Positions 1 to 64,000 of a DNA stretch of 64,000 bases are shown piece after piece. The notes beneath the pieces are model-generated. The model did no database searches and had not been told where the DNA came from. It worked only from the letters and a program-made list of their open reading frames with translations. Each line of letters starts with the position of its first letter. The first letter of the stretch is position 1. Made by a program: the position numbers and the translations under genes. The DNA comes from Engelhardtia mirabilis (GTDB lineage Bacteria; Planctomycetota; UBA1135; GCA-002686595): assembly GCA_007751255.1 (NCBI GenBank), contig CP036296.1, positions 3,224,001 through 3,288,000 on the forward strand. Direction: 5' to 3'.

Positions 1-612
1 CGCCGCGATGCGTTGTTCGCCGTCCAGGGCGCGCAGGCTGCCGCTCTGGTCGACGAGTGTGCGGTCGTAGAGGTCGCGGGCCTCGAGCCAGGACTCCTTC
101 GCCATCTTGGCCAGCTCGGCCGAGCGCTTGGCCGGCGAGCCGCGGTCCGGAAGGCGGTCGCCCGAGGCGATCTCCTCGGACAACTTGTCGTAGGCCACAC
201 CGAGGCGCTCGAGCGCCGCCGCCAGGCCGAGCCAGGCGCGGGCCTCGCCGCCGTTGTCCTCGATGTACTGGTCGAAGACCCACTGGGCGCGCTCGAGACT
301 CTCGATGTTCCCGCGACGCAGCAGGATCCAACCCAGCATCAGGCGCAGGCTGCGATCTTCGTCGTCGAGCTCCAAACCCTTCAGTGCCTGTCCCTCGGCG
401 GCGTTGAGGTCGCCCAACTCGTAGTGCCCCAGGGCCGTCAGGCGATACATCTCGAGCTGCTTCTCGGGATCGACCTTGGCCTGGGGCCCACTCTGGCAGC
501 CGGCGACCAGGGCCGCGGCGGCGACGGCTCCCAGCAGCAGGGTGCGGGAGCGGTGGAGCAGGGGGCGGGGCCGGTAGGCGGCTCGGAGGTCGGCGCTGAG
601 GTGGGTCTGCAT
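1..612 (-). CDS. TPR-type lipoprotein, C-terminus beyond window edge
   Basis: The frame is open from an ATG at 612 to the left edge, giving 204 visible residues with no stop, so the 3' end is missing. The N-terminus has an arginine-rich stretch, a hydrophobic segment and a lipobox LVAGC with the lipidated Cys at residue 39. This predicts an exported, membrane-anchored lipoprotein. Next come helical pairs resembling TPR units (YRLTALGHYELGDLNAAEGQ, then LMLGWILLRRGN, then ARAWLGLAAALERLG). Such proteins usually scaffold protein complexes; no specific partner can be named. It starts 64 bases after the stop of the NFACT gene on the same strand and may be the last member of an ndk-NFACT-lipoprotein transcription unit. 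Confidence 0.75.
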   Translation of the reverse strand, partial: MQTHLSADLRAAYRPRPLLHRSRTLLLGAVAAAALVAGCQSGPQAKVDPEKQLEMYRLTALGHYELGDLNAAEGQALKGLELDDEDRSLRLMLGWILLRRGNIESLERAQWVFDQYIEDNGGEARAWLGLAAALERLGVAYDKLSEEIASGDRLPDRGSPAKRSAELAKMAKESWLEARDLYDRTLVDQSGSLRALDGEQRIAA

Positions 613-676
613 GGTGCTCGAGGGGCGGACGGCTGGACCGTCGGGTGCAACACGATACCCCGCGGCGGCGGCGCGA

Positions 677-2257
677 CTACCGACCGGAGCCCGGGCCCGG
701 CCCGCCCGCGGGCGCTCCGGGGTCATCGCCCCCGCGGTCGGTGCTCAGGAGGCGCTCGAGCCGGTCCGGCTCGATGCGGATCTGGCGGATCTTCCCGCCG
801 CCCACCTGGACCATGCCGGGGGGGGCGCCCTTGGGCTTGCGGATCTGCTTGCGGAGGGCGAGGTGCACCGCCACCCGCCCGGCGTCCCTCAGGGGCGAGA
901 AGTGGGCCGCCAGGTGGGCGGCGTCCAGCACGTCCTCCTGGTTGGGCTCACGGTCCTTGGCCACCCGCAGGATCACGTGGCTGCCCGGCGAGTCGGCCGT
1001 ATGCAGCCACAGGTCGTTGCCGCGGGCGATGCGGAGGCTGAGCTGGTCGTTGTCCCGCGCGTTGCGACCGACCAGGATCTCGCCACCGGCCCGGCCGGTG
1101 AAGGTCCGGTAGGGCAGTCGCGCGGCCTGGACCTGGACGCGCTTGGCGCGGTCCTGACCCAGGGGTTCGAGGAACTTGGCGGCCACGGCGCGCTGCTCGA
1201 TCTCCTCGGGCGCCGCGCCTTCGGCCAGATCCTCGAGGAGGCCCTCGATCGCGGCGATGCGCTTCGCGGCCAGGCCGGCCTCGCGCTCGATCTCGCCCGC
1301 GCTGCGTTCCAGCTTGTGGTAGCGGTCGAACTGGCGCTGGACGTTGGCCTGGGGCGAGAGCTTGGGGTCCAGAGCGATCACGCGCGTGGCGCCGTCGTCG
1401 TACCAGTCCTGGAGTTCGATCGACTCGAGCCCGCGGTGCAGTTGACCCATGGCGGCCTTGAGCAGCTCGGCGTCCTGCAAGACCCGCTCGGCGCCGGCGG
1501 CGGCCTCGCGACGCCGCTCGAGTCCGTCCGCCAGGGACCGTGCCCGGGACAGCTTGCGCTCGAGGCGCTGACGCACGCCCTTGCTCTCGCGCGCGGTGCG
1601 CGCGCCGTCGGCCGCGCCGCCGATGTGCCACTCGACGCGCCAGGACAGGGGCCCGTCGATCCTGCGCGGCCGCGCGTCCTCGTCGTCGACCTCGGGTTCC
1701 GGCAAGGCGATCGCGAGGGGCTCGTCGTCGGCGGCGGTTCCCGGCTTGCCCGGTGGGGGAGTCCAGGGCTGGCCAACGATCAGCCGTGGGGTCGCTCCCG
1801 CCTTGCTCGGCGGGGGCACGAGGATCGCCTGCACCAGCTCGCGGCCGTCGAGCAGCACCAGGTTGGCGTGCCGCCCGGTCAGCTCGGCCACCAGGGCCGG
1901 GCGCGGGACCTCGCCCGTGGCGTCGCGGAAGCGCAGCAGGGCGATGCGGTCGCCGCGTGGCTGCTCGATCGCCGCCAGGGTGCTGCCGACCAAGAGCGCG
2001 GCAGCCCGGTCGAAGAAGGAGCCGACCGAGCCCCTGTGCTTGAAGGCGCGGCCCTGCTGCAGGTGGACGCGCGGTCCTTCGGGGTCAGCGGACAGGCGGA
2101 TGCGCCGCACCGCCGGTCCGCCCTCCTCGAGCGGCTCCAGCACCACCAACAGATCGCGGGGCGGCAGCGGCTGGATCTCGCGCACGCGCGCGCCCTCGCA
2201 CAGGGGGCGAAGCTCAGCCAGGAGCTCCCCCAAGTGCGAGGCGCGCAGCGCGTGCAT
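677..2257 (-). CDS. rqcH: NFACT family protein, RqcH-like ribosome quality control factor
   Basis: The product is 526 residues. Bacterial RqcH binds stalled large ribosomal subunits and recruits tRNA-Ala to add C-terminal alanine tails. The NFACT-N domain spans about residues 5-200 and contains the Asp-Arg pair (D103-R104 in GDRIALLRF) needed for tRNA handling in characterised homologues. A long coiled-coil occupies about 225-345. The NFACT-R domain lies at about 385-500, with the signatures ILVGRNARDNDQLSL and GNDLWLHTADSPGSHVIL. The order N-domain, coiled coil, R-domain is that of the whole family, and the length is slightly short for it. It begins 19 bases after ndk. The C-terminal 20 residues are Gly/Pro-rich and probably disordered. 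The NFACT assignment is firm; the RqcH role is inferred from the DR motif. Confidence 0.88.
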   Translation of the reverse strand: MHALRASHLGELLAELRPLCEGARVREIQPLPPRDLLVVLEPLEEGGPAVRRIRLSADPEGPRVHLQQGRAFKHRGSVGSFFDRAAALLVGSTLAAIEQPRGDRIALLRFRDATGEVPRPALVAELTGRHANLVLLDGRELVQAILVPPPSKAGATPRLIVGQPWTPPPGKPGTAADDEPLAIALPEPEVDDEDARPRRIDGPLSWRVEWHIGGAADGARTARESKGVRQRLERKLSRARSLADGLERRREAAAGAERVLQDAELLKAAMGQLHRGLESIELQDWYDDGATRVIALDPKLSPQANVQRQFDRYHKLERSAGEIEREAGLAAKRIAAIEGLLEDLAEGAAPEEIEQRAVAAKFLEPLGQDRAKRVQVQAARLPYRTFTGRAGGEILVGRNARDNDQLSLRIARGNDLWLHTADSPGSHVILRVAKDREPNQEDVLDAAHLAAHFSPLRDAGRVAVHLALRKQIRKPKGAPPGMVQVGGGKIRQIRIEPDRLERLLSTDRGGDDPGAPAGGPGPGSGR

Positions 2258-2276
2258 GGTGGGACCCAGGTGAACC

Positions 2277-2750
2277 TCAGCCCTTCAGCTCTTCGCCGAC
2301 GCTGTAGGACCACTCCAGGGTGCAGGGGGTCCAGTCGACGAGCTCGTCGGCGCCGGGGAAGAAGAGTGCCAGTTCCTTGGCCGCGGACTCAGCGCTGTCG
2401 GAGCCGTGCACGAGGTTGTTGGAGAAGGACATCCCCAGGTCGCCGCGGATGGTGCCGGGAGCGGCTTCGCGGGCGTTGGTCTTGCCCATCAGACCGCGCA
2501 CGACGGCGATCGCGTCGATGCCCTCGAGGGCCATGGCGACCACCGGTCCGGAGCCCATGAAGCCGACCAGGCTCGGGAAGAAGGGGCGCTCCTTGTGGTC
2601 GGAATAGTGCTGCTCGAGCAGTTCCTTGGGGAACTGGCGCAGCTTCATGCCGACCAGCTTCAAGCCCTTCTGCTCGAAGCGGGTGAGGATCTGGCCGACG
2701 AGGCCACGCTGGACGGCGTCGGGCTTGCAGAGGACGAGGGTGCGTTCCAT
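2277..2750 (-). CDS. ndk: nucleoside diphosphate kinase
   Basis: The 157-residue product transfers the gamma-phosphate of ATP to NDPs through a phosphohistidine. The start ATG at 2750 gives the classical N-terminus MERTLVLCKPDAVQRGLVG, with the nucleotide-contacting Lys9. The catalytic histidine is His115 in NNLVHGSDS, and the DLGMSFSNN stretch before it is also typical. The frame is open upstream to 3068, but that extension reads as arginine/proline-rich noncoding translation and is not part of the protein. The gene is longer than minimal Ndk (about 140 residues) by a short C-terminal tail, WTPCTLEWSYSVGEELKG, seen in a subset of bacterial enzymes. It is first in the minus-strand group and is divergent from the ATP synthase operon. 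Confidence 0.97.
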   Translation of the reverse strand: MERTLVLCKPDAVQRGLVGQILTRFEQKGLKLVGMKLRQFPKELLEQHYSDHKERPFFPSLVGFMGSGPVVAMALEGIDAIAVVRGLMGKTNAREAAPGTIRGDLGMSFSNNLVHGSDSAESAAKELALFFPGADELVDWTPCTLEWSYSVGEELKG

Positions 2751-3231
2751 TGCGGATCGTGGGCGTTGCCCGATGGGGCGGTGGTGGGGCGTCGTCCTGC
2801 GGATGGGGCGCGGGACGTGGAGGAGACAGCTGTGTGGACAGCACAGAGGACAGCGGTGCCGGACTGCCCGCGAAGCCGTGTTGGCTCCAAGGCGGGGCAG
2901 ACAGGTCGAATCCGGCCGCTGCGGCGCGAATTTCGAGCGCAGGAGTCTACTGGGGCCGCCTGCCCGCGCAAGGCGCGGGGCCGCCGGGTCGGCTGCCGAG
3001 GGATGGACTGCGCGAGAGTGCGACAAAGTGTCGCAGTCTTCCCCAGGGTCGTCGGCCGGCCCGTGCACGGGCGGGGCGGCGCCGCCTGGATTTGAGTCGA
3101 AACCCGCGTCCCGCTGTTGACCCGGCGACCGCCAGCTCTAGATTGGCTCGCCGAAAGCGCGATTCGGAACGCTCCGAGTCGCGTCAGCTCTCTCTCACCG
3201 GTCAATCTCACCGGCCTTCGATGACGCGCTC
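2751..3231. other. intergenic region between ndk and the atp operon
   Basis: This 481-base divergent intergenic region holds no convincing gene. All long frames through it are arginine/proline-rich translations of GC-rich DNA. A sigma70-like promoter for the atp operon is visible at 3117-3144. No clear promoter for ndk on the other strand could be picked out by eye. A very short ATG frame at 3221 stops after four codons at a TGA that overlaps the GTG start of atpZ. Confidence 0.6.
3117..3144 (+). promoter_or_regulatory. candidate sigma70-type promoter of the atp operon
   Basis: A -35 element TTGACC (3117-3122) and a -10 element TAGATT (3139-3144) are separated by 16 bases. They lie about 87 bases upstream of the first gene of the operon. 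The -35 matches consensus at five of six positions and the -10 at four of six. The same TAGATT box recurs at 55547. Confidence 0.55.
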
Positions 3232-3627
3232 GTGAGCGATACAAGACGATCGACCAGCGGCAGTCGACCCGACGAGACTCGCTCGCGCGGGGCCGACGAC
3301 CAAGAACAGGCAGGCCGAGACGAGGCAAGCCGAGACGAGGCAAGTCGAGACGAGGCAAGTCGAGGCCAAGCGCAAGCACACAGTCCTCTCCCGGGCGGCA
3401 GCGACGCGCTGTCGTACGGGCAGGGAGCTGCCGGGCTCGGCCTGACCTTCGCGGCTTTCGTCGCTGCCTCGGCGGGCCTCGGATTCTGGATCGACGGTCG
3501 CTTCGGTTGGAGCCCCTGGGGCACGCTGGTCCTGTCGTTGTTCGGCGTCTTCAGTGGCATGGCCTGGATGATCGTGAAGGCCGGCGGCGTCGGCTCGAAG
3601 CGACGGCGTGGCAAGGGCGATGCCTGA
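3232..3627 (+). CDS. atpZ: AtpZ/AtpI-type accessory membrane protein of the ATP synthase operon
   Basis: The product is 131 residues with a GTG start at 3232. The first 55 residues are hydrophilic and contain three exact DEASR pentapeptide repeats (residues about 28-43). Two transmembrane helices follow: YGQGAAGLGLTFAAFVAAS and LVLSLFGVFSGMAWMIVKA. The short GFWIDGRFGWSPWGT loop between them is typical of the AtpZ/AtpQ family. In other bacteria these two-helix proteins, together with AtpI, form a Mg/Ca-transporting accessory unit or help assemble the c-ring. It is the first gene of the ATP synthase operon. The repetitive N-terminus is unusual, since most family members have a short N-tail. 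Confidence 0.8.
   Translation: MSDTRRSTSGSRPDETRSRGADDQEQAGRDEASRDEASRDEASRGQAQAHSPLPGGSDALSYGQGAAGLGLTFAAFVAASAGLGFWIDGRFGWSPWGTLVLSLFGVFSGMAWMIVKAGGVGSKRRRGKGDA
3316..3360 (+). repeat. three 15-bp in-frame tandem repeats inside atpZ
   Basis: The unit CGAGACGAGGCAAGY is present three times (3316-3330, 3331-3345, 3346-3360), with only a C/T change in the last base. It encodes the pentapeptide RDEAS repeatedly. Near-identity at synonymous positions suggests recent slippage expansion. Confidence 0.9.
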
Positions 3628-3718
3628 GCGACGCGGTGCCGCTACGACGCGAAGGCCTGGGCCCGCGAGCTACCTGGCAGGGCCCGGCCTGGCGAAGTGA
3701 AGACTGACGCGACTGAGT

Positions 3719-3788
3719 GACTGGACTCGACCGACTGGACTCGACCGACTGGACTCGACCGACTGGACTCGACCGACTGGACTCGACC
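3719..3788 (+). repeat. five perfect 14-bp tandem repeats between atpZ and atpI
   Basis: The unit GACTGGACTCGACC occurs five times in perfect tandem. It lies in the 267-base gap between atpZ and the AtpI gene. A 14-bp unit does not keep frame, so it is not coding. It has no self-complementarity, so a transcript hairpin is not predicted from a single unit. Confidence 0.92.
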
Positions 3789-3894
3789 GACAGCGACAGC
3801 ACCTGCCTGAAGCCGACCAGCTCGGCCTCGACAACACACCTCCCCCCACTGACCGACCCGAGACGCCCCAGTCGGCGAATCGGTGCCGATCGCG

Positions 3895-4383
3895 ATGACT
3901 CTCACCAACATCTGCCTAATCCTGCTCAGCGCCGTCGCCGGCGTGGTTGCGTGGATTCTCGGTGGACGCGAGGGCACCGGCGTGCTGCTCGGATCCTTGC
4001 TCGCGGCGGGCCTCACCGGGTTGGGGATGGCCTACCAGCGACAGGTCCTGGCGACGCGCCCCAACCTCGCGGTGGGCGTGCTCGGCCTGTTCATGGTGGT
4101 CAAGATGTTCTGCCTCTTGATCGGCGCAGCGATCCTGCGCTACGTACCCTTCGCCGCCGAGCGCGCGGACTGGCGCGCTTTCGTCGTTGCCTTCGCACCG
4201 GTCGCAGTCTTGGCCTTGATCGTCGGCGCCGGTGACACCATGCGTCGGTTGAAGGCGCAGTCCCGCACTGGAACCGGGGCTACCGAAGCTGGAGCGGCCG
4301 GATCGAGCGCGCCCCGCTCGAACGACGCACTCGCCACCAACGACTCGATTCAATCGGCGGTCCGCGCTTCGCTCGAAGCCTGA
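3895..4383 (+). CDS. atpI: AtpI-like ATP synthase accessory membrane protein
   Basis: The product is 162 residues from ATG 3895; a GTG at 3883 in the same frame would add four residues. It has four predicted helices: NICLILLSAVAGVVAWILG, GVLLGSLLAAGLTGLGMAY, LAVGVLGLFMVVKMFCLLIGAAIL and FVVAFAPVAVLALIVGAG. This matches the four-helix AtpI (ATP synthase protein I) family, which sits directly before subunit a in many operons and assists c-ring assembly or Mg uptake. The C-terminal 45 residues are Ala/Ser/Thr-rich and likely cytosolic. It is 96 bases upstream of atpB. Assignment rests on topology and position more than on sharp sequence motifs. Confidence 0.72.
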   Translation: MTLTNICLILLSAVAGVVAWILGGREGTGVLLGSLLAAGLTGLGMAYQRQVLATRPNLAVGVLGLFMVVKMFCLLIGAAILRYVPFAAERADWRAFVVAFAPVAVLALIVGAGDTMRRLKAQSRTGTGATEAGAAGSSAPRSNDALATNDSIQSAVRASLEA

Positions 4384-4479
4384 CCCCACCGATTCAACTC
4401 CGCCTCCCCCGGCACGTCCCCCTCTCACCCTCCCCAACGTCGGCTCCGCCAACCCGCTCCCCGCAGTAGCTGCATCCGG

Positions 4480-5559
4480 ATGGGAAACCTGCTCAACCTC
4501 CGCGCCCTGGCGATGATCGCTGTGATCGTCGGTGCCATCGCATTGAACATCAAGTTCGTGCCGCACCACGATGACCCCGACGTCTTCCAGCAGCTCTTCG
4601 CGCACGTCCTGCCCGCGCAGTTGATGACCGGCGGTCACGGCGATCACGGTGCCGATGAGGCGCACGGTGCCGATGAAGCGACTGACGCCGCTCACGGCTC
4701 GGTCGAGCAAGCCGCTCAGGACCATGGCGCCGACGGACATGCGGCCGATTCGCACACGGAAGCCGGTGCCGATTCACACGGTGCCGGAAGCCGAGTTCTG
4801 ACCGCGCCCCTGCCTGGCTTCCTGGCGGGTTTCGACATGACCGGGGACGCGGACTCTCCGGCTCTGGTCCTGACCAACCTGCAGATCTTCCAGATCGCCG
4901 CGGTGCTGCTGATCCTGATCGGCTTCTGGGGCGTGCCGAACTACCTGCGGACCGGCCACGGCGACGTGATCTCGCGCTTCTTCGCGGGCTTCGCCACCTG
5001 GCTGCGCGACGACGTCGTGAACCCCGCGATGGGGCGCGAGTTGGGGGGCAAGTTCCTGCCCTTCTTCCTCGCGATCTTCTTCTTCATCCTGTTCATGAAC
5101 CTGATGGGGCTCTTGCCGTGGTCGGCGACGCCCACCGCCAGCGTCTTCGTCACCGGCGCCCTGGCGATGATGACCCTCGGGATCATGATCGTCGGCGGGA
5201 TGATCGCCCAGGGTCCGCTGACCTTCTGGAAGACCCTGATCCCGCACGTGCCCGCGCCCCTGCTGATCATCATGATCCCCGTCGAGCTGATGGGTCTGGT
5301 GGTGAAGCCGGTCGCGTTGATGATCCGACTCTTCGCGACCATGATGGGTGGGCACCTGGTGGTGCTCTCCTTCCTGGGCCTGATCTTCTACATGGCCCAG
5401 TCGATGGGCACTGGCGTCGGCATCGCGACCACGCCCCTGTGGATCGGCTTCGCGGTCTTCATCATGATCATCGAGGCCTTCGTGGCGCTGCTGCAGGCCT
5501 ACATCTTCACCCAACTGTCCGTGCTCTTCATCAGCGGGGCGCTGCACCCCGAGCACTGA
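4480..5559 (+). CDS. atpB: ATP synthase F0 subunit a with a His-rich insertion
   Basis: The product is 359 residues from ATG 4480. Subunit a forms the two proton half-channels next to the c-ring. The essential arginine is R283 in VKPVALMIRLFATMMGGH. Conserved E332 and Q339 lie in the last helices (FIMIIEAFVALLQAYIFTQL). The membrane domain occupies about residues 130-355 with five to six helices. The oddity is residues 50-105, between the first helix and the membrane core: a hydrophilic stretch with eight histidines and many Asp/Glu, built on HGADEAHGADEA-like repeats. It should lie outside the cytoplasm and could bind divalent metal. It is 162 bases upstream of atpE. Confidence 0.95.
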   Translation: MGNLLNLRALAMIAVIVGAIALNIKFVPHHDDPDVFQQLFAHVLPAQLMTGGHGDHGADEAHGADEATDAAHGSVEQAAQDHGADGHAADSHTEAGADSHGAGSRVLTAPLPGFLAGFDMTGDADSPALVLTNLQIFQIAAVLLILIGFWGVPNYLRTGHGDVISRFFAGFATWLRDDVVNPAMGRELGGKFLPFFLAIFFFILFMNLMGLLPWSATPTASVFVTGALAMMTLGIMIVGGMIAQGPLTFWKTLIPHVPAPLLIIMIPVELMGLVVKPVALMIRLFATMMGGHLVVLSFLGLIFYMAQSMGTGVGIATTPLWIGFAVFIMIIEAFVALLQAYIFTQLSVLFISGALHPEH

Positions 5560-5613
5560 TCGACGGCATCGATCGAACACTGGGCTCCGCGTCGCAGACG
5601 CGACTGGAGTCCA

Positions 5614-5630
5614 GTCCCGTCCGGCGGGAC
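5614..5630 (+). other. small hairpin in the atpB-atpE spacer
   Basis: GTCCCG (5614-5619) pairs with CGGGAC (5625-5630) around a five-base loop. The spacer between atpB and atpE is 162 bases with no gene in it. The hairpin is weak and its role, if any, is unknown. Confidence 0.35.
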
Positions 5631-5634
5631 CTGA

Positions 5635-5973
<339 letters not shown>

Positions 5974-5994
5974 CAAGCAATCGCGGTGGGTAGC

Positions 5995-6019
5995 GCCCGA
6001 CGCCTGGTAGGCGTCGGGC
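5995..6019 (+). other. perfect hairpin directly downstream of atpE
   Basis: GCCCGACGCC (5995-6004) and GGCGTCGGGC (6010-6019) form a perfect 10-bp stem with a 5-base loop, 22 bases after the atpE stop. No T-tract follows, so it is not a classical terminator in the middle of the operon. It could stabilise an atpE-containing transcript end or act as a partial attenuator. That would suit the high copy number of subunit c. Confidence 0.75.
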
Positions 6020-6120
6020 ACGCACGCCGCCCTCGCTCGAGGACCCCTCGGGGTCCACGTCGGCGAGGCGCGAAGCCCAGCGCTGCGCGCCGAAACCATC
6101 GTTCACCACGCCGCGTCGTC

Positions 6121-6154
6121 ACCCGCGCTGCATCGTTACCCGCGCTGCATCGTT
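6121..6154 (+). repeat. two 17-bp direct repeats upstream of atpF
   Basis: ACCCGCGCTGCATCGTT occurs twice in exact tandem (6121-6137 and 6138-6154), followed by the first five bases of a third copy. It lies 34 bases before the atpF start, in a 214-base spacer that has no gene. Confidence 0.85.
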
Positions 6155-6187
6155 ACCCGTACCTAGCGATCGCTGGACCCCGACCCC

Positions 6188-6721
6188 ATGATCCAACTCA
6201 CGGCTTTCCCGCTGCTCGCAGAAGGGGGCTTCAACCCCTTCGAGCTCACGTTCGCGGGCGGCGCCCTTTGGACCTGGGCCATCTTCCTTCTGGCCCTGTG
6301 GCCGATCTGGACGATGGTCATGGGCCCGGTCACTCGCGCGCTCCTCGAGCGTGACGAATTGGCCAAGCGCGCCATCACCCAGGCCGAGAAGGCCAGTGCC
6401 GACGCCGAGGCCGCCCGGGCCGAGGTCGAGGTGCGGCTGGGTGAAGCTCGCGTGGAGGCCCAGAAGCTCCTGACCCAGGCCCGCGAGCGCGCGGAGACCC
6501 GCGAGCGCGAGCTCGTGGACGCCGCCAAGGCGGAAGCGACGGCCCTGCTCGAGAACGCTCGGTCGCAGATCCGCGCCGAGCAGGACAAGGCCATCGCGGC
6601 GATTCGCAGCGAGGTCGTCGAGTTGTCCCTGTCCGCGGCATCGAAGGTGCTGGAGCGGAACGTGGGCAGCGACGACGATCGGCGCATGGTCACCGAGCTG
6701 GTCGGAGGCGCGAGCCAGTGA
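6188..6721 (+). CDS. atpF: ATP synthase F0 subunit b
   Basis: The product is 177 residues. Subunit b is the peripheral stalk that holds F1 against the rotating c-ring. One membrane helix is at about 24-46 (GGALWTWAIFLLALWPIWTM). A long charged, alanine-rich right-handed coiled coil follows (DELAKRAITQAEKASADAEA onward). The C-terminal part (SEVVELSLSAASKVLERNV) matches the delta-binding end of family members. Only one b gene is seen, so the stalk is presumably a homodimer. The last bases overlap the GTG start of atpH by four (GTGA), which implies coupled translation. Confidence 0.95.
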   Translation: MIQLTAFPLLAEGGFNPFELTFAGGALWTWAIFLLALWPIWTMVMGPVTRALLERDELAKRAITQAEKASADAEAARAEVEVRLGEARVEAQKLLTQARERAETRERELVDAAKAEATALLENARSQIRAEQDKAIAAIRSEVVELSLSAASKVLERNVGSDDDRRMVTELVGGASQ

Positions 6722-7278
6722 GCAGCTTCGACGCCGTCAGCGCGCGCTACGCGGAGGCGCTCTACGCCCTCGCACAGAAGGCCGGAGCCCTCGAGTCCGT
6801 GCTCGGCGATGTCGAGCGTCTGACTGCCGAGATCGCCAGCCCGAAGGTGCGCGCCTACCTCTTCAACCCGCGCTTCGCAGCGGAACAGCGCATCAAGATC
6901 CTGGACCCGCTCCTGGGCGGCATGCACCAGCTGACCCAGAACCTGGTTCGACTGCTGTTCGACCGCAACCGCGACGGCGTGCTGCTCTCGCTGGGCGACG
7001 CCCTGCGTGCGAAGCAACTGACCGAACGCGGAGCCGTCGACGGTGTGGTCGAGAGCGCTCGGCCCCTGTCTGGCGAGCAGCTCGACGAGCTGAAGACCGG
7101 ACTTCGGGCCCGCATGGGCAAGGAAGTCCTGCTCGACAACCGCATCGTCCCCGACCTGGTCGGAGGCATTCGAGTGATTGTCGGCAGCTCGATGATCGAC
7201 TACTCGGTCAAGGGCCGCCTGGCCGGGCTACGAGACCGAATGAACCGCGCGCCGCTCAGCGCTGCTGCCCGAGCCTGA
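6718..7278 (+). CDS. atpH: ATP synthase F1 subunit delta
   Basis: The product is 186 residues from a GTG that overlaps the atpF stop. Delta caps the alpha3beta3 hexamer and links it to the b stalk. The N-terminal helical domain begins [20 protein letters not shown], which is the usual opening of the family. The C-terminal conserved stretch is [32 protein letters not shown], close to the classic IGG...V.G...D.S. motif. A 178-base spacer without a gene follows before atpA. Confidence 0.94.
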
Positions 7279-7456
7279 GACCGATCCGCTCCGACTGACT
7301 GAATCCTGTCCGACTGGCCTCACTGTCATACGGGGCCGGCCCTGCCGGCACCGACCGACCCGCTCTGACCCATCGATTCGCACCGGCGGATCGTCCCGAA
7401 CACCCTCCGCGGCCGCGACCATCGAGTCCAGCCGACACAACCGACTCCAAGAACCC

Positions 7457-9025
<1,569 letters not shown>

Positions 9026-9093
9026 CCGCGACCGTCCGAGCCTGAGTCGCATTCCCGCACCCGGTCCCCACACACTCGGTTCCAACCCACCCG

Positions 9094-10002
9094 ATGGCTG
9101 GCATTCGTGAGCTTCGCGGACGGATCAAATCCGTCGGCAACATCAAGCAGATCACGCGAGCGATGGAGATGGTCGCCTCGACCAAACTCCGTCGCTTCCA
9201 GGATCGTGCGGTCGCTTCGCGTCCCTACGCGACGGAGATCACCGGTCTGGTGGGGCGTCTCGCTGGCGTGCTCGGCGAAGACCTGGCCGATCGCCCGCTG
9301 TTCAAGCCGGGTGCTGGCGAGGCCACGGCCGTGCTGCTGGTGACCTCGGACCGAGGTCTGTGCGGCGGCTACAACGCCAACGTGTTCCGCGTGCTCGAGG
9401 AGTGGCTATTGGCTCGCAAGGAGAGCGGCGACAACTCGTCGGTGCACTTCTTCGTGTACGGCCGCAAGGGGTACAAGTACCTGACCAAGCGCGGCCACAA
9501 GGTGGAGCGCTACCTGGTCGAGCCGCCCCTGGAGGAAATCGACTTCCCCAACGCGGCGCGCACCGCGGCGGTCCTGACCCAGGCCTTCGAGACCGGCGCG
9601 TACCGGGACGTGAAGATGATCTTCACGGCCTTCATCTCGGCCGCCAAGTACGTACCGGAATCGGTGCCCTTCCTGCCTATCGCACCGGACGCCCTCGGCG
9701 CCGGCGATTCGGGGAGCGACGGGTCGTCGGACCTCGCCGCCGGCGGGGACGTGTTGCTCGAGCCCGACGCGAACTCGATCTTCGACTCCCTGATTCCGCG
9801 CTACCTCGAGACGCGCATCTACAACGCGCTGATCGAATCGCTCACCTCGGAGTACGCCAGCCGCCGCGCTTCGATGAAGAACGCGACCGACGCGGCTTCG
9901 GACATGCAGGGCGAGCTGAAGCTGCTCTACAACCGACTGCGTCAAGAGACGATCACCAAGGAGCTGCTCGACATCGTCGGCGGCGCCGAAGCGGTCCGCT
10001 GA
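9094..10002 (+). CDS. atpG: ATP synthase F1 subunit gamma
   Basis: The product is 302 residues. Gamma is the central rotor shaft. Its two ends form the coiled coil: the N-terminal RGRIKSVGNIKQITRAMEMV helix and the C-terminal ALIESLTSEYASRRASMKNA helix with the family signature up to GAEAVR. The Rossmann-like middle includes VTSDRGLCGGYNANV. A Gly/Ser/Asp-rich insert (about residues 208-222, GAGDSGSDGSSDLAAGGD) is a small variable loop. It sits between atpA and atpD in the standard order. Confidence 0.97.
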   Translation: MAGIRELRGRIKSVGNIKQITRAMEMVASTKLRRFQDRAVASRPYATEITGLVGRLAGVLGEDLADRPLFKPGAGEATAVLLVTSDRGLCGGYNANVFRVLEEWLLARKESGDNSSVHFFVYGRKGYKYLTKRGHKVERYLVEPPLEEIDFPNAARTAAVLTQAFETGAYRDVKMIFTAFISAAKYVPESVPFLPIAPDALGAGDSGSDGSSDLAAGGDVLLEPDANSIFDSLIPRYLETRIYNALIESLTSEYASRRASMKNATDAASDMQGELKLLYNRLRQETITKELLDIVGGAEAVR

Positions 10003-11505
<1,503 letters not shown>

Positions 11506-11556
11506 GGCACTCGCCTCACCTGCCTCGCATAGCCTTCCTGCACGGATAGAACTGCC

Positions 11557-11976
11557 ATGGCCGAGATGACGCTGCGGGTGATCACGCCCGACAAGATCCT
11601 GATCGACGAGACCGTTACGTCGGTGCGCCTGCCCGGCATCGACGGGTTCATGGGCGTGCTGCCGCGGCACGCTCACATGATCGCGGCCCTGGACTTCGGC
11701 CCGCTGGACTACAAGGACAGCAAGGGCGTGGCCCACGCTGTCTTCGTCGGTGGCGGCTTCGCCGAAGTCAGCGACAACACCGTGCGCGTCGTCGCGCCGG
11801 TTGGTGAGACCGCGGGCACGATCGACGTGGCGCGGGCCGAGGAAGCCGAGAAGCGCGCCCGTGAGCGGCTCGACTCCGGGATCTCGGCCGGGATCGCCGA
11901 CGTGGACACCCTGCGTGCCCAGCTGGCCCTGCGGCGGGCGATGATGCGCATTCGCACCAAGCGACGGAGTCTGTGA
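11557..11976 (+). CDS. atpC: ATP synthase F1 subunit epsilon
   Basis: The product is 139 residues. Epsilon sits at the foot of gamma and regulates ATP hydrolysis. The N-terminal beta sandwich begins MTLRVITPDKILIDETVTSV and includes PGIDGFMGVLPRHAHMIAAL, both canonical. The C-terminal helical hairpin is RAEEAEKRARERLDSGI onward. The stop overlaps the GTG start of aspS by four bases, so the aminoacyl-tRNA synthetase is attached to the ATP synthase operon. Confidence 0.95.
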   Translation: MAEMTLRVITPDKILIDETVTSVRLPGIDGFMGVLPRHAHMIAALDFGPLDYKDSKGVAHAVFVGGGFAEVSDNTVRVVAPVGETAGTIDVARAEEAEKRARERLDSGISAGIADVDTLRAQLALRRAMMRIRTKRRSL

Positions 11977-13796
11977 CGAGCTCGCACTCACGGCCCGACT
12001 GGCTGCGCACCCATACCTGCGGTGAGTTGCGCGAGGCGAACGTCGGTCAGTCCGTCGTGCTGAACGGTTGGGTTGATGCGCGCCGGGATCACGGCGGCAT
12101 CTACTTCGTCGACCTGCGTGACCGCTACGGCATCACCCAGGTCACGCTGACCCCGGAGCAGTCCGACGCCCTGCCCTTCTCGACCGAGTTCGTGCTCGGT
12201 GTGCACGGCAAGGTGGTCCAGCGGGAGAACCCGAACCCGGACCGGCCGACCGGCCTGATCGAGGTTCGAACCGAGCGGATCGAGGTCCTCTCGCCCTCGC
12301 CGACGCCGCCGATCGACATCATCGACAACCTCGACGCGGCGGTCGACACACGCCTGCGCTACCGCTACCTGGACCTGCGCCGCGGGCCCTTGCAGCGCAA
12401 CCTGATCCACCGCTCCAAGTTCATCGCCTCGATTCGGCGGGCCTTCGAGGACCAGGAGTTCATCGAGGTCGAGACTCCGGTGCTGACGCGGGCCACGCCG
12501 GAGGGAGCCCGGGACTACCTGGTGCCCAGTCGTGTGCACCCGGGGCAGTTCTACGCACTCCCGCAGTCGCCGCAGATCTTCAAGCAGATCCTGATGGTGG
12601 CCGGCTACGACCGGTACTTCCAGGTCGCGCGCTGCTTCCGCGACGAGGACCTGCGGGCAGATCGCCAGCCCGAGTTCACGCAGCTCGACATGGAGATGTC
12701 CTTCGTCCACGAAGAGGACGTCTTCGCGGTCTGGGAAGGGGTCATGGGCCGCGCGTTCCGCGAGAACATGGGCCTCGAGCTGCCCCAGACGTTCCCGCGC
12801 ATGCGCTGGGAGGAGGCGATGGATCGCTTCGGCTCGGACAAGCCCGACACTCGCTTCGGCATGGAGCTTGTGGACTTGGCGGAATGGGTTCCGACCTGTG
12901 AGTTCCGCGTCTTCCAAGGCGCGCTCGAGGCCGGCGGCCGGGTGATGGCGATCCGCGTGCCCGGCGGCGGTAGCTCCGTCTCCCGCGGACAGCTCAAGTC
13001 CCTCGAGTCAGCGGCCAAGGATCTCGGCGCCAAGGGCCTGGCGTGGTGGAAGCCGGGCGAGGAGGGCGGAGCCGCCGGCCCAGTGGCCAAGTTCATGGAC
13101 GGGGCGGTGGGCGAGGAATTGCTGGCGCTCACGGCCGTCGACGGCGCGACCACGGATGGCGACCTGCTGCTGTTCGGGGCGGACGCCGAGCGGATCGTGT
13201 GGCGGGTGCTGGGCGACCTGCGCCTGCGTCTGGCGCGCCAGCTCGACCTGCTGCCCCCGGCGACCGGGGACGGCGCCCAGTGGAACTTCCTCTGGGTGAC
13301 CCACTTCCCGATGTTCGAGTTCGATGAGGCGGCAGGGCGCTACTTCAGCTCCCACCACCCTTTCACCTGCCCCGAGGACGAGACCTTGGGCGGGGACGAG
13401 CCGGACGTTTCGAAGCTCGTCTCCCGGGCCTACGACCTGGTCCTCAACGGCTGGGAGCTGGGCTCCGGTTCGATTCGAATCCACCGCCAGGACGTCCAGG
13501 CGCGGGTTTTCGAGCTGCTCGGAATCGACGCGTCCGAGCAGCAGCTCAAGTTCGGGTTCCTGCTGGAGGCCCTGTCGTACGGCGCGCCGCCCCACGGGGG
13601 CTTCGCGGTGGGCCTCGACCGGCTGGTGGCCCTGACTCTGGGCCTGGACAGCATTCGCGACGTGGTGGCCTTCCCCAAGACCACCTCCGCGGCCGATCTC
13701 ATGTGTGGCGCGCCCTCGCGGGTGGCGCCTGACCAGTTGGCGGAGGTGCACGTGGCACCCGCCGGCAAGGCCCTCGAGCGCGACGGGTCCGCGTGA
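11973..13796 (+). CDS. aspS: aspartyl-tRNA synthetase, bacterial type
   Basis: The product is 607 residues with a GTG start inside the atpC stop. It is a class II synthetase with an N-terminal OB anticodon-binding fold (about 25-120), the catalytic core, and the bacterial GAD insertion at about 290-420. Motif 2 is visible around YFQVARCFRDEDLRADRQPEFTQLD and motif 3 as GFAVGLDRLVAL near the C-terminus. In the OB domain the loop reads ARRDHGG, with His at residue 40. Escherichia coli has Leu there, while non-discriminating enzymes that also charge tRNA-Asn typically have His. A dual-specificity enzyme is therefore possible but cannot be settled here. Confidence 0.96.
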   Translation: MTSSHSRPDWLRTHTCGELREANVGQSVVLNGWVDARRDHGGIYFVDLRDRYGITQVTLTPEQSDALPFSTEFVLGVHGKVVQRENPNPDRPTGLIEVRTERIEVLSPSPTPPIDIIDNLDAAVDTRLRYRYLDLRRGPLQRNLIHRSKFIASIRRAFEDQEFIEVETPVLTRATPEGARDYLVPSRVHPGQFYALPQSPQIFKQILMVAGYDRYFQVARCFRDEDLRADRQPEFTQLDMEMSFVHEEDVFAVWEGVMGRAFRENMGLELPQTFPRMRWEEAMDRFGSDKPDTRFGMELVDLAEWVPTCEFRVFQGALEAGGRVMAIRVPGGGSSVSRGQLKSLESAAKDLGAKGLAWWKPGEEGGAAGPVAKFMDGAVGEELLALTAVDGATTDGDLLLFGADAERIVWRVLGDLRLRLARQLDLLPPATGDGAQWNFLWVTHFPMFEFDEAAGRYFSSHHPFTCPEDETLGGDEPDVSKLVSRAYDLVLNGWELGSGSIRIHRQDVQARVFELLGIDASEQQLKFGFLLEALSYGAPPHGGFAVGLDRLVALTLGLDSIRDVVAFPKTTSAADLMCGAPSRVAPDQLAEVHVAPAGKALERDGSA

Positions 13797-13940
13797 CCCG
13801 TCCTCGAGGTGCTCGGGCTGGCTGTGGGGGATGTACCCTGCAGCCGACCCGAACCGGGGTAGCGGCCTGCGGGGGGCCGACCTAAGCTCGTCCGCGCCCC
13901 CGGGACATCAACCCATTCGTCCATCAGGACAAGGAGCTAC

Positions 13941-14453
13941 GTGGCCAGTCAGAATTACCGGGTTAACCGACAGATTCGCTCTCGAGAGGTGCGCCTCATC
14001 GGAGCTGACGGCGAGCCGGTCGGCGTTGTGTCGATCGATCGCGCCAAGGTCCTGGCCCAAGAGGCCGGACTCGACCTGGTCGAGGTCTCCCCGAACGCCC
14101 GTCCACCCGTTTGCAAGGTGATGGACTTCGGGAAGTTCAAGTACGACCAGAAGAAGAAGGAACGGGCCAGCGGCAAGAAGGGGCGGGTCGTCAGCGGCCT
14201 GAAAGAGCTCCGAGTCCGGCCCGCAATCGACAAGCACGACCTCGAGTACCGCCTCAAGAACGGGCGCAAGTTCCTCGAGGAGGGCCACAAGGTCCAGGTC
14301 GTCTGCATCTTCCGCGGTCGCCAGATGGCGCACCCGGAGCACGGCTACGACGTGATGCGGACCGTGGCGCGCGACCTGGAGGACATCTCCAAGGTCGAGT
14401 CGCCGCCCAAGATGGCTGGCAACCGGATGACGATGATGCTGGCCAAGCGCTGA
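13941..14453 (+). CDS. infC: translation initiation factor IF-3
   Basis: The product is 170 residues. IF-3 binds the 30S subunit, keeps subunits apart and proofreads the start codon and initiator tRNA. The start is a GTG at 13941 preceded four bases upstream by AAGGAG (13931-13936). The N-domain begins YRVNRQIRSREVRLIGADGE, the linker region is CKVMDFGKFKYDQKKKE, and the C-domain contains VVCIFRGRQMAHPEHGYDVM. In many bacteria infC uses a rare start codon for autoregulation; here it is GTG, not AUU. It lies 144 bases after aspS and heads the infC-rpmI-rplT cluster. Confidence 0.97.
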   Translation: MASQNYRVNRQIRSREVRLIGADGEPVGVVSIDRAKVLAQEAGLDLVEVSPNARPPVCKVMDFGKFKYDQKKKERASGKKGRVVSGLKELRVRPAIDKHDLEYRLKNGRKFLEEGHKVQVVCIFRGRQMAHPEHGYDVMRTVARDLEDISKVESPPKMAGNRMTMMLAKR

Positions 14454-14703
14454 TCGGAGCCCCCTTTCGGCGCGGGGGATCGCGCCACGGCGCGGCCCGC
14501 GCCGAGGGGATCGCCGGCGCCCAGGACTCCGGGTGCTCGCTGCCCAGGTCGCGGCTCGACGTGGTTCCCTCCGTCGCGGGTCGATGGGGACTTGACCGGG
14601 TGCGGTCCTGATTGGATGGCGCCCTGGCCCCATCCCAGCCCGGGCCCGCTGCGGCGCAGGCCCGAGCCGTTGGGTCCACCGCGGCACTCAGCCAGCTCCA
14701 CCC

Positions 14704-14731
14704 TTGATCCGGCCTGGCCGATCGCTATCCT
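14704..14731 (+). promoter_or_regulatory. candidate promoter of rpmI-rplT
   Basis: TTGATC (14704-14709) and TATCCT (14726-14731) are spaced by 16 bases in the middle of the long infC-rpmI spacer. Transcription from here would give an rpmI leader of about 110 bases that includes the hairpin at 14751-14769. Confidence 0.45.
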
Positions 14732-14750
14732 CTTCGCTCCTCATTCAAGC

Positions 14751-14769
14751 CCGGGGATCCGTTCCCCGG
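14751..14769 (+). promoter_or_regulatory. hairpin in the rpmI leader
   Basis: CCGGGGA (14751-14757) pairs with TCCCCGG (14763-14769) around a five-base loop. The position between the candidate promoter and rpmI fits a leader structure, perhaps for ribosomal-protein feedback by L20. That role is inference only. Confidence 0.4.
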
Positions 14770-14846
14770 CCCCTGCGAGCGGTGCGGGCACGCCTGCGAC
14801 CGGGGACCAACGAGAGCGCCCGAGGGCGCGCAAGGAAGAGTCAGCC

Positions 14847-15044
14847 ATGCCCAAGATGAAATCCCGAGGCTCCGTCAAGCGGCGCTTCAAGGTCACCAAG
14901 TCCGGCAAGGTCGTCGGCAGCCGTACCGGTCGCGGCCACATGCACGCGAGCAAGGACGCCAAGTCCCGCCGCGCCAACCGCAAGCCGATCATCCTCACCG
15001 GCACCTGGGCCACGCTCATGCGCCGAATGATGGGAGGGAAGTAA
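14847..15044 (+). CDS. rpmI: 50S ribosomal protein L35
   Basis: The product is 65 residues, very basic, from ATG 14847, with AAGGAAG upstream as ribosome-binding site. The opening MPKMKSRGSVKRRFKVTKSG and the SKDAKSRRANRK region are typical for L35. The frame continues upstream to 14592, but the family length and start motif fix the ATG at 14847. rplT starts three bases after the stop. Confidence 0.96.
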   Translation: MPKMKSRGSVKRRFKVTKSGKVVGSRTGRGHMHASKDAKSRRANRKPIILTGTWATLMRRMMGGK

Positions 15045-15047
15045 CCC

Positions 15048-15407
15048 ATGGTTCGCGTTACCTACGGTGCCCCGCGTCGTCAGAAGAAGCGTCGCTACTT
15101 CAAGCAGGCCAAGGGCTTCCGCGGCGGGCGCCGCAAGCTCTGGCGCACGGTTCGCGAGACCCTGCTGCGCTCCTGGGCCTACGCCTTCCGGGATCGCAAG
15201 CAGCGCAAGCGCCAGTTCCGCCGCCTGTGGATCCTGCGCATCAACGCCGCGGCGCGTCAGCGTGGGATCACCTACTCGCGCTTCATCAACGGCCTCAAGG
15301 CGTCGCAGATCGACTTGAACCGCAAGCAGCTCTCCGAGCTCGCGATTCACGATCCCGCCGCTTTCGACACCCTGGTCGAGAAGGCCAAGGCGGCCTGCGG
15401 CAGTTGA
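15048..15407 (+). CDS. rplT: 50S ribosomal protein L20
   Basis: The product is 119 residues. L20 is an assembly-initiating 23S rRNA-binding protein and, in other bacteria, represses its own operon. The signature run [20 protein letters not shown] is near the N-terminus, and [19 protein letters not shown] is the conserved C-terminal globular part. The start ATG 15048 follows rpmI by three bases, so the two are cotranslated. A terminator-like hairpin follows. Confidence 0.97.
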
Positions 15408-15441
15408 GCTGACGGGCGACGAAGTCGCCCCCGCACGAACG

Positions 15442-15477
15442 ACGCTCCGCCTGCAGGTCCTGCCTGCGGCGGAGCGT
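15442..15477 (+). terminator. terminator-like hairpin between rplT and pheS
   Basis: ACGCTCCGCC (15442-15451) and GGCGGAGCGT (15468-15477) form a perfect 10-bp stem with a 16-base loop that can pair further. The stem is followed by TTGCGTTTC, a weak T-rich stretch. It ends 61 bases before the pheS start and could end or attenuate the ribosomal-protein transcript. Confidence 0.65.
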
Positions 15478-15538
15478 TTGCGTTTCACGACCGAACCGGC
15501 CTCCGGCGTTGGCCGCGCGGGCCCCAGGACGAACCGGC

Positions 15539-16582
15539 ATGACTCAAGTCGACTTCGACGATCTCCAGCGCACCGCGGCGGAACGCATCGCGCGTGCCTC
15601 CGACGAGGAAGGACTGCGCGCCATCGAGCGCGAGTACCTCGACAAGGGCGGCGTGATCGCCGGCCTCTTGGCTTCGATCCCGACCCTCGAGCCCACCGAG
15701 CGGCGAGAGTTCGGTCAATCCGCCAACGGTCTCAAGCAGGCGGTCCAGGCGGCCCTGGCCGATGGCCGCGCGGCCCTGGCGGCGGGACGCCTGGCGGCCG
15801 AGCTCGCGGCCGACGACTTCGATCCGACCCTGCCCGGCGCGCGCCTCGAGCGCGGCTCCTTGCACCCCCTGACCCAGGTGCGGCGCGAGGTCGAGGACCT
15901 GTTCAGCTCCATGGGCTACCAGGTCCTCGACGGGCCCGAGGTGGAGCTGGACTACTACAACTTCCAGGCTCTCAACATCCCGGTCGACCACCCCAGCCGC
16001 GAGGAGCAGGACACCTTCTACTGCGACCGCGAGCACACCCTGGTGATGCGGACCCAGACGTCGCCGGTGCAGATCCGCGCCATGGAGCGCATGACGCCGC
16101 CCTTCCGCGTGATCGCGCCGGGCAGGGTGTTTCGCAACGAGCAACAGGACGCTACCCACGAGCACACCTTCCACCAGGTGGAGGGTCTGGTCGTCGGGCA
16201 CGGCGTGCAGGTCGGCCACCTGACCTGGACGCTCAAGAACTTCCTGACCCAGCTCTTCGACCGCGAGGTGCCGGTGCGCCTGCGGCCGGGCTTCTTCCCC
16301 TTCGTCGAGCCCGGCTTCGAGTTCGACATGGGCTGCGCCTTCTGCGGCGGCAAGGGCTGCCGCGTGTGCAAGGGCTCGGGTTGGATCGAGTTCTGCGGCT
16401 GCGGCATGGTCCACCCGCGCGTGCTCGAGGCCGGCTTCGCGGGGCGCGACGACGTCGACGTCTCGGCCCTGACCGGCTTCGCCTTCGGCTTCGGCCTCGA
16501 TCGACTCGTGATGACGCGCTACGGCGTCGACGACATCCGCCAGTTCATGGGCGGCGACCTCCGCTTCCTGGAGCAGTTCTGA
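15539..16582 (+). CDS. pheS: phenylalanyl-tRNA synthetase alpha subunit
   Basis: The product is 347 residues from ATG 15539; a TTG at 15509 would add ten unlikely residues. The class II motif 2 region contains FRVIAPGRVFRNEQQDATHEHTFHQVEGL. Motif 3 is FAFGFGLDRLVMTRYG near the C-terminus. Just before CGCGMVHPRVLEAGF there is a four-cysteine knuckle, CAFCGGKGCRVCKGSGW, a form seen in a subset of bacterial PheS that may bind zinc. It works as an alpha2beta2 tetramer with PheT. The stop TGA shares one base with the pheT ATG. Confidence 0.97.
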   Translation: MTQVDFDDLQRTAAERIARASDEEGLRAIEREYLDKGGVIAGLLASIPTLEPTERREFGQSANGLKQAVQAALADGRAALAAGRLAAELAADDFDPTLPGARLERGSLHPLTQVRREVEDLFSSMGYQVLDGPEVELDYYNFQALNIPVDHPSREEQDTFYCDREHTLVMRTQTSPVQIRAMERMTPPFRVIAPGRVFRNEQQDATHEHTFHQVEGLVVGHGVQVGHLTWTLKNFLTQLFDREVPVRLRPGFFPFVEPGFEFDMGCAFCGGKGCRVCKGSGWIEFCGCGMVHPRVLEAGFAGRDDVDVSALTGFAFGFGLDRLVMTRYGVDDIRQFMGGDLRFLEQF

Positions 16583-19002
16583 TGCAGGTCTCCTACCGCT
16601 GGCTCGAGCGTCACGTCGACCTGTCCGGGGTGACCCCTTTGGAGGTCGCGCGCCTCTTGACGCTGCATGTGGCCGAGGTCGAGGGTGTCGAGCCCTTTGC
16701 CGCCCACCTCTCGGACGTGACCGTGGGTCACGTTCTCGAGCGCACCGCCCACCCGGACGCCGACAAGCTCAGCGTCTGCCGTGTCGACGTAGGCCAGGGC
16801 GAGCCGCTGCAGATCGTGTGCGGCGCGCCCAACGTGGCCGCCGGACAGCGTGTGGCCGTGGCCACCATCGGCACCGTCCTGCCCGGCGACTTCAAGATCA
16901 AGAAGGGCAAGATCCGCGGCCAGGAGTCGGCCGGGATGATCTGCTCCGTGCGCGAGCTGGACCTGGGCGACGAGCACGACGGGATCTGGGTCCTGCCCGG
17001 CGAGCCCGAGGTGGGGCGCTCGGTGGCGCAGGCCTTGGGCCTGGCGGATTGGGTCTTCGAGATCGACAACAAGTCGGTCACCCACCGCCCGGACCTGTGG
17101 GGGCACCGCGGCATGGCGCGCGAGCTGGCGGCCCTGCTCGGCCGCGAGTTGAAGTCCCTGGATACGTCCCTGCCCGAGACCGGGTCCGGCGAGCCTTACC
17201 CCGTGCGGGTGGAGACCCCGGGCTGCCCGCGCTACCTGGCCCTGCCGATCGACGGGGTGCGCGCCGAGCCCAGTCCCCAATGGCTGCGCCTCCTCCTGCT
17301 CGCCGTCGGCCAGCGCCCGATCGACCTCCTGGTCGACGTCTCGAACTTCGTGATGCTCGACCTGGGTCAGCCGAACCACCTCTTCGACCGCCGGCGCCTG
17401 GCCGGCTCGATCGAGGTGCGCGAGGCCCGCGAGGGTGAGCTCATCCAGACCCTCGACGGCGAGGAGCGCAGGCTGACGCCGGCAGACCTTCTGATCTGCT
17501 CCGGCGACCAACCGGTCGCGCTCGCGGGGGTCATGGGCGGTGAGCTCTCCAAGGTCGAGGGCGACACCAACGAGTTGCTGCTCGAGATCGCCAACTTCCA
17601 CGGCACCACCGTGCGCCGGACCGCCGCGCGCCTGGCCCTGCGCACCGACGCCTCGGCGCGCTTCGAGAAGAGCCTCGACCCGTGCCTGGCGCTCGAGGCG
17701 GCGGGCCACCTGGTGCGGATTCTGGCCCAGATCCAACCGTCCCTGACCCTGCCCTCGCCGATCACCGACGCGGGCGATTGGGCCGTCCCGTCGGTGCGGA
17801 TCGCGCTGCCCGGCGAGCGCGTGCGCGGAATCCTCGGCGTTGACATGCGTGACGAGCAGATCGCGGCGCACCTGGGCGCCCTGGGCTTCGGCGTTGCGAT
17901 CGACGGAGGGGTGCTGACCGTGGACGTGCCTACCTGGCGCGCCACGAAGGACGTCACCATCGCCGAGGACTTGATCGAAGAGGTCGGCCGCACGGTCGGC
18001 TACGACGCGATCCCAGGGGCCAAGTTGGTGGCTGAAGTGGCGCCCCCGCCGCGGGACCATCGCCGCGAACTGGTCCGGGCACTGCAGGATCGCCTGTCCG
18101 GCTCGGCGCGCTTCCACGAGGCGCTCGGCTACAGCTTCCAGTCGAACGACCTACTGCGCGCCACGCGCGGGGCCGACGCGGCCTATGTCGAGGTGATCAA
18201 CCCGGTGGCCGAGGGCGAGTCCAAGGTCCGCCGCTCGGTGCTTCCGTCCCTGCTCCAGAAGCTCGGGCCCAACCTCCGTCAGCGCGGAGACGTGCGGCTG
18301 TTCGAGATCGGCAAGGGCTACCTGCCCGAGCGGCGCGGCGAGCGCGGCGACCCGGCCGAGGTCCACGAGCTGGGCCTGGCCCTCGCCGCGCCCCGCCCCG
18401 CCGCCAACGCACGCTTCGACGCCGGCGCCCTGCCGCGGTTGCGCGGAGTGCTCGACGACCTGCTCCACGTCGTCGGCGCCCCCGCTCCCGAGTGGCGGCG
18501 CGCGGCCGCGGACCTGCCCGGTTGGGCCCACCCCGGCAAAGCGGTGGAAGCCGTCACCACGGGAGCCGGGGGCGGCGCGCGGGTGGCCCTGCTGGCGGCC
18601 ATCCACCCGGAGGTCACCCGCGACCTTGAGATCGATGGGGATGCCAGCGGTGCCTGCGTCTCTCTGGACGCGATCCTGGCCCTCGACCGCACGGTCAGCG
18701 ACTATCGGCCCGTGCCGCGCTTCCCGGGCGTGAAGCTCGACGTGGCCTTCTCGGTGCCGGCCCAGACCCCGGCGGCGGACGTGGCCAAGGTCGTCGACCA
18801 TGCCGGCAAGGGGCTGGTGGCCAGCGTGGAGTTGTTCGACGTCTACGCCGGCGCCAGCGTGGGCGAGGGCAAGAAGTCCCTGGCCTACCACGTGGTGCTC
18901 CAGGCCGCCGACCGGACGCTCGACGACAAGGACCAGCGCAAGTACCTCGACCGTCTGGAGCGCACGGCGGCCCACCAGGGCCTCGAGCTGCGGCGGGAAT
19001 AG
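16582..19002 (+). CDS. pheT: phenylalanyl-tRNA synthetase beta subunit
   Basis: The product is 806 residues, the usual length for the family. The ATG at 16582 overlaps the pheS stop by one base. An EMAP-type tRNA-binding OB domain covers about 40-150 (VTVGHVLERTAHPDADKLSV, IVCGAPNVAAGQ). B3/B4 editing and B5 domains follow in the middle. The C-terminal ferredoxin-like anticodon-binding domain starts near YRPVPRFPGVKLDVAFSV and ends with the SLAYHVVLQAADRTL motif. No truncation or frameshift is seen. Confidence 0.97.
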   Translation: MQVSYRWLERHVDLSGVTPLEVARLLTLHVAEVEGVEPFAAHLSDVTVGHVLERTAHPDADKLSVCRVDVGQGEPLQIVCGAPNVAAGQRVAVATIGTVLPGDFKIKKGKIRGQESAGMICSVRELDLGDEHDGIWVLPGEPEVGRSVAQALGLADWVFEIDNKSVTHRPDLWGHRGMARELAALLGRELKSLDTSLPETGSGEPYPVRVETPGCPRYLALPIDGVRAEPSPQWLRLLLLAVGQRPIDLLVDVSNFVMLDLGQPNHLFDRRRLAGSIEVREAREGELIQTLDGEERRLTPADLLICSGDQPVALAGVMGGELSKVEGDTNELLLEIANFHGTTVRRTAARLALRTDASARFEKSLDPCLALEAAGHLVRILAQIQPSLTLPSPITDAGDWAVPSVRIALPGERVRGILGVDMRDEQIAAHLGALGFGVAIDGGVLTVDVPTWRATKDVTIAEDLIEEVGRTVGYDAIPGAKLVAEVAPPPRDHRRELVRALQDRLSGSARFHEALGYSFQSNDLLRATRGADAAYVEVINPVAEGESKVRRSVLPSLLQKLGPNLRQRGDVRLFEIGKGYLPERRGERGDPAEVHELGLALAAPRPAANARFDAGALPRLRGVLDDLLHVVGAPAPEWRRAAADLPGWAHPGKAVEAVTTGAGGGARVALLAAIHPEVTRDLEIDGDASGACVSLDAILALDRTVSDYRPVPRFPGVKLDVAFSVPAQTPAADVAKVVDHAGKGLVASVELFDVYAGASVGEGKKSLAYHVVLQAADRTLDDKDQRKYLDRLERTAAHQGLELRRE

Positions 19003-19013
19003 GGCCGCGGACA

Positions 19014-19064
19014 GCCGCCCCGCGACGGGCCTGCCCGTGGACCCTCCGGGGTGGGGCGGGCGGC
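19014..19064 (+). terminator. GC-rich hairpin after pheT
   Basis: CCGCCCC (19015-19021) can pair with GGGGCGG (19053-19059), enclosing a smaller CGGGC/GCCCG hairpin. It lies just after the pheT stop. There is no T-tract, so it is only terminator-like. Confidence 0.4.
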
Positions 19065-19263
19065 GCCGGCTACTATCGGACGGGGCCGCGACGAGCTGGC
19101 AGGCAACCCGCGAGCCGAGGGCGACGGGGCCCGTTGCGCGTCCGGTGAGCAACTGACAGGGTCGGATGGACGAGGGGCGCGGGGATTCGGCTCCAGCGCG
19201 CTCGCCCTAGCCCGTTCCCTTGCCAGAGGCCCTTCATGCACGCCCCGACCGCGACCCTGAGAT

Positions 19264-19784
19264 TTGACCGGCTTCCCGGCCTCTCGGCTACTCGCCTGTA
19301 GCGCTGGAGCGGTCCTTCTTCTGTACGGCGCCGGCGCCGCTCAGAATCCCGCCGTGGATGGCCAGTGGTCCATCAAGCACGACTGGTCCGACCAGATCGA
19401 CGACCCGGCGACCAACAACGACCCCGATCAAGAGATCGCCCACGGAGCCTTGCTCTCCTAGGGCCTTTACTCCGGGCACGTGCTGCTCTGGACCTACTGG
19501 AACGCGCAGAACACGACGCGTGCTTGGCTCTTCGATCCGCAGCAGGCCGACGACTTGATCGAGATCGGCGCTGCCCTGCCCTCGAACATCTTCTGCGCCG
19601 GGCACAGCTTCACGAGGCGTCGCGGCCTTGCGATTGTGGGGGGCTTCCCCTTCGGTCACCCCGACCAGAACCGCAAGACCTACCTGTTCAACCCCCTGAC
19701 GCTCCAACCGACGGTGCCGTCGGGCACGCCGCCCTTTCTGATCGCCCCGGGCACCCCGTCCACGTGGATCGAGACGCCCGAGAT
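19264..19784 (+). pseudogene. 5' fragment of a galactose-oxidase-like secreted protein
   Basis: A TTG start at 19264 begins a signal peptide (RLLACSAGAVLLLYGAGAAQ) and a segment, GQWSIKHDWSDQI, that resembles the opening of kelch/galactose-oxidase-like (DUF1929-type) secreted proteins. An in-frame amber TAG at 19459-19461 interrupts the frame within HGALLS-stop-GLYSGHVLLW. After it the same frame continues with WLFDPQQADDLIEIG, a conserved-looking NIFCAGHSFTRRRGLAIVGG stretch and KTYLFNPLTLQP. It is cut off at 19784 by the left end of an IS256-family element. A fragment that may be its 3' end lies at 25176-25672. Family assignment is moderate; disruption is certain. Confidence 0.65.
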
Positions 19785-19807
19785 GAGGTATTGCCAAGAG
19801 CTGTGGA
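19785..19807 (+). repeat. left terminal inverted repeat, IS copy 1
   Basis: This 23-bp end begins GAGGTATTGCCAAGAG and is identical to the left end of copy 2 at 23776-23798. Confidence 0.8.
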
Positions 19808-19824
19808 TGGAAATCCTGGAGAGG

Positions 19825-20956
19825 TCACGCGGCGACCTTGATGCCGTCCTTGAATCGGACTCCTCGGATGACGTCTCCGAGGTGTTCGTGGCCGTTTAGC
19901 TTCCGCCAGGTCTTCTCGGCCGACTTGGCGAGCTTGTAGACCATGGCGAGGCCGGCGGCTCGGGATCCTGCGCCTTTGGTCCGGCTGGTTCGCAGCCGGA
20001 TCGTCGCGAAGGTGGATTCGGGTGGGGTTGGTGGTGCGTAGGTGGCGCCAGTGCTCGGCCGGGAAGTCGTAGAAGGCCAGCATTGCCTCACGGTCCTCAA
20101 GCAGGCATTCGACCGCCTTCGGGTACTTGGCACCGTAGCTGGACTTGAAGAGGGTCATGGCCGCTTCGGCGTCCTCTCGCGTCTCGGCGTTCCAGATCTC
20201 GGTCAGCGAAGCCTTGATCTTGGGATGCATCGACTTCGGGCACTTGTTCAGGACGTTGGCCGTCTTGTGGACCCAGCAGCGTTGCCCCCGCGCGGTTGGC
20301 CAGACCTTGGCGCTGGCCTTCCAGAAGCCGAGCGCGCCGTCCGCGACGACCAGCTTCGGAGCGATCGTGAGGCCACGGGCCTCGAGGTCCACCAGGACTT
20401 CGGTCCAGGACTGCTCACTCTCGCGCTCACCATCGTGGACGGCCACCAGCTCCTTCTTGCCGTCGGCCGTGGCGCCCATGATCACGAGCATGCAGGCGCG
20501 CTCGTCCGTCAGGCGCACGTTCGAATGAATGCCATCGGCCCACAGGTAGACGTAGTGCTTGCCTGCGAGCTCGCGCTTGCTCCAGGTCCGGTGCTCCTCT
20601 TCCCACGCCTGTTTGAGGCGCTCCACGGTCGAGGCCGAGAGACCGGCGGCCCCTTCGCCGAGGAGGCCACCGAGCGCTTCGCCGAAGTCGCCGGTCGAGA
20701 TTCCGCGCAGGTACAGCCACGGGATCAGCTCCTCGATGGTCTTCGAGCGGCGCAAGTATGGAGGCAGGATCTTGCTGGTGGAACTGGATCCGATTGCCGT
20801 CGTCGTCCAAGCGACGATCATCGACTCGAGGACGACCGATCGGAATGTCGCCCAAGGCGGTCTGGATCGTGCGCTCGGGGCACGAGCCGTTGCGAACCAC
20901 GAGCCTGCGGCCCTGCTCGTCCACTTGGTCCGCGTGGGCGTCGATGTACTCGGCGA
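19825..20956 (-). pseudogene. IS256-family transposase, N-truncated and double-frameshifted
   Basis: The DDE catalytic core reads in one frame: Asp in YLWADGIHSNVR, Asp in LVVADGALGFWKA, Glu in IWNAETREDAEAA. A +1 frameshift before the core separates it from the N-terminal domain at QF-TSKILPPYL. A second +1 shift after the core, within RTTNP-ESTFATIRLR, separates it from the C-terminal domain that ends GIKVAA. The first 37 or so residues are missing because the element is truncated at 20956; a chance ATG at 20981 supplies a foreign start. The protein cannot be made intact without frameshifting. Confidence 0.85.
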
Positions 20957-21328
20957 GGATCTCCGCTTCCTCCCGGTCCAATCCTGTCTTTCACCCTGGC
21001 GCCCCGGCCACGGCGATCAGCAGGTAGGGTGGAAGGGGCCAGGAACTATCCACTCAAGGCACAGGAGAGCCAGTATTAGCGGAGCCCTAACATGAATCGC
21101 CGCAATGGGTTAGATCTGGGTGCAGGTGCAGGTGCAGGTGCAGGTGCAGGTGCAGGTGCAAGGCTCTCGAGTGTAGAGTCAGCCGCGCGCATCACGGGAA
21201 TTCGGGGGCTCGGCGCCCGGGGCTCCGATCCCGTCGCGCCTCACCCACTTTCCGTGCAGGAGAGTTTACGTGCAGGAGAGCCCTTCTCTGTGCTCTCCGG
21301 CGTCCGCTGAATAGCACAAGAGAGCCCA
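20957..21328 (+). other. spacer after truncated IS, with GGTGCA repeats
   Basis: This 372-base spacer contains seven GGTGCA repeats (21119-21160) and several copies of an AGGAGAG-like sequence (near 21063, 21259, 21277). A 72-codon ATG frame at 21092 reads through the repeats as (Gly-Ala)n but has no other sign of being a gene. GC content is visibly lower than in the ATP synthase region. Confidence 0.5.
21119..21160 (+). repeat. seven GGTGCA hexamer repeats
   Basis: Seven perfect tandem copies of GGTGCA. In one frame they would encode Gly-Ala repeats, but no supported gene covers them. Confidence 0.92.
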
Positions 21329-21763
21329 ATGAAGGTCCTGCTGATTTCGCTCCTCACGTCAACGCTTTCCGTCCTAATCGCGCCCGAAGCATGCGCGTTT
21401 CAGGATTGTCCGACGACTCATTCTGCGGCCGCGGCTCAAGTTACATGCGCCGGGGCCTGCCCCAACTGCCATCTCCTCTCCTTCGGCGTTCTCGATCCGG
21501 TGCTCGGCGTCGGGTTTGCCGATGCCTGCTCCTGTCTCTCTGGTGATGGCACTCCGAAGTGTTGCACGCTGTACGTTATCGAGTACCAATCGGGAGTCGT
21601 CGAATACGTCGCCGACGGCGTGTGCCGGCCAAAGGTCGACGGCGACACCTGCGATGCTGGAGCGTGCACGATCGTCACCATCGAAGTGATCGACCCAGAA
21701 ACAGGGCAGCAATTCGACGTCATTCGAACGGCAAGCTGCATCGAAGCCAGCCAGGGGAACTGA
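21329..21763 (+). CDS. small Cys-rich secreted protein
   Basis: The product is 144 residues. The N-terminus KVLLISLLTSTLSVLIAPEA is a clear signal peptide. The mature part has about twelve cysteines, in motifs such as CAGACPNC, ACSC and KCC, enough for six disulfides. This predicts a small, disulfide-stabilised extracellular protein. I do not recognise the family. It has an AGAGAG-containing ribosome-binding region upstream and ends one base before the TTG start of the next gene, so the two are almost surely cotranslated. Both lie between IS copies and have lower GC and different codon use than the flanking housekeeping genes, which suggests transfer. Confidence 0.7.
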   Translation: MKVLLISLLTSTLSVLIAPEACAFQDCPTTHSAAAAQVTCAGACPNCHLLSFGVLDPVLGVGFADACSCLSGDGTPKCCTLYVIEYQSGVVEYVADGVCRPKVDGDTCDAGACTIVTIEVIDPETGQQFDVIRTASCIEASQGN

Positions 21764-21764
21764 G

Positions 21765-23441
21765 TTGATCCGCAAGTCGACGGTCGCCGTATTCCTAGCC
21801 GTCGTTCTTCTGGCGGTCGTCGTGATGCGCGGTCACAACCTCGGCGGGTCGGGACCGAGAGACTCGGCTCTGCCCAATGCGCCTTTGGTGCTTCCCCACG
21901 TTCCCACGCCGCCAGCGGCCGACGCCCGTCCGCGCGCGCCGTCCCGCATCGAACTTGAGCCTTCGACCGCAATGCATCCGGTCGAGCACGTCAAATCGCT
22001 CATTCTCCAAGTCGAAGCGGAGGAGGATGTTGCAGCGGATGCGACGCTCGTCGTCCACTGTCGCGGTGCGGCTAGTAGTTGGAACGTCGTGACGTCGGAG
22101 AATTGGGCGCCGACAATCCGCGTTCCACGTCCAGACCAGGCCACGGAGTTTCGAGTCGTCGTCGGTGAACAGGTTGGTCATGCCGTGGCCGACGCTGGCG
22201 ACGCGGTCGTGACGGTATACCTGCGCGGCACAGCCCAGCTGGCCGGGATCGTCGTCGACCGATCCGGGAGCCCTGTACCCCACGCATCAATCTACGTCCG
22301 AGAGGACGGCGACGGAGTTCTGACCGGAGGTGCGAGAGTCGATCAGCTCACGCCGGCGGCGATTTCGAACGTCGACGGGCGATTCCGGGTCGGTGGTCTT
22401 CACGACGGGCGAGATCTGCTCCTCAGGGCCAGCGCGGGATGGAGTTGGGCATCGACCGACGTCCGTGCTAGGCCGGGTGACGAAAGTGTGATCATCGAGG
22501 TGGCGCGGTACGAGGTCGCCGCCTTCCGTGCCGTTGATGAATCAGGCGGTTCCGTTCCGCTGGTGCTGTCGAACGGTCGTCTGGGATTCTCATTCGATCG
22601 ACAGCTCATGCAGAGCTGCCTCTTCGTCGACCCGATCTCCGCACCTCCCGGAGAGCTGAGGCAGTTGGGCCGGGAACTCGAGCAACTCGGCGCGCGCGCG
22701 GTCGCGTTCCCGGAGCGTGTGGTTGACAATGAGCTGGCGATCGAAGTCGACGTTCCCGGCTTTCTTCCGGCAGCGCGTGGCGTGCCGGTCGTTGGTCCTC
22801 TGGAGGAGTTGGAGGTCACGGACATCGTTCTGCAGAGTGACGGCACTCCGGTGGTCGACCTACGAGTCCGGTTCCGCGTCGGTCCCGAAGGGCCACCGTC
22901 GACTCCGTGGACGAGCGCGGGGCGCTTGAACCTGATCGGGGAGAGCGAGAACGTCTTCGTGACGGTACCGAGCTTCGACGACGAACTCCTCATCAGTGGC
23001 CTGAGACCCGAGCCCTACCAATGGTCGCTGCGGGTGGGGGTCGGCCTGGAGTCGCTCCCCGACACTGCCGGTGCGCCAGCGCCCCGGATCGACCTCTCCG
23101 TCGATCGAGTCCTCGAGATCGACGTCCCGCCGCGCGCTCAGATCGCGTGCCTTCTCGTTCGAGTCGCAGAAGGCGGAGAGTCGCTCTATGACGGGCTCAC
23201 GAGAATCCACGTCGCGCCACTCGACGCACTGCGTCACTCCGACAACGGAGCGTGGCTCAGCAGGTACCGAACGGCCACCTTCGCGGGCGCTCCGTACGTG
23301 CTCCATGGTCTCGAAGCGGGCGCATGGGTGATCTCACCGTTCGGCGACACCGGGCTTTCCGACGATGAGTATCAGATCGTCGAGCTGTCCTCGACCGGCC
23401 GCGCGGAAATCCGGTTCAGCGGGCAATTCAGCCTGCAGTGA
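21765..23441 (+). CDS. membrane-anchored protein with CarboxypepD_reg-like domain
   Basis: The product is 558 residues from a TTG start one base after the previous stop, with AGGGGAA upstream. A single N-terminal hydrophobic segment (STVAVFLAVVLLAVVVM) serves as anchor or uncleaved signal. Pro-rich linker follows to about residue 60. The region from about 140 to 220 (LAGIVVDRSGSPVPHASIYV, then ISNVDGRFRVGGLHDGRDLL) matches the carboxypeptidase regulatory-like beta-sandwich. The rest is beta-rich with no catalytic motif I can name. It may be a periplasmic or surface structural protein that works with the adjacent Cys-rich protein. The gene sits in the segment between IS copies. Confidence 0.65.
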   Translation: MIRKSTVAVFLAVVLLAVVVMRGHNLGGSGPRDSALPNAPLVLPHVPTPPAADARPRAPSRIELEPSTAMHPVEHVKSLILQVEAEEDVAADATLVVHCRGAASSWNVVTSENWAPTIRVPRPDQATEFRVVVGEQVGHAVADAGDAVVTVYLRGTAQLAGIVVDRSGSPVPHASIYVREDGDGVLTGGARVDQLTPAAISNVDGRFRVGGLHDGRDLLLRASAGWSWASTDVRARPGDESVIIEVARYEVAAFRAVDESGGSVPLVLSNGRLGFSFDRQLMQSCLFVDPISAPPGELRQLGRELEQLGARAVAFPERVVDNELAIEVDVPGFLPAARGVPVVGPLEELEVTDIVLQSDGTPVVDLRVRFRVGPEGPPSTPWTSAGRLNLIGESENVFVTVPSFDDELLISGLRPEPYQWSLRVGVGLESLPDTAGAPAPRIDLSVDRVLEIDVPPRAQIACLLVRVAEGGESLYDGLTRIHVAPLDALRHSDNGAWLSRYRTATFAGAPYVLHGLEAGAWVISPFGDTGLSDDEYQIVELSSTGRAEIRFSGQFSLQ

Positions 23442-23775
23442 AGCGCTTCCGTCGCCGCAACGAGGGCGATCAGTGCGCGCAGGACGGCGCTCGCGAGGTG
23501 AGAGGTGGTCGGGTCGATGGCGCGGTACGATTTCAGCTAGTCCTCGATCAAGCGATCGCCATGGTCGATTGCAAATGGAACAGGCGCAAGTGGGATCGAA
23601 GTGCCTGATTCATGCCGAGGTTCGGGGTGTAGAGCACGAACAGCAGGAGGCACTGCGAGTGAGAACGAGCGGAGCAAGTCATCGTCAGAATCGCAGGCTT
23701 CAGTCTCGCAGTCGTCAACGTCGCATCGCTCGACGCGTGAGGCACACTGAAGGAGGGCGTTCGTCGCGGGGCCGG
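23442..23775. other. spacer before the second IS copy
   Basis: This 334-base spacer has no gene I can support. A minus-strand frame at 23548-23745 includes QCLLLFVLYTPNLGMNQ, but it lacks a good start context and any recognisable family. Confidence 0.45.
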
Positions 23776-23798
23776 GAGGTATTGCCAAGAGCTGTGGA
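23776..23798 (+). repeat. left terminal inverted repeat, IS copy 2
   Basis: The first 16 bases are GAGGTATTGCCAAGAG. It pairs with the right end at 25153-25175 with four mismatches. Confidence 0.8.
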
Positions 23799-23815
23799 CG
23801 GAATCCCTGGAGAGG

Positions 23816-25065
23816 TCACGCGGCGACCTTGATGCCGTCCTTGAACTGGACTCCTCGGATGACGTCTCCGAGGTGTTCGTGGCCGTTTAGCTTCCCCCAG
23901 GTCTTCTCGGCCGACTTGGCGAGCTTGTAGACCATGGCGAGGCCGGCGGCTCGGGATCCTGCGCCTTTGGTCCGGCTGATTCGCAGCCGGATCGTCGCGA
24001 AGGTGGATTCGGGTGGGGTTGGTGGTGCGTAGGTGGCGCCAGTGCTCGGCCGGGAAGTCGTAGAAGGCCAGCATTGCCTCACGGTCCTTGAGCAAGCACT
24101 CGACGGCCTTCGGGTACTTGGCACCGTAGCTGGACTTGAAGAGGGTCATGGCCGCTTCGGCGTCCTCTCGCGTCTCGGCGTTCCAGATCTCGGTCAGCGA
24201 AGCCTTGATCTTGGGATGCATCGACTTCGGGCACTTGTTCAGGACGTTGGCCGTCTTGTGGACCCAGCAGCGTTGCCCCCGCGCGGTTGGCCAGACCTTG
24301 GCGCTGGCCTTCCAGAAGCCGAGCGCGCCGTCCGCGACGACCAGCTTCGGAGCGATCGTGAGGCCACGGGCCTTGAGGTCCACCAGGACTTCGGTCCAGG
24401 ACTGCTCACTCTCGCGCTCACCATCGTGGACGGCCACCAGCTCCTTCTTGCCGTCGGCCGTGGCGCCCATGATCACGAGCATGCAGGCGCGCTCGTCCGT
24501 CAGGCGCACGTTCGAATGAATGCCATCGGCCCACAGGTAGACGTAGTGCTTGCCTGCGAGCTCGCGCTTGCTCCAGGTCCGGTGCTCCTCTTCCCACGCC
24601 TGTTTGAGGCGCACCACGGTCGAGGCCGAGAGACCGGCGGCCCCTTCGCCGAGGAGGCCACCGAGCGCTTCGCCGAAGTCGCCGGTCGAGATTCCGCGCA
24701 GGTACAGCCACGGGATCAGCTCCTCGATGGTCTTCGAGCGGCGCAAGTATGGAGGCAGGATCTTGCTGGTGGAACTGGATCCGATTGCCGTCGTCGTCCA
24801 AGCGACGATCATCGACTCGAGGACGACCGATCGGAATGTCGCCCAAGGCGGTCTGGATCGTGCGCTCGGGGCACGAGCCGTTGCGAACCACGAGCCTGCG
24901 GCCCTGCTCGTCCACTTGGTCCGCGTGGGCGTCGATGTACTCGGCGACCTCGGCCTGCAGGGCCGTGATGAGCATCTTCCTCGCGCCCTCTCGGAGAACG
25001 TCCTGGAGGATGTCGGCGGTCGGGGCGTCTGGCTGGAACTGGATCGAGTCGCTAGGCTGCTTCAT
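23816..25065 (-). pseudogene. IS256-family transposase with two +1 frameshifts
   Basis: The start is ATG 25065 (MKQPSDSIQFQPDAP) and the final stop is at 23816. The span of 1250 bases equals 416 codons plus two extra bases, matching two single-base insertions. The N-terminal frame reads PRVDDRRLDDDGNRIQF. One extra base near 24770 then moves the reading to TSKILPPYLRRSKTIEELI and the DDE core. A second extra base near 24017 moves it to ESTFATIRLRISRTKGAGS and the C-terminus GIKVAA. Corrected, the protein would be 415 residues with all catalytic residues present. The same two shifts occur in copy 1. See findings for interpretations. Confidence 0.85.
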
Positions 25066-25152
25066 GCGGCGTGTCCTTCCCCCGCGTTGGGGGCTTGGGT
25101 GTCGAGTGATGTCGAGCACCAAGGGTACGTCGCGTTTCCTCTCAGTTCACCG

Positions 25153-25175
25153 TCCACAGCTTCTGGTCATACCTC
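25153..25175 (-). repeat. right terminal inverted repeat, IS copy 2
   Basis: On the minus strand it begins GAGGTATGACCAGAAG, matching the left end except at four positions. It lies 87 bases upstream of the transposase start. Confidence 0.75.
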
Positions 25176-25672
25176 GGGCGGCCGCTTGGACGCCGCTCTT
25201 CCCGGTGAGGCCCGGCGCCTACGACACGAGCTTCACCGGCACGACGGAGTTCTTCGCCGCGAAGATGGACATGCTTCCGAACGGCGTGACCCGCTTCGGA
25301 GAGTCCTCACCGGGCTGCCTGCAACCCAGCTACCTGGGAGCGACGCGGACGCCGCTGGCCGGAGCGAGCGACTTCGAGCTCTACGTGAGCTGTGCGCGGA
25401 GTGACTCGGCCGGCGTCCTCGTGCTCGGTGCGCCAAGTGAAGGCCTGCCCGTGCCCGGTGTCGGCGCAACGGCTTGGATCGACCTCCGACAGCCGACCCT
25501 GGTCCTGCCCTGGTCGAGTGGGCCTGCTGGTTTCTCGAAGTTGCCGCTCCCCTTGCCGGTGGGGTCGAGTGGGGTCGAATTCGGGCTCCAGGGCTTCTTC
25601 CCGTCCGGGGATGGCTGCCCCGGCGCCCCGCAGGTGCAGTGGACCCACGCGCTTCGGGTCGAGGTGCGCTGA
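25176..25672 (+). pseudogene. 3' fragment of a secreted protein gene
   Basis: Directly after the IS right end a frame without its own plausible start encodes about 164 residues that end at a TGA (25670-25672). Readable parts include RPGAYDTSFTGTTEFFAAKM, GASDFELYVSCARSDSAGVL and WTHALRVEVR. The pattern of alternating short beta strands, with LVLGAPSEGLPVPG-like turns, resembles the C-terminal domain of the large secreted FG-GAP and oxidase-like proteins of this organism (compare the end of the gene at 27973). It may be the 3' remainder of the galactose-oxidase-like gene whose 5' part lies at 19264-19784; the central part would then be missing. Confidence 0.55.
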
Positions 25673-25782
25673 GATGTCCGTTGGACCGGAGCGGGTGATC
25701 CGAGCTGCGCGGTGCGCCTGGGCGGCCCTGAAAGCCCCCAGGGGAACCCCACCCGGTCGGGCCGCCGGGCCCGGCCCGGGAT

Positions 25783-25788
25783 AGACTC
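25783..25788 (+). promoter_or_regulatory. TAGACT -10-like box upstream of radical SAM gene 1
   Basis: TAGACT in the context CGGGATAGACTCACC, 60 bases before the TTG start at 25849. No good -35 is visible. It is one of several recurrent TAGAYT boxes in the window. Confidence 0.4.
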
Positions 25789-25848
25789 ACCTGGCGCGAA
25801 CTGGAGATTTCTGCTCCCAACCCCTCCAGCGCGCCCGGAACAGCTCCC

Positions 25849-27273
25849 TTGAAGGTCGTCCTCGTCAACCCGCCCAGTCCCCCGGAGTTCCGCGTCAGTC
25901 GCGGTCTGATGGGGGGCTTCGGCATGGCCGTCAATCCCGGCCTGCTCTACCCGCCGATCGAATTGGCCCACGTGGCTTCGGTGCTCGAGTCCGACGGCCA
26001 CCAGGTGGCGATCGTCGACGCGGACCCCTTCGACCTGGACCTGGACGGGACCCTGGCGCGGGTCGTCGCGGAGGCTCCGGGCTTCGTCTGCCTGGACTCG
26101 AGTTCGACCTCCCTGGACCAGGACCTGGGCCTGGCCAAGCGCATCCGCGAGGCCCTGAAGGTCCCGGTGGCCATGCTCGGCTCCCAGGTGACCTACACGC
26201 CGGGCGAGATCTTCGACGGCGAGAACGTCGACGCCGTGGTGCGCGGCGAGCCCGAGTACACGGTGCGCGACCTGGTGCGTCGCGCGGCCGACGGTGCCGC
26301 CTACGCCGAGCGCCGCTTCGAGGGCGTCGAGGGCGTGACCTACCGTCGCGCCGACGGCGAGATCGTGCACGAGCCCGAGCGCGACAAGATCTCGACCCTG
26401 GACGACCTGCCGATCCCCGCGCGGCACCTGCTCGACAACAGCCGCTACCGCTTCCCCGGCATCGAGGGCGCGATCACGACGGTCAAGTCCTCGCGCGGCT
26501 GCCCGCTCAACTGTTCCTTCTGCGGCTACACCCTGGCCCAGGGTCTGCGCTTCCGCTTTCGCAGTCCGGAGAGCGTGCTGGCCGAGCTGGAGGACCTGTA
26601 CTTCACCCACGGCATCCGCCACGTGGTCTTCCGCGACCCGATCTTCACCACGCGCAAGGACCGCATCCACGCGATCTGCGACGGGATCATCGCCAAGGGC
26701 ATGACGGGCCTGGAGTGGCAGTGCGAGACGGCGGTCAAGACCCTCGACCGCGAGGTGCTGCAGAAGATGGCCGCAGCGGGCTGCCGCCACATCTCCCTGG
26801 GCGTCGAGTCGGGTAATGCCGAGATCCAGAAGAAGCACTGCGGCAACAAGCTCTCCGATCTGGACAAGGCCGAGGAGGTCTTCCGGGCCGCCCGCGACTA
26901 CGGCATCGAGACCCGCGCCTTCTGCATGATCGGCTTCCCGGAGGAGACCCCCGAGATGGCCGACGAGACGATCCGGCTGGTGGAGCGCTTCGACCCCGAC
27001 CAGGTGCAGTTCTGTGCGGTGACGGCCTACCCGGGCACGCCGCTGTACCAGATGCTGCGCGGCGAGCGCGAGTTCGACTACGCGACCATGACCGGCTTCC
27101 AAGCCCTCGAGGGCAACGAGCACATGACCGCCGCGCAGATCGAGGAGAAGATCCGCGAGGCCTACCGCAGCTTCTACCTGCGGCCGCGGCGGATCGTGCG
27201 TGAGCTGCGTCACCCGGGCCGACTGGCCAGCAAGGTGGCGCGCTACTTCACGCTCTTCCGCCGCCGGGCCTGA
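25849..27273 (+). CDS. B12-binding-type radical SAM protein
   Basis: The product is 474 residues from a TTG start. The N-terminal 150 residues form a Rossmann-like cobalamin-binding-type domain (MKVVLVNPPSPPEFRVSRGL, LYPPIELAHVASVLESDGHQ). The usual DxHxxG cobalamin ligand motif is not seen, as in many BchE-like proteins. The radical SAM core has the cluster cysteines C218, C222 and C225 in RGCPLNCSFCGYT. The LGVESGNAEIQ and MIGFPEETPEMADETI stretches are conserved core motifs. The substrate is unknown; relatives modify lipids, tetrapyrroles or secondary metabolites. A second paralogue with the same LDDLP(I/L)PARHLL linker is at 55761. Confidence 0.88.
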   Translation: MKVVLVNPPSPPEFRVSRGLMGGFGMAVNPGLLYPPIELAHVASVLESDGHQVAIVDADPFDLDLDGTLARVVAEAPGFVCLDSSSTSLDQDLGLAKRIREALKVPVAMLGSQVTYTPGEIFDGENVDAVVRGEPEYTVRDLVRRAADGAAYAERRFEGVEGVTYRRADGEIVHEPERDKISTLDDLPIPARHLLDNSRYRFPGIEGAITTVKSSRGCPLNCSFCGYTLAQGLRFRFRSPESVLAELEDLYFTHGIRHVVFRDPIFTTRKDRIHAICDGIIAKGMTGLEWQCETAVKTLDREVLQKMAAAGCRHISLGVESGNAEIQKKHCGNKLSDLDKAEEVFRAARDYGIETRAFCMIGFPEETPEMADETIRLVERFDPDQVQFCAVTAYPGTPLYQMLRGEREFDYATMTGFQALEGNEHMTAAQIEEKIREAYRSFYLRPRRIVRELRHPGRLASKVARYFTLFRRRA

Positions 27274-27972
27274 GCCGGGCGGGGCAGAGGGTCCCACGGG
27301 GAGGGTTTGGCAGGCTTGTCGGGGTGCTGTGCCTTTGGCACGGCCCCGCGGCACGGCCCTGTGGCGCGGGGCCCGCAGCACGGTTCTCCGACACAGGCCG
27401 ACGTCGGTCTGCGCGGAGTTTGCGATTTCCTGGCGGATCGCGAGGCGCATCGCGCCGTTGTCCTTGGGGCGCGACTGGCCGCAGCGCGAAAGCGGTCACG
27501 CTCCAATGCACCCCAGCCCTCGCAGGTTCTGAAACTCGAAACGGATCGCTTCGCAACGGCGGACCCGATCTGACGGTCGGGTCGAGCCCCGGTGCCGAAG
27601 GTCCATGGCGAGCACTGGGCGCTGCGCGAGACCACGTCGCGCAACTCGGAACCGCCGGCCGCTTGTCGTCGGGGGAGCCGGCGTGGACTTCTCGCTGCGA
27701 GCGAACCAGGGCGGAGTCGAGTGGTGGTTGGGAGCGGCCGCGGCGCGCGCGAATCGGAATCACACTTGTTCGAAACGCCCGCTCAGTTGCTGACCACTTC
27801 AGTTGTCCGGCAAGTCGGATCGAATCGCATGCCTCTTCGTGGTCAGCCCCCCCCTTGATCGAGGGATGGGGTACCCGTTGCGCGCGCAGCTCACCAGTGG
27901 CTTGCGCGAACCGCCTCCGACGATGCAGGCGGAAGAGGGAACCTCCATCTGTTCTCGACACGAAACATCGAC
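27274..27972. other. 699-base intergenic region
   Basis: No gene is supported here. Frames on both strands are Arg/Pro/Ser-rich and lack start context and domains. The left part contains hairpins at 27329-27341 and 27342-27373 that could end the radical SAM transcript. The rest shows no recognisable RNA gene or mobile element. Confidence 0.5.
27342..27373 (+). terminator. terminator-like hairpin after radical SAM gene 1
   Basis: GGCCCCGCG (27342-27350) pairs perfectly with CGCGGGGCC (27365-27373) around a 14-base loop. It is immediately preceded by a 5-bp hairpin GTGCC-TTT-GGCAC at 27329-27341. No T-tract follows. Confidence 0.5.
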
Positions 27973-29604
27973 ATGAATGCGCCCCTTGCGACCCTCGTCG
28001 CCAGTCTGCTCTTCCCTCTGCCCGCGCTCGCCCAGTGCGAGTTGGAGAGCTTCGAAGCTCCCCTGAACGGTCTCTCCGGCTTCGGTCGCGGCGTCGAGCT
28101 CCAGAGCGATCGCCTGGTGGTCTCTTCCGCCTTCGCGCGCGTCGGCGCCCATCAGTCAGCCGGCTTCGTCCAGGTGTGGGCCGGAGGCCCAAGTGGCTGG
28201 CAGCAGTCGCAAGTCCTGACGGCGCCGATACCGGCGGCCGTTGCGTCCTTCGGTTTGGACATCGCACTCAGCGGCCAGACCTTGGCGATCTCCCAGCGCC
28301 AACCGCCGCTCGTGCGCCTCTACCACCAGGGATCCGGAGGGTGGACCCTGTCGGCAACGCTGGCTCCCTCGCCATCCGGCGGCTCGCTCCAACTCTACGG
28401 GGAACGCATCGCGCTCGCGGGCGACCGGCTCGCGGTCGGCGCGCCCTGGTATGACGTCGGCGGAACCAACGACGATGGTGCGGTGTACCTCTACCGGCGC
28501 ATCGCGGGCGCTTGGGAACTCGACGTGGTCCTCACTGGACAGCAGCCGGGCCTGACCTCCAACGCCCAATTCGGATCCGACGTTGCGCTCGACGGCTCGC
28601 GCCTTCTGGTCGGGGCACCCTTCGACGACAGCCTGCTGCTGGACAGCGGCGCGGCGTGCCTGTTCGAGGCCGTCGCTGGGGGCTGGAGTCACGTCGCGAC
28701 CCTGCTCCCTTCACCCGTGGCCAGCGATCCCCTGGCCCCGATCCTCATGGGCCAACGGGTCGCCTTGCGCGGATCCCTCGCAGCCTGCGGCGCCGCCGAT
28801 GGCGACGTCGGAGGGGAGAACGTCGGTGGCGTGTACGTCTTCGAGGAGGCGGCGGGTTGGTCGACCACGGCGCTGCTGCTACCCGCCGACGTCGCACCCC
28901 AGGATCGCTTCGGCACCGGCCTCGCCGTCGATGGGTCGCGGGTCATCGCGGGCTCGTCGCGCCATGGCAAGCCGACGGGTCCGCGCCCGACCTACATCTT
29001 CGAGCGTGGCGTCGGTGGTTGGGAGCAGACCGCGAAGCTGCAATCATCGCAAACCGTGAGCAGTGCCCAGATCGACGAGCTGGCGCTGGATTGGGTCGAG
29101 GTCGCGGTCGATGGGGGCGTGGTCGCAGTGGGCCGGAACAGCGGTAGCCCGCCTCTGCTAGGCCAGGACCAGGGCTCGGTCAGCCTCTTCAGTCTGCCGG
29201 ACAAGGGCGGCCTCTCCGGCTGCCCGCCGACCCTGTCCCTGTCAGCCGGCGGCATCCAGAACCTCGACTTCGACGGGGATTCGCCCCTCGCCGGATTGAT
29301 CTACCTGGTGCTCGGCTCGATGACCGAGCCCACGTCGGACCTCGCCGTCAACGGAGTGGTCGTGCCCCTGGGCGTCGACGGCTACCTCAGCTTCACCCTG
29401 AGCCACCCGAACACGCTGCCGTTGCAAGCCGGACTGGGCCTCCTGGACCCGGGCGGCTCCGCCCGGGCGCGCTTCGCCATAGCGCCGGGGACAGACCCGT
29501 CCCTGGCCGGCTCGAAGCTGCTGCACGCGCTGCTCGCCATCGACCCCGCGGGGCCGGCGGTGGTCAGTGCCAGCAACCAGGTAGGCCTGGTGCTGCTGCC
29601 ATAG
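27973..29604 (+). CDS. secreted FG-GAP repeat beta-propeller protein
   Basis: The product is 543 residues. The signal peptide is MNAPLATLVASLLFPLPALA, followed by QCELESFEAP. Residues about 30-410 consist of about seven repeats of an integrin-alpha-like blade, with recurring FG-(S/T)-(D/G)-(V/L)-A-(L/V)-DGSR-LLVGAP and VYLY/CLFE strands, for example FGSDVALDGSRLLVGAPFDD. This predicts a seven-bladed propeller. The final 120 residues are a separate beta domain (LDFDGDSPLAGLIYLVLGSM onward). Such proteins are abundant in planctomycetes and lie outside the cell; the ligand is unknown. It may be a surface adhesion or assembly factor. No enzyme motif is seen. Confidence 0.82.
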   Translation: MNAPLATLVASLLFPLPALAQCELESFEAPLNGLSGFGRGVELQSDRLVVSSAFARVGAHQSAGFVQVWAGGPSGWQQSQVLTAPIPAAVASFGLDIALSGQTLAISQRQPPLVRLYHQGSGGWTLSATLAPSPSGGSLQLYGERIALAGDRLAVGAPWYDVGGTNDDGAVYLYRRIAGAWELDVVLTGQQPGLTSNAQFGSDVALDGSRLLVGAPFDDSLLLDSGAACLFEAVAGGWSHVATLLPSPVASDPLAPILMGQRVALRGSLAACGAADGDVGGENVGGVYVFEEAAGWSTTALLLPADVAPQDRFGTGLAVDGSRVIAGSSRHGKPTGPRPTYIFERGVGGWEQTAKLQSSQTVSSAQIDELALDWVEVAVDGGVVAVGRNSGSPPLLGQDQGSVSLFSLPDKGGLSGCPPTLSLSAGGIQNLDFDGDSPLAGLIYLVLGSMTEPTSDLAVNGVVVPLGVDGYLSFTLSHPNTLPLQAGLGLLDPGGSARARFAIAPGTDPSLAGSKLLHALLAIDPAGPAVVSASNQVGLVLLP

Positions 29605-29758
29605 GCCGAAGTAGGAGGCGCTCCGTGCATCGAGTGGCGTTGGCTCGAGTCGATCCACCGAGCGCCGTTGGCCCGAGTCGAGTCTCGGCCGAGCGCCTCT
29701 GCTCGAAGGCGCCCTCAATGGCTGACCGTCGCTACCGGGGATGAGTGAGCCGACCGGG

Positions 29759-31618
29759 CTACTCGTCGTCCTCGAGATAGCCCAGGGCGCGCAACATCTC
29801 GGCGGTCGCCTCGCCGCCGGCCAGGGACACGGGGCGGCCCGACGATTGGCGCTGCCACCAGCCTTGCAGGTCGGCTCGCCCGCGCTCGGCGTCGGCGCGA
29901 CGGGCCGGCAAGAGGTCCACGGTCTCGGCGGGGTCGCGTTTCGTGTCGAAGATCGCCAGGCGCTCGCCGCTCTCCATCCACAACACCAGCTCCCCGTCGG
30001 CGCGCCTGGCGAGCAGGCGCTCACTGGTGCCCGTCGCCATCCAATCTCCGACTTCGGTGCCGAAGCGCAGGGTCGGTGGACGGGACTCGTTGGCGAGCGG
30101 AAGGATCGGCGGAAGCCCGCCGCTGGGCTGCAGGTGCAGCCAAGTCAGGATGCTGGGCAACAGCCGGTGGTTCTGCACCGCCGAGTCGACGCGCACGCCG
30201 GCGGGCAGACCCGGACCGGCGGCGATCAGAGGCACGATCAGCGACTCGCGGAAGAGCTGGTGCGAGTGGCCCAACAGGCCGTGCTCCAGGAGCTCCTCGC
30301 CGTGGTCGCTGGTGACGATCACGAGGGTCGAGTCCGTCAGGCCGAGTTGCTCGAGCTGCTCGACCACTCGAGCTACGGCGCGGTCACTGGCGGCCACCTC
30401 GGCGTCGTAGAGGTCGCTGGCGTGGTCGATCGCGGCGCGGACCCACTCCGGCTCGCCCACCCGCGCCCGCAGGTCCTCGGCGAGGTCGTCGATCTCGAAG
30501 CCCTCAGGTATCGGCGCCGACGCGAAGCGCGCGCGCAGCTCTGACTCGGGCTGGTAGGGCAGGTGCGGATCGGTCAGGTGCAGGTAGAGCAGGAAGCGCC
30601 GGTCACGGGCGCCCTCCAGCCAGGCCAGGGGCGCTTCGACGAACTGAGCCGAGCGGGTCCAGTCCTCGGTCTCGAAGCGCGCGAAGCCTTGGGCGAAGTT
30701 CTGCTCCGCGCTGATCAGCGGGTTCGAGGACCATCCGGCGGTGTCGAAGCCAGCCGCGCGCAGGCGCTCGGCCAGGGTCTGGCTGGCGTCGGGCAGGTAG
30801 CACGAGAAGCGGTCCAGCACCCCGTGGGCCGGCGGCTCCTGCCCCGTGAGGATCGACGCGGTCGAGGGCCAGGTCCAGGGTGCGACCGACCAGGCGTCTT
30901 CCCATAGGACCCCGCGTGCGGCCAATGCCTCCATGGCCGGCGCCGTCGGGCGCTCGTAGCCGTAGGCCGACACGCGGTCGGCGCGCAGGGTGTCGATCAC
31001 GATCAACACCAGGTTCGGCGCGGCGGGCGACGATCGCGCGGCCTCGACCACGTGGCGCTGCTCGAGAGTCAGCCCGGCGACCGCGGTGCGCAGGCCCTTC
31101 AGCTCCGGCGACGTGCAGCGCAGGACCAACTCGCCGCCGTCCGGTGCCGCCACCCGGTGTTCGATCCAGCCACGTCGGCCGACGTCGACACCGCCGATCA
31201 CCAACTCGTCTTCGAAGATCGGCTCGCCGTTCAAGAGGCCGACCATCGTGGCCCGACCGCGGGCTTCCTCGTGGTCGCGCCAGGCGACGCCGACCTCGAG
31301 TACCAGCTCCGTCCCGGGCCCCAGCGCGGGCAGGTCCCAGGCGACTTCGGAGCCCGGGGGAAGCACCAGCGCCGGTCGGTTGCCCGAGCCCGAACCCACG
31401 GAGCGCAGGGGACTCACGGCCTGGATCCGCACCGGATAGCGAGCCGGTTCTCGTCGCACTTCGAGCCGCTCGGGGCTGCGCAGCAGCTCGAGGGCGACCT
31501 CGCGATACTCGACCTGCTCCGCGCCGCCGCAGCCCGCAAGCGCCAGGGCGATTGCCCCGGCCAGCAAGCGCGGGCCGAGGGCACCCGGGGGGGGCGCGGC
31601 GGTGCGGGGGCTGCTCAT
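29759..31618 (-). CDS. sulfatase-superfamily lipoprotein with Thr in place of catalytic Cys
   Basis: The product is 619 residues from ATG 31618. The frame is open further upstream, but that part reads as noncoding. A lipobox LALAGC with C30 predicts a lipoprotein. An N-terminal beta-rich domain spans about 35-195. The alkaline-phosphatase/sulfatase fold begins at NLVLIVIDTLRADRVSAYGY with metal ligand D209. Where sulfatases have C/S-x-P-x-R, this protein has T249-W-P-S-T in APWTWPSTASILTG, so neither the formylglycine precursor nor the Arg is present. The metal-binding SDHGEELLEHG is intact. It is more likely a phospho-hydrolase or transferase than a sulfatase. It lies 58 bases after the epimerase gene. 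Confidence 0.82.
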   Translation of the reverse strand: MSSPRTAAPPPGALGPRLLAGAIALALAGCGGAEQVEYREVALELLRSPERLEVRREPARYPVRIQAVSPLRSVGSGSGNRPALVLPPGSEVAWDLPALGPGTELVLEVGVAWRDHEEARGRATMVGLLNGEPIFEDELVIGGVDVGRRGWIEHRVAAPDGGELVLRCTSPELKGLRTAVAGLTLEQRHVVEAARSSPAAPNLVLIVIDTLRADRVSAYGYERPTAPAMEALAARGVLWEDAWSVAPWTWPSTASILTGQEPPAHGVLDRFSCYLPDASQTLAERLRAAGFDTAGWSSNPLISAEQNFAQGFARFETEDWTRSAQFVEAPLAWLEGARDRRFLLYLHLTDPHLPYQPESELRARFASAPIPEGFEIDDLAEDLRARVGEPEWVRAAIDHASDLYDAEVAASDRAVARVVEQLEQLGLTDSTLVIVTSDHGEELLEHGLLGHSHQLFRESLIVPLIAAGPGLPAGVRVDSAVQNHRLLPSILTWLHLQPSGGLPPILPLANESRPPTLRFGTEVGDWMATGTSERLLARRADGELVLWMESGERLAIFDTKRDPAETVDLLPARRADAERGRADLQGWWQRQSSGRPVSLAGGEATAEMLRALGYLEDDE

Positions 31619-31676
31619 CGTCCTCGTGCTCGCGCGGCGGAGCTGACGGGCGCGCCCCTCATCGCCCGCGCGCCGC

Positions 31677-32609
31677 TCAGGCCTTGTCCTCGCGCCACCA
31701 GTCGCTGGCGTGCGCGACCTGGGTGATGCCCTCGGCGTAGGTGCGCGGCGCCCACCCGAGCTCGTACTGGGCATTGGAGATGTCGTGCTCGTGGTGCAGC
31801 GAGAAGTAGGCCGACGCGCGGCGCTCCTCGGTCACGTCCGTGAACAGACCCTTGATGAAGATCGCCCAGTCGGCCCAGCGCTTGGAGATGTTCTTGCGCT
31901 TGATCCCGCCGCCGGCGGCCTTGATCGTCGTGTCGATGAACTCGTTGTAGGAGACGCCGGCGGGTCCGGCGAGCTCGTACATGCAGTCCACGCCGCGTTC
32001 GAAGTCGAAGAAGCGCCGGATCGCGTCGACCACGTCGTCCACGTGCACCGGGTTGATCTTCGAGAGGCCGTCGTGGGGCACCACGTAGCGGCCCGACTTC
32101 GCGGCGCAACGACGAAGCAGCGGCGCCGTGTGGCGGTAGTCGCCGACGCCGTAGACCAACGTCGGCCGGAACGAGGCCCACTCGAAGCGCTCGGCTCGGA
32201 TGATCTTCTCCTGGATGCGCTTGGTGTCGCGGTAGTAGCTGTACACCGGCGCGCCGATGACCGCGGAGGAGATGACCCAGAAGCGGAAGTGGCTCGGCGC
32301 GTTGGCCTTGGCTTCCGACAACAGGTTCTCGGTGCCGTCGATGTTGATGGCGCGCATCATCTCGTCGGGCACGTGGTCGTGGGCGCTGGCCAGGTGCAGC
32401 AAGAGGTCCACGTCCTTCAGGAAACCCGTCAACGACGCGCGGTCGGTCAGGTCACCCTCGTGCACCTCGTACTCGCCGGCGTCGGTCTTGGGCAGGGCGG
32501 CGGCCCGGCCCGGTCGACAGAGGACCCGGACCTGGTGCCCCTCGCGGAGCATGCCGGGGACCATGTAGCCACCGATGAAGCCGGTGGCGCCGGTGATCGC
32601 GATTCTCAT
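31677..32609 (-). CDS. NAD-dependent sugar epimerase/dehydratase
   Basis: The product is 310 residues, an extended short-chain dehydrogenase. The NAD(P)-binding motif GATGFIGG is at 7-14, and acidic GDLTD follows the second half of the Rossmann fold. The catalytic pair is Y126 and K130 in YYRDTK, with Ser114/115 upstream in VISSAV. The C-terminal half (FRPTLVYGVGDYRHTAPLL, INPVHVDDVVDAI) is the substrate domain. It most likely interconverts or oxidises a nucleotide-sugar or related alcohol for surface polysaccharide synthesis; the exact substrate is not decidable. A TATAGT box upstream suggests its own promoter. Confidence 0.85.
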   Translation of the reverse strand: MRIAITGATGFIGGYMVPGMLREGHQVRVLCRPGRAAALPKTDAGEYEVHEGDLTDRASLTGFLKDVDLLLHLASAHDHVPDEMMRAINIDGTENLLSEAKANAPSHFRFWVISSAVIGAPVYSYYRDTKRIQEKIIRAERFEWASFRPTLVYGVGDYRHTAPLLRRCAAKSGRYVVPHDGLSKINPVHVDDVVDAIRRFFDFERGVDCMYELAGPAGVSYNEFIDTTIKAAGGGIKRKNISKRWADWAIFIKGLFTDVTEERRASAYFSLHHEHDISNAQYELGWAPRTYAEGITQVAHASDWWREDKA

Positions 32610-32677
32610 TCCGTGGGACTTGGTGGGGGGACTGGGACGGCGCGCCGGGGGGCGCTCGGGAGCGGTCGGGGCCGGAA

Positions 32678-32683
32678 ACTATA
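32678..32683 (-). promoter_or_regulatory. candidate -10 element for the epimerase gene
   Basis: On the minus strand TATAGT occurs 69 bases before the ATG at 32609, in the 89-base spacer after the MFS fusion gene. It matches the -10 consensus at five of six positions. No clear -35 element is seen. Confidence 0.4.
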
Positions 32684-32698
32684 CGCCCTGGGCCGGCC

Positions 32699-35077
32699 CT
32701 AGCTGGCCTCGAGTAGCCGCTCGCCGAAGCGCTCGGCGGCGGCGGAGGCGCCCTTGGGCAGGTCGGTCACGAAATCCCGGACCAGTTGTCGCAGCCGTCG
32801 GGCGCCGTCGCGGGCGGGCTCGGGCAGGCCCTCGGCGACGCCGTCCTCCACGGCCCACAGCAGCACTTGCTCGCTGAAGCCGGCCAGGAAGCTCTTGGGC
32901 GCGTTGAACTCGAGTACCGGCCGATTCTCGACCATCGGTCGCGAGCCCTCGGCGAACGCCCGCAGGCGCGTGTCGTCGGCAACGCGCAGGGCCGCGAGGT
33001 CGGCGCCCGAGTCGACGCCGATGGCCCCGAGAATCGTCGCCGTACCCGCCGGCAGCGCGCCGCGCGCGAGCTCGTCGATGGAGCGCAGTGGATCGTTCGA
33101 CCCCACCAGAACCAGGTCGTAGGCGGTCAGCCAGGCCGAAGTGCGCGGGAAGGCGGCACACCACGACGCGACCACGGTCTGCACGTCGGCGGTGGAGAGC
33201 TGGTACAGCGGCAACCACTGGGAGGCCACGCCGCCGGGCGCGAGCAGGTCGCGCAGGCGCTCGAAGTGGTCGACCGCGTAGAGGTCGCTCGAGCCGCGGG
33301 TCCAGGGGTGGATCGGGTCGGCTGTCACGAGATCGAAGCGCGGCCCGCCCTCGACGCGGGACCGCGCGCACCAGGAGCGCCCGTCGCCGATGGTCAGTTG
33401 CAGCCTCGGATCGTCCAAGAGGCCGCCCGTCCAGGGCTCGAAGGCGGGTCCGACGTCGACCACCGACTGCGACAGCTCGATCACCCTCAAGTGCTCGAGG
33501 GACTCCAACTCGGCCAGGGCGCCCGCCGTCGTGCCCATGCCCAGCCCGACCACCAGGGCGGTCTCCACCCGGCCGTGCAGGGCGGCGGGGATCACCGCCA
33601 AGAGTCGTTGCAACCGCAGGTCGACCGGAGCGGAGGAGGCCACGACCTTGCCGTCGATACGCAGCGCGAGCTGCGCCGGATCGGTGTCGGGCATGCGCTC
33701 GACGACCGCGGTGCAGACAGGTCCGACGGCCTTCGCTACCACGTCGATCTCCTGGGCTCCGCGTCGCGCGAAGGTCAGGGCCAGGAGCGTGGTGAGCCCG
33801 AGCGCGGTCAGGAGCCGATTCCGACCGGGCACGCCCGGGGCGAGCAGCCAGGCCAGGACGGCCGGTGCCAGGGCCGCCAGGGTCGCGCCCCGCAGGCCGA
33901 GGCCAGGCAACAGCAACCATGCCGCGGCGATCGCGCCCAGGGCCGCACCCAGGGTGTTCCAGGTGTAGAAGCGGGCCAGGAGGCGCGGCTCGTCGACCTC
34001 GGCAGCGTCCGTGCCGCTCGACCGCACCGCGCAGGCGATGGCGGCGGGCAGGGCCAGGCCGAAGGCCACCGCGGGCGGAATCAACGCCACCGCCGCGAGG
34101 ATGAACTGGGACAGCCACATGCCGGTCACCCCGCCCTTGGTGGGGGTGCGGTTGGCGAGGGGCTCGAACACGTCGCCGGAGCCGATCTGCAGGCCCAGGA
34201 GCAACAGTCCCGCGCAGGCGGCGGCGACGGCGCCCACCCCGGCGCGCGCCAGGATGGGACGAGGATCGCGGCTGCCGTCCAGCCACAGCCGACCCTGGCG
34301 CGCGCCCAGGCCCAATCCCACCAGGTAGGCCGCGAGCACCAACCCGAAGGCGTAGACCGAAGCGCCGGTCAGGCTCACCAGGAGTCGGGTCAGGACAACT
34401 TCGAGCGCCAGGCTGGCGCCTCCCAGAAGGCCCGTGATCAGCAGCAGGCGCGAGACACCCGGGACGCTGGGCCGTCGACCGCGCGCGGGCCCCGCTGGTG
34501 CGTCGCTCGCCGGTCCGGCCAGTAGCACCAGGGCACCCAGGGCCGCCAAGACGTCGATCGCGGCCCCTGCGAAGATCGTCCCCCGCAGGCCCAACCACGG
34601 CAGGGCCAGGAAGGTGGCCACGATCGCTCCCGTAGCCGCGCCCAGGGTGTTCGCGCCATAGAACCGCGAGGTGCGGGCGCCGAGGGTCGCGGACTCGCGC
34701 TCGGTCAGCCGACCCATGAGCGGAAAGGTCGCGCCCATCGCCAGGGTGGTCGGCAACAGGAGCGCGGCGGTGAGGGTTCCGTCCAGGGCTCGCGAGGCAC
34801 CCGCAGGAAAGCCGACCAACCCCGCGGTGGCCGTGGCCACGAGGGCGGCTGCGATCACGACCGCGGCGAAGGCGCGCTCGGGTCGGCGGGCGCGCGCGAG
34901 CGGACCGCGCCCGGCCAACATGGCGCCCAGGGCCATGCCGCCCATGAATGTCGCGACCACCACGCCTGCGCCGAATGCGTCGGCCCCGAGGGTGCGCGTG
35001 GCCAGGCGCGCCCAGGCCACCTGGTACAAGAGGGCGGCGAGCCCGCTGGAGAAGAAGACGAGGTCACTGGGTCGCAT
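32699..35077 (-). CDS. MFS transporter-like/spermidine-synthase-like fusion membrane protein
   Basis: The product is 792 residues from ATG 35077; an open extension upstream to 35380 lacks protein character. The first about 520 residues contain twelve or more hydrophobic helices in two MFS-like halves (DLVFFSSGLAALLYQVAWAR opens the first; SRLLLITGLLGGASLALEVVL the second). The C-terminal third is a class I methyltransferase-like fold of the spermidine-synthase family (ALVVGLGMGTTAGALAELES, LRVIELSQSVVDV, LTIGDGRSW, VTADPIHPW). Such fused proteins are widespread in environmental bacteria with unproven activity; true polyamine synthesis is not established. It is divergent from the nucleosidase-like gene with 118 bases between starts. 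Confidence 0.83.
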   Translation of the reverse strand: MRPSDLVFFSSGLAALLYQVAWARLATRTLGADAFGAGVVVATFMGGMALGAMLAGRGPLARARRPERAFAAVVIAAALVATATAGLVGFPAGASRALDGTLTAALLLPTTLAMGATFPLMGRLTERESATLGARTSRFYGANTLGAATGAIVATFLALPWLGLRGTIFAGAAIDVLAALGALVLLAGPASDAPAGPARGRRPSVPGVSRLLLITGLLGGASLALEVVLTRLLVSLTGASVYAFGLVLAAYLVGLGLGARQGRLWLDGSRDPRPILARAGVGAVAAACAGLLLLGLQIGSGDVFEPLANRTPTKGGVTGMWLSQFILAAVALIPPAVAFGLALPAAIACAVRSSGTDAAEVDEPRLLARFYTWNTLGAALGAIAAAWLLLPGLGLRGATLAALAPAVLAWLLAPGVPGRNRLLTALGLTTLLALTFARRGAQEIDVVAKAVGPVCTAVVERMPDTDPAQLALRIDGKVVASSAPVDLRLQRLLAVIPAALHGRVETALVVGLGMGTTAGALAELESLEHLRVIELSQSVVDVGPAFEPWTGGLLDDPRLQLTIGDGRSWCARSRVEGGPRFDLVTADPIHPWTRGSSDLYAVDHFERLRDLLAPGGVASQWLPLYQLSTADVQTVVASWCAAFPRTSAWLTAYDLVLVGSNDPLRSIDELARGALPAGTATILGAIGVDSGADLAALRVADDTRLRAFAEGSRPMVENRPVLEFNAPKSFLAGFSEQVLLWAVEDGVAEGLPEPARDGARRLRQLVRDFVTDLPKGASAAAERFGERLLEAS

Positions 35078-35195
35078 GGGCACGGCCGCACTAGCTCGGC
35101 GGGGCAGGAGCGTAGCGGCGGGCGGTGGCTGGCTACACAGCGGGTTCCGCACAGGGCCCTGGTCCCGACGCCGTGGATGGCCCGAGAATGCCCGC

Positions 35196-35870
35196 ATGAC
35201 CGCCACGCCGACGCCCACCGGACCTCCCGCGCTGCTGGTGGCCCTGCCCCAGGAACTCGGGGAGCTGGGCCTGGGTGCCCGGGTCATCGAGCGCGGTCCC
35301 GGGGCCTTCGAGCTACTCGAGCTGGAGTTGACCGACCACCGCGGCCAGCCCGTGCTGGCGGCCGTCGGCGGGGTCGGCAAGGTGCGGGCCGCCCGGGCCG
35401 CCAGCCACCTGGTGCGGGCCGGTGCCGGATCCCTGTTGGTGGTGGGCGTCTGCGGCGGGCTCCGGCGCCGTGAGCGTGTGGGGGACCTGGTCCACTGCGA
35501 GCGCGCGGTGCAGGCGGACCTGGCCGTTCGATCCGATCGGGAGCGCCTGGCGGATCCCGTGCTGCTCGCCGCCTGGCGCCGGGCCGCGGCCGGCCACGCG
35601 GGTTGGTTCCTGACCGCGGACCGGCCGGTCCTGAGTCCCTGGCGCCGACTCCGTCTGGCCCGCGCCTACCTCGGTGCCTGTGTGGCCGACATGGAGACGG
35701 CGGCAGCCGCCTGGGTCGCCGACGAGGCCGGTCTACCCTGGGCCGCCCTACGCGCGGTGTCGGACGACGTGGGGTTCGGACCTGCCCACGGGTTCCGGGC
35801 GAATTTCGGAGCCCAGGCCGGTCGCGCCGCGTCCACAGTCCCGAACCTTCTGGCCGAACTCGCTCGGTAG
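35196..35870 (+). CDS. nucleosidase/phosphorylase-like protein (MTAN family)
   Basis: The product is 224 residues from ATG 35196. The fold is that of purine nucleoside phosphorylases and MTA/SAH or futalosine nucleosidases. Signs are the N-terminal LVALPQELGEL, the glycine-rich VVGVCGGLRRRERVGDLVH, the ribose-binding ADMETAAAAWVADEAGLPW and the catalytic aspartate in ALRAVSDDV. The conserved Glu of MTA nucleosidases corresponds to E-T in DMETA. Relatives in hopanoid and squalene clusters are hopanoid nucleosidases (HpnG-like), but no hopanoid genes are seen here. Substrate is undetermined. Confidence 0.75.
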   Translation: MTATPTPTGPPALLVALPQELGELGLGARVIERGPGAFELLELELTDHRGQPVLAAVGGVGKVRAARAASHLVRAGAGSLLVVGVCGGLRRRERVGDLVHCERAVQADLAVRSDRERLADPVLLAAWRRAAAGHAGWFLTADRPVLSPWRRLRLARAYLGACVADMETAAAAWVADEAGLPWAALRAVSDDVGFGPAHGFRANFGAQAGRAASTVPNLLAELAR

Positions 35871-35957
35871 TTCGAATCCCGGCCGAGGCCGCGCGCCAGC
35901 CCGGATCGGCGACCACTCGGCGGCCGAGCCTGGAGTCCGGGGGCTCATCCACCCGAT

Positions 35958-35973
35958 GGGGCCTCTTGGCCCC
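35958..35973 (+). terminator. possible terminator after the nucleosidase-like gene
   Basis: GGGGCC (35958-35963) pairs with GGCCCC (35968-35973) around TCTT. It lies 88 bases after the stop at 35870, in a 238-base spacer that is otherwise empty. No T-tract follows. Confidence 0.35.
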
Positions 35974-36108
35974 CTCCCGCGGGGGTATCCTCCTGCGCCA
36001 GAACCCCTTCCGGCCATCCGACCGACCGCCGACCGACCGCCGACCGCCGACCGGCCCCGCGCCGGACCCCCGCACCGAGACCCCGCCAGCCCAGCGCTGC
36101 GGACCCAC

Positions 36109-37641
36109 GTGGACTCCCGAACCCCGATCCAGGAACGCGACAACGCGTTCGGACACTTCGTCAGGCGCCACTTCGAGCCCCTGATGCTCGCCGCCCAGGT
36201 CCTGATCGACCTGGGGGTGGTGCTGCTGGCGTGCCTGGTCGGATTCCTGATCGGGCAGCGTTCGGGGGGCCCCGGGGCGGGGGTCCCGCTCTCGGTCTAC
36301 ATCGAGCTGTGGACCCTCACGGCGGCGGTCTGCCTGGTCTGCTTCCACGCCTTCGGGATGTACAGCCCGGTCAAGAGCCTCTTGAACGTGGAAGAGTTCA
36401 AGGCCATCGCGAAGTCCTGCGCGGTGGCCTTCCTGGTGGTGGTGACCCTGACGCTGCTGCTGCGCAGCACCGAGCCCACCGCGGCGGGCGTGGCCTCGAC
36501 AGCGGATGGTGACGCGGTCTTCCGCGCCCTGCGCCAGCTCCACGCGGCGATCGACCTGCGACTCGACCCCACGTCCTTCTCGCGTCTGACCCTGCTGGTT
36601 TCGTTCGTGCTGATCCTGTTCTTCACGACGGTCAGTCGTTTCGTCTCCTTCAAGACGATCCAGAGCCTGCACCGTCGCGGGATTGGCAACCGCAACGCCC
36701 TGGTGCTCGGCACCGGCACCACGGCCCAGTGGCTGATGCGGAAGTTCACCCTGGTCCCGACCCTCGGGCTGCGCACGGTGGGCTTCGTCGGCGATGACCC
36801 GGATGAAGTCGGTCGATCGATGGAGCGCTCGGTGGTGCTCGGGACCTTCGACGAACTCGAGGCCTTGATCGGTCGCTTCAAGGTGTCCGAGGTCTTCGTG
36901 GCCCTGCCTGAGGCCGCCGAGGAGCGCGTGATGGAGTTCATCGAACGCCTCGAGGCCCTGGGGGTGACCTACCGGGTCGTCCCGCGCTTCTACCACCTGA
37001 TGAGCCAGCGGGTGAGGATCGAGAACCTCGACTCGATCCCGCTGATCAGTCGGCCGGACCGCAGCCAGGGCACGCTGTCGGCCCTGGTCAAGCGCCTGCT
37101 CGACATCGCCCTGGCCCTGGTCACCCTGGTCCTGACGGCGCCGCTGTTCGTCGTCGCGGCGATCCTTATCAAGCGCGATTCGGAGGGGCCGATCTTCTAC
37201 CTGCAGGAGCGCATCGGGAAGGATGGACGGCCCTTCCGGATCTTCAAGTTCCGCACCATGCACGTGCACCTGTCCGGCGACGCGCCGGCGCCGCGTGACG
37301 ACCATGACCCGCGCATCACGACCGTCGGTCGGTTGCTGCGACGCTACAGCCTCGACGAGCTGCCGCAGGTCCTGAACGTCCTGACCGGTGAGATGAGCAT
37401 GGTCGGCCCGCGGCCCGAGATGCCCTTCATCGTGGCCGGCTACGGCGCGCTCGAGCGCGAGCGCCTGCGCGCGAAGCCGGGCATCACCGGCCTGTGGCAG
37501 ATCTCCTACGCGCGTACCGAGGAGATCCACAAGAACCTCGATTACGACATCTACTACGTCGAGAACCGCTCGCTGCTGTTGGACCTCGTGATCCTCGTGC
37601 TGACCGTCTTCGCCGTGGTCAAGGGCACCGGGGCCCATTGA
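36109..37641 (+). CDS. polyprenyl glycosylphosphotransferase (exopolysaccharide initiating enzyme)
   Basis: The product is 510 residues from a GTG at 36109 (the frame is open upstream, so the start is tentative). It transfers a sugar-1-phosphate from a nucleotide sugar to undecaprenyl phosphate, the first step of lipid-linked polysaccharide assembly. N-terminal helices lie at about 25-175, and a CoA-binding-3-type Rossmann domain at about 185-310 (NALVLGTGTTAQWLMRKF). The bacterial sugar transferase domain fills about 318-510: KRLLDIALALVTLVLTAPLF, the GPIFYLQERIGKDGRPFRIF signature with KFRTM, and RYSLDELPQVLNVLTGEMS with MVGPRPE. It is the WbaP/WcaJ class. A GT4 gene follows within 25 bases. 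Confidence 0.92.
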   Translation: MDSRTPIQERDNAFGHFVRRHFEPLMLAAQVLIDLGVVLLACLVGFLIGQRSGGPGAGVPLSVYIELWTLTAAVCLVCFHAFGMYSPVKSLLNVEEFKAIAKSCAVAFLVVVTLTLLLRSTEPTAAGVASTADGDAVFRALRQLHAAIDLRLDPTSFSRLTLLVSFVLILFFTTVSRFVSFKTIQSLHRRGIGNRNALVLGTGTTAQWLMRKFTLVPTLGLRTVGFVGDDPDEVGRSMERSVVLGTFDELEALIGRFKVSEVFVALPEAAEERVMEFIERLEALGVTYRVVPRFYHLMSQRVRIENLDSIPLISRPDRSQGTLSALVKRLLDIALALVTLVLTAPLFVVAAILIKRDSEGPIFYLQERIGKDGRPFRIFKFRTMHVHLSGDAPAPRDDHDPRITTVGRLLRRYSLDELPQVLNVLTGEMSMVGPRPEMPFIVAGYGALERERLRAKPGITGLWQISYARTEEIHKNLDYDIYYVENRSLLLDLVILVLTVFAVVKGTGAH

Positions 37642-37666
37642 GCCGCGGCGGGCAGACGTTCACTCG

Positions 37667-38800
37667 ATGCGGATTCTGCACGTGATGGAGGCCACCATCG
37701 GTGGCACCCGGCGGCACCTGCGCGACGTCGCCTGTGGGCAAGCGCACGCGGGACACGAAGTGGCCGTGATCGCCTCGGCCGAGCGTGAGCCGAGCGTGCG
37801 CGGGGATTTCGAGCAGATGCGTGCGGCGGGGGTGCAGGTTCGAGAGCTAGCGATGGTGCGCTCGATCAAGCCGCGCCTGGATGCTTCTCACGCCAAGGCC
37901 ATCGCGACGCAGTTGCGCGAGTCGCGCCCCGAGATCGTCCACACCCACTCCAGCAAGGCCGGTGCCCTGGGGCGCTGGGCTTCCCTGCGCACGGGCATCG
38001 GTCGCCGGGTGCACACGCCCCACACCTTCGCCTTCCTGTTCGACGCCATGTTCAGCGCGCGCAAGCGACGGCTGTTCCGCACGATCGAGGTGCAGCTCGG
38101 GCGGCGGACCGACCGTCTGGTGGCGGTCAGCCGCGGCGAGGCGGAGACCATCGCGCGTTCGGGAGTGATCGAGCCCGCGCGGGTGCGCGTGGTCGAGAAC
38201 GGAATCGACCCCGAGCCCTGGCGCCGGGCCGAGCCGCTCGCGCCGCAGCAACTGGGCCTGCCCGCCGGCGCGACGGTGGTGTTGGTCGTGGGGCTGCTCA
38301 ACTCGGCCAAGGGTCAGGACCTGGCCCTGCGCGCCCTCGCGGCTTGCGAGCGGCCGGACGCACACCTGCTGCTTGCCGGGCACGGCGAGATGGACGCCGA
38401 GCTGCGCACCCTGGCCGCGGAGCTTGGAATCGCCGAGCGCGCCCACTTCCTCGGTTGGCGCGACGACGTGCCGCGCTTGATGGCCTCCTGCGACGTACTC
38501 TGCCTGCCATCGCGCTGGGAGGCCCTGCCCTACGCGGTGCTCGAAGCCATGGCCGCCGGCCGTGCGGTGGTGGCGAGCCGCGTGGACGGGGCGCGCGACC
38601 TGGTGCAAGAGGGCACCAGCGGGTTCCTCTGCGAGGTGGGCGACGTGGCCGGGCTGGCGGCGTCCCTGGCACGCGCGATCGATCTCGCCGCGCCGCAGCG
38701 GGCGGCCCTCGGCGCCGCCGGGCGCGCGCGGTTCGACGCCGGCTACACCATCGATCACATGGTCCGCGGCCTGGACGCGGTCTACTCGGAGCTGCTTTGA
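37667..38800 (+). CDS. GT4-family glycosyltransferase (A)
   Basis: The product is 377 residues with a GT-B fold. The N-terminal domain has the G-rich acceptor loop in MRILHVMEATIGGTRRHL. The donor domain carries VVLVVGLLNSAKGQDLALRA and the E-x7-E motif in SRWEALPYAVLEAMAAGRAV. IVHTHSSKAGALGRWA is typical of GT4 enzymes in capsule clusters, and GT-C at 41840 has the near-identical VHTHASKAGALGRAA. The next gene starts at a TTG sharing bases with this stop (TTGA), indicating coupling. It presumably adds a sugar to the growing lipid-linked oligosaccharide. Confidence 0.9.
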   Translation: MRILHVMEATIGGTRRHLRDVACGQAHAGHEVAVIASAEREPSVRGDFEQMRAAGVQVRELAMVRSIKPRLDASHAKAIATQLRESRPEIVHTHSSKAGALGRWASLRTGIGRRVHTPHTFAFLFDAMFSARKRRLFRTIEVQLGRRTDRLVAVSRGEAETIARSGVIEPARVRVVENGIDPEPWRRAEPLAPQQLGLPAGATVVLVVGLLNSAKGQDLALRALAACERPDAHLLLAGHGEMDAELRTLAAELGIAERAHFLGWRDDVPRLMASCDVLCLPSRWEALPYAVLEAMAAGRAVVASRVDGARDLVQEGTSGFLCEVGDVAGLAASLARAIDLAAPQRAALGAAGRARFDAGYTIDHMVRGLDAVYSELL

Positions 38801-39915
38801 AGATCCTGCACGTGGTGACGACCCTCGATGTCGGCGGGGCCGAGATGCACCTGTTGTCCCAGGTGCGCGGTCAATGCGCCCGCGGGCATTCGGTGCGCAT
38901 GGTCTTCCTCAAGGGCGAGGGCCGCCTGACGGAGGACTTCCTCGCCGCCGGCGCGGAGTGGGTCGGGCAGGTACCCGCGACTCGGCCCTTCGGTCTTTGG
39001 AGTCACCTGCGCTGGGCCGAGTTGGTGCACTCGCACCTGCTCAAGGCGGATGTGTTGACCGCGGTCATGGCGACCCTGGCCGGGCGTCGGCGATGCCTGG
39101 TCTCGGGCAAGCACAACGACGAACAGGTGCTGAAGCGGCCACTGGTGGGGGCCGTCCACGCGGTTATCGGGCGCCTGCCGCGGCTGACGATCGTGCTCTC
39201 CGACCACGTCGGGCGCTTTGTCGAGCGCTACGGACACGTGCCCCTGCGGCGCCAGGCGCGCGTCTACTACGGGCTCGACCCCGAACCCTTCGAGCGCGCC
39301 GCTGCGGCGCCCTTCGCCGAGCGCATGGATCTGCGCGCCGAGCTGGGCCTGGGCCGCGGCGACGTGGTCTTCACCTGCGTGGCGCGCTTCGCGCCGCAGA
39401 AGGCCCACGACGTGCTGCTGCGCGGCTTCGCCGCCGCCCGCAAGAGCTTCGGACCGCGCCTGCGCCTCTTGCTGGTGGGAGACGATCCCTTCGGCGACGG
39501 GCGCCAGAGGGCCGAGGCCGTCGCCGCCGAGCTGGGACTGGGCGACGCGGTCGTCTTCGCGGGGATCCGGCGCGACGTGGCCCAGATCCTGGCGGCCAGC
39601 GACGTCTTCGTGATGGCCTCCCTCTGGGAGGGGCTCGGGCTCGTCTTCCTGGAGGCCATGGCGACCTCACTGCCGGTCCTCGCCACCGACGTCTCGGCCG
39701 TTCCGGAGGTCGTGGTGGACGGCCAGACCGGCGTGCTGGTGCCGCCCTCGGACGCCGAGGCCCTGGCCCGGGCCATGGCCGAGCTGGCCCAGTCCGCCGA
39801 CCGCCGCCACGAACTGGGTCGCGCTGGTCACCTGCGGGTGCTCGAGCACTTCGGCCTCGATCGGATGGTTGACGAGACCCTCCATCACTACGAGTCCGTG
39901 GCCCGTAGTAGCTGA
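38797..39915 (+). CDS. GT4-family glycosyltransferase (B)
   Basis: The product is 372 residues. The TTG start at 38797 overlaps the stop of glycosyltransferase A by four bases and gives the classical opening KILHVVTTLDVGGAEMHLL. The donor domain includes FTCVARFAPQKAHDVLLRGF and the E-x7-E motif SLWEGLGLVFLEAMATSLPV, followed by VSAVPEVVVDGQTGVLV. All key regions of the family are present. The frame is also open far upstream inside gene A, which is shadow sequence. It ends 33 bases before the next gene. Confidence 0.9.
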   Translation: MKILHVVTTLDVGGAEMHLLSQVRGQCARGHSVRMVFLKGEGRLTEDFLAAGAEWVGQVPATRPFGLWSHLRWAELVHSHLLKADVLTAVMATLAGRRRCLVSGKHNDEQVLKRPLVGAVHAVIGRLPRLTIVLSDHVGRFVERYGHVPLRRQARVYYGLDPEPFERAAAAPFAERMDLRAELGLGRGDVVFTCVARFAPQKAHDVLLRGFAAARKSFGPRLRLLLVGDDPFGDGRQRAEAVAAELGLGDAVVFAGIRRDVAQILAASDVFVMASLWEGLGLVFLEAMATSLPVLATDVSAVPEVVVDGQTGVLVPPSDAEALARAMAELAQSADRRHELGRAGHLRVLEHFGLDRMVDETLHHYESVARSS

Positions 39916-39935
39916 GTTGCCACCCCCGCGGCGGC

Positions 39936-39941
39936 TAGACT
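39936..39941 (+). promoter_or_regulatory. TAGACT -10-like box placing transcription at the start codon
   Basis: TAGACT in the context GCGGCTAGACTCCC. A transcript starting seven or eight bases downstream would begin at the GTG (39949) of the next gene, so the mRNA would be leaderless. TTGCCA at 39917 is too close (13-base spacer) to be a standard -35. Confidence 0.4.
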
Positions 39942-39948
39942 CCCCCCT

Positions 39949-41166
39949 GTGACCATGAATCTCCCTGCGCTCATCCTCGCCGTCGCCCCGTCTCTGTTCC
40001 TCGCCGGCGAGCCGGTTCAGGAGGGGGCCCAGCAGCGGCCCAGGACCAACTCCGCCAAGGCCGCCTACGCCGATCCCGCCGCGCGCAAGCGGGCGATGGA
40101 CGACCTCGAGCTGCTCGGGCGTCGGCACGGCTGCCGTGCCTGGGTCGCGGACGACCGTGAGGTCTCGATCGACGTGTGGTCCTCACTGCCGGGCCTGCGC
40201 TACGACCTGCTCGAGACCACCTACGTCAACCTCGACCCGACCGGTGCCAGTGGGGACGACGGCTGGATGGTGCACAACTACGTGCCGCGCCTGGTCCACG
40301 TTCAGCCGGAGTCCAGCGGTTACATGCTCTCCGAGTACGTCACCGACTCCGACATGGGCGAGAACTACGCCAGCGTCTACCAGCGCATGGTGTCGGACGG
40401 CGAGGTGTCCTGGGCCGAGTCGCCCGGGGGCGCGGTGCGTGAGTCCGCCGCCGAGCAGCGCGCCCGGGGCTTGATCGGGCGCGAGCTGCTGCTGACGATG
40501 TTCCCGCTCGGACTGGACGTGCAGAACCGGCGGCTCACCTACCTGCGCGACGAGGACACGGGGGCGTCGGTCTACATGATCAAGCTGACGCGCCCGATCA
40601 ACATCTTCGAGATGGAGTCGGCCAAGGAGTTCGCCCTCTACCTCGACTCCGAGGATGGCTTCCCGGTGCAGATGCAGTTCCGGACGATCGAGTCCATCGG
40701 CTTCGACTACACCGTCGCCATGGACTTCGTCGATTGGCGCCACGTCCCGCTGACCGATTCGATTCGCGCCGACCTGCGGCGTCGACTGGTCGAGGCCTGG
40801 CGCGACCAGGGCGTCAAGGATTGGGTCGCGCGGCAGCCCGATCCGGAGCTGGCCGACCCGCCGGCGGCGCTGCTCGAGGCCGAGCCGGATCCGGAGACGA
40901 TCCAGGTGCCCAAGGAGCTGATCCTTCCCTACCGCCGTTTCATGGGCGGCATCGATGCGCCCCAGCTGACCGAGCTGTGGATGGAGGACCCGATCATCGA
41001 GCCCCTGCCGCAGGGAGCTCTGGAGCGTCCCTGGCTGTCGAACCGCCTCTTCGGACACCCGGTCCGGGCCGACTTCTGGGACCCGCCGGCCGAACCCGCC
41101 GAGAGCGGGGCCGACGGTCGTGCCGACGGTGATGCCGAGGGAGCCGGCGACGGCCAGGACGGCTGA
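39949..41166 (+). CDS. secreted protein of unknown function
   Basis: The product is 405 residues from GTG 39949 or 403 from ATG 39955. The N-terminus (NLPALILAVAPSLFLAGEPV) is a signal peptide. The mature part alternates beta-rich segments and acidic stretches (WMVHNYVPRLVHVQPESSGY, VYMIKLTRPINIFEMESAKE, LYLDSEDGFPVQMQF). The LYLDSEDGFPVQMQF region recalls outer-membrane-lipoprotein-sorting-like (LolA-type) sheets, as in DUF1571 proteins of planctomycetes, but I cannot place it firmly. The C-terminus is Asp/Gly/Ala-rich with GADGRADGDAEGAGDGQDG. No catalytic motif is evident. It sits within the polysaccharide locus. Confidence 0.7.
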   Translation: MTMNLPALILAVAPSLFLAGEPVQEGAQQRPRTNSAKAAYADPAARKRAMDDLELLGRRHGCRAWVADDREVSIDVWSSLPGLRYDLLETTYVNLDPTGASGDDGWMVHNYVPRLVHVQPESSGYMLSEYVTDSDMGENYASVYQRMVSDGEVSWAESPGGAVRESAAEQRARGLIGRELLLTMFPLGLDVQNRRLTYLRDEDTGASVYMIKLTRPINIFEMESAKEFALYLDSEDGFPVQMQFRTIESIGFDYTVAMDFVDWRHVPLTDSIRADLRRRLVEAWRDQGVKDWVARQPDPELADPPAALLEAEPDPETIQVPKELILPYRRFMGGIDAPQLTELWMEDPIIEPLPQGALERPWLSNRLFGHPVRADFWDPPAEPAESGADGRADGDAEGAGDGQDG

Positions 41167-41285
41167 GTCGATCCCCCCTGGCTCACGGCCTCGGTCGTCG
41201 GCGGCGCTGACGGCCGCGCCGACGGCATCTTGGGCGGTTCGGCTTGAGCCGTCCGCGGGTCCCGGTCGACGAGGGATGCCTCGCC

Positions 41286-41738
41286 ATGTCCGAGGCCGAC
41301 CTTGCCGACACCGCCTTCCGCGAACGCAGCCAAGAGCGTCGCAGCAGGCCGACTCCCCGCTTTTCCCGCTTCAGCCTGCTGGGCGGGAGGCGTCGTGGCA
41401 ATCGGCGTGGGAACGAAGAGCAGGGCGTCTTCGTGGATCTCTACGGCACGAAGCTGTGGCTGCTGATCTTCTGGATCGCGGCCATGAACATCGCCGACTC
41501 CTACTTCACCCTGGTTCACCTGCAAGCCGGTGGGGTCGAGGTCAATCCGCTCGCCGATCGGATGCTGCTGACGGGCCGCAGCGGCTTCGTGCTGCTCAAG
41601 TCGGGCCTGATCGCCACCGCGCTGGTGGTCCTGTGCCTGCACAAGAACTTCTGGATCGCGCGCTTCGGCCTGTGGGGGGCCGCGGGGGTCTACACCCTGC
41701 TGGTGGCCTACCACCTGAGCCTGTTCGGCGTGGAGTGA
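41286..41738 (+). CDS. DUF5658-like small membrane protein
   Basis: The product is 150 residues from ATG 41286; a TTG at 41244 would add 14 residues. The first about 60 residues are charged and arginine-rich. Three hydrophobic helices follow: LWLLIFWIAAMNIADSYFTL, SGFVLLKSGLIATALVVLCL and FGLWGAAGVYTLLVAYHLSL. The HLQAGGVEVNPLADRML loop after helix 1 matches the G-G-x-E-x-N-P-L pattern of DUF5658 proteins. Function is unknown. The gene lies in the polysaccharide locus between the secreted protein gene and the main glycosyltransferase operon. Confidence 0.72.
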   Translation: MSEADLADTAFRERSQERRSRPTPRFSRFSLLGGRRRGNRRGNEEQGVFVDLYGTKLWLLIFWIAAMNIADSYFTLVHLQAGGVEVNPLADRMLLTGRSGFVLLKSGLIATALVVLCLHKNFWIARFGLWGAAGVYTLLVAYHLSLFGVE

Positions 41739-41798
41739 CTCGGTCCGAAGGTGCCGCTGCACGTCGGCACCCGAGGCTGAAGTCGATGCCGCAGCGGG

Positions 41799-41804
41799 TA
41801 GACT
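41799..41804 (+). promoter_or_regulatory. TAGACT -10-like box of the large glycosyltransferase operon
   Basis: TAGACT in the context GCGGGTAGACTGCC lies 35 bases before the ATG at 41840, the first gene of the ten-gene coupled operon. A poor -35 candidate CTGAAG lies at 41777-41782. Confidence 0.45.
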
Positions 41805-41839
41805 GCCGCCGCCGCCCGTCCCCGGGGCGCTCCCTACCG

Positions 41840-43054
41840 ATGCGCATCGCCCGCGTGCTGACTCGACTCAACCTGGGCGGACCGGCTCGGCAGGTGCTCG
41901 CCTGCGACCCGATCCTGGCCGCTCGCGGCCATCGAGTGCGGGTCCTGGTCGGGCGACCGGAGCCGGGCGAAGGCGATCTCTTCGAAGCGGCCCTCGAGCG
42001 CGGCATCGACGTGCGACGCATCGACCACCTTGCCCGCGGCCCGCATCCCTGGCGCGATCTGCGCGCCCGCCGCGCCCTGGGTCGGGAGCTGGCCGAGTTT
42101 CGGCCCGAGCTCGTGCACACCCACGCCTCGAAGGCCGGCGCCCTGGGACGTGCGGCCGCCTGGAAGCGCACCACGGCGCCCTTGGTGCACACGTTCCACG
42201 GCCACGTGCTCGAGGGCTACTTCCCGCGCTTGATCGCCCGGCGCCTGATCGCCCACGAGCGGCGTTGGGCCGGCCGCAGCGCGGCGGTGATCGCTGTCAG
42301 CGGCGCCACGGCGAGGGACCTGGACCGATTGGGAGTCTGCCCCCTGGAGCGGATCCGCGTGGTGCCGCCCGGGGTCGAGTTGGAGCGCCTGCTCTCGCTG
42401 CCCGACCTTTGGGAGTCGCGGGATCCGATGGGAGTCGAGCTGCGGACCCGGCTCGGAATCGGCTCGGGGGACGTGCTGGTCGGCATGCTCGGGCGGCTGG
42501 CGCCGATCAAGCGACCGGAGCTGGCCTTGGCTGCCTTCGTGCGTCTAGCCGCGAGCGGAGTCGCCCGCCTGCACCTGGCCTTCGTCGGCGACGGCGAGGG
42601 TCGAGCCCCCTTGGAAGCGGCGCGCGCGGCCCTGCCGGGGTCGCTGCGCGAGCGGGTGCACCTGCTCGGCGCGGTGGCTGATGTGCTGCCCGTGCACGCC
42701 GCCCTCGACCTGCTCCTTTTGACATCCAAGAACGAGGGCCTGCCGGTGGCGTTGATCGAAGGCGCCGCCGCCGGGCGTCCGGCCGTGGCGCTGGCGGTCG
42801 GCGGGGTGCCGGAGTTGATCGAGGACGGCGTCACCGGACGGCTGGTGGGATCGGATGGTGACCCCGAGACCATGGTCTCGGCCCTGGCCCGGGCCATGGC
42901 CAGCCTGGTGGACGACGGACCCGGTCGCGTTGCCATGGGGTGCGCGGCCCGCGAAGTCGCTCGGACGCGGCACACTGGCGCGGCCCTGGCCGACCGGCTC
43001 GAGGCGGTCTACGCGGAGGCCCTGGCCCTGGGCCGCACGGAGGTTGCTCGATGA
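41840..43054 (+). CDS. GT4-family glycosyltransferase (C)
   Basis: The product is 404 residues from ATG 41840. Acceptor-side motif MRIARVLTRLNLGGPARQVL is typical. ELVHTHASKAGALGRAAAWK closely parallels glycosyltransferase A. The donor domain has VLVGMLGRLAPIKRPELALA and the E-x7-E motif SKNEGLPVALIEGAAAGRPA. It is the first gene of a run of ten genes to 55408 in which most starts overlap the previous stop. The stop overlaps the ATG of the next gene (ATGA). Confidence 0.9.
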   Translation: MRIARVLTRLNLGGPARQVLACDPILAARGHRVRVLVGRPEPGEGDLFEAALERGIDVRRIDHLARGPHPWRDLRARRALGRELAEFRPELVHTHASKAGALGRAAAWKRTTAPLVHTFHGHVLEGYFPRLIARRLIAHERRWAGRSAAVIAVSGATARDLDRLGVCPLERIRVVPPGVELERLLSLPDLWESRDPMGVELRTRLGIGSGDVLVGMLGRLAPIKRPELALAAFVRLAASGVARLHLAFVGDGEGRAPLEAARAALPGSLRERVHLLGAVADVLPVHAALDLLLLTSKNEGLPVALIEGAAAGRPAVALAVGGVPELIEDGVTGRLVGSDGDPETMVSALARAMASLVDDGPGRVAMGCAAREVARTRHTGAALADRLEAVYAEALALGRTEVAR

Positions 43055-44190
43055 AGCTGTTGATGGTCAGTGGCGATCGCCAGTCGTCGATCGGCGAGCA
43101 AGGGCCCTTCTTCCAGATGCAGCGCGAGTTCTCGCGTTGGTTCGAGCGCATCGACGTGCTGTGCCCGCGACCCGATCGTCCGGTCACGACCGAGTCGATC
43201 CACGGCAACGTGCACCTGCACCCGGCCTCCGGGGGTCGCGCCGCGATGGTCGGTTTCATCAAGCGGCGGGGGTCGGAGCTGATCGCGAGCGAGCGGCCCG
43301 ACCTGATCGTCAGCCACGACTACGGCTGGTTCTACAACGGTATCGGGTCGGCGAGCCTGTCGGCCCGCAGCGGCGTGCCCTACCTGTCGGAGATCCACCA
43401 CGTGCCCGGGATTCCCGTCGCCGCCGACAAGCGCGAGGTCTTCGACCGCTTCGTGGCGCGGCGCTACATCGCCTGGGCGCGATCGCGGGCGCGGGCCTTC
43501 CGGGTGGTCAACTCGGGTGAGATGCCGGCGCTGCTGCGCCGCTGGGGGGTGCCGGACGCGCAGATCACCGTGCTGCCCTCGCTCTACATCGACCTCGAGC
43601 TCTTCGCGCCGCCGAGCGCCCCGGTGCAGATCCAGCAGGACGTGCTGTTCGTGGGCCGGATGGTGAACAACAAGGGACTCGACCGCATCGTCGACGCCCT
43701 GGCGCTCCTGCGCGCTCGCGGGCGTCGGGTCAGCGCGACCCTGATCGGTCGCGGGCCCCTGCGCGCGGCGACCGAGGCGCGCGTCGCCCGCGCTGGCCTC
43801 GGGGATCAGGTGCGCTTCGTGGATTGGGTGGCGACGGCCACGGACCTGGCCGACAGCTATCGGGCCAGTCGCGTGCTCGTCTGTGCTTCCACCTGCGAGG
43901 GGGGCCCGCGCGTCACGGTCGAGTCCATGGCCTGCGGCACGCCTGCGGTCAGCACCCGAGTCGGAGTGATGGGGGAGTTGCTGGCGGACGGGGCGGCCGG
44001 GCGCCTGTGTGGCTTCGACACCCCCTCGCTGGCCGAGTCGATCGAGCATCTGCTCGAGGACGAGGACCGGCGCCTGGCCATGGGCGCCGCGGCGCGCTCG
44101 ATCGCCGAGCGCTTCGAGTACGCGCGGGTGCTCGAGGGCTACGCGCGGGGCTTGCACGACCTGGTGGGTCTGGAGGCGGTGAGGCGATGA
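43051..44190 (+). CDS. GT4-family glycosyltransferase (D)
   Basis: The product is 379 residues. The ATG at 43051 overlaps the preceding stop. The N-terminal domain has SIGEQGPFFQMQREFSRWF and LIVSHDYGWFYNGIGSASLS. The donor domain has DVLFVGRMVNNKGLDRIVDA and the E-x7-E motif STCEGGPRVTVESMACGTPA followed by VSTRVGVMGELL. The QGPFF loop replaces the usual Gly-Gly acceptor loop, suggesting a different acceptor. Translational coupling continues with ATGA into the next gene. Confidence 0.88.
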   Translation: MKLLMVSGDRQSSIGEQGPFFQMQREFSRWFERIDVLCPRPDRPVTTESIHGNVHLHPASGGRAAMVGFIKRRGSELIASERPDLIVSHDYGWFYNGIGSASLSARSGVPYLSEIHHVPGIPVAADKREVFDRFVARRYIAWARSRARAFRVVNSGEMPALLRRWGVPDAQITVLPSLYIDLELFAPPSAPVQIQQDVLFVGRMVNNKGLDRIVDALALLRARGRRVSATLIGRGPLRAATEARVARAGLGDQVRFVDWVATATDLADSYRASRVLVCASTCEGGPRVTVESMACGTPAVSTRVGVMGELLADGAAGRLCGFDTPSLAESIEHLLEDEDRRLAMGAAARSIAERFEYARVLEGYARGLHDLVGLEAVRR

Positions 44191-45257
44191 GGCTGCTCCT
44201 TCTGACCCAGGTACTGGATCGCGACGACGCGGTGCTCGGCTTCGTCGTGCGTTGGATCGAGGGGCTCGCGAACCACGTGGAGCAGGTGCGTGTCGTGGCG
44301 CTGGAGGTCGGTGAGACCCGCGGCCTGCCGCAGAACGTCGATTGGCGCGAGATCGGCCGCAAGGGGCGGGTTCGGCGCTACCTGCGCTACAAGCGCGTCC
44401 TGCGCGAGGCCCTTTTGGACGACGGCTTCGACGCCGTGCTGGCCCACATGGTGCCGCGCTACGCCCTGGTGGCCCGCGGACCCGCGCGCCGCGCCGGGGC
44501 GGGGTTGTTCCTGTGGTACACCCACGCCGGGGTGGATGCGCGCCTGCGCAAGGCGGTGGGGGTGGTGGACAAGGTCTTCACCGCCAGTCCGGAGTCCCTG
44601 CGCCTCGATCCGCCCAACAAGGTCGTCACCGGGCACGGGATCGACCTCGTGCACTTCCCGATGGCCGCGGACGCGCCCGCGCCGCCGCAGCGCATCGTCA
44701 GCGTCGGTCGGCTCACGCCCGCGAAGGATCCGCTGACCATCATCGAAGCCCTGGCGCAGTTGCGCGCCGAGGGTCGCGACGTGGTCCTGCAACTGGTGGG
44801 CGCCGGGCTGGCCAGCGGGGATGACGAGTATGCCCTGCGGGTGGACGCGCGCATCGCGGAGCTGGGTCTCGGGGACGCGGTCGAGCGCACGGGCAAGGTG
44901 CCCTACACGCAGATCGCGTCGGTCTATGCCGGTGCGAGCCTGCTGGTGAACTCCAGCCACACGGGCAGCGTGGACAAGGTCGTCCTCGAGGCGATGGCCA
45001 CCGGGCGGCCCGTTCTGAGCTGCAACGACTCCTTCGACCACGTCTTCCGTTCCCTGGGCGCCAGGGCCCAGGCCCTGCGCTTCGCGCCGGGGGACGTCCG
45101 TGGCCTGGTGGAGCGCGCACGGTTTCTGCTGGACCTCGCCGAGCCCCAGCGGGCCGAACTGGGCCGGGCGCTGCGCGCCATCGTCGAGGACGAGCACGAG
45201 GTCGAAGCGCTGATGGCGAACCTGGTGCTGGAGATGGGCGGGGGGAGCGACTGGTGA
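44187..45257 (+). CDS. GT4-family glycosyltransferase (E), altered E-x7-E motif
   Basis: The product is 356 residues from ATG 44187, coupled by ATGA to the preceding gene. The donor domain is clear (IVSVGRLTPAKDPLTIIEAL, LVGAGLASGDDEYALRVDAR). The motif that normally reads E-x7-E is HTGSVDKVVLEAMATGRPVL; the first Glu is replaced (Gly or Ser at that place) while the second Glu is kept. This is seen in some active GT4 enzymes. The N-terminal acceptor domain is short. GTGA overlap with the next gene. Confidence 0.85.
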   Translation: MRLLLLTQVLDRDDAVLGFVVRWIEGLANHVEQVRVVALEVGETRGLPQNVDWREIGRKGRVRRYLRYKRVLREALLDDGFDAVLAHMVPRYALVARGPARRAGAGLFLWYTHAGVDARLRKAVGVVDKVFTASPESLRLDPPNKVVTGHGIDLVHFPMAADAPAPPQRIVSVGRLTPAKDPLTIIEALAQLRAEGRDVVLQLVGAGLASGDDEYALRVDARIAELGLGDAVERTGKVPYTQIASVYAGASLLVNSSHTGSVDKVVLEAMATGRPVLSCNDSFDHVFRSLGARAQALRFAPGDVRGLVERARFLLDLAEPQRAELGRALRAIVEDEHEVEALMANLVLEMGGGSDW

Positions 45258-46189
45258 GCACACCTCCCACCGATCGACCGCGGTCCACGGTCTCGGTCGT
45301 CGTTCCCAGTTGGAACACGATCGACCTGACGCGTATCTGCCTCGAGTTCCTGTACGCCTCCGACCGCCCGGTGGAAGAGGTGATCGTGGTCGACAACGGC
45401 AGCGAGGACGGCTCCGCGGACATGATCGCCGAGCGCTTCCCGGCCGTGCGGCTGGTTCGCAACGCGCGCAACGAGGGCTTCGCGCGGGGCTGCAACCAGG
45501 GCATCGAGCTGGCCACCCAGGACCTGGTCCTGTTGCTCAACACCGACACCGAGATGGCGCCGGACGCCCTGGGGTTGATGGTGGCCTGGCTCGACGAGAA
45601 CCCCGGCTACGGGGCCGTGGCGCCCAAGCTGGTGCACCGTGACGGCCGCGTGCAGCCGACCTGCATGCGCTTCCCCGGGCTGGCCACGCCCTTCTTCTAC
45701 GACCCGCCCGTGCGTCGTTGGTTCCCCGAGAGCCGCGAGATGCGGCGCTACTACCTGCGCGATTGGGACCAGGAATCGAGTCGCGACGTGGACCAACCCC
45801 CGGCGGCGGTGCTGCTGGTGCGGCGCTCGGTCTTGGACGACATCGGACCCTTCGACGAGCAGTTCTGGCTGTTCTACAACGACGTCGACCTGAGCCTGCG
45901 GATGGCCAAGGCGGGCTGGAAGACGCGCTACCTGGCGGAGGCCCGCGTGGTGCACCACGTGGGCGCATCGACGTCGCGCTTCGCGAACTTCCTGCCCGAG
46001 TGGCAGCGCAATCGCCTGGCCTACTACCGCAAGCACTTCGGCGCGGCGGCCGGGGTCTGGGTCAAGGTCTGCGTGTCGCTCAGTTGGTTCGACCACTGGC
46101 TCCGCAACCTCCTGCTGGCCCTGCGCGGCAAGCCCCACGAGGACACGCGCCAGATCACCGAGGCCTTCCGGGAGTTCCTGCGCTCGTGA
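45254..46189 (+). CDS. GT2-family glycosyltransferase, rhamnosyltransferase-like
   Basis: The product is 311 residues from a GTG that overlaps the previous stop. It has the GT-A fold: SVVVPSWNTIDLTRICLEFL, VIVVDNGSEDGSADMIAERF, and the metal-binding region LLLNTDTEMAP. The acceptor-side FDEQFWLFYNDVDLSLRMAKAGW matches WbbL/RfbF-type rhamnosyl or related transferases (E-D-x-D replaced by N-D-V-D). It is the only inverting-family transferase in the operon, so it should make a linkage of different anomeric form from its GT4 neighbours. The sugar specificity is not inferable with certainty. Confidence 0.9.
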   Translation: MSTPPTDRPRSTVSVVVPSWNTIDLTRICLEFLYASDRPVEEVIVVDNGSEDGSADMIAERFPAVRLVRNARNEGFARGCNQGIELATQDLVLLLNTDTEMAPDALGLMVAWLDENPGYGAVAPKLVHRDGRVQPTCMRFPGLATPFFYDPPVRRWFPESREMRRYYLRDWDQESSRDVDQPPAAVLLVRRSVLDDIGPFDEQFWLFYNDVDLSLRMAKAGWKTRYLAEARVVHHVGASTSRFANFLPEWQRNRLAYYRKHFGAAAGVWVKVCVSLSWFDHWLRNLLLALRGKPHEDTRQITEAFREFLRS

Positions 46190-48027
46190 GCAGTTCACCC
46201 GTGAAGAGCGCGACGATCGACGCTCAGCTCGCGCGCCCCCTGGAGCGGGCCCTGGACTGGGCCCTGGGCCTGGCCGACTCCCAGGGCCGGTTGATCTGCC
46301 CCGAACATGGCGTGGAGCACACGGGCAAGAGCGCCTGTGTGGCGATCCTGGCCCTCGAGCTCGGTCGCGCCCTGGGGCGCCAGGACTACCTCGATGCGGC
46401 CGTGGCCCAGGGCCGACGGCTGGTGGCGCGGCTGGAGCGCGAGGGCGACAGCCCGTGCTTCACCTTCCGGCCCGGGCGCCACGATCCCTTCAACTGTTCC
46501 AACAGCGTGATCGACGGTGGGGCGTGCAGCGATGCCCTGGGGTCCCTGGTGCTGGAGTTGGGCGACTCCCTCGGCGCCGACGACCGCGCCGCCTTCGCGC
46601 GGGCCTGCGTGCTCCACGCGCGGACGTACCTGCGTTATGCGGCGGTGGACAAGGGTGTGCCGGCCCAGCGCGCCTGGGCCTTGACCGGCCTCGCCCGCGC
46701 GATCGAAGTGGAGCGTCGCTATCCGGAGCTGCTCGAGGGCGAGAGTCAGGCACCCGGCGACGGTGTGCTCGTCGAGGCGGGACGGCGAGCGGTCGAGATC
46801 CTGGCGGCGATCCAGCATGCCGACGGCAGCTATCCCTACCACCCGCTCGAGTGGGGCGCAGGCCATCCGGGCGCCAGCGACGTCTCGAGCTTCTACCAGT
46901 CGCGGGTCACGGGTTTCCTGCTCTTCGCCCTGCCTGGACTCGGGCTCGAGCCGAAGGCCGCGCAGCAACGCGAGGGGCTCGAGGCAGGCCTCGACTTCCT
47001 CGCCGGCCTGCAAGGGCCCGACGGCGTCAAGTGCGGGTTGGTCGAGGCCAAGCCCTGGTACTGGGGCGCCACCTACGAGGTCGCGTCCCATCCCTTCGAC
47101 GTCTTCACCCTGGCGCGGGGCGGAGCCCTCTTCGGTCGCGACGACTGGTTGCGGGCCGCTCGGCGCGCCCACCGCGTCTGGGGCGACCACCTCACCGGCG
47201 ACGGGCAGCCCACGAGCCACCGTCCGGGTCCCGGTCGCGGTCGCAGCTACCAGTGCCCGCTGTTCTGGGCCGGACACGCCTGCTGGGCCGCGCGCGCGCT
47301 GCCCGAGCTCTCCGCGGCGAGCGACACGGACGAGGGGCAGGTCCAGCCCAGCGTGCGCTGGTTCGCGGAAGCCCAGGTCGCCCGCCTCGAGGACGCTTGC
47401 GTCGTCGCCTGGGTTCGCGGAGCGCGGCCCCGACCGAACGTTCACCACGGGAGCCCCCTCGGCGCCGGCCTGTTGAGGGTGGTCGAGCGCGGCTCGGGCC
47501 GCGAGCTCCTGCCGCGCTGTCGCCTTGGTGGCCACAACCTCGCGGAGTGGAGCGGACTGGCGGGGCACCTGGCACCCGCCCGCGGCTGGCGCGCCGGCGG
47601 CGAGGAACTGCGCTTCTCCCTGTGGTTGGCCCGGGTCGAGGCCCGTGCGGGGCGGCTGGGCTCGGCCCTGCGTACGCCGCTAGCGGTGGCCCGCCGCGGG
47701 ATCCTGGCCTTCGCCCACCCCAGGGTCTCGAGCGCCTTCGACGCCGAACCTGAAGTGGACCTGATCGATCACGGCCTGGTGGTGCGCTCGCGCCTGGCCC
47801 ACCGCGACGGCGAACACGTGGTCGGGTCGGCCCTCGAGCGCACCTTCCGCGTCGACGGTCAGGGCCTGGCCGTGCGCGACGCCCTGGCCTCGGCCGGTGC
47901 CGCGCGTCGGGTGACCTTCTTGCATCCGGGAGCGCGGACGCCGATCGGCGGACCCGTGATCGGCTATCGAATCGGTCCCTCCAGCTCCTCGCCCAGCCCC
48001 GGCGGTCCCGCTGGGGGCATCGGGTAG
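46186..48027 (+). CDS. predicted alpha/alpha-toroid protein of the polysaccharide operon
   Basis: The product is 613 residues; its GTG start overlaps the previous stop. Residues about 10-400 are repeated helical hairpins (VAILALELGRALGRQDYLDA, RVTGFLLFALPGLGLEPKAA), as in the alpha/alpha toroids of polysaccharide lyases, GH88/GH105 hydrolases and terpene cyclases. A Cys/Asn-rich patch (FNCSNSVIDGGACSD) is near 105. The C-terminal 200 residues look like a beta sandwich (LERTFRVDGQGLAVRDALAS), the layout of heparinase II/III-type lyases. There is no signal peptide, so a cytoplasmic role on lipid-linked sugar or precursors is more likely than degradation. I do not recognise the exact family or active site. 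Confidence 0.65.
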   Translation: MSSSPVKSATIDAQLARPLERALDWALGLADSQGRLICPEHGVEHTGKSACVAILALELGRALGRQDYLDAAVAQGRRLVARLEREGDSPCFTFRPGRHDPFNCSNSVIDGGACSDALGSLVLELGDSLGADDRAAFARACVLHARTYLRYAAVDKGVPAQRAWALTGLARAIEVERRYPELLEGESQAPGDGVLVEAGRRAVEILAAIQHADGSYPYHPLEWGAGHPGASDVSSFYQSRVTGFLLFALPGLGLEPKAAQQREGLEAGLDFLAGLQGPDGVKCGLVEAKPWYWGATYEVASHPFDVFTLARGGALFGRDDWLRAARRAHRVWGDHLTGDGQPTSHRPGPGRGRSYQCPLFWAGHACWAARALPELSAASDTDEGQVQPSVRWFAEAQVARLEDACVVAWVRGARPRPNVHHGSPLGAGLLRVVERGSGRELLPRCRLGGHNLAEWSGLAGHLAPARGWRAGGEELRFSLWLARVEARAGRLGSALRTPLAVARRGILAFAHPRVSSAFDAEPEVDLIDHGLVVRSRLAHRDGEHVVGSALERTFRVDGQGLAVRDALASAGAARRVTFLHPGARTPIGGPVIGYRIGPSSSSPSPGGPAGGIG

Positions 48028-48048
48028 TCTTCGAGGCCCCGCGCTCCG

Positions 48049-50304
48049 ATGCCCCCCGTCGAACATCCCCCTATCCGCCCGCAGCACGCTCCGATGGGGC
48101 TGCTGGGGCTTGCGGCCACTGCCCTGTGGGCGGCGCTGATCACCGGTGCCCTCGCCGGAGCCGTCGACGGTCTCATGGCCTGGCTGCATTTCCGCGCCCT
48201 GCCGGCCACGGCCATCGAGGCCACGCGCATCGACCGCTGGAGCGACCTCGTCGGAGGCGCCAGTGCGGCGGCCATGCTCTACGCCGGCGTTCAAGCCCTG
48301 TGGCTGCTGCCGACCGCACTGCTCGCCTGGCTCTTGTTCCTGCGCCGACGCACGGCCAGGTTCGCCGCGGCGACCCTGCTGACCCTGGGCTTCGCGGCCG
48401 GCGCGTTCGTGCTCTTGTACTGGCACACCCGAGAGCGCTTCTTCTACGGCATGCCGGCCACCTCCGCCCCGCGGCTCGCGGTCAGCGGCGCCCTGGCCCT
48501 GGGTTCCGTGGTCTTCGGGATTGCGGCGGGTTCTATCCTGGCCCGGACGCGATTCGGCCTTCGGGCTGGCGCTACGGCTCTGTCGCTGCTGCTGGTGTCC
48601 GTCGGCGCGGTCTGGGCCACAGGGCAGAGCCGCTCGGTGTCGGACCGCGGACGCATCAACGATCGCAACCGCGAGGTGCCCAACGTGGTCCTGATCGTGA
48701 TCGACGCGCTGCGGGCCGACGTCTTGGGCTGCTACGGGAACGGAACGGTGGCTACGCCGAATATCGACGCCCTGGCGGCCGGCGGGGCGGTGTTCGACAA
48801 CGCCTTCGCCAACGCGCCCTTCACCGGCGCGAGCTTCGCGTCGTTCTTCACCGGTCAGTACCCGCGCCGCCACGGGATCCTGACCATGGGGCCGGAGCTG
48901 CGCGTCGAGCCAGGGATCACTTTCACCCAGCTGCTCGACGGCGGGGTGCGCGCGGACGGTACGCGGATGCTCGAGGGGGACGTGGTCGCCTCGGCCTTCA
49001 TGACCGGGGCCCTGTCCCACGGCTCGGGGCTGATGGCGGGCTTCGACGCCTACCGCGAGCTGATGATGGGGCACGACCTGGTCGACCTCGGCAGCCGCTG
49101 GAGCGTGTTCCGCTCGGAGCTCGTGCCCTCGATCCTGCGCGCCAAGGTCGAGGGCAAGCTCGACCTCGACCTGCTGGTGAACTCGGCGCGGACCTGGATC
49201 GGGCGCAATGCGGATCGGCGCTTCGCGCTCTTCCTGCACCTGTACTCGACCCACACGCCCTACGACCCGCCGGAACCCTTCCGCTCCGACTACGTGGATC
49301 CGGACTACGACGGTCCGATCCAGACCTTCTATGCCGACATGCGCGTGGCCCTGGAGCAGGCCGAGTTCGGCGACTGGGACCCGACCGACGCGGACCTGCG
49401 CCAGATCTACGACCTCTACCTGGGCGGCGTGGCCCAGGCCGACCACCACGTGGGTCTGCTGGTGGAAGAGCTGCGTTCGCAGGGGTTGCTGGAGGACACG
49501 CTGATCATCGTCACCTCCGACCACGGGGAGGACTTCGGCGCCGGGCGGCGACCGGGGACCGACTTCGGTCGCTGGGAGCACAACCACATGTACCGCTCCA
49601 ACCTCCACATCCCGCTGATCCTGCACTGGCCGGCGGGGATCGAGGGCGGCGCCCGGGTGGAGGCCCTGGTCGAGGGCGTCGACCTGTTGCCGACGGTGGC
49701 GGACGCAGCGGGCATCGAGCCGCTGCCCTCCGAGGAGCCCTCGGACCAGGTGGACGGCCGCAGCCTGCTGCCCCTGGTGCGCGGCGAGCGACAGGACCAC
49801 AAGCCCTTCGCCTTCGCCGAGGACGGTACCTACGTGTCGATCTTCGATCGCCGCAACATGCTGACGCTGGAGCGCTACGCGGTCCTGCCGGATGGGTGGC
49901 AGGTGGTCCTGGAGGAGGGCATCGGGTCGGTGCGCTTCCACGACTTCGACCAGGACCCGACCGGGGAGACCGACCTGTTCGCCGACATCGTGCGCGGCGG
50001 GAACGAACGCGTGGCGACACCACAGAACGTCGAACGCGTGATGGTCGACGTGGACCGGCTGCGCGCGGCCCTGCTCGAGTGGAACGCGACCATGCCGATC
50101 CCGGTCGAATCCGTGGCGCGCTCGGCGCGGGACCTGGAGACGGAGCAGAACGCGGCCCTGGCGGCTGGAGGGTCGCGGGCGCAGGCCGAGGCCGACAAGT
50201 TGGAGCAACTCGGCTACGCCGCCGGCTGGAACCAGTACGTGGGCGAGCTGCGCGATCGAGTGCTGGAGCGGCGCGCCGAACGGGCCGAGGACGGCTCCTG
50301 GTGA
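48049..50304 (+). CDS. membrane-anchored sulfatase-superfamily enzyme with Thr nucleophile position
   Basis: The product is 751 residues from ATG 48049. Four to five N-terminal helices occupy about 17-190. The extracytoplasmic alkaline-phosphatase-superfamily domain begins NVVLIVIDALRADVLGCYGN with metal ligand D219. The sulfatase C/S-x-P-x-R signature is replaced by T259-G-A-S-F in APFTGASFASFFTG, so a formylglycine cannot form. The SDHGEDFG metal motif is intact, and HMYRSNLHIPLILHWPAG is a conserved family stretch. The multi-helix anchor plus Thr resembles LtaS/EptA-type phospho-transferases rather than sulfatases. The location inside the glycosyltransferase operon suggests decoration of the polysaccharide. 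Stop overlaps the next GTG start. Confidence 0.82.
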   Translation: MPPVEHPPIRPQHAPMGLLGLAATALWAALITGALAGAVDGLMAWLHFRALPATAIEATRIDRWSDLVGGASAAAMLYAGVQALWLLPTALLAWLLFLRRRTARFAAATLLTLGFAAGAFVLLYWHTRERFFYGMPATSAPRLAVSGALALGSVVFGIAAGSILARTRFGLRAGATALSLLLVSVGAVWATGQSRSVSDRGRINDRNREVPNVVLIVIDALRADVLGCYGNGTVATPNIDALAAGGAVFDNAFANAPFTGASFASFFTGQYPRRHGILTMGPELRVEPGITFTQLLDGGVRADGTRMLEGDVVASAFMTGALSHGSGLMAGFDAYRELMMGHDLVDLGSRWSVFRSELVPSILRAKVEGKLDLDLLVNSARTWIGRNADRRFALFLHLYSTHTPYDPPEPFRSDYVDPDYDGPIQTFYADMRVALEQAEFGDWDPTDADLRQIYDLYLGGVAQADHHVGLLVEELRSQGLLEDTLIIVTSDHGEDFGAGRRPGTDFGRWEHNHMYRSNLHIPLILHWPAGIEGGARVEALVEGVDLLPTVADAAGIEPLPSEEPSDQVDGRSLLPLVRGERQDHKPFAFAEDGTYVSIFDRRNMLTLERYAVLPDGWQVVLEEGIGSVRFHDFDQDPTGETDLFADIVRGGNERVATPQNVERVMVDVDRLRAALLEWNATMPIPVESVARSARDLETEQNAALAAGGSRAQAEADKLEQLGYAAGWNQYVGELRDRVLERRAERAEDGSW

Positions 50305-51542
50305 ACGCAACGAGCTCCAACTCCGCGGGCGAGAATCCATCCACCGACGGACCCCGACTGGACCTGATCGCCAACGCGCGCATGCCCTCCCAACGGGCCC
50401 AGTCGCTCCAGGTGGCGCAGATGGCGGCCGCCTTCCAGGCCGTCGGCGCGCGGACGCGGCTGCTCCACGCGCGCCGCATCCCGACCCCCGCCCTGCCCGG
50501 CGGCGCCGACTTGTGGTCCCACTACGCGGTGCCCGACGGTCCGCGGCCCCAGGTCGAGGCCGTGCCTTGCCTGGATTGGATCGACCGTTCGCCGCGCCGC
50601 TTGCAGTTCGGCCCCGCACGCCTGCAGGAGTGGACCTTCGCCCGCAACGCCGCGGAGCGCAGCCTCGCCCCGCCCGCCGCGGACCTGGTCCTGTCACGCG
50701 AGATCGAGAGCGCGGTGCACCTGTTGCGCTCTGGACACGGGGGCGTGTTCGTGGAGATCCACCGCGTCCCGGGCGGATCCACCCGCCGCCGCTGGCTGCG
50801 CGAGGTCGCCGAGCGCGCGCGCGGGGTCGTGGCCATCTCCGGCGGAGTTCGCGACGATCTGCTGGCCCTGGGCGTTCCGGACGAGGCCCTGGTGGTGGAG
50901 CACGACGGCGTGGCCCTGGAGCGCTTCGACGGCAGCCTGACGGTGCCCGCCGCCCGCGCCGCGATCGACGTGCCCGCGGAGGTGCCGTTGGTGGTCTACA
51001 CGGGCGGGTTGCTGGACTGGAAGGGCGTCGACGTGTTGGTCGACGCGGCGCGGCGGCTGCCCGAGGTGCGCTTCGTGATCGCGGGCGGCATGGACGCGGA
51101 CGTGGCCCAGCTCCGCGACTACGCCAGCGGACTCTCGAACGTGCGCTTCGACGGCTTCGTGGCTCCGGAGAAGGTTCTGTCGTATCTCGTCGCCGGTGAC
51201 GTGGGGGTGGTACCCAACCGCTCGTACCCGCCGATCAGCGCCAAGTACACCTCGCCGCTGAAGGTCTTCGAATACCTGGCCGCGGGGCTGCCGATGGTCG
51301 TCAGTGACCTGCCCAGCCTGCGCGACATCCTCGACCCGGCCTCGGAGGCGATCTTCGTCGAGCCCGATTCGCCCTCCCTCCTGGCGGAGGGGATTCGGCG
51401 GCTCTTGGACGATCGGCACCTCGGCTACCACTTGGCCAAGCGCGGGCGGATTCGCGCCCAGCGCCACTCCTGGCGCGCGCGTGCGCGCCGGCTCCTGGAC
51501 TGGATGCAGACCCGCACCGGCGTGGCCGGAGGTGCAGCTTGA
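50301..51542 (+). CDS. GT4-family glycosyltransferase (F)
   Basis: The product is 413 residues from GTG 50301, overlapping the sulfatase-like stop. The N-terminal domain begins after a polar 25-residue tail with RLDLIANARMPSQRAQSLQV. The donor domain has LVVYTGGLLDWKGVDVLVDA, and the E-x7-E region reads KYTSPLKVFEYLAAGLPMVV, where the first Glu is replaced and the second kept. It then couples (TTGA) to the next gene. The acceptor-side loop SRQAQS/ PSQRAQS is a common variant in capsule transferases. Confidence 0.87.
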   Translation: MNATSSNSAGENPSTDGPRLDLIANARMPSQRAQSLQVAQMAAAFQAVGARTRLLHARRIPTPALPGGADLWSHYAVPDGPRPQVEAVPCLDWIDRSPRRLQFGPARLQEWTFARNAAERSLAPPAADLVLSREIESAVHLLRSGHGGVFVEIHRVPGGSTRRRWLREVAERARGVVAISGGVRDDLLALGVPDEALVVEHDGVALERFDGSLTVPAARAAIDVPAEVPLVVYTGGLLDWKGVDVLVDAARRLPEVRFVIAGGMDADVAQLRDYASGLSNVRFDGFVAPEKVLSYLVAGDVGVVPNRSYPPISAKYTSPLKVFEYLAAGLPMVVSDLPSLRDILDPASEAIFVEPDSPSLLAEGIRRLLDDRHLGYHLAKRGRIRAQRHSWRARARRLLDWMQTRTGVAGGAA

Positions 51543-52711
51543 AGGTCGTGTTCCTGACCGATTCGCTCTCCGACCTGGACGGGGTCGGGCGCTATGCCGT
51601 GTGCCTGCTCAAGGCGTTGCAGGCGCGCGATCCCGAGCTCGAGGTGCAGGTGCTGCTGGCGCGCAAGCACCGACCGACCTCCGAATCGGTGCCGCCGAGT
51701 TGGCCCGTGGAGGTGGTGCTGCCCCCGGACTACTTCTTCTACATGTCGCCCCTGCGCTTCTGGGTCAGCCTGGTGCAGTCCACCTGGCGCACCTGGCGCG
51801 TGGCGCGCAGGGCGGATCTGGTCCACGCGATCAAGGACTACCCGCACAACCTGGTGGGGCTCTTGGGAGCGCGCCTGGCAGGGGTTCCCTGCGTAGCCAC
51901 GGCCCACGGGACCTACACGGTGCAGCCGGTGCTCGACCAGCGGCACCGGCGCCTGGCCGCCTGGGCCTACCGGCGCTTCGACGGGATGATCACCGTTTCA
52001 GCCTACACGGCGCGGCGCCTGGCGGACGTGCTCGAGACCACCGGGATCGAGCTACCGCGGATGCGGACGATCCCGAACTGCGTGGAGGTCGAGCCCCTCG
52101 AGGCCGAACAGCACCTGGGCGCGCGCCCCTGGCACGGCCTGCGCTTCACCCTCGGCGTGGGCGAGACCAAGGAGCGCAAGGGCCACCACCTGGCCCTGGC
52201 CGCCTGGGTGCAGGTGGCCGCTGACCATCCGGACCTGCACCACTTCATCGTCGGGCGCCTGTCGGAGGACGACTACGAGCAGCGCCTGCGTTCGATCGCG
52301 GCCGAGGCGGGGATGGCGGACCGCGTGCACTTCCTGGGGAACATCACCGAGGCCGAGAAGATCGACCTGCAACAGCGTTGCGAGGTCTTCGTGCACACGC
52401 CGGTGACCGCCTCCGACGGCGGGTTCGAGGGCTTCGGGATCGTCTACCTCGAGGCCTCGGCCTGCGGCAAGCCGGTGATCGGGACCCTGGAGTGTGGTGC
52501 CGAGGATGCGATCGTCGATCGCGTGACCGGCTACCTGTGCGAGCCGGAGGTCGAGTCCGTGCGCGATGCGCTCGAGCGCCTGATCGCCGATCCCGTTCTA
52601 GGAGCGCGCCTCGGCGCCCAGGGCCGCGCCCACGCGCGCTCCAACACCTGGGCGCGCAATGCGGACGCCGTCCTGGCGCTGTACCGCGAGATCCTGAAAG
52701 TGGGGCGCTGA
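51539..52711 (+). CDS. GT4-family glycosyltransferase (G)
   Basis: The product is 390 residues from a TTG overlapping the previous stop. Acceptor-side KVVFLTDSLSDLDGVGRYAV and the DLVHAIKDYPHNLVGLLGAR segment are followed by a donor domain with LRFTLGVGETKERKGHHLAL and the E-x7-E motif GGFEGFGIVYLEASACGKPV. All motifs are intact. The flippase gene starts seven bases later. Confidence 0.9.
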   Translation: MKVVFLTDSLSDLDGVGRYAVCLLKALQARDPELEVQVLLARKHRPTSESVPPSWPVEVVLPPDYFFYMSPLRFWVSLVQSTWRTWRVARRADLVHAIKDYPHNLVGLLGARLAGVPCVATAHGTYTVQPVLDQRHRRLAAWAYRRFDGMITVSAYTARRLADVLETTGIELPRMRTIPNCVEVEPLEAEQHLGARPWHGLRFTLGVGETKERKGHHLALAAWVQVAADHPDLHHFIVGRLSEDDYEQRLRSIAAEAGMADRVHFLGNITEAEKIDLQQRCEVFVHTPVTASDGGFEGFGIVYLEASACGKPVIGTLECGAEDAIVDRVTGYLCEPEVESVRDALERLIADPVLGARLGAQGRAHARSNTWARNADAVLALYREILKVGR

Positions 52712-52718
52712 GCGCCAC

Positions 52719-54110
52719 ATGAAGCGACTGCTACAGAGCCGCTTCCTCAAGGACTCGGCGATCCTGCAGGCCTCGGGCGCGATCGTTGCCCTGAGCTCGC
52801 TGTTGGGCGTGGTGGTCGTGTCCTGGGCGATCGGCTCGGACCAGATGGGTGAGTACATCACCGCGGTCTCGCTCTACGGGCTGTTCTTCATGGTCTTCAA
52901 CACGGGCGTCATGCAGGCGGCCGTGACCCAGATCGCGTCCAACCTGGCGCAGAAGCGGGTCGAGAAGATCGCTTCCTGGCAGGCCTTCCTCGTGAAGGTC
53001 TATGCCCTGGCGGGCATCTTCCTCTTGGTGGTCGGCTACTTCGTGCTGCCGCCCCTCGGCGCCGCGGTGGGGGACAGTCGACATGTTGGCGACATGGCCT
53101 GGTGGCTGTGCGCTTCGCCCCTGTTGGAGTTGCCGCGGGTCGTTGCCGCGACGACCTTCCAGGCCTCCCGTCGCATGTCGGAGCTGGCGAGATTGGAGCT
53201 GGGCACCGAGCTGGGTCGGCTGATCCTGGTCGTCATCGGCGCCCTCGCGATCGGCGACGCCCGTGGACCGCTCTTGGGCACTCTCGGCGCCACCGTGGTC
53301 GGTTCCGTGATCGGCGTCGTGCTCTACCGTCGCATTGCCCACGATCCGGATACCGAGCTGCCCACGCCGCGCGTGATCCTGGCCCACGTGCGCGACGTTC
53401 CGCTGCGCAAGGGCCTGCGCCTGGGGATTCGCATCGGGGCCCTGCGTAGCATCGACGCCCTGGCTGGGAACATCCTCCCGCCGCTGTTCATCCAGCACGC
53501 GGGGCGCTCGATCGGCTTCCCCCACACCGACCAGTGGGTCTCCTACTTCCGCATCGCCCAGCGCGTGATGCAGGTGCCGGTGATCGCGCTGCAGGGCATC
53601 AGCCGCACCGCCCTGCCGGCCCTGAGTCAGATCGCCGGACGCCGCGACGACGTGGCCTTCGAACGCGCCTTCCAGCGCGTCACGGTCGGTTCGGGGTTGA
53701 TCACGGGGGTGGGGGTGTTGGTGGCTCTCTTGCTCGTGAAGTTACCGGTGACCTGGTTCCTGCCGCCGGACTTCCACGGCCCGGTGCCCCAACTCTGCGC
53801 GATCCTGGCCATCGGCTACGGCATCCTCGGCTTCGCCGTGGCCTTCGACTCGTACTACATCCTCACCAACCAGCTCAACTTCGGACTGCGCCTGGCGATC
53901 GCTTCGATGCTGGTGACGATCCCGATGGTCTATTGGTTCTGCCTGATCTCGCCCGCCACCGGCGCCGCCTGGGGCATGGTCGTGATCCACACCTGGGGGG
54001 GCGTGCACCTGGCGTTCATCGCGCGCTACTTCCGAGCGGGTCGGGGACGCGGGATGTTCGATGAGGCAGCTCCCGTGGCCGCCAAGGCGACGGGGGAGGC
54101 AGGCCTGTGA
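52719..54110 (+). CDS. Wzx-type polysaccharide flippase (MOP superfamily)
   Basis: The product is 463 residues with about twelve hydrophobic helices, from ATG 52719. The first helix pair reads KDSAILQASGAIVALSSLLG and VVVSWAIGSDQMGEYITAVS. The second half begins with YFRIAQRVMQVPVIALQGIS and ends with the GLRLAIASMLVTIPMVYWFC helix. This matches the Wzx/polysaccharide-biosynthesis family of the MOP exporters, which flip undecaprenyl-linked oligosaccharides to the outer face of the cytoplasmic membrane. Its presence with the initiating transferase at 36109 implies a Wzx-dependent pathway. A Wzy polymerase is not visible in the window. Stop overlaps the next GTG. Confidence 0.9.
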   Translation: MKRLLQSRFLKDSAILQASGAIVALSSLLGVVVVSWAIGSDQMGEYITAVSLYGLFFMVFNTGVMQAAVTQIASNLAQKRVEKIASWQAFLVKVYALAGIFLLVVGYFVLPPLGAAVGDSRHVGDMAWWLCASPLLELPRVVAATTFQASRRMSELARLELGTELGRLILVVIGALAIGDARGPLLGTLGATVVGSVIGVVLYRRIAHDPDTELPTPRVILAHVRDVPLRKGLRLGIRIGALRSIDALAGNILPPLFIQHAGRSIGFPHTDQWVSYFRIAQRVMQVPVIALQGISRTALPALSQIAGRRDDVAFERAFQRVTVGSGLITGVGVLVALLLVKLPVTWFLPPDFHGPVPQLCAILAIGYGILGFAVAFDSYYILTNQLNFGLRLAIASMLVTIPMVYWFCLISPATGAAWGMVVIHTWGGVHLAFIARYFRAGRGRGMFDEAAPVAAKATGEAGL

Positions 54111-55408
54111 GAATTCTGCACCTGAACGACCTCTACGACCCGCGGATCGGGTCGTCGATCCGACAGATGTACCAGGAGTCCGAGCGCCTGCGCGAGCTCG
54201 GCCACGAGGCGGCCGTGCTGAGCGTGACCCAGGACACAGGGCTTCTCGCCGGAGCGACGTTCGGCGAACAAGAAGTGCTCGGGAGCCGGGTCTTCCTGGC
54301 CCACTCGGACTACAACCCGCGCTGGCGGGGCTGGGTCGGGCTCGACAACCCGCGCACGAGGGCGGCGCTGGCGGCGGTCTTGGACGAGTACCGCCCCGAC
54401 GTGATCCACACCCACCTGATCCACACGCACCTTTCCTACGCGGCCCTCGCGGCGGCCCGCCGTCGGGGAGCGGGGGTCGTGTTCACGTCCCACGACGTGA
54501 TGACCTTCTGCTACCAGAAGCTGACGTGCTTCCACGGTGGTCCCGCAGCGGGCGGGGAGCTGCGCGACTACCCGGCCCACTGGTCCAAGTGCATCCCCTG
54601 CCAGCGGCTGCGCTTTCGGCCGGGGCGCAACGCGGCGATCCGGCGCATCCTGGCGCGGGACGTGGATCGCTTCACCGTCGTGTCCGACGAGCTCGGGCGG
54701 GCGATCTCGGCCAATGGGATCCGCGTCGATCGGACGGTTTGGAACGCGATTCGGCCCCAGCGGCGGCTGCCGACCGAGGCCGAGGTGGCTGCCTTCCGGG
54801 TTGCCCGGGGTCTGGAGGGCGCCCAGACGATCGCGATCGGCGGGCGGCTCCACGAGCAGAAGGGGGTCGGGCAACTCCTGCAGATGGTCGCCAAGCTGGC
54901 CGGGGAGTTCCCCAGGCTGCGGCTGATGGTGATGGGCAAGCGCGACGTGTACGACCGCGAGTTCGCCCCCCTGGCGGCCGAGCTGGGGGTCGCGGAGCGC
55001 GTGGTGCCGACCGGCTGGCTGGACGGGGACGAACTGCAGCAGGCCTACGCCGCCGTGGACGTGTTCGTCACCCCGTCGATCTGCTTCGATACCTTCGGTC
55101 TGGTCAACCTGGAGGCCATGGAGCACTCCAAGCCGGTCGTGGCCACGGTCTTCGGGGGCAGCCCGGAGGTGGTCCTGGACGGGCAGACCGGCTTCATCGT
55201 CAATCCCTTCGACGTCGACGGCTTCGCCGGCCGGATCGCCGAGCTGCTGCGGGATCCCGAGCGGGCGCGGGCCATGGGGGCGGCGGGGCACCGGCGGATG
55301 GTCGACTTCTTCACGATCGAGCGGCTCACCGATGAGTTCATCGAGGAGTACGACTTGGCCGCCGCGGCGGCCCGGGCCCGCTCCGGGACCGCCCGCAGTC
55401 GAGCCTGA
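54107..55408 (+). CDS. GT4-family glycosyltransferase (H) with Cys cluster
   Basis: The product is 433 residues from a GTG overlapping the flippase stop. The N-terminal domain includes HLNDLYDPRIGSSIRQMYQE and a loop with four cysteines (FCYQKLTCFHGG, then SKCIPCQRL), a pattern in some GT4 enzymes that may bind a metal. The donor domain has TIAIGGRLHEQKGVGQLLQM and a motif with first Glu replaced, ICFDTFGLVNLEAMEHSKPV. It is the last gene of the coupled operon; 352 bases follow before the next gene. Confidence 0.88.
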   Translation: MRILHLNDLYDPRIGSSIRQMYQESERLRELGHEAAVLSVTQDTGLLAGATFGEQEVLGSRVFLAHSDYNPRWRGWVGLDNPRTRAALAAVLDEYRPDVIHTHLIHTHLSYAALAAARRRGAGVVFTSHDVMTFCYQKLTCFHGGPAAGGELRDYPAHWSKCIPCQRLRFRPGRNAAIRRILARDVDRFTVVSDELGRAISANGIRVDRTVWNAIRPQRRLPTEAEVAAFRVARGLEGAQTIAIGGRLHEQKGVGQLLQMVAKLAGEFPRLRLMVMGKRDVYDREFAPLAAELGVAERVVPTGWLDGDELQQAYAAVDVFVTPSICFDTFGLVNLEAMEHSKPVVATVFGGSPEVVLDGQTGFIVNPFDVDGFAGRIAELLRDPERARAMGAAGHRRMVDFFTIERLTDEFIEEYDLAAAAARARSGTARSRA

Positions 55409-55412
55409 GCCG

Positions 55413-55432
55413 GCCCCGCACGGGCCCGGGGC
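55413..55432 (+). terminator. weak hairpin after the glycosyltransferase operon
   Basis: GCCCCG (55413-55418) pairs with CGGGGC (55427-55432) around an eight-base loop, five bases after the stop. No T-tract. Confidence 0.35.
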
Positions 55433-55523
55433 ATCCCCGGCGAACTCGGGCGGCTGTCAGGACCCAGGGGCAGGGCCTGGCGGGCTGGCGATCGACGGAT
55501 GCAAATCCGCACGCCCGCATTGG

Positions 55524-55552
55524 TTGCCCGAATCTGACGCCAAGGGTAGATT
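55524..55552 (+). promoter_or_regulatory. candidate sigma70-type promoter of radical SAM gene 2
   Basis: TTGCCC (55524-55529) and TAGATT (55547-55552) are 17 bases apart. The start codon is at 55761, giving a leader of about 200 bases. The -10 box is identical to that of the atp operon promoter. Confidence 0.5.
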
Positions 55553-55760
55553 TTGATCCCAGATACGAGCCGCCATGGGCCGAGGAGACCCCTCCGAGGC
55601 CCCCCGGCTCGATCTGCCTGCCCGGTTCGATCCGGCCACCCGGCCCGATCCGACCACCCGGCCCGTGCTCGTCCACTGGTTCCCGGCCCACGCCGGGGTC
55701 CTCCAACTCCGCCTCCCAGGGCGCTCAACCCGGTCTGCCGGGCTCCAGCCTCTCCCAGCT

Positions 55761-57170
55761 ATGCGCAAGACGCTCCTCACCTACATCAAGCCGCACGTCC
55801 AAGAGGACCCGCTGGCCATGATTCTCGGCATCGCCTACCTCGGCGGGGCCATGGAGCAGCACGGCCTGCCGATCGAGCTGGCGGACGAGCGGATCCTCAA
55901 CGACACCGAGATGAAGTCCGCCATCGAGCGGAACGACGTGATCGGCTTCAGTGCCCTCACGCCCAACATCCGGCGCGCCATCGCCTGGGCCAAGTACGCC
56001 AAGGAGCAGGGCAAGATCACCGTCATGGGTGGTCCCCACGCCTCGGTCGACCAGGGCATCTTCCTGGACTCGGGCCACTTCGACTACGTCATCAAGGGCG
56101 AGGCCGAGGAGACGCTGCCGCAGTTCATCAAGGGCCTCGAGGCCGGTGACGACAAGGCCATCAGCGAGGTCGCCGGTGTCGCCGGCGTGCGCGACGGCGA
56201 GATCTGGTGCGACAACCCCGCGCCGCCGCTGATCAAGAAGCTCGACGACCTGCCCCTGCCGGCGCGGCACCTCTTGCCGATGGAGAGCTTCTTCAAGCTC
56301 AACCCCGAGCGCCTGGCCTACATCTTCACCACGCGGGGATGCCCCTTCAAATGCATCTTCTGCCAGAAGGAACTCACCGGCCGCGGCTTCCGCGTGCGCT
56401 CGACCGAGCTGATCGTCGATGAGCTCGAGCACATCGTGAAGACCTACAACCCGGGGGTCGTGCTCTTCGTCGACGAGATCCTGACCCTGCGGAAGAAGCG
56501 CATCCACGAGATGTGCGACGAGATCCTGCGCCGCGGACTGAAGTTCGAGTGGATCGCCAACACCCGCGCGGACTGCGTCGACTACCCGCTGCTCAAGCAC
56601 ATGCACCGCGCCGGTTGCCGTCGGATCTACTACGGCTGGGAGTCGGGTAGCCAGCGCATGTTGGACGTGCTCAAGAAGGACCTCACCCCGGAGTCGATCG
56701 TCGAGGCCGCCCGCATGACCCGCCGCGCGGGGATCTGGGCCAAGGTCTATCTGATCGTCGGTTCGCCCAACGAGACGCCCGCCGACATCGAGGAGACCGA
56801 GCGCGTGCTGCGCCTGGCCTCGCCCGACCTGGTGCGCGTGTCGGTCTTCAACCCGCTGATCGGCACCGAGTCCTGGGACAACTACCAGGCCAACATCGAC
56901 CTGTCGGACCTGAGGGACAACTACGTCTCGTCCAACCGTTCCGCGTACGTGCACGAGCACTTCACGCAGATCGAGCTGGAGGAGATCCGCAAGAACATGG
57001 TCCGTAACTACGAGAAGTGGTACTACGCCTACCCGCAGCGCATGCGGCGCCTGATGGAGCGGACGATGTACTACATGGAGAACCCGGTCTTCGCCCGCAA
57101 GCGCGTCGGACGCGCCTTCGGCATCGTTCCGCCCCCGAGCAACAAGATCGACCACCTGCACGCGACCTGA
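55761..57170 (+). CDS. B12-binding-type radical SAM protein, second copy
   Basis: The product is 469 residues from ATG 55761. The N-terminal domain (LLTYIKPHVQEDPLAMILGI, VIGFSALTPNIRRAIAWAKY, ITVMGGPHASVD) is the cobalamin-binding-type Rossmann fold; the GGPHAS stretch is typical. The radical SAM core has C194, C198 and C201 in RGCPFKCIFCQKE. The core motif YGWESGSQRMLDVLKKD and IVGSPNETPADIEETERVL are conserved. The LDDLPLPARHLL linker is shared with the paralogue at 25849. Substrate is unknown. Its position at the edge of the polysaccharide locus suggests modification of a lipid or sugar component. It is followed by a strong terminator. Confidence 0.88.
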   Translation: MRKTLLTYIKPHVQEDPLAMILGIAYLGGAMEQHGLPIELADERILNDTEMKSAIERNDVIGFSALTPNIRRAIAWAKYAKEQGKITVMGGPHASVDQGIFLDSGHFDYVIKGEAEETLPQFIKGLEAGDDKAISEVAGVAGVRDGEIWCDNPAPPLIKKLDDLPLPARHLLPMESFFKLNPERLAYIFTTRGCPFKCIFCQKELTGRGFRVRSTELIVDELEHIVKTYNPGVVLFVDEILTLRKKRIHEMCDEILRRGLKFEWIANTRADCVDYPLLKHMHRAGCRRIYYGWESGSQRMLDVLKKDLTPESIVEAARMTRRAGIWAKVYLIVGSPNETPADIEETERVLRLASPDLVRVSVFNPLIGTESWDNYQANIDLSDLRDNYVSSNRSAYVHEHFTQIELEEIRKNMVRNYEKWYYAYPQRMRRLMERTMYYMENPVFARKRVGRAFGIVPPPSNKIDHLHAT

Positions 57171-57205
57171 TCGCGGAGGAGGGCTGGCAGCAGCCCACGA
57201 ATCAA

Positions 57206-57238
57206 GCGGCCCGGCGAGCTTCGCACTCGCCGGGCCGC
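57206..57238 (+). terminator. strong hairpin terminator after radical SAM gene 2
   Basis: A perfect 13-bp GC stem, 57206-57218 with 57226-57238, around a 7-base loop, sits 35 bases after the stop. Following bases are CCTCGTTCGG, so the T-tract is weak, but the stem is the best terminator candidate in the window. Confidence 0.7.
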
Positions 57239-57411
57239 CCTCGTTCGGAGGGGCGCGCTGCGCCGGCGTTCGGAGCGTTTGCTCGACGGCGGAGTTGCCT
57301 CCCGACGATGGACTTGGCTCCAGCTGGTCTGAGTGTCGAGGTCCGCCACGGTTGGCGGTGACTTCGGGTCGGCGGGGAGGTGCCCCGGCGCACGACGGCA
57401 GCGCGCGACGG

Positions 57412-57417
57412 TAGACT
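57412..57417 (+). promoter_or_regulatory. TAGACT -10-like box close to the GNAT start codon
   Basis: TAGACT in the context GACGGTAGACTCCC ends nine bases before the GTG at 57427. Transcription starting seven to ten bases downstream would give a leader of 0-3 bases, that is a leaderless mRNA. No -35 element is evident. Confidence 0.4.
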
Positions 57418-57426
57418 CCCAGCACC

Positions 57427-58545
57427 GTGAGCGAGACCACGATCGATCCCTCCCAGGTCCCGAATGAGGCGCTGCAGTTGCATGGCTGTGGCCCCGAGGA
57501 CCGGGCCGAGCAGGCGCGCCTGTTCAACGCCTGCTTCAAGAAGGGCACGATCCCCGAGGAGCTGCGCTGGCGCTACGACGACTGCCCCCACGGCTCGGCG
57601 GTGAGCTTCGTCAGCCGCCCGCCGGGAGGCGAGGGCATCTCGGGCTACGCCTGCAACCCGCGCCGGGTGCTCGCCTTCGGTGACGAGTCCACGGCGACCC
57701 TGGTGGGGCAGACCGGCGACGTGATGACCCACCCGGACTGGCGCAAGCGGGGCATCTTCAGCTCCCTGGACCGCGCCTCGATGGTCGAGGCCGGCCGGCG
57801 CGGCTGGGCGGCGGTCTTCGGCCTGCCGAACCGACGCTCGGCGCACATCTTCCTAGAGCTGGGTTGGGACCAGATCGGCCTGATCCGACCCTGGAGCTTC
57901 GTGCTGCGGTCGGGGCCCGAGGCACGCGCCCTGCGCTTCACCGACGGGCGCCTCGCCTCCCTGCTCCTGCCCGCCACCGGGCTGCGCTGCCGCCGGGGCG
58001 AGGCCCGCCTGCGCCGGGCGGCCGCGGGCTACTCGGTCGCGCCGCTCTCGCGCTTTCCCGAAGAGGTCTGCGCCCTCTCGAAGCGGGTCGAGCGGGAATT
58101 CCCCTTCATGGTCCGGCGCGACGCGGCCTACCTGAACTGGCGCTTCATCGACAACCCGGCCGAGCTCCACGCGGTGCTCGGCATCCACGCGGCGAATGGC
58201 GACCTCGCCGGCTACGTCGTGGTCCAGCGGCCGCGGGCCGGCGAGCACCTGGGCTACCTGGTCGACGTGCTAGCACCCGACCCCGGGGCTCGGGCGGCAG
58301 CGATCCTGGCCGGGCTCGAGGACCTGCGCGCGGCTGGGGCGGCCATGGCCCAGGCCACGGCCGTCGACGACTCCTGGTGGATGGAGCGCCTGGTCGAGGC
58401 GGGCTTCCTGCCGCCCAAGGCCGAGAACCACCTGATCGTGATCCGCTACGCCCACGATCGCGACCATCCGGTCGTCGCCGGCGCCGAGCGGGCCTCGAGC
58501 TGGTACCTGACCGACGGCGACCGCGACGACACGACCATGGGATGA
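57427..58545 (+). CDS. GNAT-family acyltransferase
   Basis: The product is 372 residues from GTG 57427. The first half carries the GNAT core: VGQTGDVMTHPDWRKRGIFSS has the R/Q-x-x-G-x-G/A-like acyl-CoA loop (RKRGIF), and AAVFGLPNRRSAHIFLELGW the following helix. The second half repeats a GNAT-like domain (AYLNWRFIDNPAELHAVLGI, GYVVVQRPRAGEHLGYLVDV). This two-domain layout is common in planctomycete and other polysaccharide clusters. It probably acylates an amino sugar or lipid-linked intermediate. The deacetylase gene follows four bases later, so the two may be coupled. Confidence 0.82.
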   Translation: MSETTIDPSQVPNEALQLHGCGPEDRAEQARLFNACFKKGTIPEELRWRYDDCPHGSAVSFVSRPPGGEGISGYACNPRRVLAFGDESTATLVGQTGDVMTHPDWRKRGIFSSLDRASMVEAGRRGWAAVFGLPNRRSAHIFLELGWDQIGLIRPWSFVLRSGPEARALRFTDGRLASLLLPATGLRCRRGEARLRRAAAGYSVAPLSRFPEEVCALSKRVEREFPFMVRRDAAYLNWRFIDNPAELHAVLGIHAANGDLAGYVVVQRPRAGEHLGYLVDVLAPDPGARAAAILAGLEDLRAAGAAMAQATAVDDSWWMERLVEAGFLPPKAENHLIVIRYAHDRDHPVVAGAERASSWYLTDGDRDDTTMG

Positions 58546-58549
58546 CCCG

Positions 58550-59647
58550 ATGGCCAACCTGAAGCACACCCTCAAGACCAACCTGCGCGAGGTCTACGCC
58601 CGCGTCCTGTTCCACACCGGGCTGCACGCCGTGGTCGATCGCTTGATGCCCAGGCGCATGACGATCCTCTTCGGGCACTGCGTCGACCAGGCGGAGTGCA
58701 ACGGCTTCCTGCCCGCGGACATGAAGATCCGCGCGGACAACCTGGACCGGGTCCTGGGCTGGTTCGGCAAGCGCTACAGCCTCGACAGCATCGCCGGGGG
58801 TCACGACAAGCTGGCCGCCGGGTCCGATGGCAAGAGCGTGGTAGCCCTGTCCTTCGACGACGGCTACCGCGACAACCGCACCGCCCTCTTGCCGATCCTG
58901 CAACGCCACGGAGCCAGCGCCACGATCTTCCTGGAGTCGCGGCCCCTGGACGAGGGCGTCGTCAACTGGTCCCACAAGTACCACTGGGTCATCGCCCAGC
59001 CCGCGGCGGGCGACGCGCCGACGGAGATGTTCGTGCGGCGGTATCTGACCTTGAGCGAGGACGAGGCCGCCCTGGAGGGGCTGCGGCGCGCGCTCGAGGA
59101 GGATGCGGGGGAAGACCGGCTGCGCTACCAGGCCAAGCGGGTCATGAAGTACGAGGCGGACCCGGTTGATCGCGATCGCGTGATCGACCAGATCTTCGCC
59201 GGCGCCGGCGGGGACCAGGCGGCCCTGTGCGCGTCGCTCTACATGAGCTGGGACGACGCCCGGGCCCTGGCCGCGGCCGGGATCGAGCTCGGCGGCCACA
59301 CCGTCAACCACGTGATCCTCTCGCGGCTGGATCGCGAGGGCGCGCGGGCCGAGATCGACGGCTGCCGCGCCAGCCTGGCCCGCGAGTTGGGCGGCGGGGG
59401 CACGCGCACCTTCGCCTATCCCTTCGGACGCCGCTGGGACTACAACGACGAGACCAGCGCGGTGACCCGCGAGGTCGGCTTCGATTTGGCCGTGAACACG
59501 CACGCGGGCACGAATGGGCCCGGGACCGACCGGATGCAGCTGCGCCGCTTGCCCGTGGACGACACGACGCCCATGCACCTACTGGTGGCCGAGGCCTGTG
59601 GTGGCTTCGATCTCCTGCGGCGGTTCGGTGTCGACTTGTCCGAGTGA
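58550..59647 (+). CDS. polysaccharide deacetylase (NodB homology)
   Basis: The product is 365 residues from ATG 58550, four bases after the GNAT stop. The NodB metal site is complete: the D-D pair is D103-D104 in LSFDDGYRDN, and the two histidines are H250 and H254 in GGHTVNHVI. The later motif RTFAYPFGRRWDYNDET matches the catalytic-arginine and PYG-type region. It removes N- or O-acetyl groups from a sugar polymer or lipid-linked intermediate. There is no signal peptide, so a cytoplasmic substrate is likely. An insertion of about 90 residues (about 150-235) between the two metal motifs is larger than in minimal NodB proteins. Confidence 0.9.
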   Translation: MANLKHTLKTNLREVYARVLFHTGLHAVVDRLMPRRMTILFGHCVDQAECNGFLPADMKIRADNLDRVLGWFGKRYSLDSIAGGHDKLAAGSDGKSVVALSFDDGYRDNRTALLPILQRHGASATIFLESRPLDEGVVNWSHKYHWVIAQPAAGDAPTEMFVRRYLTLSEDEAALEGLRRALEEDAGEDRLRYQAKRVMKYEADPVDRDRVIDQIFAGAGGDQAALCASLYMSWDDARALAAAGIELGGHTVNHVILSRLDREGARAEIDGCRASLARELGGGGTRTFAYPFGRRWDYNDETSAVTREVGFDLAVNTHAGTNGPGTDRMQLRRLPVDDTTPMHLLVAEACGGFDLLRRFGVDLSE

Positions 59648-59679
59648 CCCCCGCACCAGCGAAGCGAGAGACTACAGCC

Positions 59680-60021
59680 ATGAGCCAGAAGCACGCGTCG
59701 AACCTGACCCGCGTGATCGCCATCTACCGCGTCAAGCAGGCCAACGTGGACCAATTCATGGGGCTGCTCGAGCGGCACCACCCGACCCTGCTGCGCCTCG
59801 GTCTGGCGACGTCAGAGAAGCCGACGATCTACCGCGGTCTCGAGCAGGATGGGGGACCGATCGTGTTCGAGATCTTCGAGTGGGCCGACGCGGGCGCTCC
59901 CGAGAAAGCGCACCACTCACCCGAGGTCGGTGAGATCTGGGGCGCCATGGGGGAGATCTGCGAGGATCGCGACGGGCGACCGAAGTTCATGTTCCCCCAC
60001 GTGGAGCGGATCGACTCGTAG
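59680..60021 (+). CDS. small dimeric alpha/beta-barrel (ABM-like) protein
   Basis: The product is 113 residues from ATG 59680. The pattern VIAIYRVKQANVDQFMGLLE, followed by a helix, then PTIYRGLEQDGGPIVFEIFE and a final helix and strand (IWGAMGEICEDR), fits the dimeric ferredoxin-like barrel of antibiotic-biosynthesis-monooxygenase-like proteins. These bind small ligands or act as cofactor-free oxygenases or isomerases. No catalytic residue can be assigned. It lies 32 bases after the deacetylase and is likely in the same transcript. It is convergent with the small-protein genes at 60295. Confidence 0.75.
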   Translation: MSQKHASNLTRVIAIYRVKQANVDQFMGLLERHHPTLLRLGLATSEKPTIYRGLEQDGGPIVFEIFEWADAGAPEKAHHSPEVGEIWGAMGEICEDRDGRPKFMFPHVERIDS

Positions 60022-60031
60022 CGAACGCGAC

Positions 60032-60051
60032 ACGGCCGGTCGCGAGGCCGT
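60032..60051 (+). terminator. weak hairpin after the ABM-like gene
   Basis: ACGGCC (60032-60037) pairs with GGCCGT (60046-60051) around an eight-base loop, followed by CCTAGCG. It lies in the 273-base convergent spacer that also contains the 13-bp repeats. Confidence 0.35.
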
Positions 60052-60240
60052 CCTAGCGATCGGCCGTGGGAGGGGCCCGGTGACGCGCTCGGGACTTCGA
60101 AGCGGGTCGTTCAGAGGGCAGGGAAGCTCTGCGCTGTGGACCGCGGAAGGAGCCGAGGGCCGAGTCTCCATTCGCCGCCCTGCCAGGGGAGCAACGGGTC
60201 TGCACGCGCCGGGCCCGGTGGCCAGGCTCCGAAGCCTGGG

Positions 60241-60305
60241 GCCTAGAAGACGGGCCTAGAAGACGGGCCTAGAAGACCGGCCTAGAAGACGGGCCTAGAA
60301 GACGT
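60241..60305 (-). repeat. five 13-bp tandem repeats derived from a gene end
   Basis: The plus-strand unit GCCTAGAAGACGG occurs five times (60241, 60254, 60267, 60280, 60293), with one change in the third copy and a last-base change in the fifth. On the minus strand each unit contains GTCTTCTAG or its near copy, the last codons and stop of the small protein gene at 60295-60453. The repeat therefore iterates the 3' end of that gene. Confidence 0.9.
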
Positions 60306-60453
60306 TGTAGACGAAGGCTCCGCCGTCGTCCTCTTCGCCGCCGCTGCCGGTGGCCACCATCAACGCGGTCAGGCCACCGACCACGAGTAGGAAGGGGACG
60401 ACGATCCAGAGCCAGTTCTCGGCCAAGAAGCCGCGGTCGGTTTCGTTGTTCAT
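60295..60453 (-). CDS. 52-residue membrane protein, DUF5989-like tail (paralogue 1)
   Basis: The ATG at 60453 and TAG at 60295-60297 enclose 52 residues. The N-terminus is MNNETDRGFLAENWLWIVVP. One transmembrane helix (about 13-36) follows, then an acidic GSGGEEDDGG linker and the end AFVYNVF. It shares the RGFLAENWLWIVVPFLLV stretch with paralogue 2 at 60509. The size, single helix and aromatic end match the DUF5989 family, which accompanies carbamoyltransferase and SGNH-hydrolase genes. It is too short for routine gene finding, but the conservation with paralogue 2 (changes mostly at synonymous or conservative positions) argues strongly that it is translated. Confidence 0.82.
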   Translation of the reverse strand: MNNETDRGFLAENWLWIVVPFLLVVGGLTALMVATGSGGEEDDGGAFVYNVF

Positions 60454-60508
60454 CGGAGGATCAGACTTGGTGAGGGGCTCGGGCGTCGGGCACTCGGAGG
60501 CGGCTGCG

Positions 60509-60667
60509 CTAGAAGACCGGGTAGATGAAGGTCGGGTCGGAGCCGTCTCCGCCAGCTTCGCCGAAGGTCATCAGCAGCGCCGCCAGGCCGCCCATCACCA
60601 GCAGAAAGGGGACGACGATCCAGAGCCAGTTCTCGGCCAAGAAGCCGCGCTCGCTCTGGGTACTCAT
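60509..60667 (-). CDS. 52-residue membrane protein, DUF5989-like tail (paralogue 2)
   Basis: ATG 60667 and TAG 60509-60511 enclose exactly 52 residues, the same length as paralogue 1. It reads MSTQSERGFLAENWLWIVVP, continues with a helix FLLVMGGLAALLMTFG, then a polar GEAGGDGSD linker and the end TFIYPVF. Identity with paralogue 1 is highest over the RGFLAENWLWIVVPFLLV block. It starts 91 bases after the stop of the SGNH-hydrolase fusion gene on the same strand, which itself ends APFIYTLF. The three genes therefore form a series of proteins with one helix and an identical kind of C-terminal tail. No Shine-Dalgarno sequence is obvious. Confidence 0.82.
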   Translation of the reverse strand: MSTQSERGFLAENWLWIVVPFLLVMGGLAALLMTFGEAGGDGSDPTFIYPVF

Positions 60668-60757
60668 CGGTGATCTGCTGGCAGGGGAAGGGCGGTGGGG
60701 CCGTTGGCAGCCCCGGGAGGTGCGGGCTCCGATCGGAGCCCGCGCCGTTCTTGCGAC

Positions 60758-62344
60758 CTAGAACAGAGTGTAGATGAAGGGCGCCACGAGCGGGGAGCTG
60801 GCTGCAACCACCAGCAGAGACCCGATCGACAGCAGCACGACCACCAGGGGCATCAAGTACCAGTGCCCACGACGGATGAAAGTCGTGATCAGCTCGGTGA
60901 TGGTCGCGATGCGGTTGCCGAGCTTGTACGCAACGAATCCCAGCACGACGATCCCGAAGGCAGGGATGACCCAGTGGCTGATCGCGGGGGGAGCGGCCTT
61001 GGTCAGCTTGGTCACGCCGATGAAGACCGAGAAGACCAGGGCCAGCATGCCGGCGACCTTGATCGGCGGCTGCCACTTCGGCTCGTCCCGATAGGTGCCG
61101 TAGTAGAGGATCGTCAGGACGACGAAGAGCGCCAGGTAGAGCTTCACGAAGAAGGGGATTCCCTCGACGTGGGCGTGGAGCGGAGGCAGGGGCGAGCCCT
61201 CGTTGGCGGCCGGCAGGCCCAGCTCGTCGGCTCGCAGCTCGAGCTCGGAGTGCAGGAAGCCTGCGAAGGCGCCGTTGCCCAGGGGGTTGAAGTGCCAGTC
61301 GGTGCGGAAGTAGATCGGATCACCGGCCGCGCGCGCGGCGGCCAGGGCCGGGCGGGCGTCGACCGTCTCGAGGCCGGCCTTCGTCGCCAGCTCGAGGAAG
61401 GTGTCGACGCCGCGGTCGCCGTCCCAGTCGAGGCCGGTCAGGCCACGACCTTGCGGCTTGGGCAACTCGTACCGCTCACGCCAGCCATCCTCGTAGAGGG
61501 TCGCGGGCGGAATGGGAGCCACCAGGACCTTGGCCCCGATCTTGTCTGCGGCGCGCTTCAGACCGAGCAGCGCTCCGAGGCTGTGGGCGCGCACGGTCGT
61601 CATGAATTCCGGCTCCGGATCGAGCAGGGGAGCGAGCTCCTTCTCGATCGCCTTGGCGCTGCCGGCCGGAGTGAACCCGTGGGCCGCGAAGCCGGCGCGA
61701 TCGACCTTGCCCATCCACTTGGTCAGCGCCCAGGACTGATGCCAGGGCTTGGCCGATCTATCTTCGAGGCTGCGCTCCTCGCGCTTGCCATCCGCCCCGT
61801 AGCGGGGCTTCTCGAGGGGACCGTTGCCTGTCTGGTAGACCGGCTGGCTGTTCCAGTAGAGGTCGTTCTCGTAGGGCAGCAGCAGCACCAGGTCGGGCTC
61901 GAACTCGGCCCCGTGGGCCTCGAGCCAGGCGGCCTCCTGGGCCGTGTCCCAGGCTTCGGTGCCCACGTTGACCACCTGGACCATGCGGCCGTCGGCGCGC
62001 ATCAGATCCTCGAGTTGATCGACGAAGAGGTCCTCGCGTTCGACCGAGAAGCCGTAGGTGAAGGAGTCCCCGAGGGCCAGGATCCGGTACACGCCCTCGG
62101 GCTTGGCCGGAGTCGCCATCGGATCGTCGCGCAGTCCGAGCTCGTTCAACTCGAAGTGGGCGCGCAGCTCCGGCGTCTTCTTGGTCTGGGTGAAACCCGG
62201 CTTCTTGGACCAGCCGGTCGCCCCGTCGAAGACCAGGGGGCTGACGGTTGGGCCCTTGCCGAGGACCCGTAGGCCGACCTCGAGGACGATGAGGCCGAGG
62301 GCGAGGCTGACGAGGATGGAGAGGAAGACGTTGAGTGCGCGCAT
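60758..62344 (-). CDS. SGNH-hydrolase protein fused to membrane and DUF5989-like C-terminus
   Basis: The product is 528 residues from ATG 62344. A signal-anchor helix is at 5-27 (VFLSILVSLALGLIVLEVGL). The SGNH/GDSL domain has its nucleophile Ser94 in RILALGDSFTYGFS, the Asn-containing block YENDLYWNS near 158, and the catalytic Asp349/His351 in TDWHFNPLGN. After residue 395 come three or four hydrophobic helices and a final segment, ITTFIRRGHWYLMPLVVVLL to APFIYTLF, which corresponds to a whole DUF5989 protein. In other bacteria the SGNH hydrolase and DUF5989 are usually separate genes next to a carbamoyltransferase. The enzyme may acylate or deacylate an extracytoplasmic glycan. It lies 60 bases after the carbamoyltransferase gene. 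Confidence 0.85.
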   Translation of the reverse strand: MRALNVFLSILVSLALGLIVLEVGLRVLGKGPTVSPLVFDGATGWSKKPGFTQTKKTPELRAHFELNELGLRDDPMATPAKPEGVYRILALGDSFTYGFSVEREDLFVDQLEDLMRADGRMVQVVNVGTEAWDTAQEAAWLEAHGAEFEPDLVLLLPYENDLYWNSQPVYQTGNGPLEKPRYGADGKREERSLEDRSAKPWHQSWALTKWMGKVDRAGFAAHGFTPAGSAKAIEKELAPLLDPEPEFMTTVRAHSLGALLGLKRAADKIGAKVLVAPIPPATLYEDGWRERYELPKPQGRGLTGLDWDGDRGVDTFLELATKAGLETVDARPALAAARAAGDPIYFRTDWHFNPLGNGAFAGFLHSELELRADELGLPAANEGSPLPPLHAHVEGIPFFVKLYLALFVVLTILYYGTYRDEPKWQPPIKVAGMLALVFSVFIGVTKLTKAAPPAISHWVIPAFGIVVLGFVAYKLGNRIATITELITTFIRRGHWYLMPLVVVLLSIGSLLVVAASSPLVAPFIYTLF

Positions 62345-62404
62345 CGATCTAGGCAGGCAGCGGAGACAGAAGAGTCAGCGGTGGAACCGGGGGGGCAGCG
62401 GCGG

Positions 62405-64000
62405 TCAGCTGACCATCTCGGTCACCGAGTCGCCCTCGTGGCGCAGGGTGAACTTGGTGTCGGCGATCTTCTTCTTGGCGCTCTCCTCGACGACGAAATT
62501 GTTCATCAGGAGCAGGTCCATGCCCGACAGGCTGAACGTGTTGAAGGCGTGGCTGGGGTGCTCGACGATCGGCTCGCCCTTCAGGTTGAAGGACGTGTTC
62601 ATGATCACCGGCACGTCGGTCAGCTCGCCGAAGCGCTCGATCAGTCGGTGGTAGGCCGGGTTGGTCTCCTTGTAGACCGTCTGCAGCCGACCCGAGCCGT
62701 CCTCGTGGGTGATCGCCGGGAGCACGTCGCGCTTCTCCTCGCGCACCGGGGCGACGTACAGCATGAAGCGCCCCGGCCACCAGTCGGCGGCCTCGGGGAA
62801 GTCGAAGAACTCGTTGGCGCGCTCTTCCAGAACCGATGGCGCGAAGGGCCGGAAGGCCTCGCGGAACTTGATCTTGGCGTTGAGCTTCTCCTTCATCTCC
62901 TGCTTGCGCGGATCGGCGATGATCGAGCGCGAGCCGAGGGCCCGGGGGCCCCATTCGAAGCGCCCGCGGTACCAACCGCAGACCATGCCGTCGGCCAGGG
63001 CCTGGGCCGCGAACTGGAAGAACTCCTCGTCGTCCTCGTAGTAGGTGTACGGGATGTCGTACTTCTCGAGGAAGGCGCGGATCTCGTCGTCGGAGTACTC
63101 GCTGCCCAGGTAGGCGTGGGTCAGACCCGGTCCGCGGGGCTGGTCGAGCAGGTGGTTGTAGGCCCAGTAGGCCGCGCCGACCGAGCCGCCGTCGTCACCC
63201 GGAGCCGGGTGGATGTAGACGTTCTCGAAGGGGCCCTGGCGCAGGATCTTGTAGTTGGCGACCGAGTTGAGGGCCACGCCGCCGGCCAGGCAGAGGTTCT
63301 TCATCCCGGTCTCCTTGTGGAGCCAGGTGGCCATCTTCAGCAGGATCTCCTCGGTCACCTTCTGGATCGAGGCGGCCATGTCGCAGTAGTAGGGATCGAG
63401 CGACTGGTCCTGCAGCTTCGGATCGCGCGCCGGCTTTCCGAAGTGCTGACCGAAGGCCTCCGCCAGCGTCTGGTCACGCGAGTAGTGGTAGGCGAAGTAC
63501 TTCATGTCGTGCCAGATGCTGCCGTCCTCGCCGACTTCCAGCAGCTCGTAGATCTCTTTGCAGTACTTCGGCTGGCCATAGGGGTGCATCCCCATCAGCT
63601 TGTATTCGCCCTCGTTGATCTCGAAGCCGCAGTAGGCGGTGAAGGCCGAGTACAACAGGCCCAGGGAGTGCGGGAAGCGCAGCTCCTTGATGATCTCGAT
63701 CTTGTTGCCACGGCCGACGCCGTAGGTCGCCGTGCTCCACTCGCCGGCGCCGTCGACGGTCAGGATCGCGGAGTCCTCGAACGGCGAGGTGAAGAAGCTC
63801 GACGCCGCGTGGCTCATGTGGTGGTCGGCGAAGAGCAGCTTCGAGCCGGGCACGCCCATCTCCTTCTGCATCAACGACTTGATCCAGAGCTTGTCTGTGA
63901 CCCAGCGCTGCATCGACTCGCGGAACACCGCCGACGAGCGCGGGAACGTCGCCATCGCCGTGAGCAGCATGCGCTCGAACTTCACGAACGGCTTCTCGTA
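62405..64000 (-). CDS. NodU/TobZ-family carbamoyltransferase, N-terminus beyond window edge
   Basis: The frame is open from the right edge to the stop at 62405, with 531 visible residues; typical proteins are about 580-620, so roughly 60-80 N-terminal residues are missing. O-carbamoyltransferases make carbamoyl-AMP from carbamoyl phosphate and ATP and transfer the carbamoyl group to a hydroxyl. The metal-binding HHMSHAASSFF and the following TVDGAGEWSTATYG belong to the N-terminal Kae1-like domain. LAGGVALNSVANYKI is the second Kae1-like signature. The C-terminal YrdC-like part has FEWGPRALGSRSIIADPR and MNTSFNLKGEPIVEHP. All key motifs are intact. The likely substrate is a sugar of the surface polysaccharide. 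Confidence 0.92.
   Translation of the reverse strand, partial: YEKPFVKFERMLLTAMATFPRSSAVFRESMQRWVTDKLWIKSLMQKEMGVPGSKLLFADHHMSHAASSFFTSPFEDSAILTVDGAGEWSTATYGVGRGNKIEIIKELRFPHSLGLLYSAFTAYCGFEINEGEYKLMGMHPYGQPKYCKEIYELLEVGEDGSIWHDMKYFAYHYSRDQTLAEAFGQHFGKPARDPKLQDQSLDPYYCDMAASIQKVTEEILLKMATWLHKETGMKNLCLAGGVALNSVANYKILRQGPFENVYIHPAPGDDGGSVGAAYWAYNHLLDQPRGPGLTHAYLGSEYSDDEIRAFLEKYDIPYTYYEDDEEFFQFAAQALADGMVCGWYRGRFEWGPRALGSRSIIADPRKQEMKEKLNAKIKFREAFRPFAPSVLEERANEFFDFPEAADWWPGRFMLYVAPVREEKRDVLPAITHEDGSGRLQTVYKETNPAYHRLIERFGELTDVPVIMNTSFNLKGEPIVEHPSHAFNTFSLSGMDLLLMNNFVVEESAKKKIADTKFTLRHEGDSVTEMVS

What the first reader, a model, noticed from the sequence alone, without database searches (positions are those of the whole stretch)
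60295..62344. Three proteins with one shared aromatic C-terminal tail next to a carbamoyltransferase
The SGNH-hydrolase fusion ends APFIYTLF, and two 52-residue membrane proteins downstream end TFIYPVF and AFVYNVF. Each has a hydrophobic helix shortly before the tail. The tail F-(I/V)-Y-x-(L/V)-F looks like that of DUF5989. A fusion of a DUF5989-like unit to the hydrolase plus two free copies in series is unusual and points to a small-protein component that docks by its tail on a common partner, perhaps the carbamoyltransferase or a membrane polymerase. The two 52-residue genes are short and easily missed.
Basis: partly seen in the sequence, partly recalled or inferred. Interest (0 to 1): 0.72.

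Follow-up and report, generated by a model that had tools for sequence, protein, structure and literature searches.

The report
Tyrosine shuttle tails beside a carbamoyltransferase
Three neighbouring membrane proteins end in the same short tyrosine-containing tail that other bacteria use to hand acyl groups from a membrane enzyme to a sugar-modifying enzyme, but here the tail travels with a carbamoyltransferase, which suggests an undescribed way of putting carbamoyl groups on molecules outside the cell.

Summary
F-x-Y-x-x-F-TAG is encoded exactly three times in the 64 kb window, at these three genes, and in 0 of 100 shuffles. The fusion ends in a true DUF5989 domain (E 1.9e-11); the two 52-residue proteins miss Pfam's cut-off but are DUF5989 homologues by profile comparison. 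The tail matches the FXYXXF "acyl shuttle" of DltX and MBOAT acyltransferases, whose Tyr carries the acyl group to an SGNH enzyme (PMC12148441); the genome's own 7 MBOATs end [FY]IYF[QR]F. DUF5989, however, travels with a carbamoyltransferase (CT), the membrane protein SxtJ and an SGNH enzyme: all four lie together in 67 of 80 named loci, about 18 phylum-level groups, an MBOAT in 1. All 68 DUF5989-bearing genomes among 149 of the phylum have a CT; 12 of the 68 show no MBOAT. Natural fusions join SGNH-DUF5989, CT-SxtJ and CT-SGNH. Best reading: a carbamoyl relay in which CT replaces the MBOAT, the Tyr tail is the shuttle and the SGNH domain the final transferase. The way across the membrane is unshown; no chemistry was tested.

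The parts
62405..64000 (-). Carbamoyltransferase (NodU/TobZ/NovN type); its 5' end lies beyond the window (open frame reaches about window position 64435, from locus L038)
   Evidence: Pfam Carbam_trans_C 1.1e-67, Carbam_trans_N 1.2e-60; solved relatives NovN, GdmN, TobZ; L038 map
60758..62344 (-). Fusion: signal-anchor helix - SGNH/GDSL domain - three membrane helices - DUF5989 unit with tail APFIYTLF
   Evidence: AlphaFold model mean pLDDT 83, helices 2-27, 398-417, 425-450, 453-475, 495-515
61211..62089 (-). SGNH/GDSL domain (residues about 86-378), outside the cell by predicted topology; Ser94, Asn160 and His351 invariant in 26 fusions
60920..61153 (-). Three membrane helices between SGNH and DUF5989 (residues 398-475); homologous to the corresponding part of a free three-helix-DUF5989 protein of family f47
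   Evidence: hhalign 98.1, E 1.1e-13
60761..60904 (-). DUF5989 unit of the fusion (residues 481-528)
   Evidence: Pfam PF19451 E 1.9e-11
60758..60778 (-). Tail FIYTLF + stop of the fusion (Tyr525)
   Evidence: Y525 invariant in 26 of 26 fusions
60509..60667 (-). First free small shuttle-like protein, 52 aa, one membrane helix, tail FIYPVF
60295..60453 (-). Second free small shuttle-like protein, 52 aa, 58% identical to the first, tail FVYNVF

Best explanation
The locus is one copy of a widespread four-part module (carbamoyltransferase CT, SxtJ membrane protein, DUF5989 tail protein, SGNH enzyme) that moves a carbamoyl group onto something outside the cytoplasmic membrane, most likely an exported glycan. 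CT activates carbamoyl phosphate with ATP in the cytosol; SxtJ holds CT at the membrane; the carbamoyl group is put on the Tyr of the C-terminal F-x-Y-x-x-F tail; the tail then swings to the SGNH domain, whose Ser takes the group and passes it to the acceptor. It works like DltX/MBOAT/SGNH acyl transfer, with CT (plus SxtJ) in the place of the MBOAT. In this family the tail is fused to the SGNH enzyme itself and often one to four extra free tail proteins follow in series, which would give the same enzyme several shuttles. Shown: co-occurrence, synteny, natural fusions, motif identity, Tyr invariance. Predicted: membrane topology. Inferred: carbamoyl-Tyr and carbamoyl-Ser intermediates, the glycan acceptor, the way across the membrane.
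For: The motif equals the FXYXXF shuttle of DltX and PatA (PMC12148441 passages; PatA of Neisseria ends FIYANF), and the genome's own 7 MBOATs end [FY]IYF[QR]F. Tyr kept in 224 of 224 distinct tails, exactly 4th from the end in 205; Phe at the very end in only 170. Four parts together in 67 of 80 named loci (SGNH partly selected by the search). All 68 DUF5989 genomes of 149 have a CT against 26 of 81 without DUF5989 (Fisher p 4.6e-21). 12 of the 68 have no MBOAT match at E 1e-6, among them G084 (one contig, 99% complete), G192 (100%), G108 and G197 (99%), and G035, a family member that carries this very fusion. Fusions: SGNH-DUF5989 in the window and relatives, CT-SxtJ in L166 and L252, CT-helix-SGNH in L257. 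On a tree with 45 of 123 linked CT rows, 16 of 17 'free' CTs form one clade (99/99); the 17th, L072, is in fact followed by a DUF5989-like protein ending FLYSMF. Charge around the helix predicts the tail outside: N side more positive in 109 of 142 stand-alone DUF5989 (29 equal, 4 reversed), 52 of 63 tails from regions of the window's family and neighbours (5 equal, 6 reversed) and 14 of 19 fusions (4 equal, 1 reversed). SGNH Ser94, Asn160, His351 invariant in 26 of 26; by sequence profile the domain reaches AlgJ and AlgX of alginate acetylation.
Confidence: 0.5

Rival explanations
1. Docking tag: the tails bind a common site on CT, SxtJ or the SGNH enzyme and only assemble a membrane complex; CT modifies its acceptor in the cytosol before export.
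For: CT, SxtJ, DUF5989 and SGNH usually lie together (67 of 80 named loci); CT's solved relatives NovN, GdmN and TobZ are soluble enzymes (recalled).
Against: A docking motif of aromatic residues should tolerate Phe for Tyr; none seen in 224 tails. The motif is the known covalent shuttle motif and is paired with an SGNH enzyme, as in that system.
Confidence: 0.25
2. Ordinary O-acylation: the tails are loaded by an MBOAT encoded elsewhere and carry acetyl; CT is a bystander of the same gene clusters.
For: Seven MBOATs in the genome; MBOAT presence is itself associated with DUF5989 (56 of 68 against 31 of 81, p 5e-8); four of 80 phylum regions have an MBOAT near (L138, L180, L189, L195).
Against: 12 of 68 DUF5989 genomes have no MBOAT match, four of them at least 99% complete, while none lacks CT. 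The genome's MBOATs already bear their own tail.
Confidence: 0.1
3. The SGNH part removes carbamoyl (a decarbamoylase, as was proposed for the GDSL protein SxtL) and the tails merely anchor or regulate.
For: Published proposal for SxtL (PMC2679770 passages); block II Gly kept; hydrolase CgnD is the nearest fold.
Against: A hydrolase packaged, even fused, with the enzyme that makes its substrate would be futile; it does not explain the invariant Tyr.
Confidence: 0.1
4. The two 52-aa genes are decaying duplicates of the DUF5989 end with no function.
For: Window pair dN/dS 0.78; 6 of 16 fusions found without using the small gene have none within 2 kb, one of them at a contig end.
Against: 10 of those 16 have one to four; 47 of 48 small proteins keep Tyr in the last 7 residues; pN below pS in 17 of 17 pairs.
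Confidence: 0.05

Closest known systems
DltX-DltB-DltD (teichoic acid D-alanylation) and PatA-PatB (peptidoglycan O-acetylation), MBOAT-SGNH systems
   Same: C-terminal F-x-Y-x-x-F tail after a membrane helix, predicted outside; free microprotein (DltX) or fused form; SGNH partner
   Different: Constant partner is a carbamoyltransferase with SxtJ, not an MBOAT; tail fused to the SGNH enzyme; several free tails in series
O-carbamoyltransferases TobZ, GdmN, NovN (and NodU)
   Same: CT has both Pfam domains and strong similarity to the solved enzymes; NodU model matches below its cut-off
   Different: CTs linked to DUF5989/SxtJ lie apart from the 'free' CTs on a tree
SxtI-SxtJ-SxtK-SxtL of the saxitoxin cluster
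   Same: By the published table: CT (1839 bp), SxtJ (405 bp, unknown), SxtK (165 bp, unknown) and SxtL, described as GDSL-lipase-like: the same four kinds of part by name and size (PMC2679770 passages); PF19588 is named after SxtJ
   Different: Product is a small alkaloid; whether SxtK bears the tail was not tested here
DUF5989 (PF19451) and SxtJ (PF19588)
   Same: Fusion end and stand-alone neighbours belong to DUF5989; SxtJ of relatives is PF19588 (37 of 45 rows)
   Different: The Pfam descriptions shown give no biochemical function; the window's small proteins are below the Pfam cut-off

Membership tests
DUF5989 (PF19451) | Score over the curated cut-off (27 bits) | tested here: met
   Fusion residues 481-528: 44.3 bits
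DUF5989 (PF19451), the two 52-aa proteins | Score over the curated cut-off (27 bits) | tested here: not met
   13.5 and 12.3 bits; homology shown instead by profile comparison, 99.0%, E 2.7e-18
FXYXXF acyl-shuttle tails (DltX, MBOAT C-termini) | C-terminal F-x-Y-x-x-F directly before the stop, Tyr invariant | tested here: met
   3 of 3 in the window; Tyr in 224 of 224 homologous tails, terminal Phe in 170
FXYXXF acyl-shuttle tails (DltX, MBOAT C-termini) | Tail outside the membrane | tested here: inconclusive
   Prediction only: charge bias, signal anchor plus helix count of the model
FXYXXF acyl-shuttle tails (DltX, MBOAT C-termini) | SGNH partner | tested here: met
   Fused in the window; SGNH in 74 of 80 named loci, partly by selection, and in 25 of 80 phylum regions
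FXYXXF acyl-shuttle tails (DltX, MBOAT C-termini) | MBOAT partner | tested here: not met
   No MBOAT within 280 kb of the locus; 12 of 68 DUF5989 genomes have no MBOAT match
FXYXXF acyl-shuttle tails (DltX, MBOAT C-termini) | Acyl group on the Tyr | not testable with these tools
   Needs mass spectrometry or labelling
SGNH/GDSL superfamily | Catalytic residues of blocks I, III and V | tested here: met
   G92 D93 S94, N160, H351 invariant in 26 fusions, with Asp or Glu two residues before the His
PatB/OatA-like SGNH transferases | Block II Gly replaced by Ser or Asn | tested here: not met
   G128 invariant in 26 fusions; criterion from PMC12148441
O-carbamoyltransferase (NodU/TobZ type) | Carbam_trans_N and Carbam_trans_C domains | tested here: met
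   solved relatives
SxtJ (PF19588), the copy beside the window | Pfam match | tested here: inconclusive
   No Pfam match for L038:10440-10748 at E 0.01, but E 1e-14 with an iterated SxtJ profile; relatives of it in this family lack the first two helices (alignment)

The most novel reading that the evidence does not exclude
A widespread, MBOAT-independent machine moves carbamoyl groups across the bacterial inner membrane on a tyrosine of a microprotein tail (DUF5989) and hands them to an SGNH transferase, so that exported glycans or other molecules are carbamoylated outside the cell; DUF5989 is the DltX of a carbamoyl pathway, and SxtJ with CT forms its loading complex.
Probability: 0.42. Interest if true: 0.86.

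Novelty: new variant of a known kind. Interest (0 to 1): 0.76.

Why it matters
It would give a function to DUF5989 and SxtJ and extend the Tyr-shuttle mechanism from MBOAT acylation to carbamoylation with a different loading enzyme. The full module was found in about 18 phylum-level groups, so many glycan and natural-product clusters with a carbamoyltransferase may need rereading. Aryl carbamates are known reagents that carbamoylate serine hydrolases (general knowledge, recalled), so a carbamoyl-tyrosine is a chemically sensible donor, and the idea is directly testable with a peptide.

Tried and rejected
Loading by an MBOAT: rejected as a general explanation. Homology between the fusion's three middle helices and SxtJ: not detected (hhalign probability 3.4 and 1.6); the label 'SxtJ' in the script meant only that region and is no family assignment. 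Co-alignment of CT and SxtJ rows to the natural CT-SxtJ fusion L252 for a structure: MAFFT placed the SxtJ rows wrongly (A4), so no structure was asked for. MBOAT profiles: that used wrong ORFs, and that (used) still mixed right and wrong frames; a clean profile found the same regions again and no others. SGNH motif count in loci outside the window family (GDS in 36 of 57) was too crude and is not used. A small alignment with L200 and L201 pieces was cut at wrong ends and is not used. Pfam ECM10 hits of the small proteins (E 0.01-0.016) are below cut-off and taken as chance. The Foldseek search of the model was never accepted; only the VIA-align second look was obtained. The SxtJ model (helices 12-36, 40-59, 61-105, pLDDT 91.7) was not searched further; a sequence-profile search gave a weak hit to antiporter subunit G (E 2.6e-4), not pursued. 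The S. meliloti 'hypothetical protein' beside DUF5989 served as an SxtJ seed on my assumption. Searches of print: DUF5989 0 papers; carbamoyltransferase+MBOAT+SGNH 0; carbamoyltransferase+acyl-Tyr 0; 'SxtJ family' 0; DltX+carbamoyl 4, judged unrelated from the listing. These cover open PMC papers only; the original DltX paper (Schultz et al. 2023) is not held and is known to me by recall and through PMC12148441. Passages of PMC11072679 had no bearing.
Full report
What is there. On the minus strand the window holds, in transcription order, a carbamoyltransferase (CT, 62405 to beyond the window end), a 528-aa fusion protein (60758-62344) and two 52-aa proteins (60509-60667, 60295-60453). In the genome the CT is preceded by a short SxtJ-like gene just beyond the window (L038:10440-10748, E 1e-14 with an iterated SxtJ profile, no match in Pfam at E 0.01). 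The fusion has a signal-anchor helix, an SGNH/GDSL domain, three membrane helices and a DUF5989 end (Pfam E 1.9e-11; GDSL 4.9e-8; ALGX 9.6e-8). An AlphaFold model from an alignment of 16 sequences (mean pLDDT 83, pTM 0.75) gives helices 2-27, 398-417, 425-450, 453-475, 478-491, 495-515; counted from a signal anchor this puts both the SGNH domain and the tail outside the membrane. The last residues have low confidence (526-528 under 50).

Is it more than chance? F-x-Y-x-x-F-TAG is encoded three times in 64 kb, exactly at the three genes; expected 0.00 from 100 shuffles. In 32 regions of related genomes (482,902 bases) all 47 hits of the motif before any stop are ends of such genes.

Are the small proteins related to DUF5989? 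Singly they fail Pfam's cut-off (13.5 and 12.3 bits against 27). A profile of 47 small proteins against a profile of 112 DUF5989 proteins taken mostly from outside the window's family gives hhalign probability 99.0 (E 2.7e-18), and 98.0 (E 2.7e-13) with the last 8 residues removed; a profile of those 112 finds 47 of 47. The 47 come from 53 tblastn hits: rows of L070 and L074-L077 (five) were left out beforehand, and of the remaining 48 one (L047) was dropped because its frame runs 15 residues past its FIY motif.

Are the small genes conserved? A search of 61 genomes (own and 60 relatives, in 60 genera) gave a match at E<=1 in 52 (the threshold is loose). Among regions fetched from those hits, 27 hold the fusion, and each has one (11), two (15) or three (1) small genes in the region (in L060 it lies about 3 kb away), but these regions were picked by the small gene. 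In 16 fusions found without the small gene, 10 have one to four small genes within 2 kb and 6 have none, one of these at a contig end; some of the 16 are the same genomes as before. dN/dS of the window pair is 0.78; pN is below pS in 17 of 17 tandem pairs, so selection on the protein is not clear for the window pair alone and shows only over the set.

What the tail is. The JBC 2025 paper PMC12148441 (passages seen) describes the six-residue acyl shuttle FXYXXF: in DltX, and at the C-terminus of MBOAT proteins such as PatA (FIYANF), the Tyr takes the acyl group and hands it to the Ser of an SGNH partner. All seven MBOATs of this genome end in [FY]IYF[QR]F, a control within the same genome. Among 224 distinct tails of the DUF5989 superfamily collected here (142 stand-alone; 63 from the regions of the window's family and neighbours, mostly the small genes; 19 fusion; taken when the profile match reached the last three residues, so longer ends such as L047 and L076 are left out), Tyr is present in the last seven residues in 224, exactly fourth from the end in 205; Phe two before the Tyr in 195, Phe at the very end in 170. 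The named loci came from a scan that used the pattern APFIYTLF, so the invariance there is partly built in; in the Pfam-based survey of the phylum (table) the same Tyr stands while other positions vary. A docking motif should tolerate Phe for Tyr; a chemical carrier should not.

Who are the partners? Annotated plasmids show CT, SxtJ and DUF5989 side by side in Paludisphaera and Aquisphaera (both within exopolysaccharide/exosortase surroundings) and Methylosinus, the last also with an SGNH gene; in a Sinorhizobium meliloti pSymB record the order is an unnamed protein, DUF5989, CT. The order of the parts varies. Of 80 DUF5989 regions in the window's phylum (some matches below the Pfam cut-off), 56 have CT, 50 SxtJ, 25 SGNH and 4 MBOAT within 6 kb; some of the 24 without CT end at contig borders, others are true orphans (for example L131, L158). 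Four such genomes (G078, G185, G065, G119) have a CT with SxtJ elsewhere. Over 149 genomes of the phylum, 68 have DUF5989 and all 68 have CT; of the 81 without DUF5989, 26 have CT (Fisher p 4.6e-21). MBOAT is found in 56 of the 68 and 31 of the 81 (p 5e-8), so it too is associated, but 12 DUF5989 genomes have none, including G084, G108, G192 and G197 (99-100% complete) and G035, which carries the SGNH-DUF5989 fusion. These tests are not corrected for relatedness or genome size.

Fusions. Besides SGNH-DUF5989, single open frames join CT to SxtJ (L166, L252) and CT to an SGNH domain through one hydrophobic stretch (L257). In family f47 the three middle helices plus DUF5989 form a protein without the SGNH domain. 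CTs beside DUF5989 or SxtJ lie apart from CTs that stand alone: on a tree of 66 rows (45 of 123 linked, 4 with SxtJ only, 17 'free') 16 of the 17 'free' CTs form one clade (99/99); the 17th, L072, has a short protein ending FLYSMF right behind it and was labelled 'free' only by the profile threshold. L071 and L072 have very long branches. Of 20 CT regions chosen away from DUF5989, 4 have SxtJ and none has DUF5989 or an MBOAT in the fetched stretch.

Verdict. Observation confirmed; interpretation partly supported and sharpened. A new variant of the Tyr-shuttle mechanism, tied to carbamoyl transfer, is the best-supported reading at about even odds; that the four parts form one functional module is much surer.

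Noticed in passing
window 60239-60304: A 13-bp unit repeated 5.1 times (96% matches) starts within the last codons of the second 52-aa gene; on the minus strand each unit re-spells GTC TTC TAG (V-F-stop) in a shifting frame.
   Followed up: no
L118 3923-5682: In Methylosinus sp. C49 an AMP-binding protein and an 80-aa protein lie upstream of SGNH-SxtJ-DUF5989-CT, which recalls DltA and DltC.
   Followed up: no
L189, L195 (also L194, L197-L199): Small DUF5989-like proteins with acidic tails such as SPFEYDLF occur without CT nearby; in L189 and L195 an SGNH gene and an MBOAT with its own tail lie close by on the other strand.
   Followed up: no
L180 1525-2885: An MBOAT frame that ends without the usual tail (FAALFGAG) lies beside a 54-aa frame ending EPFLYAVF on the other strand (weak DUF5989 match, E 4e-4).
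   Followed up: no
L073 9670-11472: The same genome has another small tail protein (53-aa frame ending ESPFTYQV) directly before an SGNH-TPR protein, with no CT match in the fetched 19 kb.
   Followed up: partly
L039-L066, small genes: Where two small genes stand in series, often one ends in Phe and the other in another residue or is one to two residues shorter, while F-x-Y stays.
   Followed up: no
L200-L211 and window family: The SxtJ-like protein is shortened in the family with the fusion (first two helices missing in the aligned rows), while the fusion has three extra helices; no homology between them was detected.
   Followed up: partly
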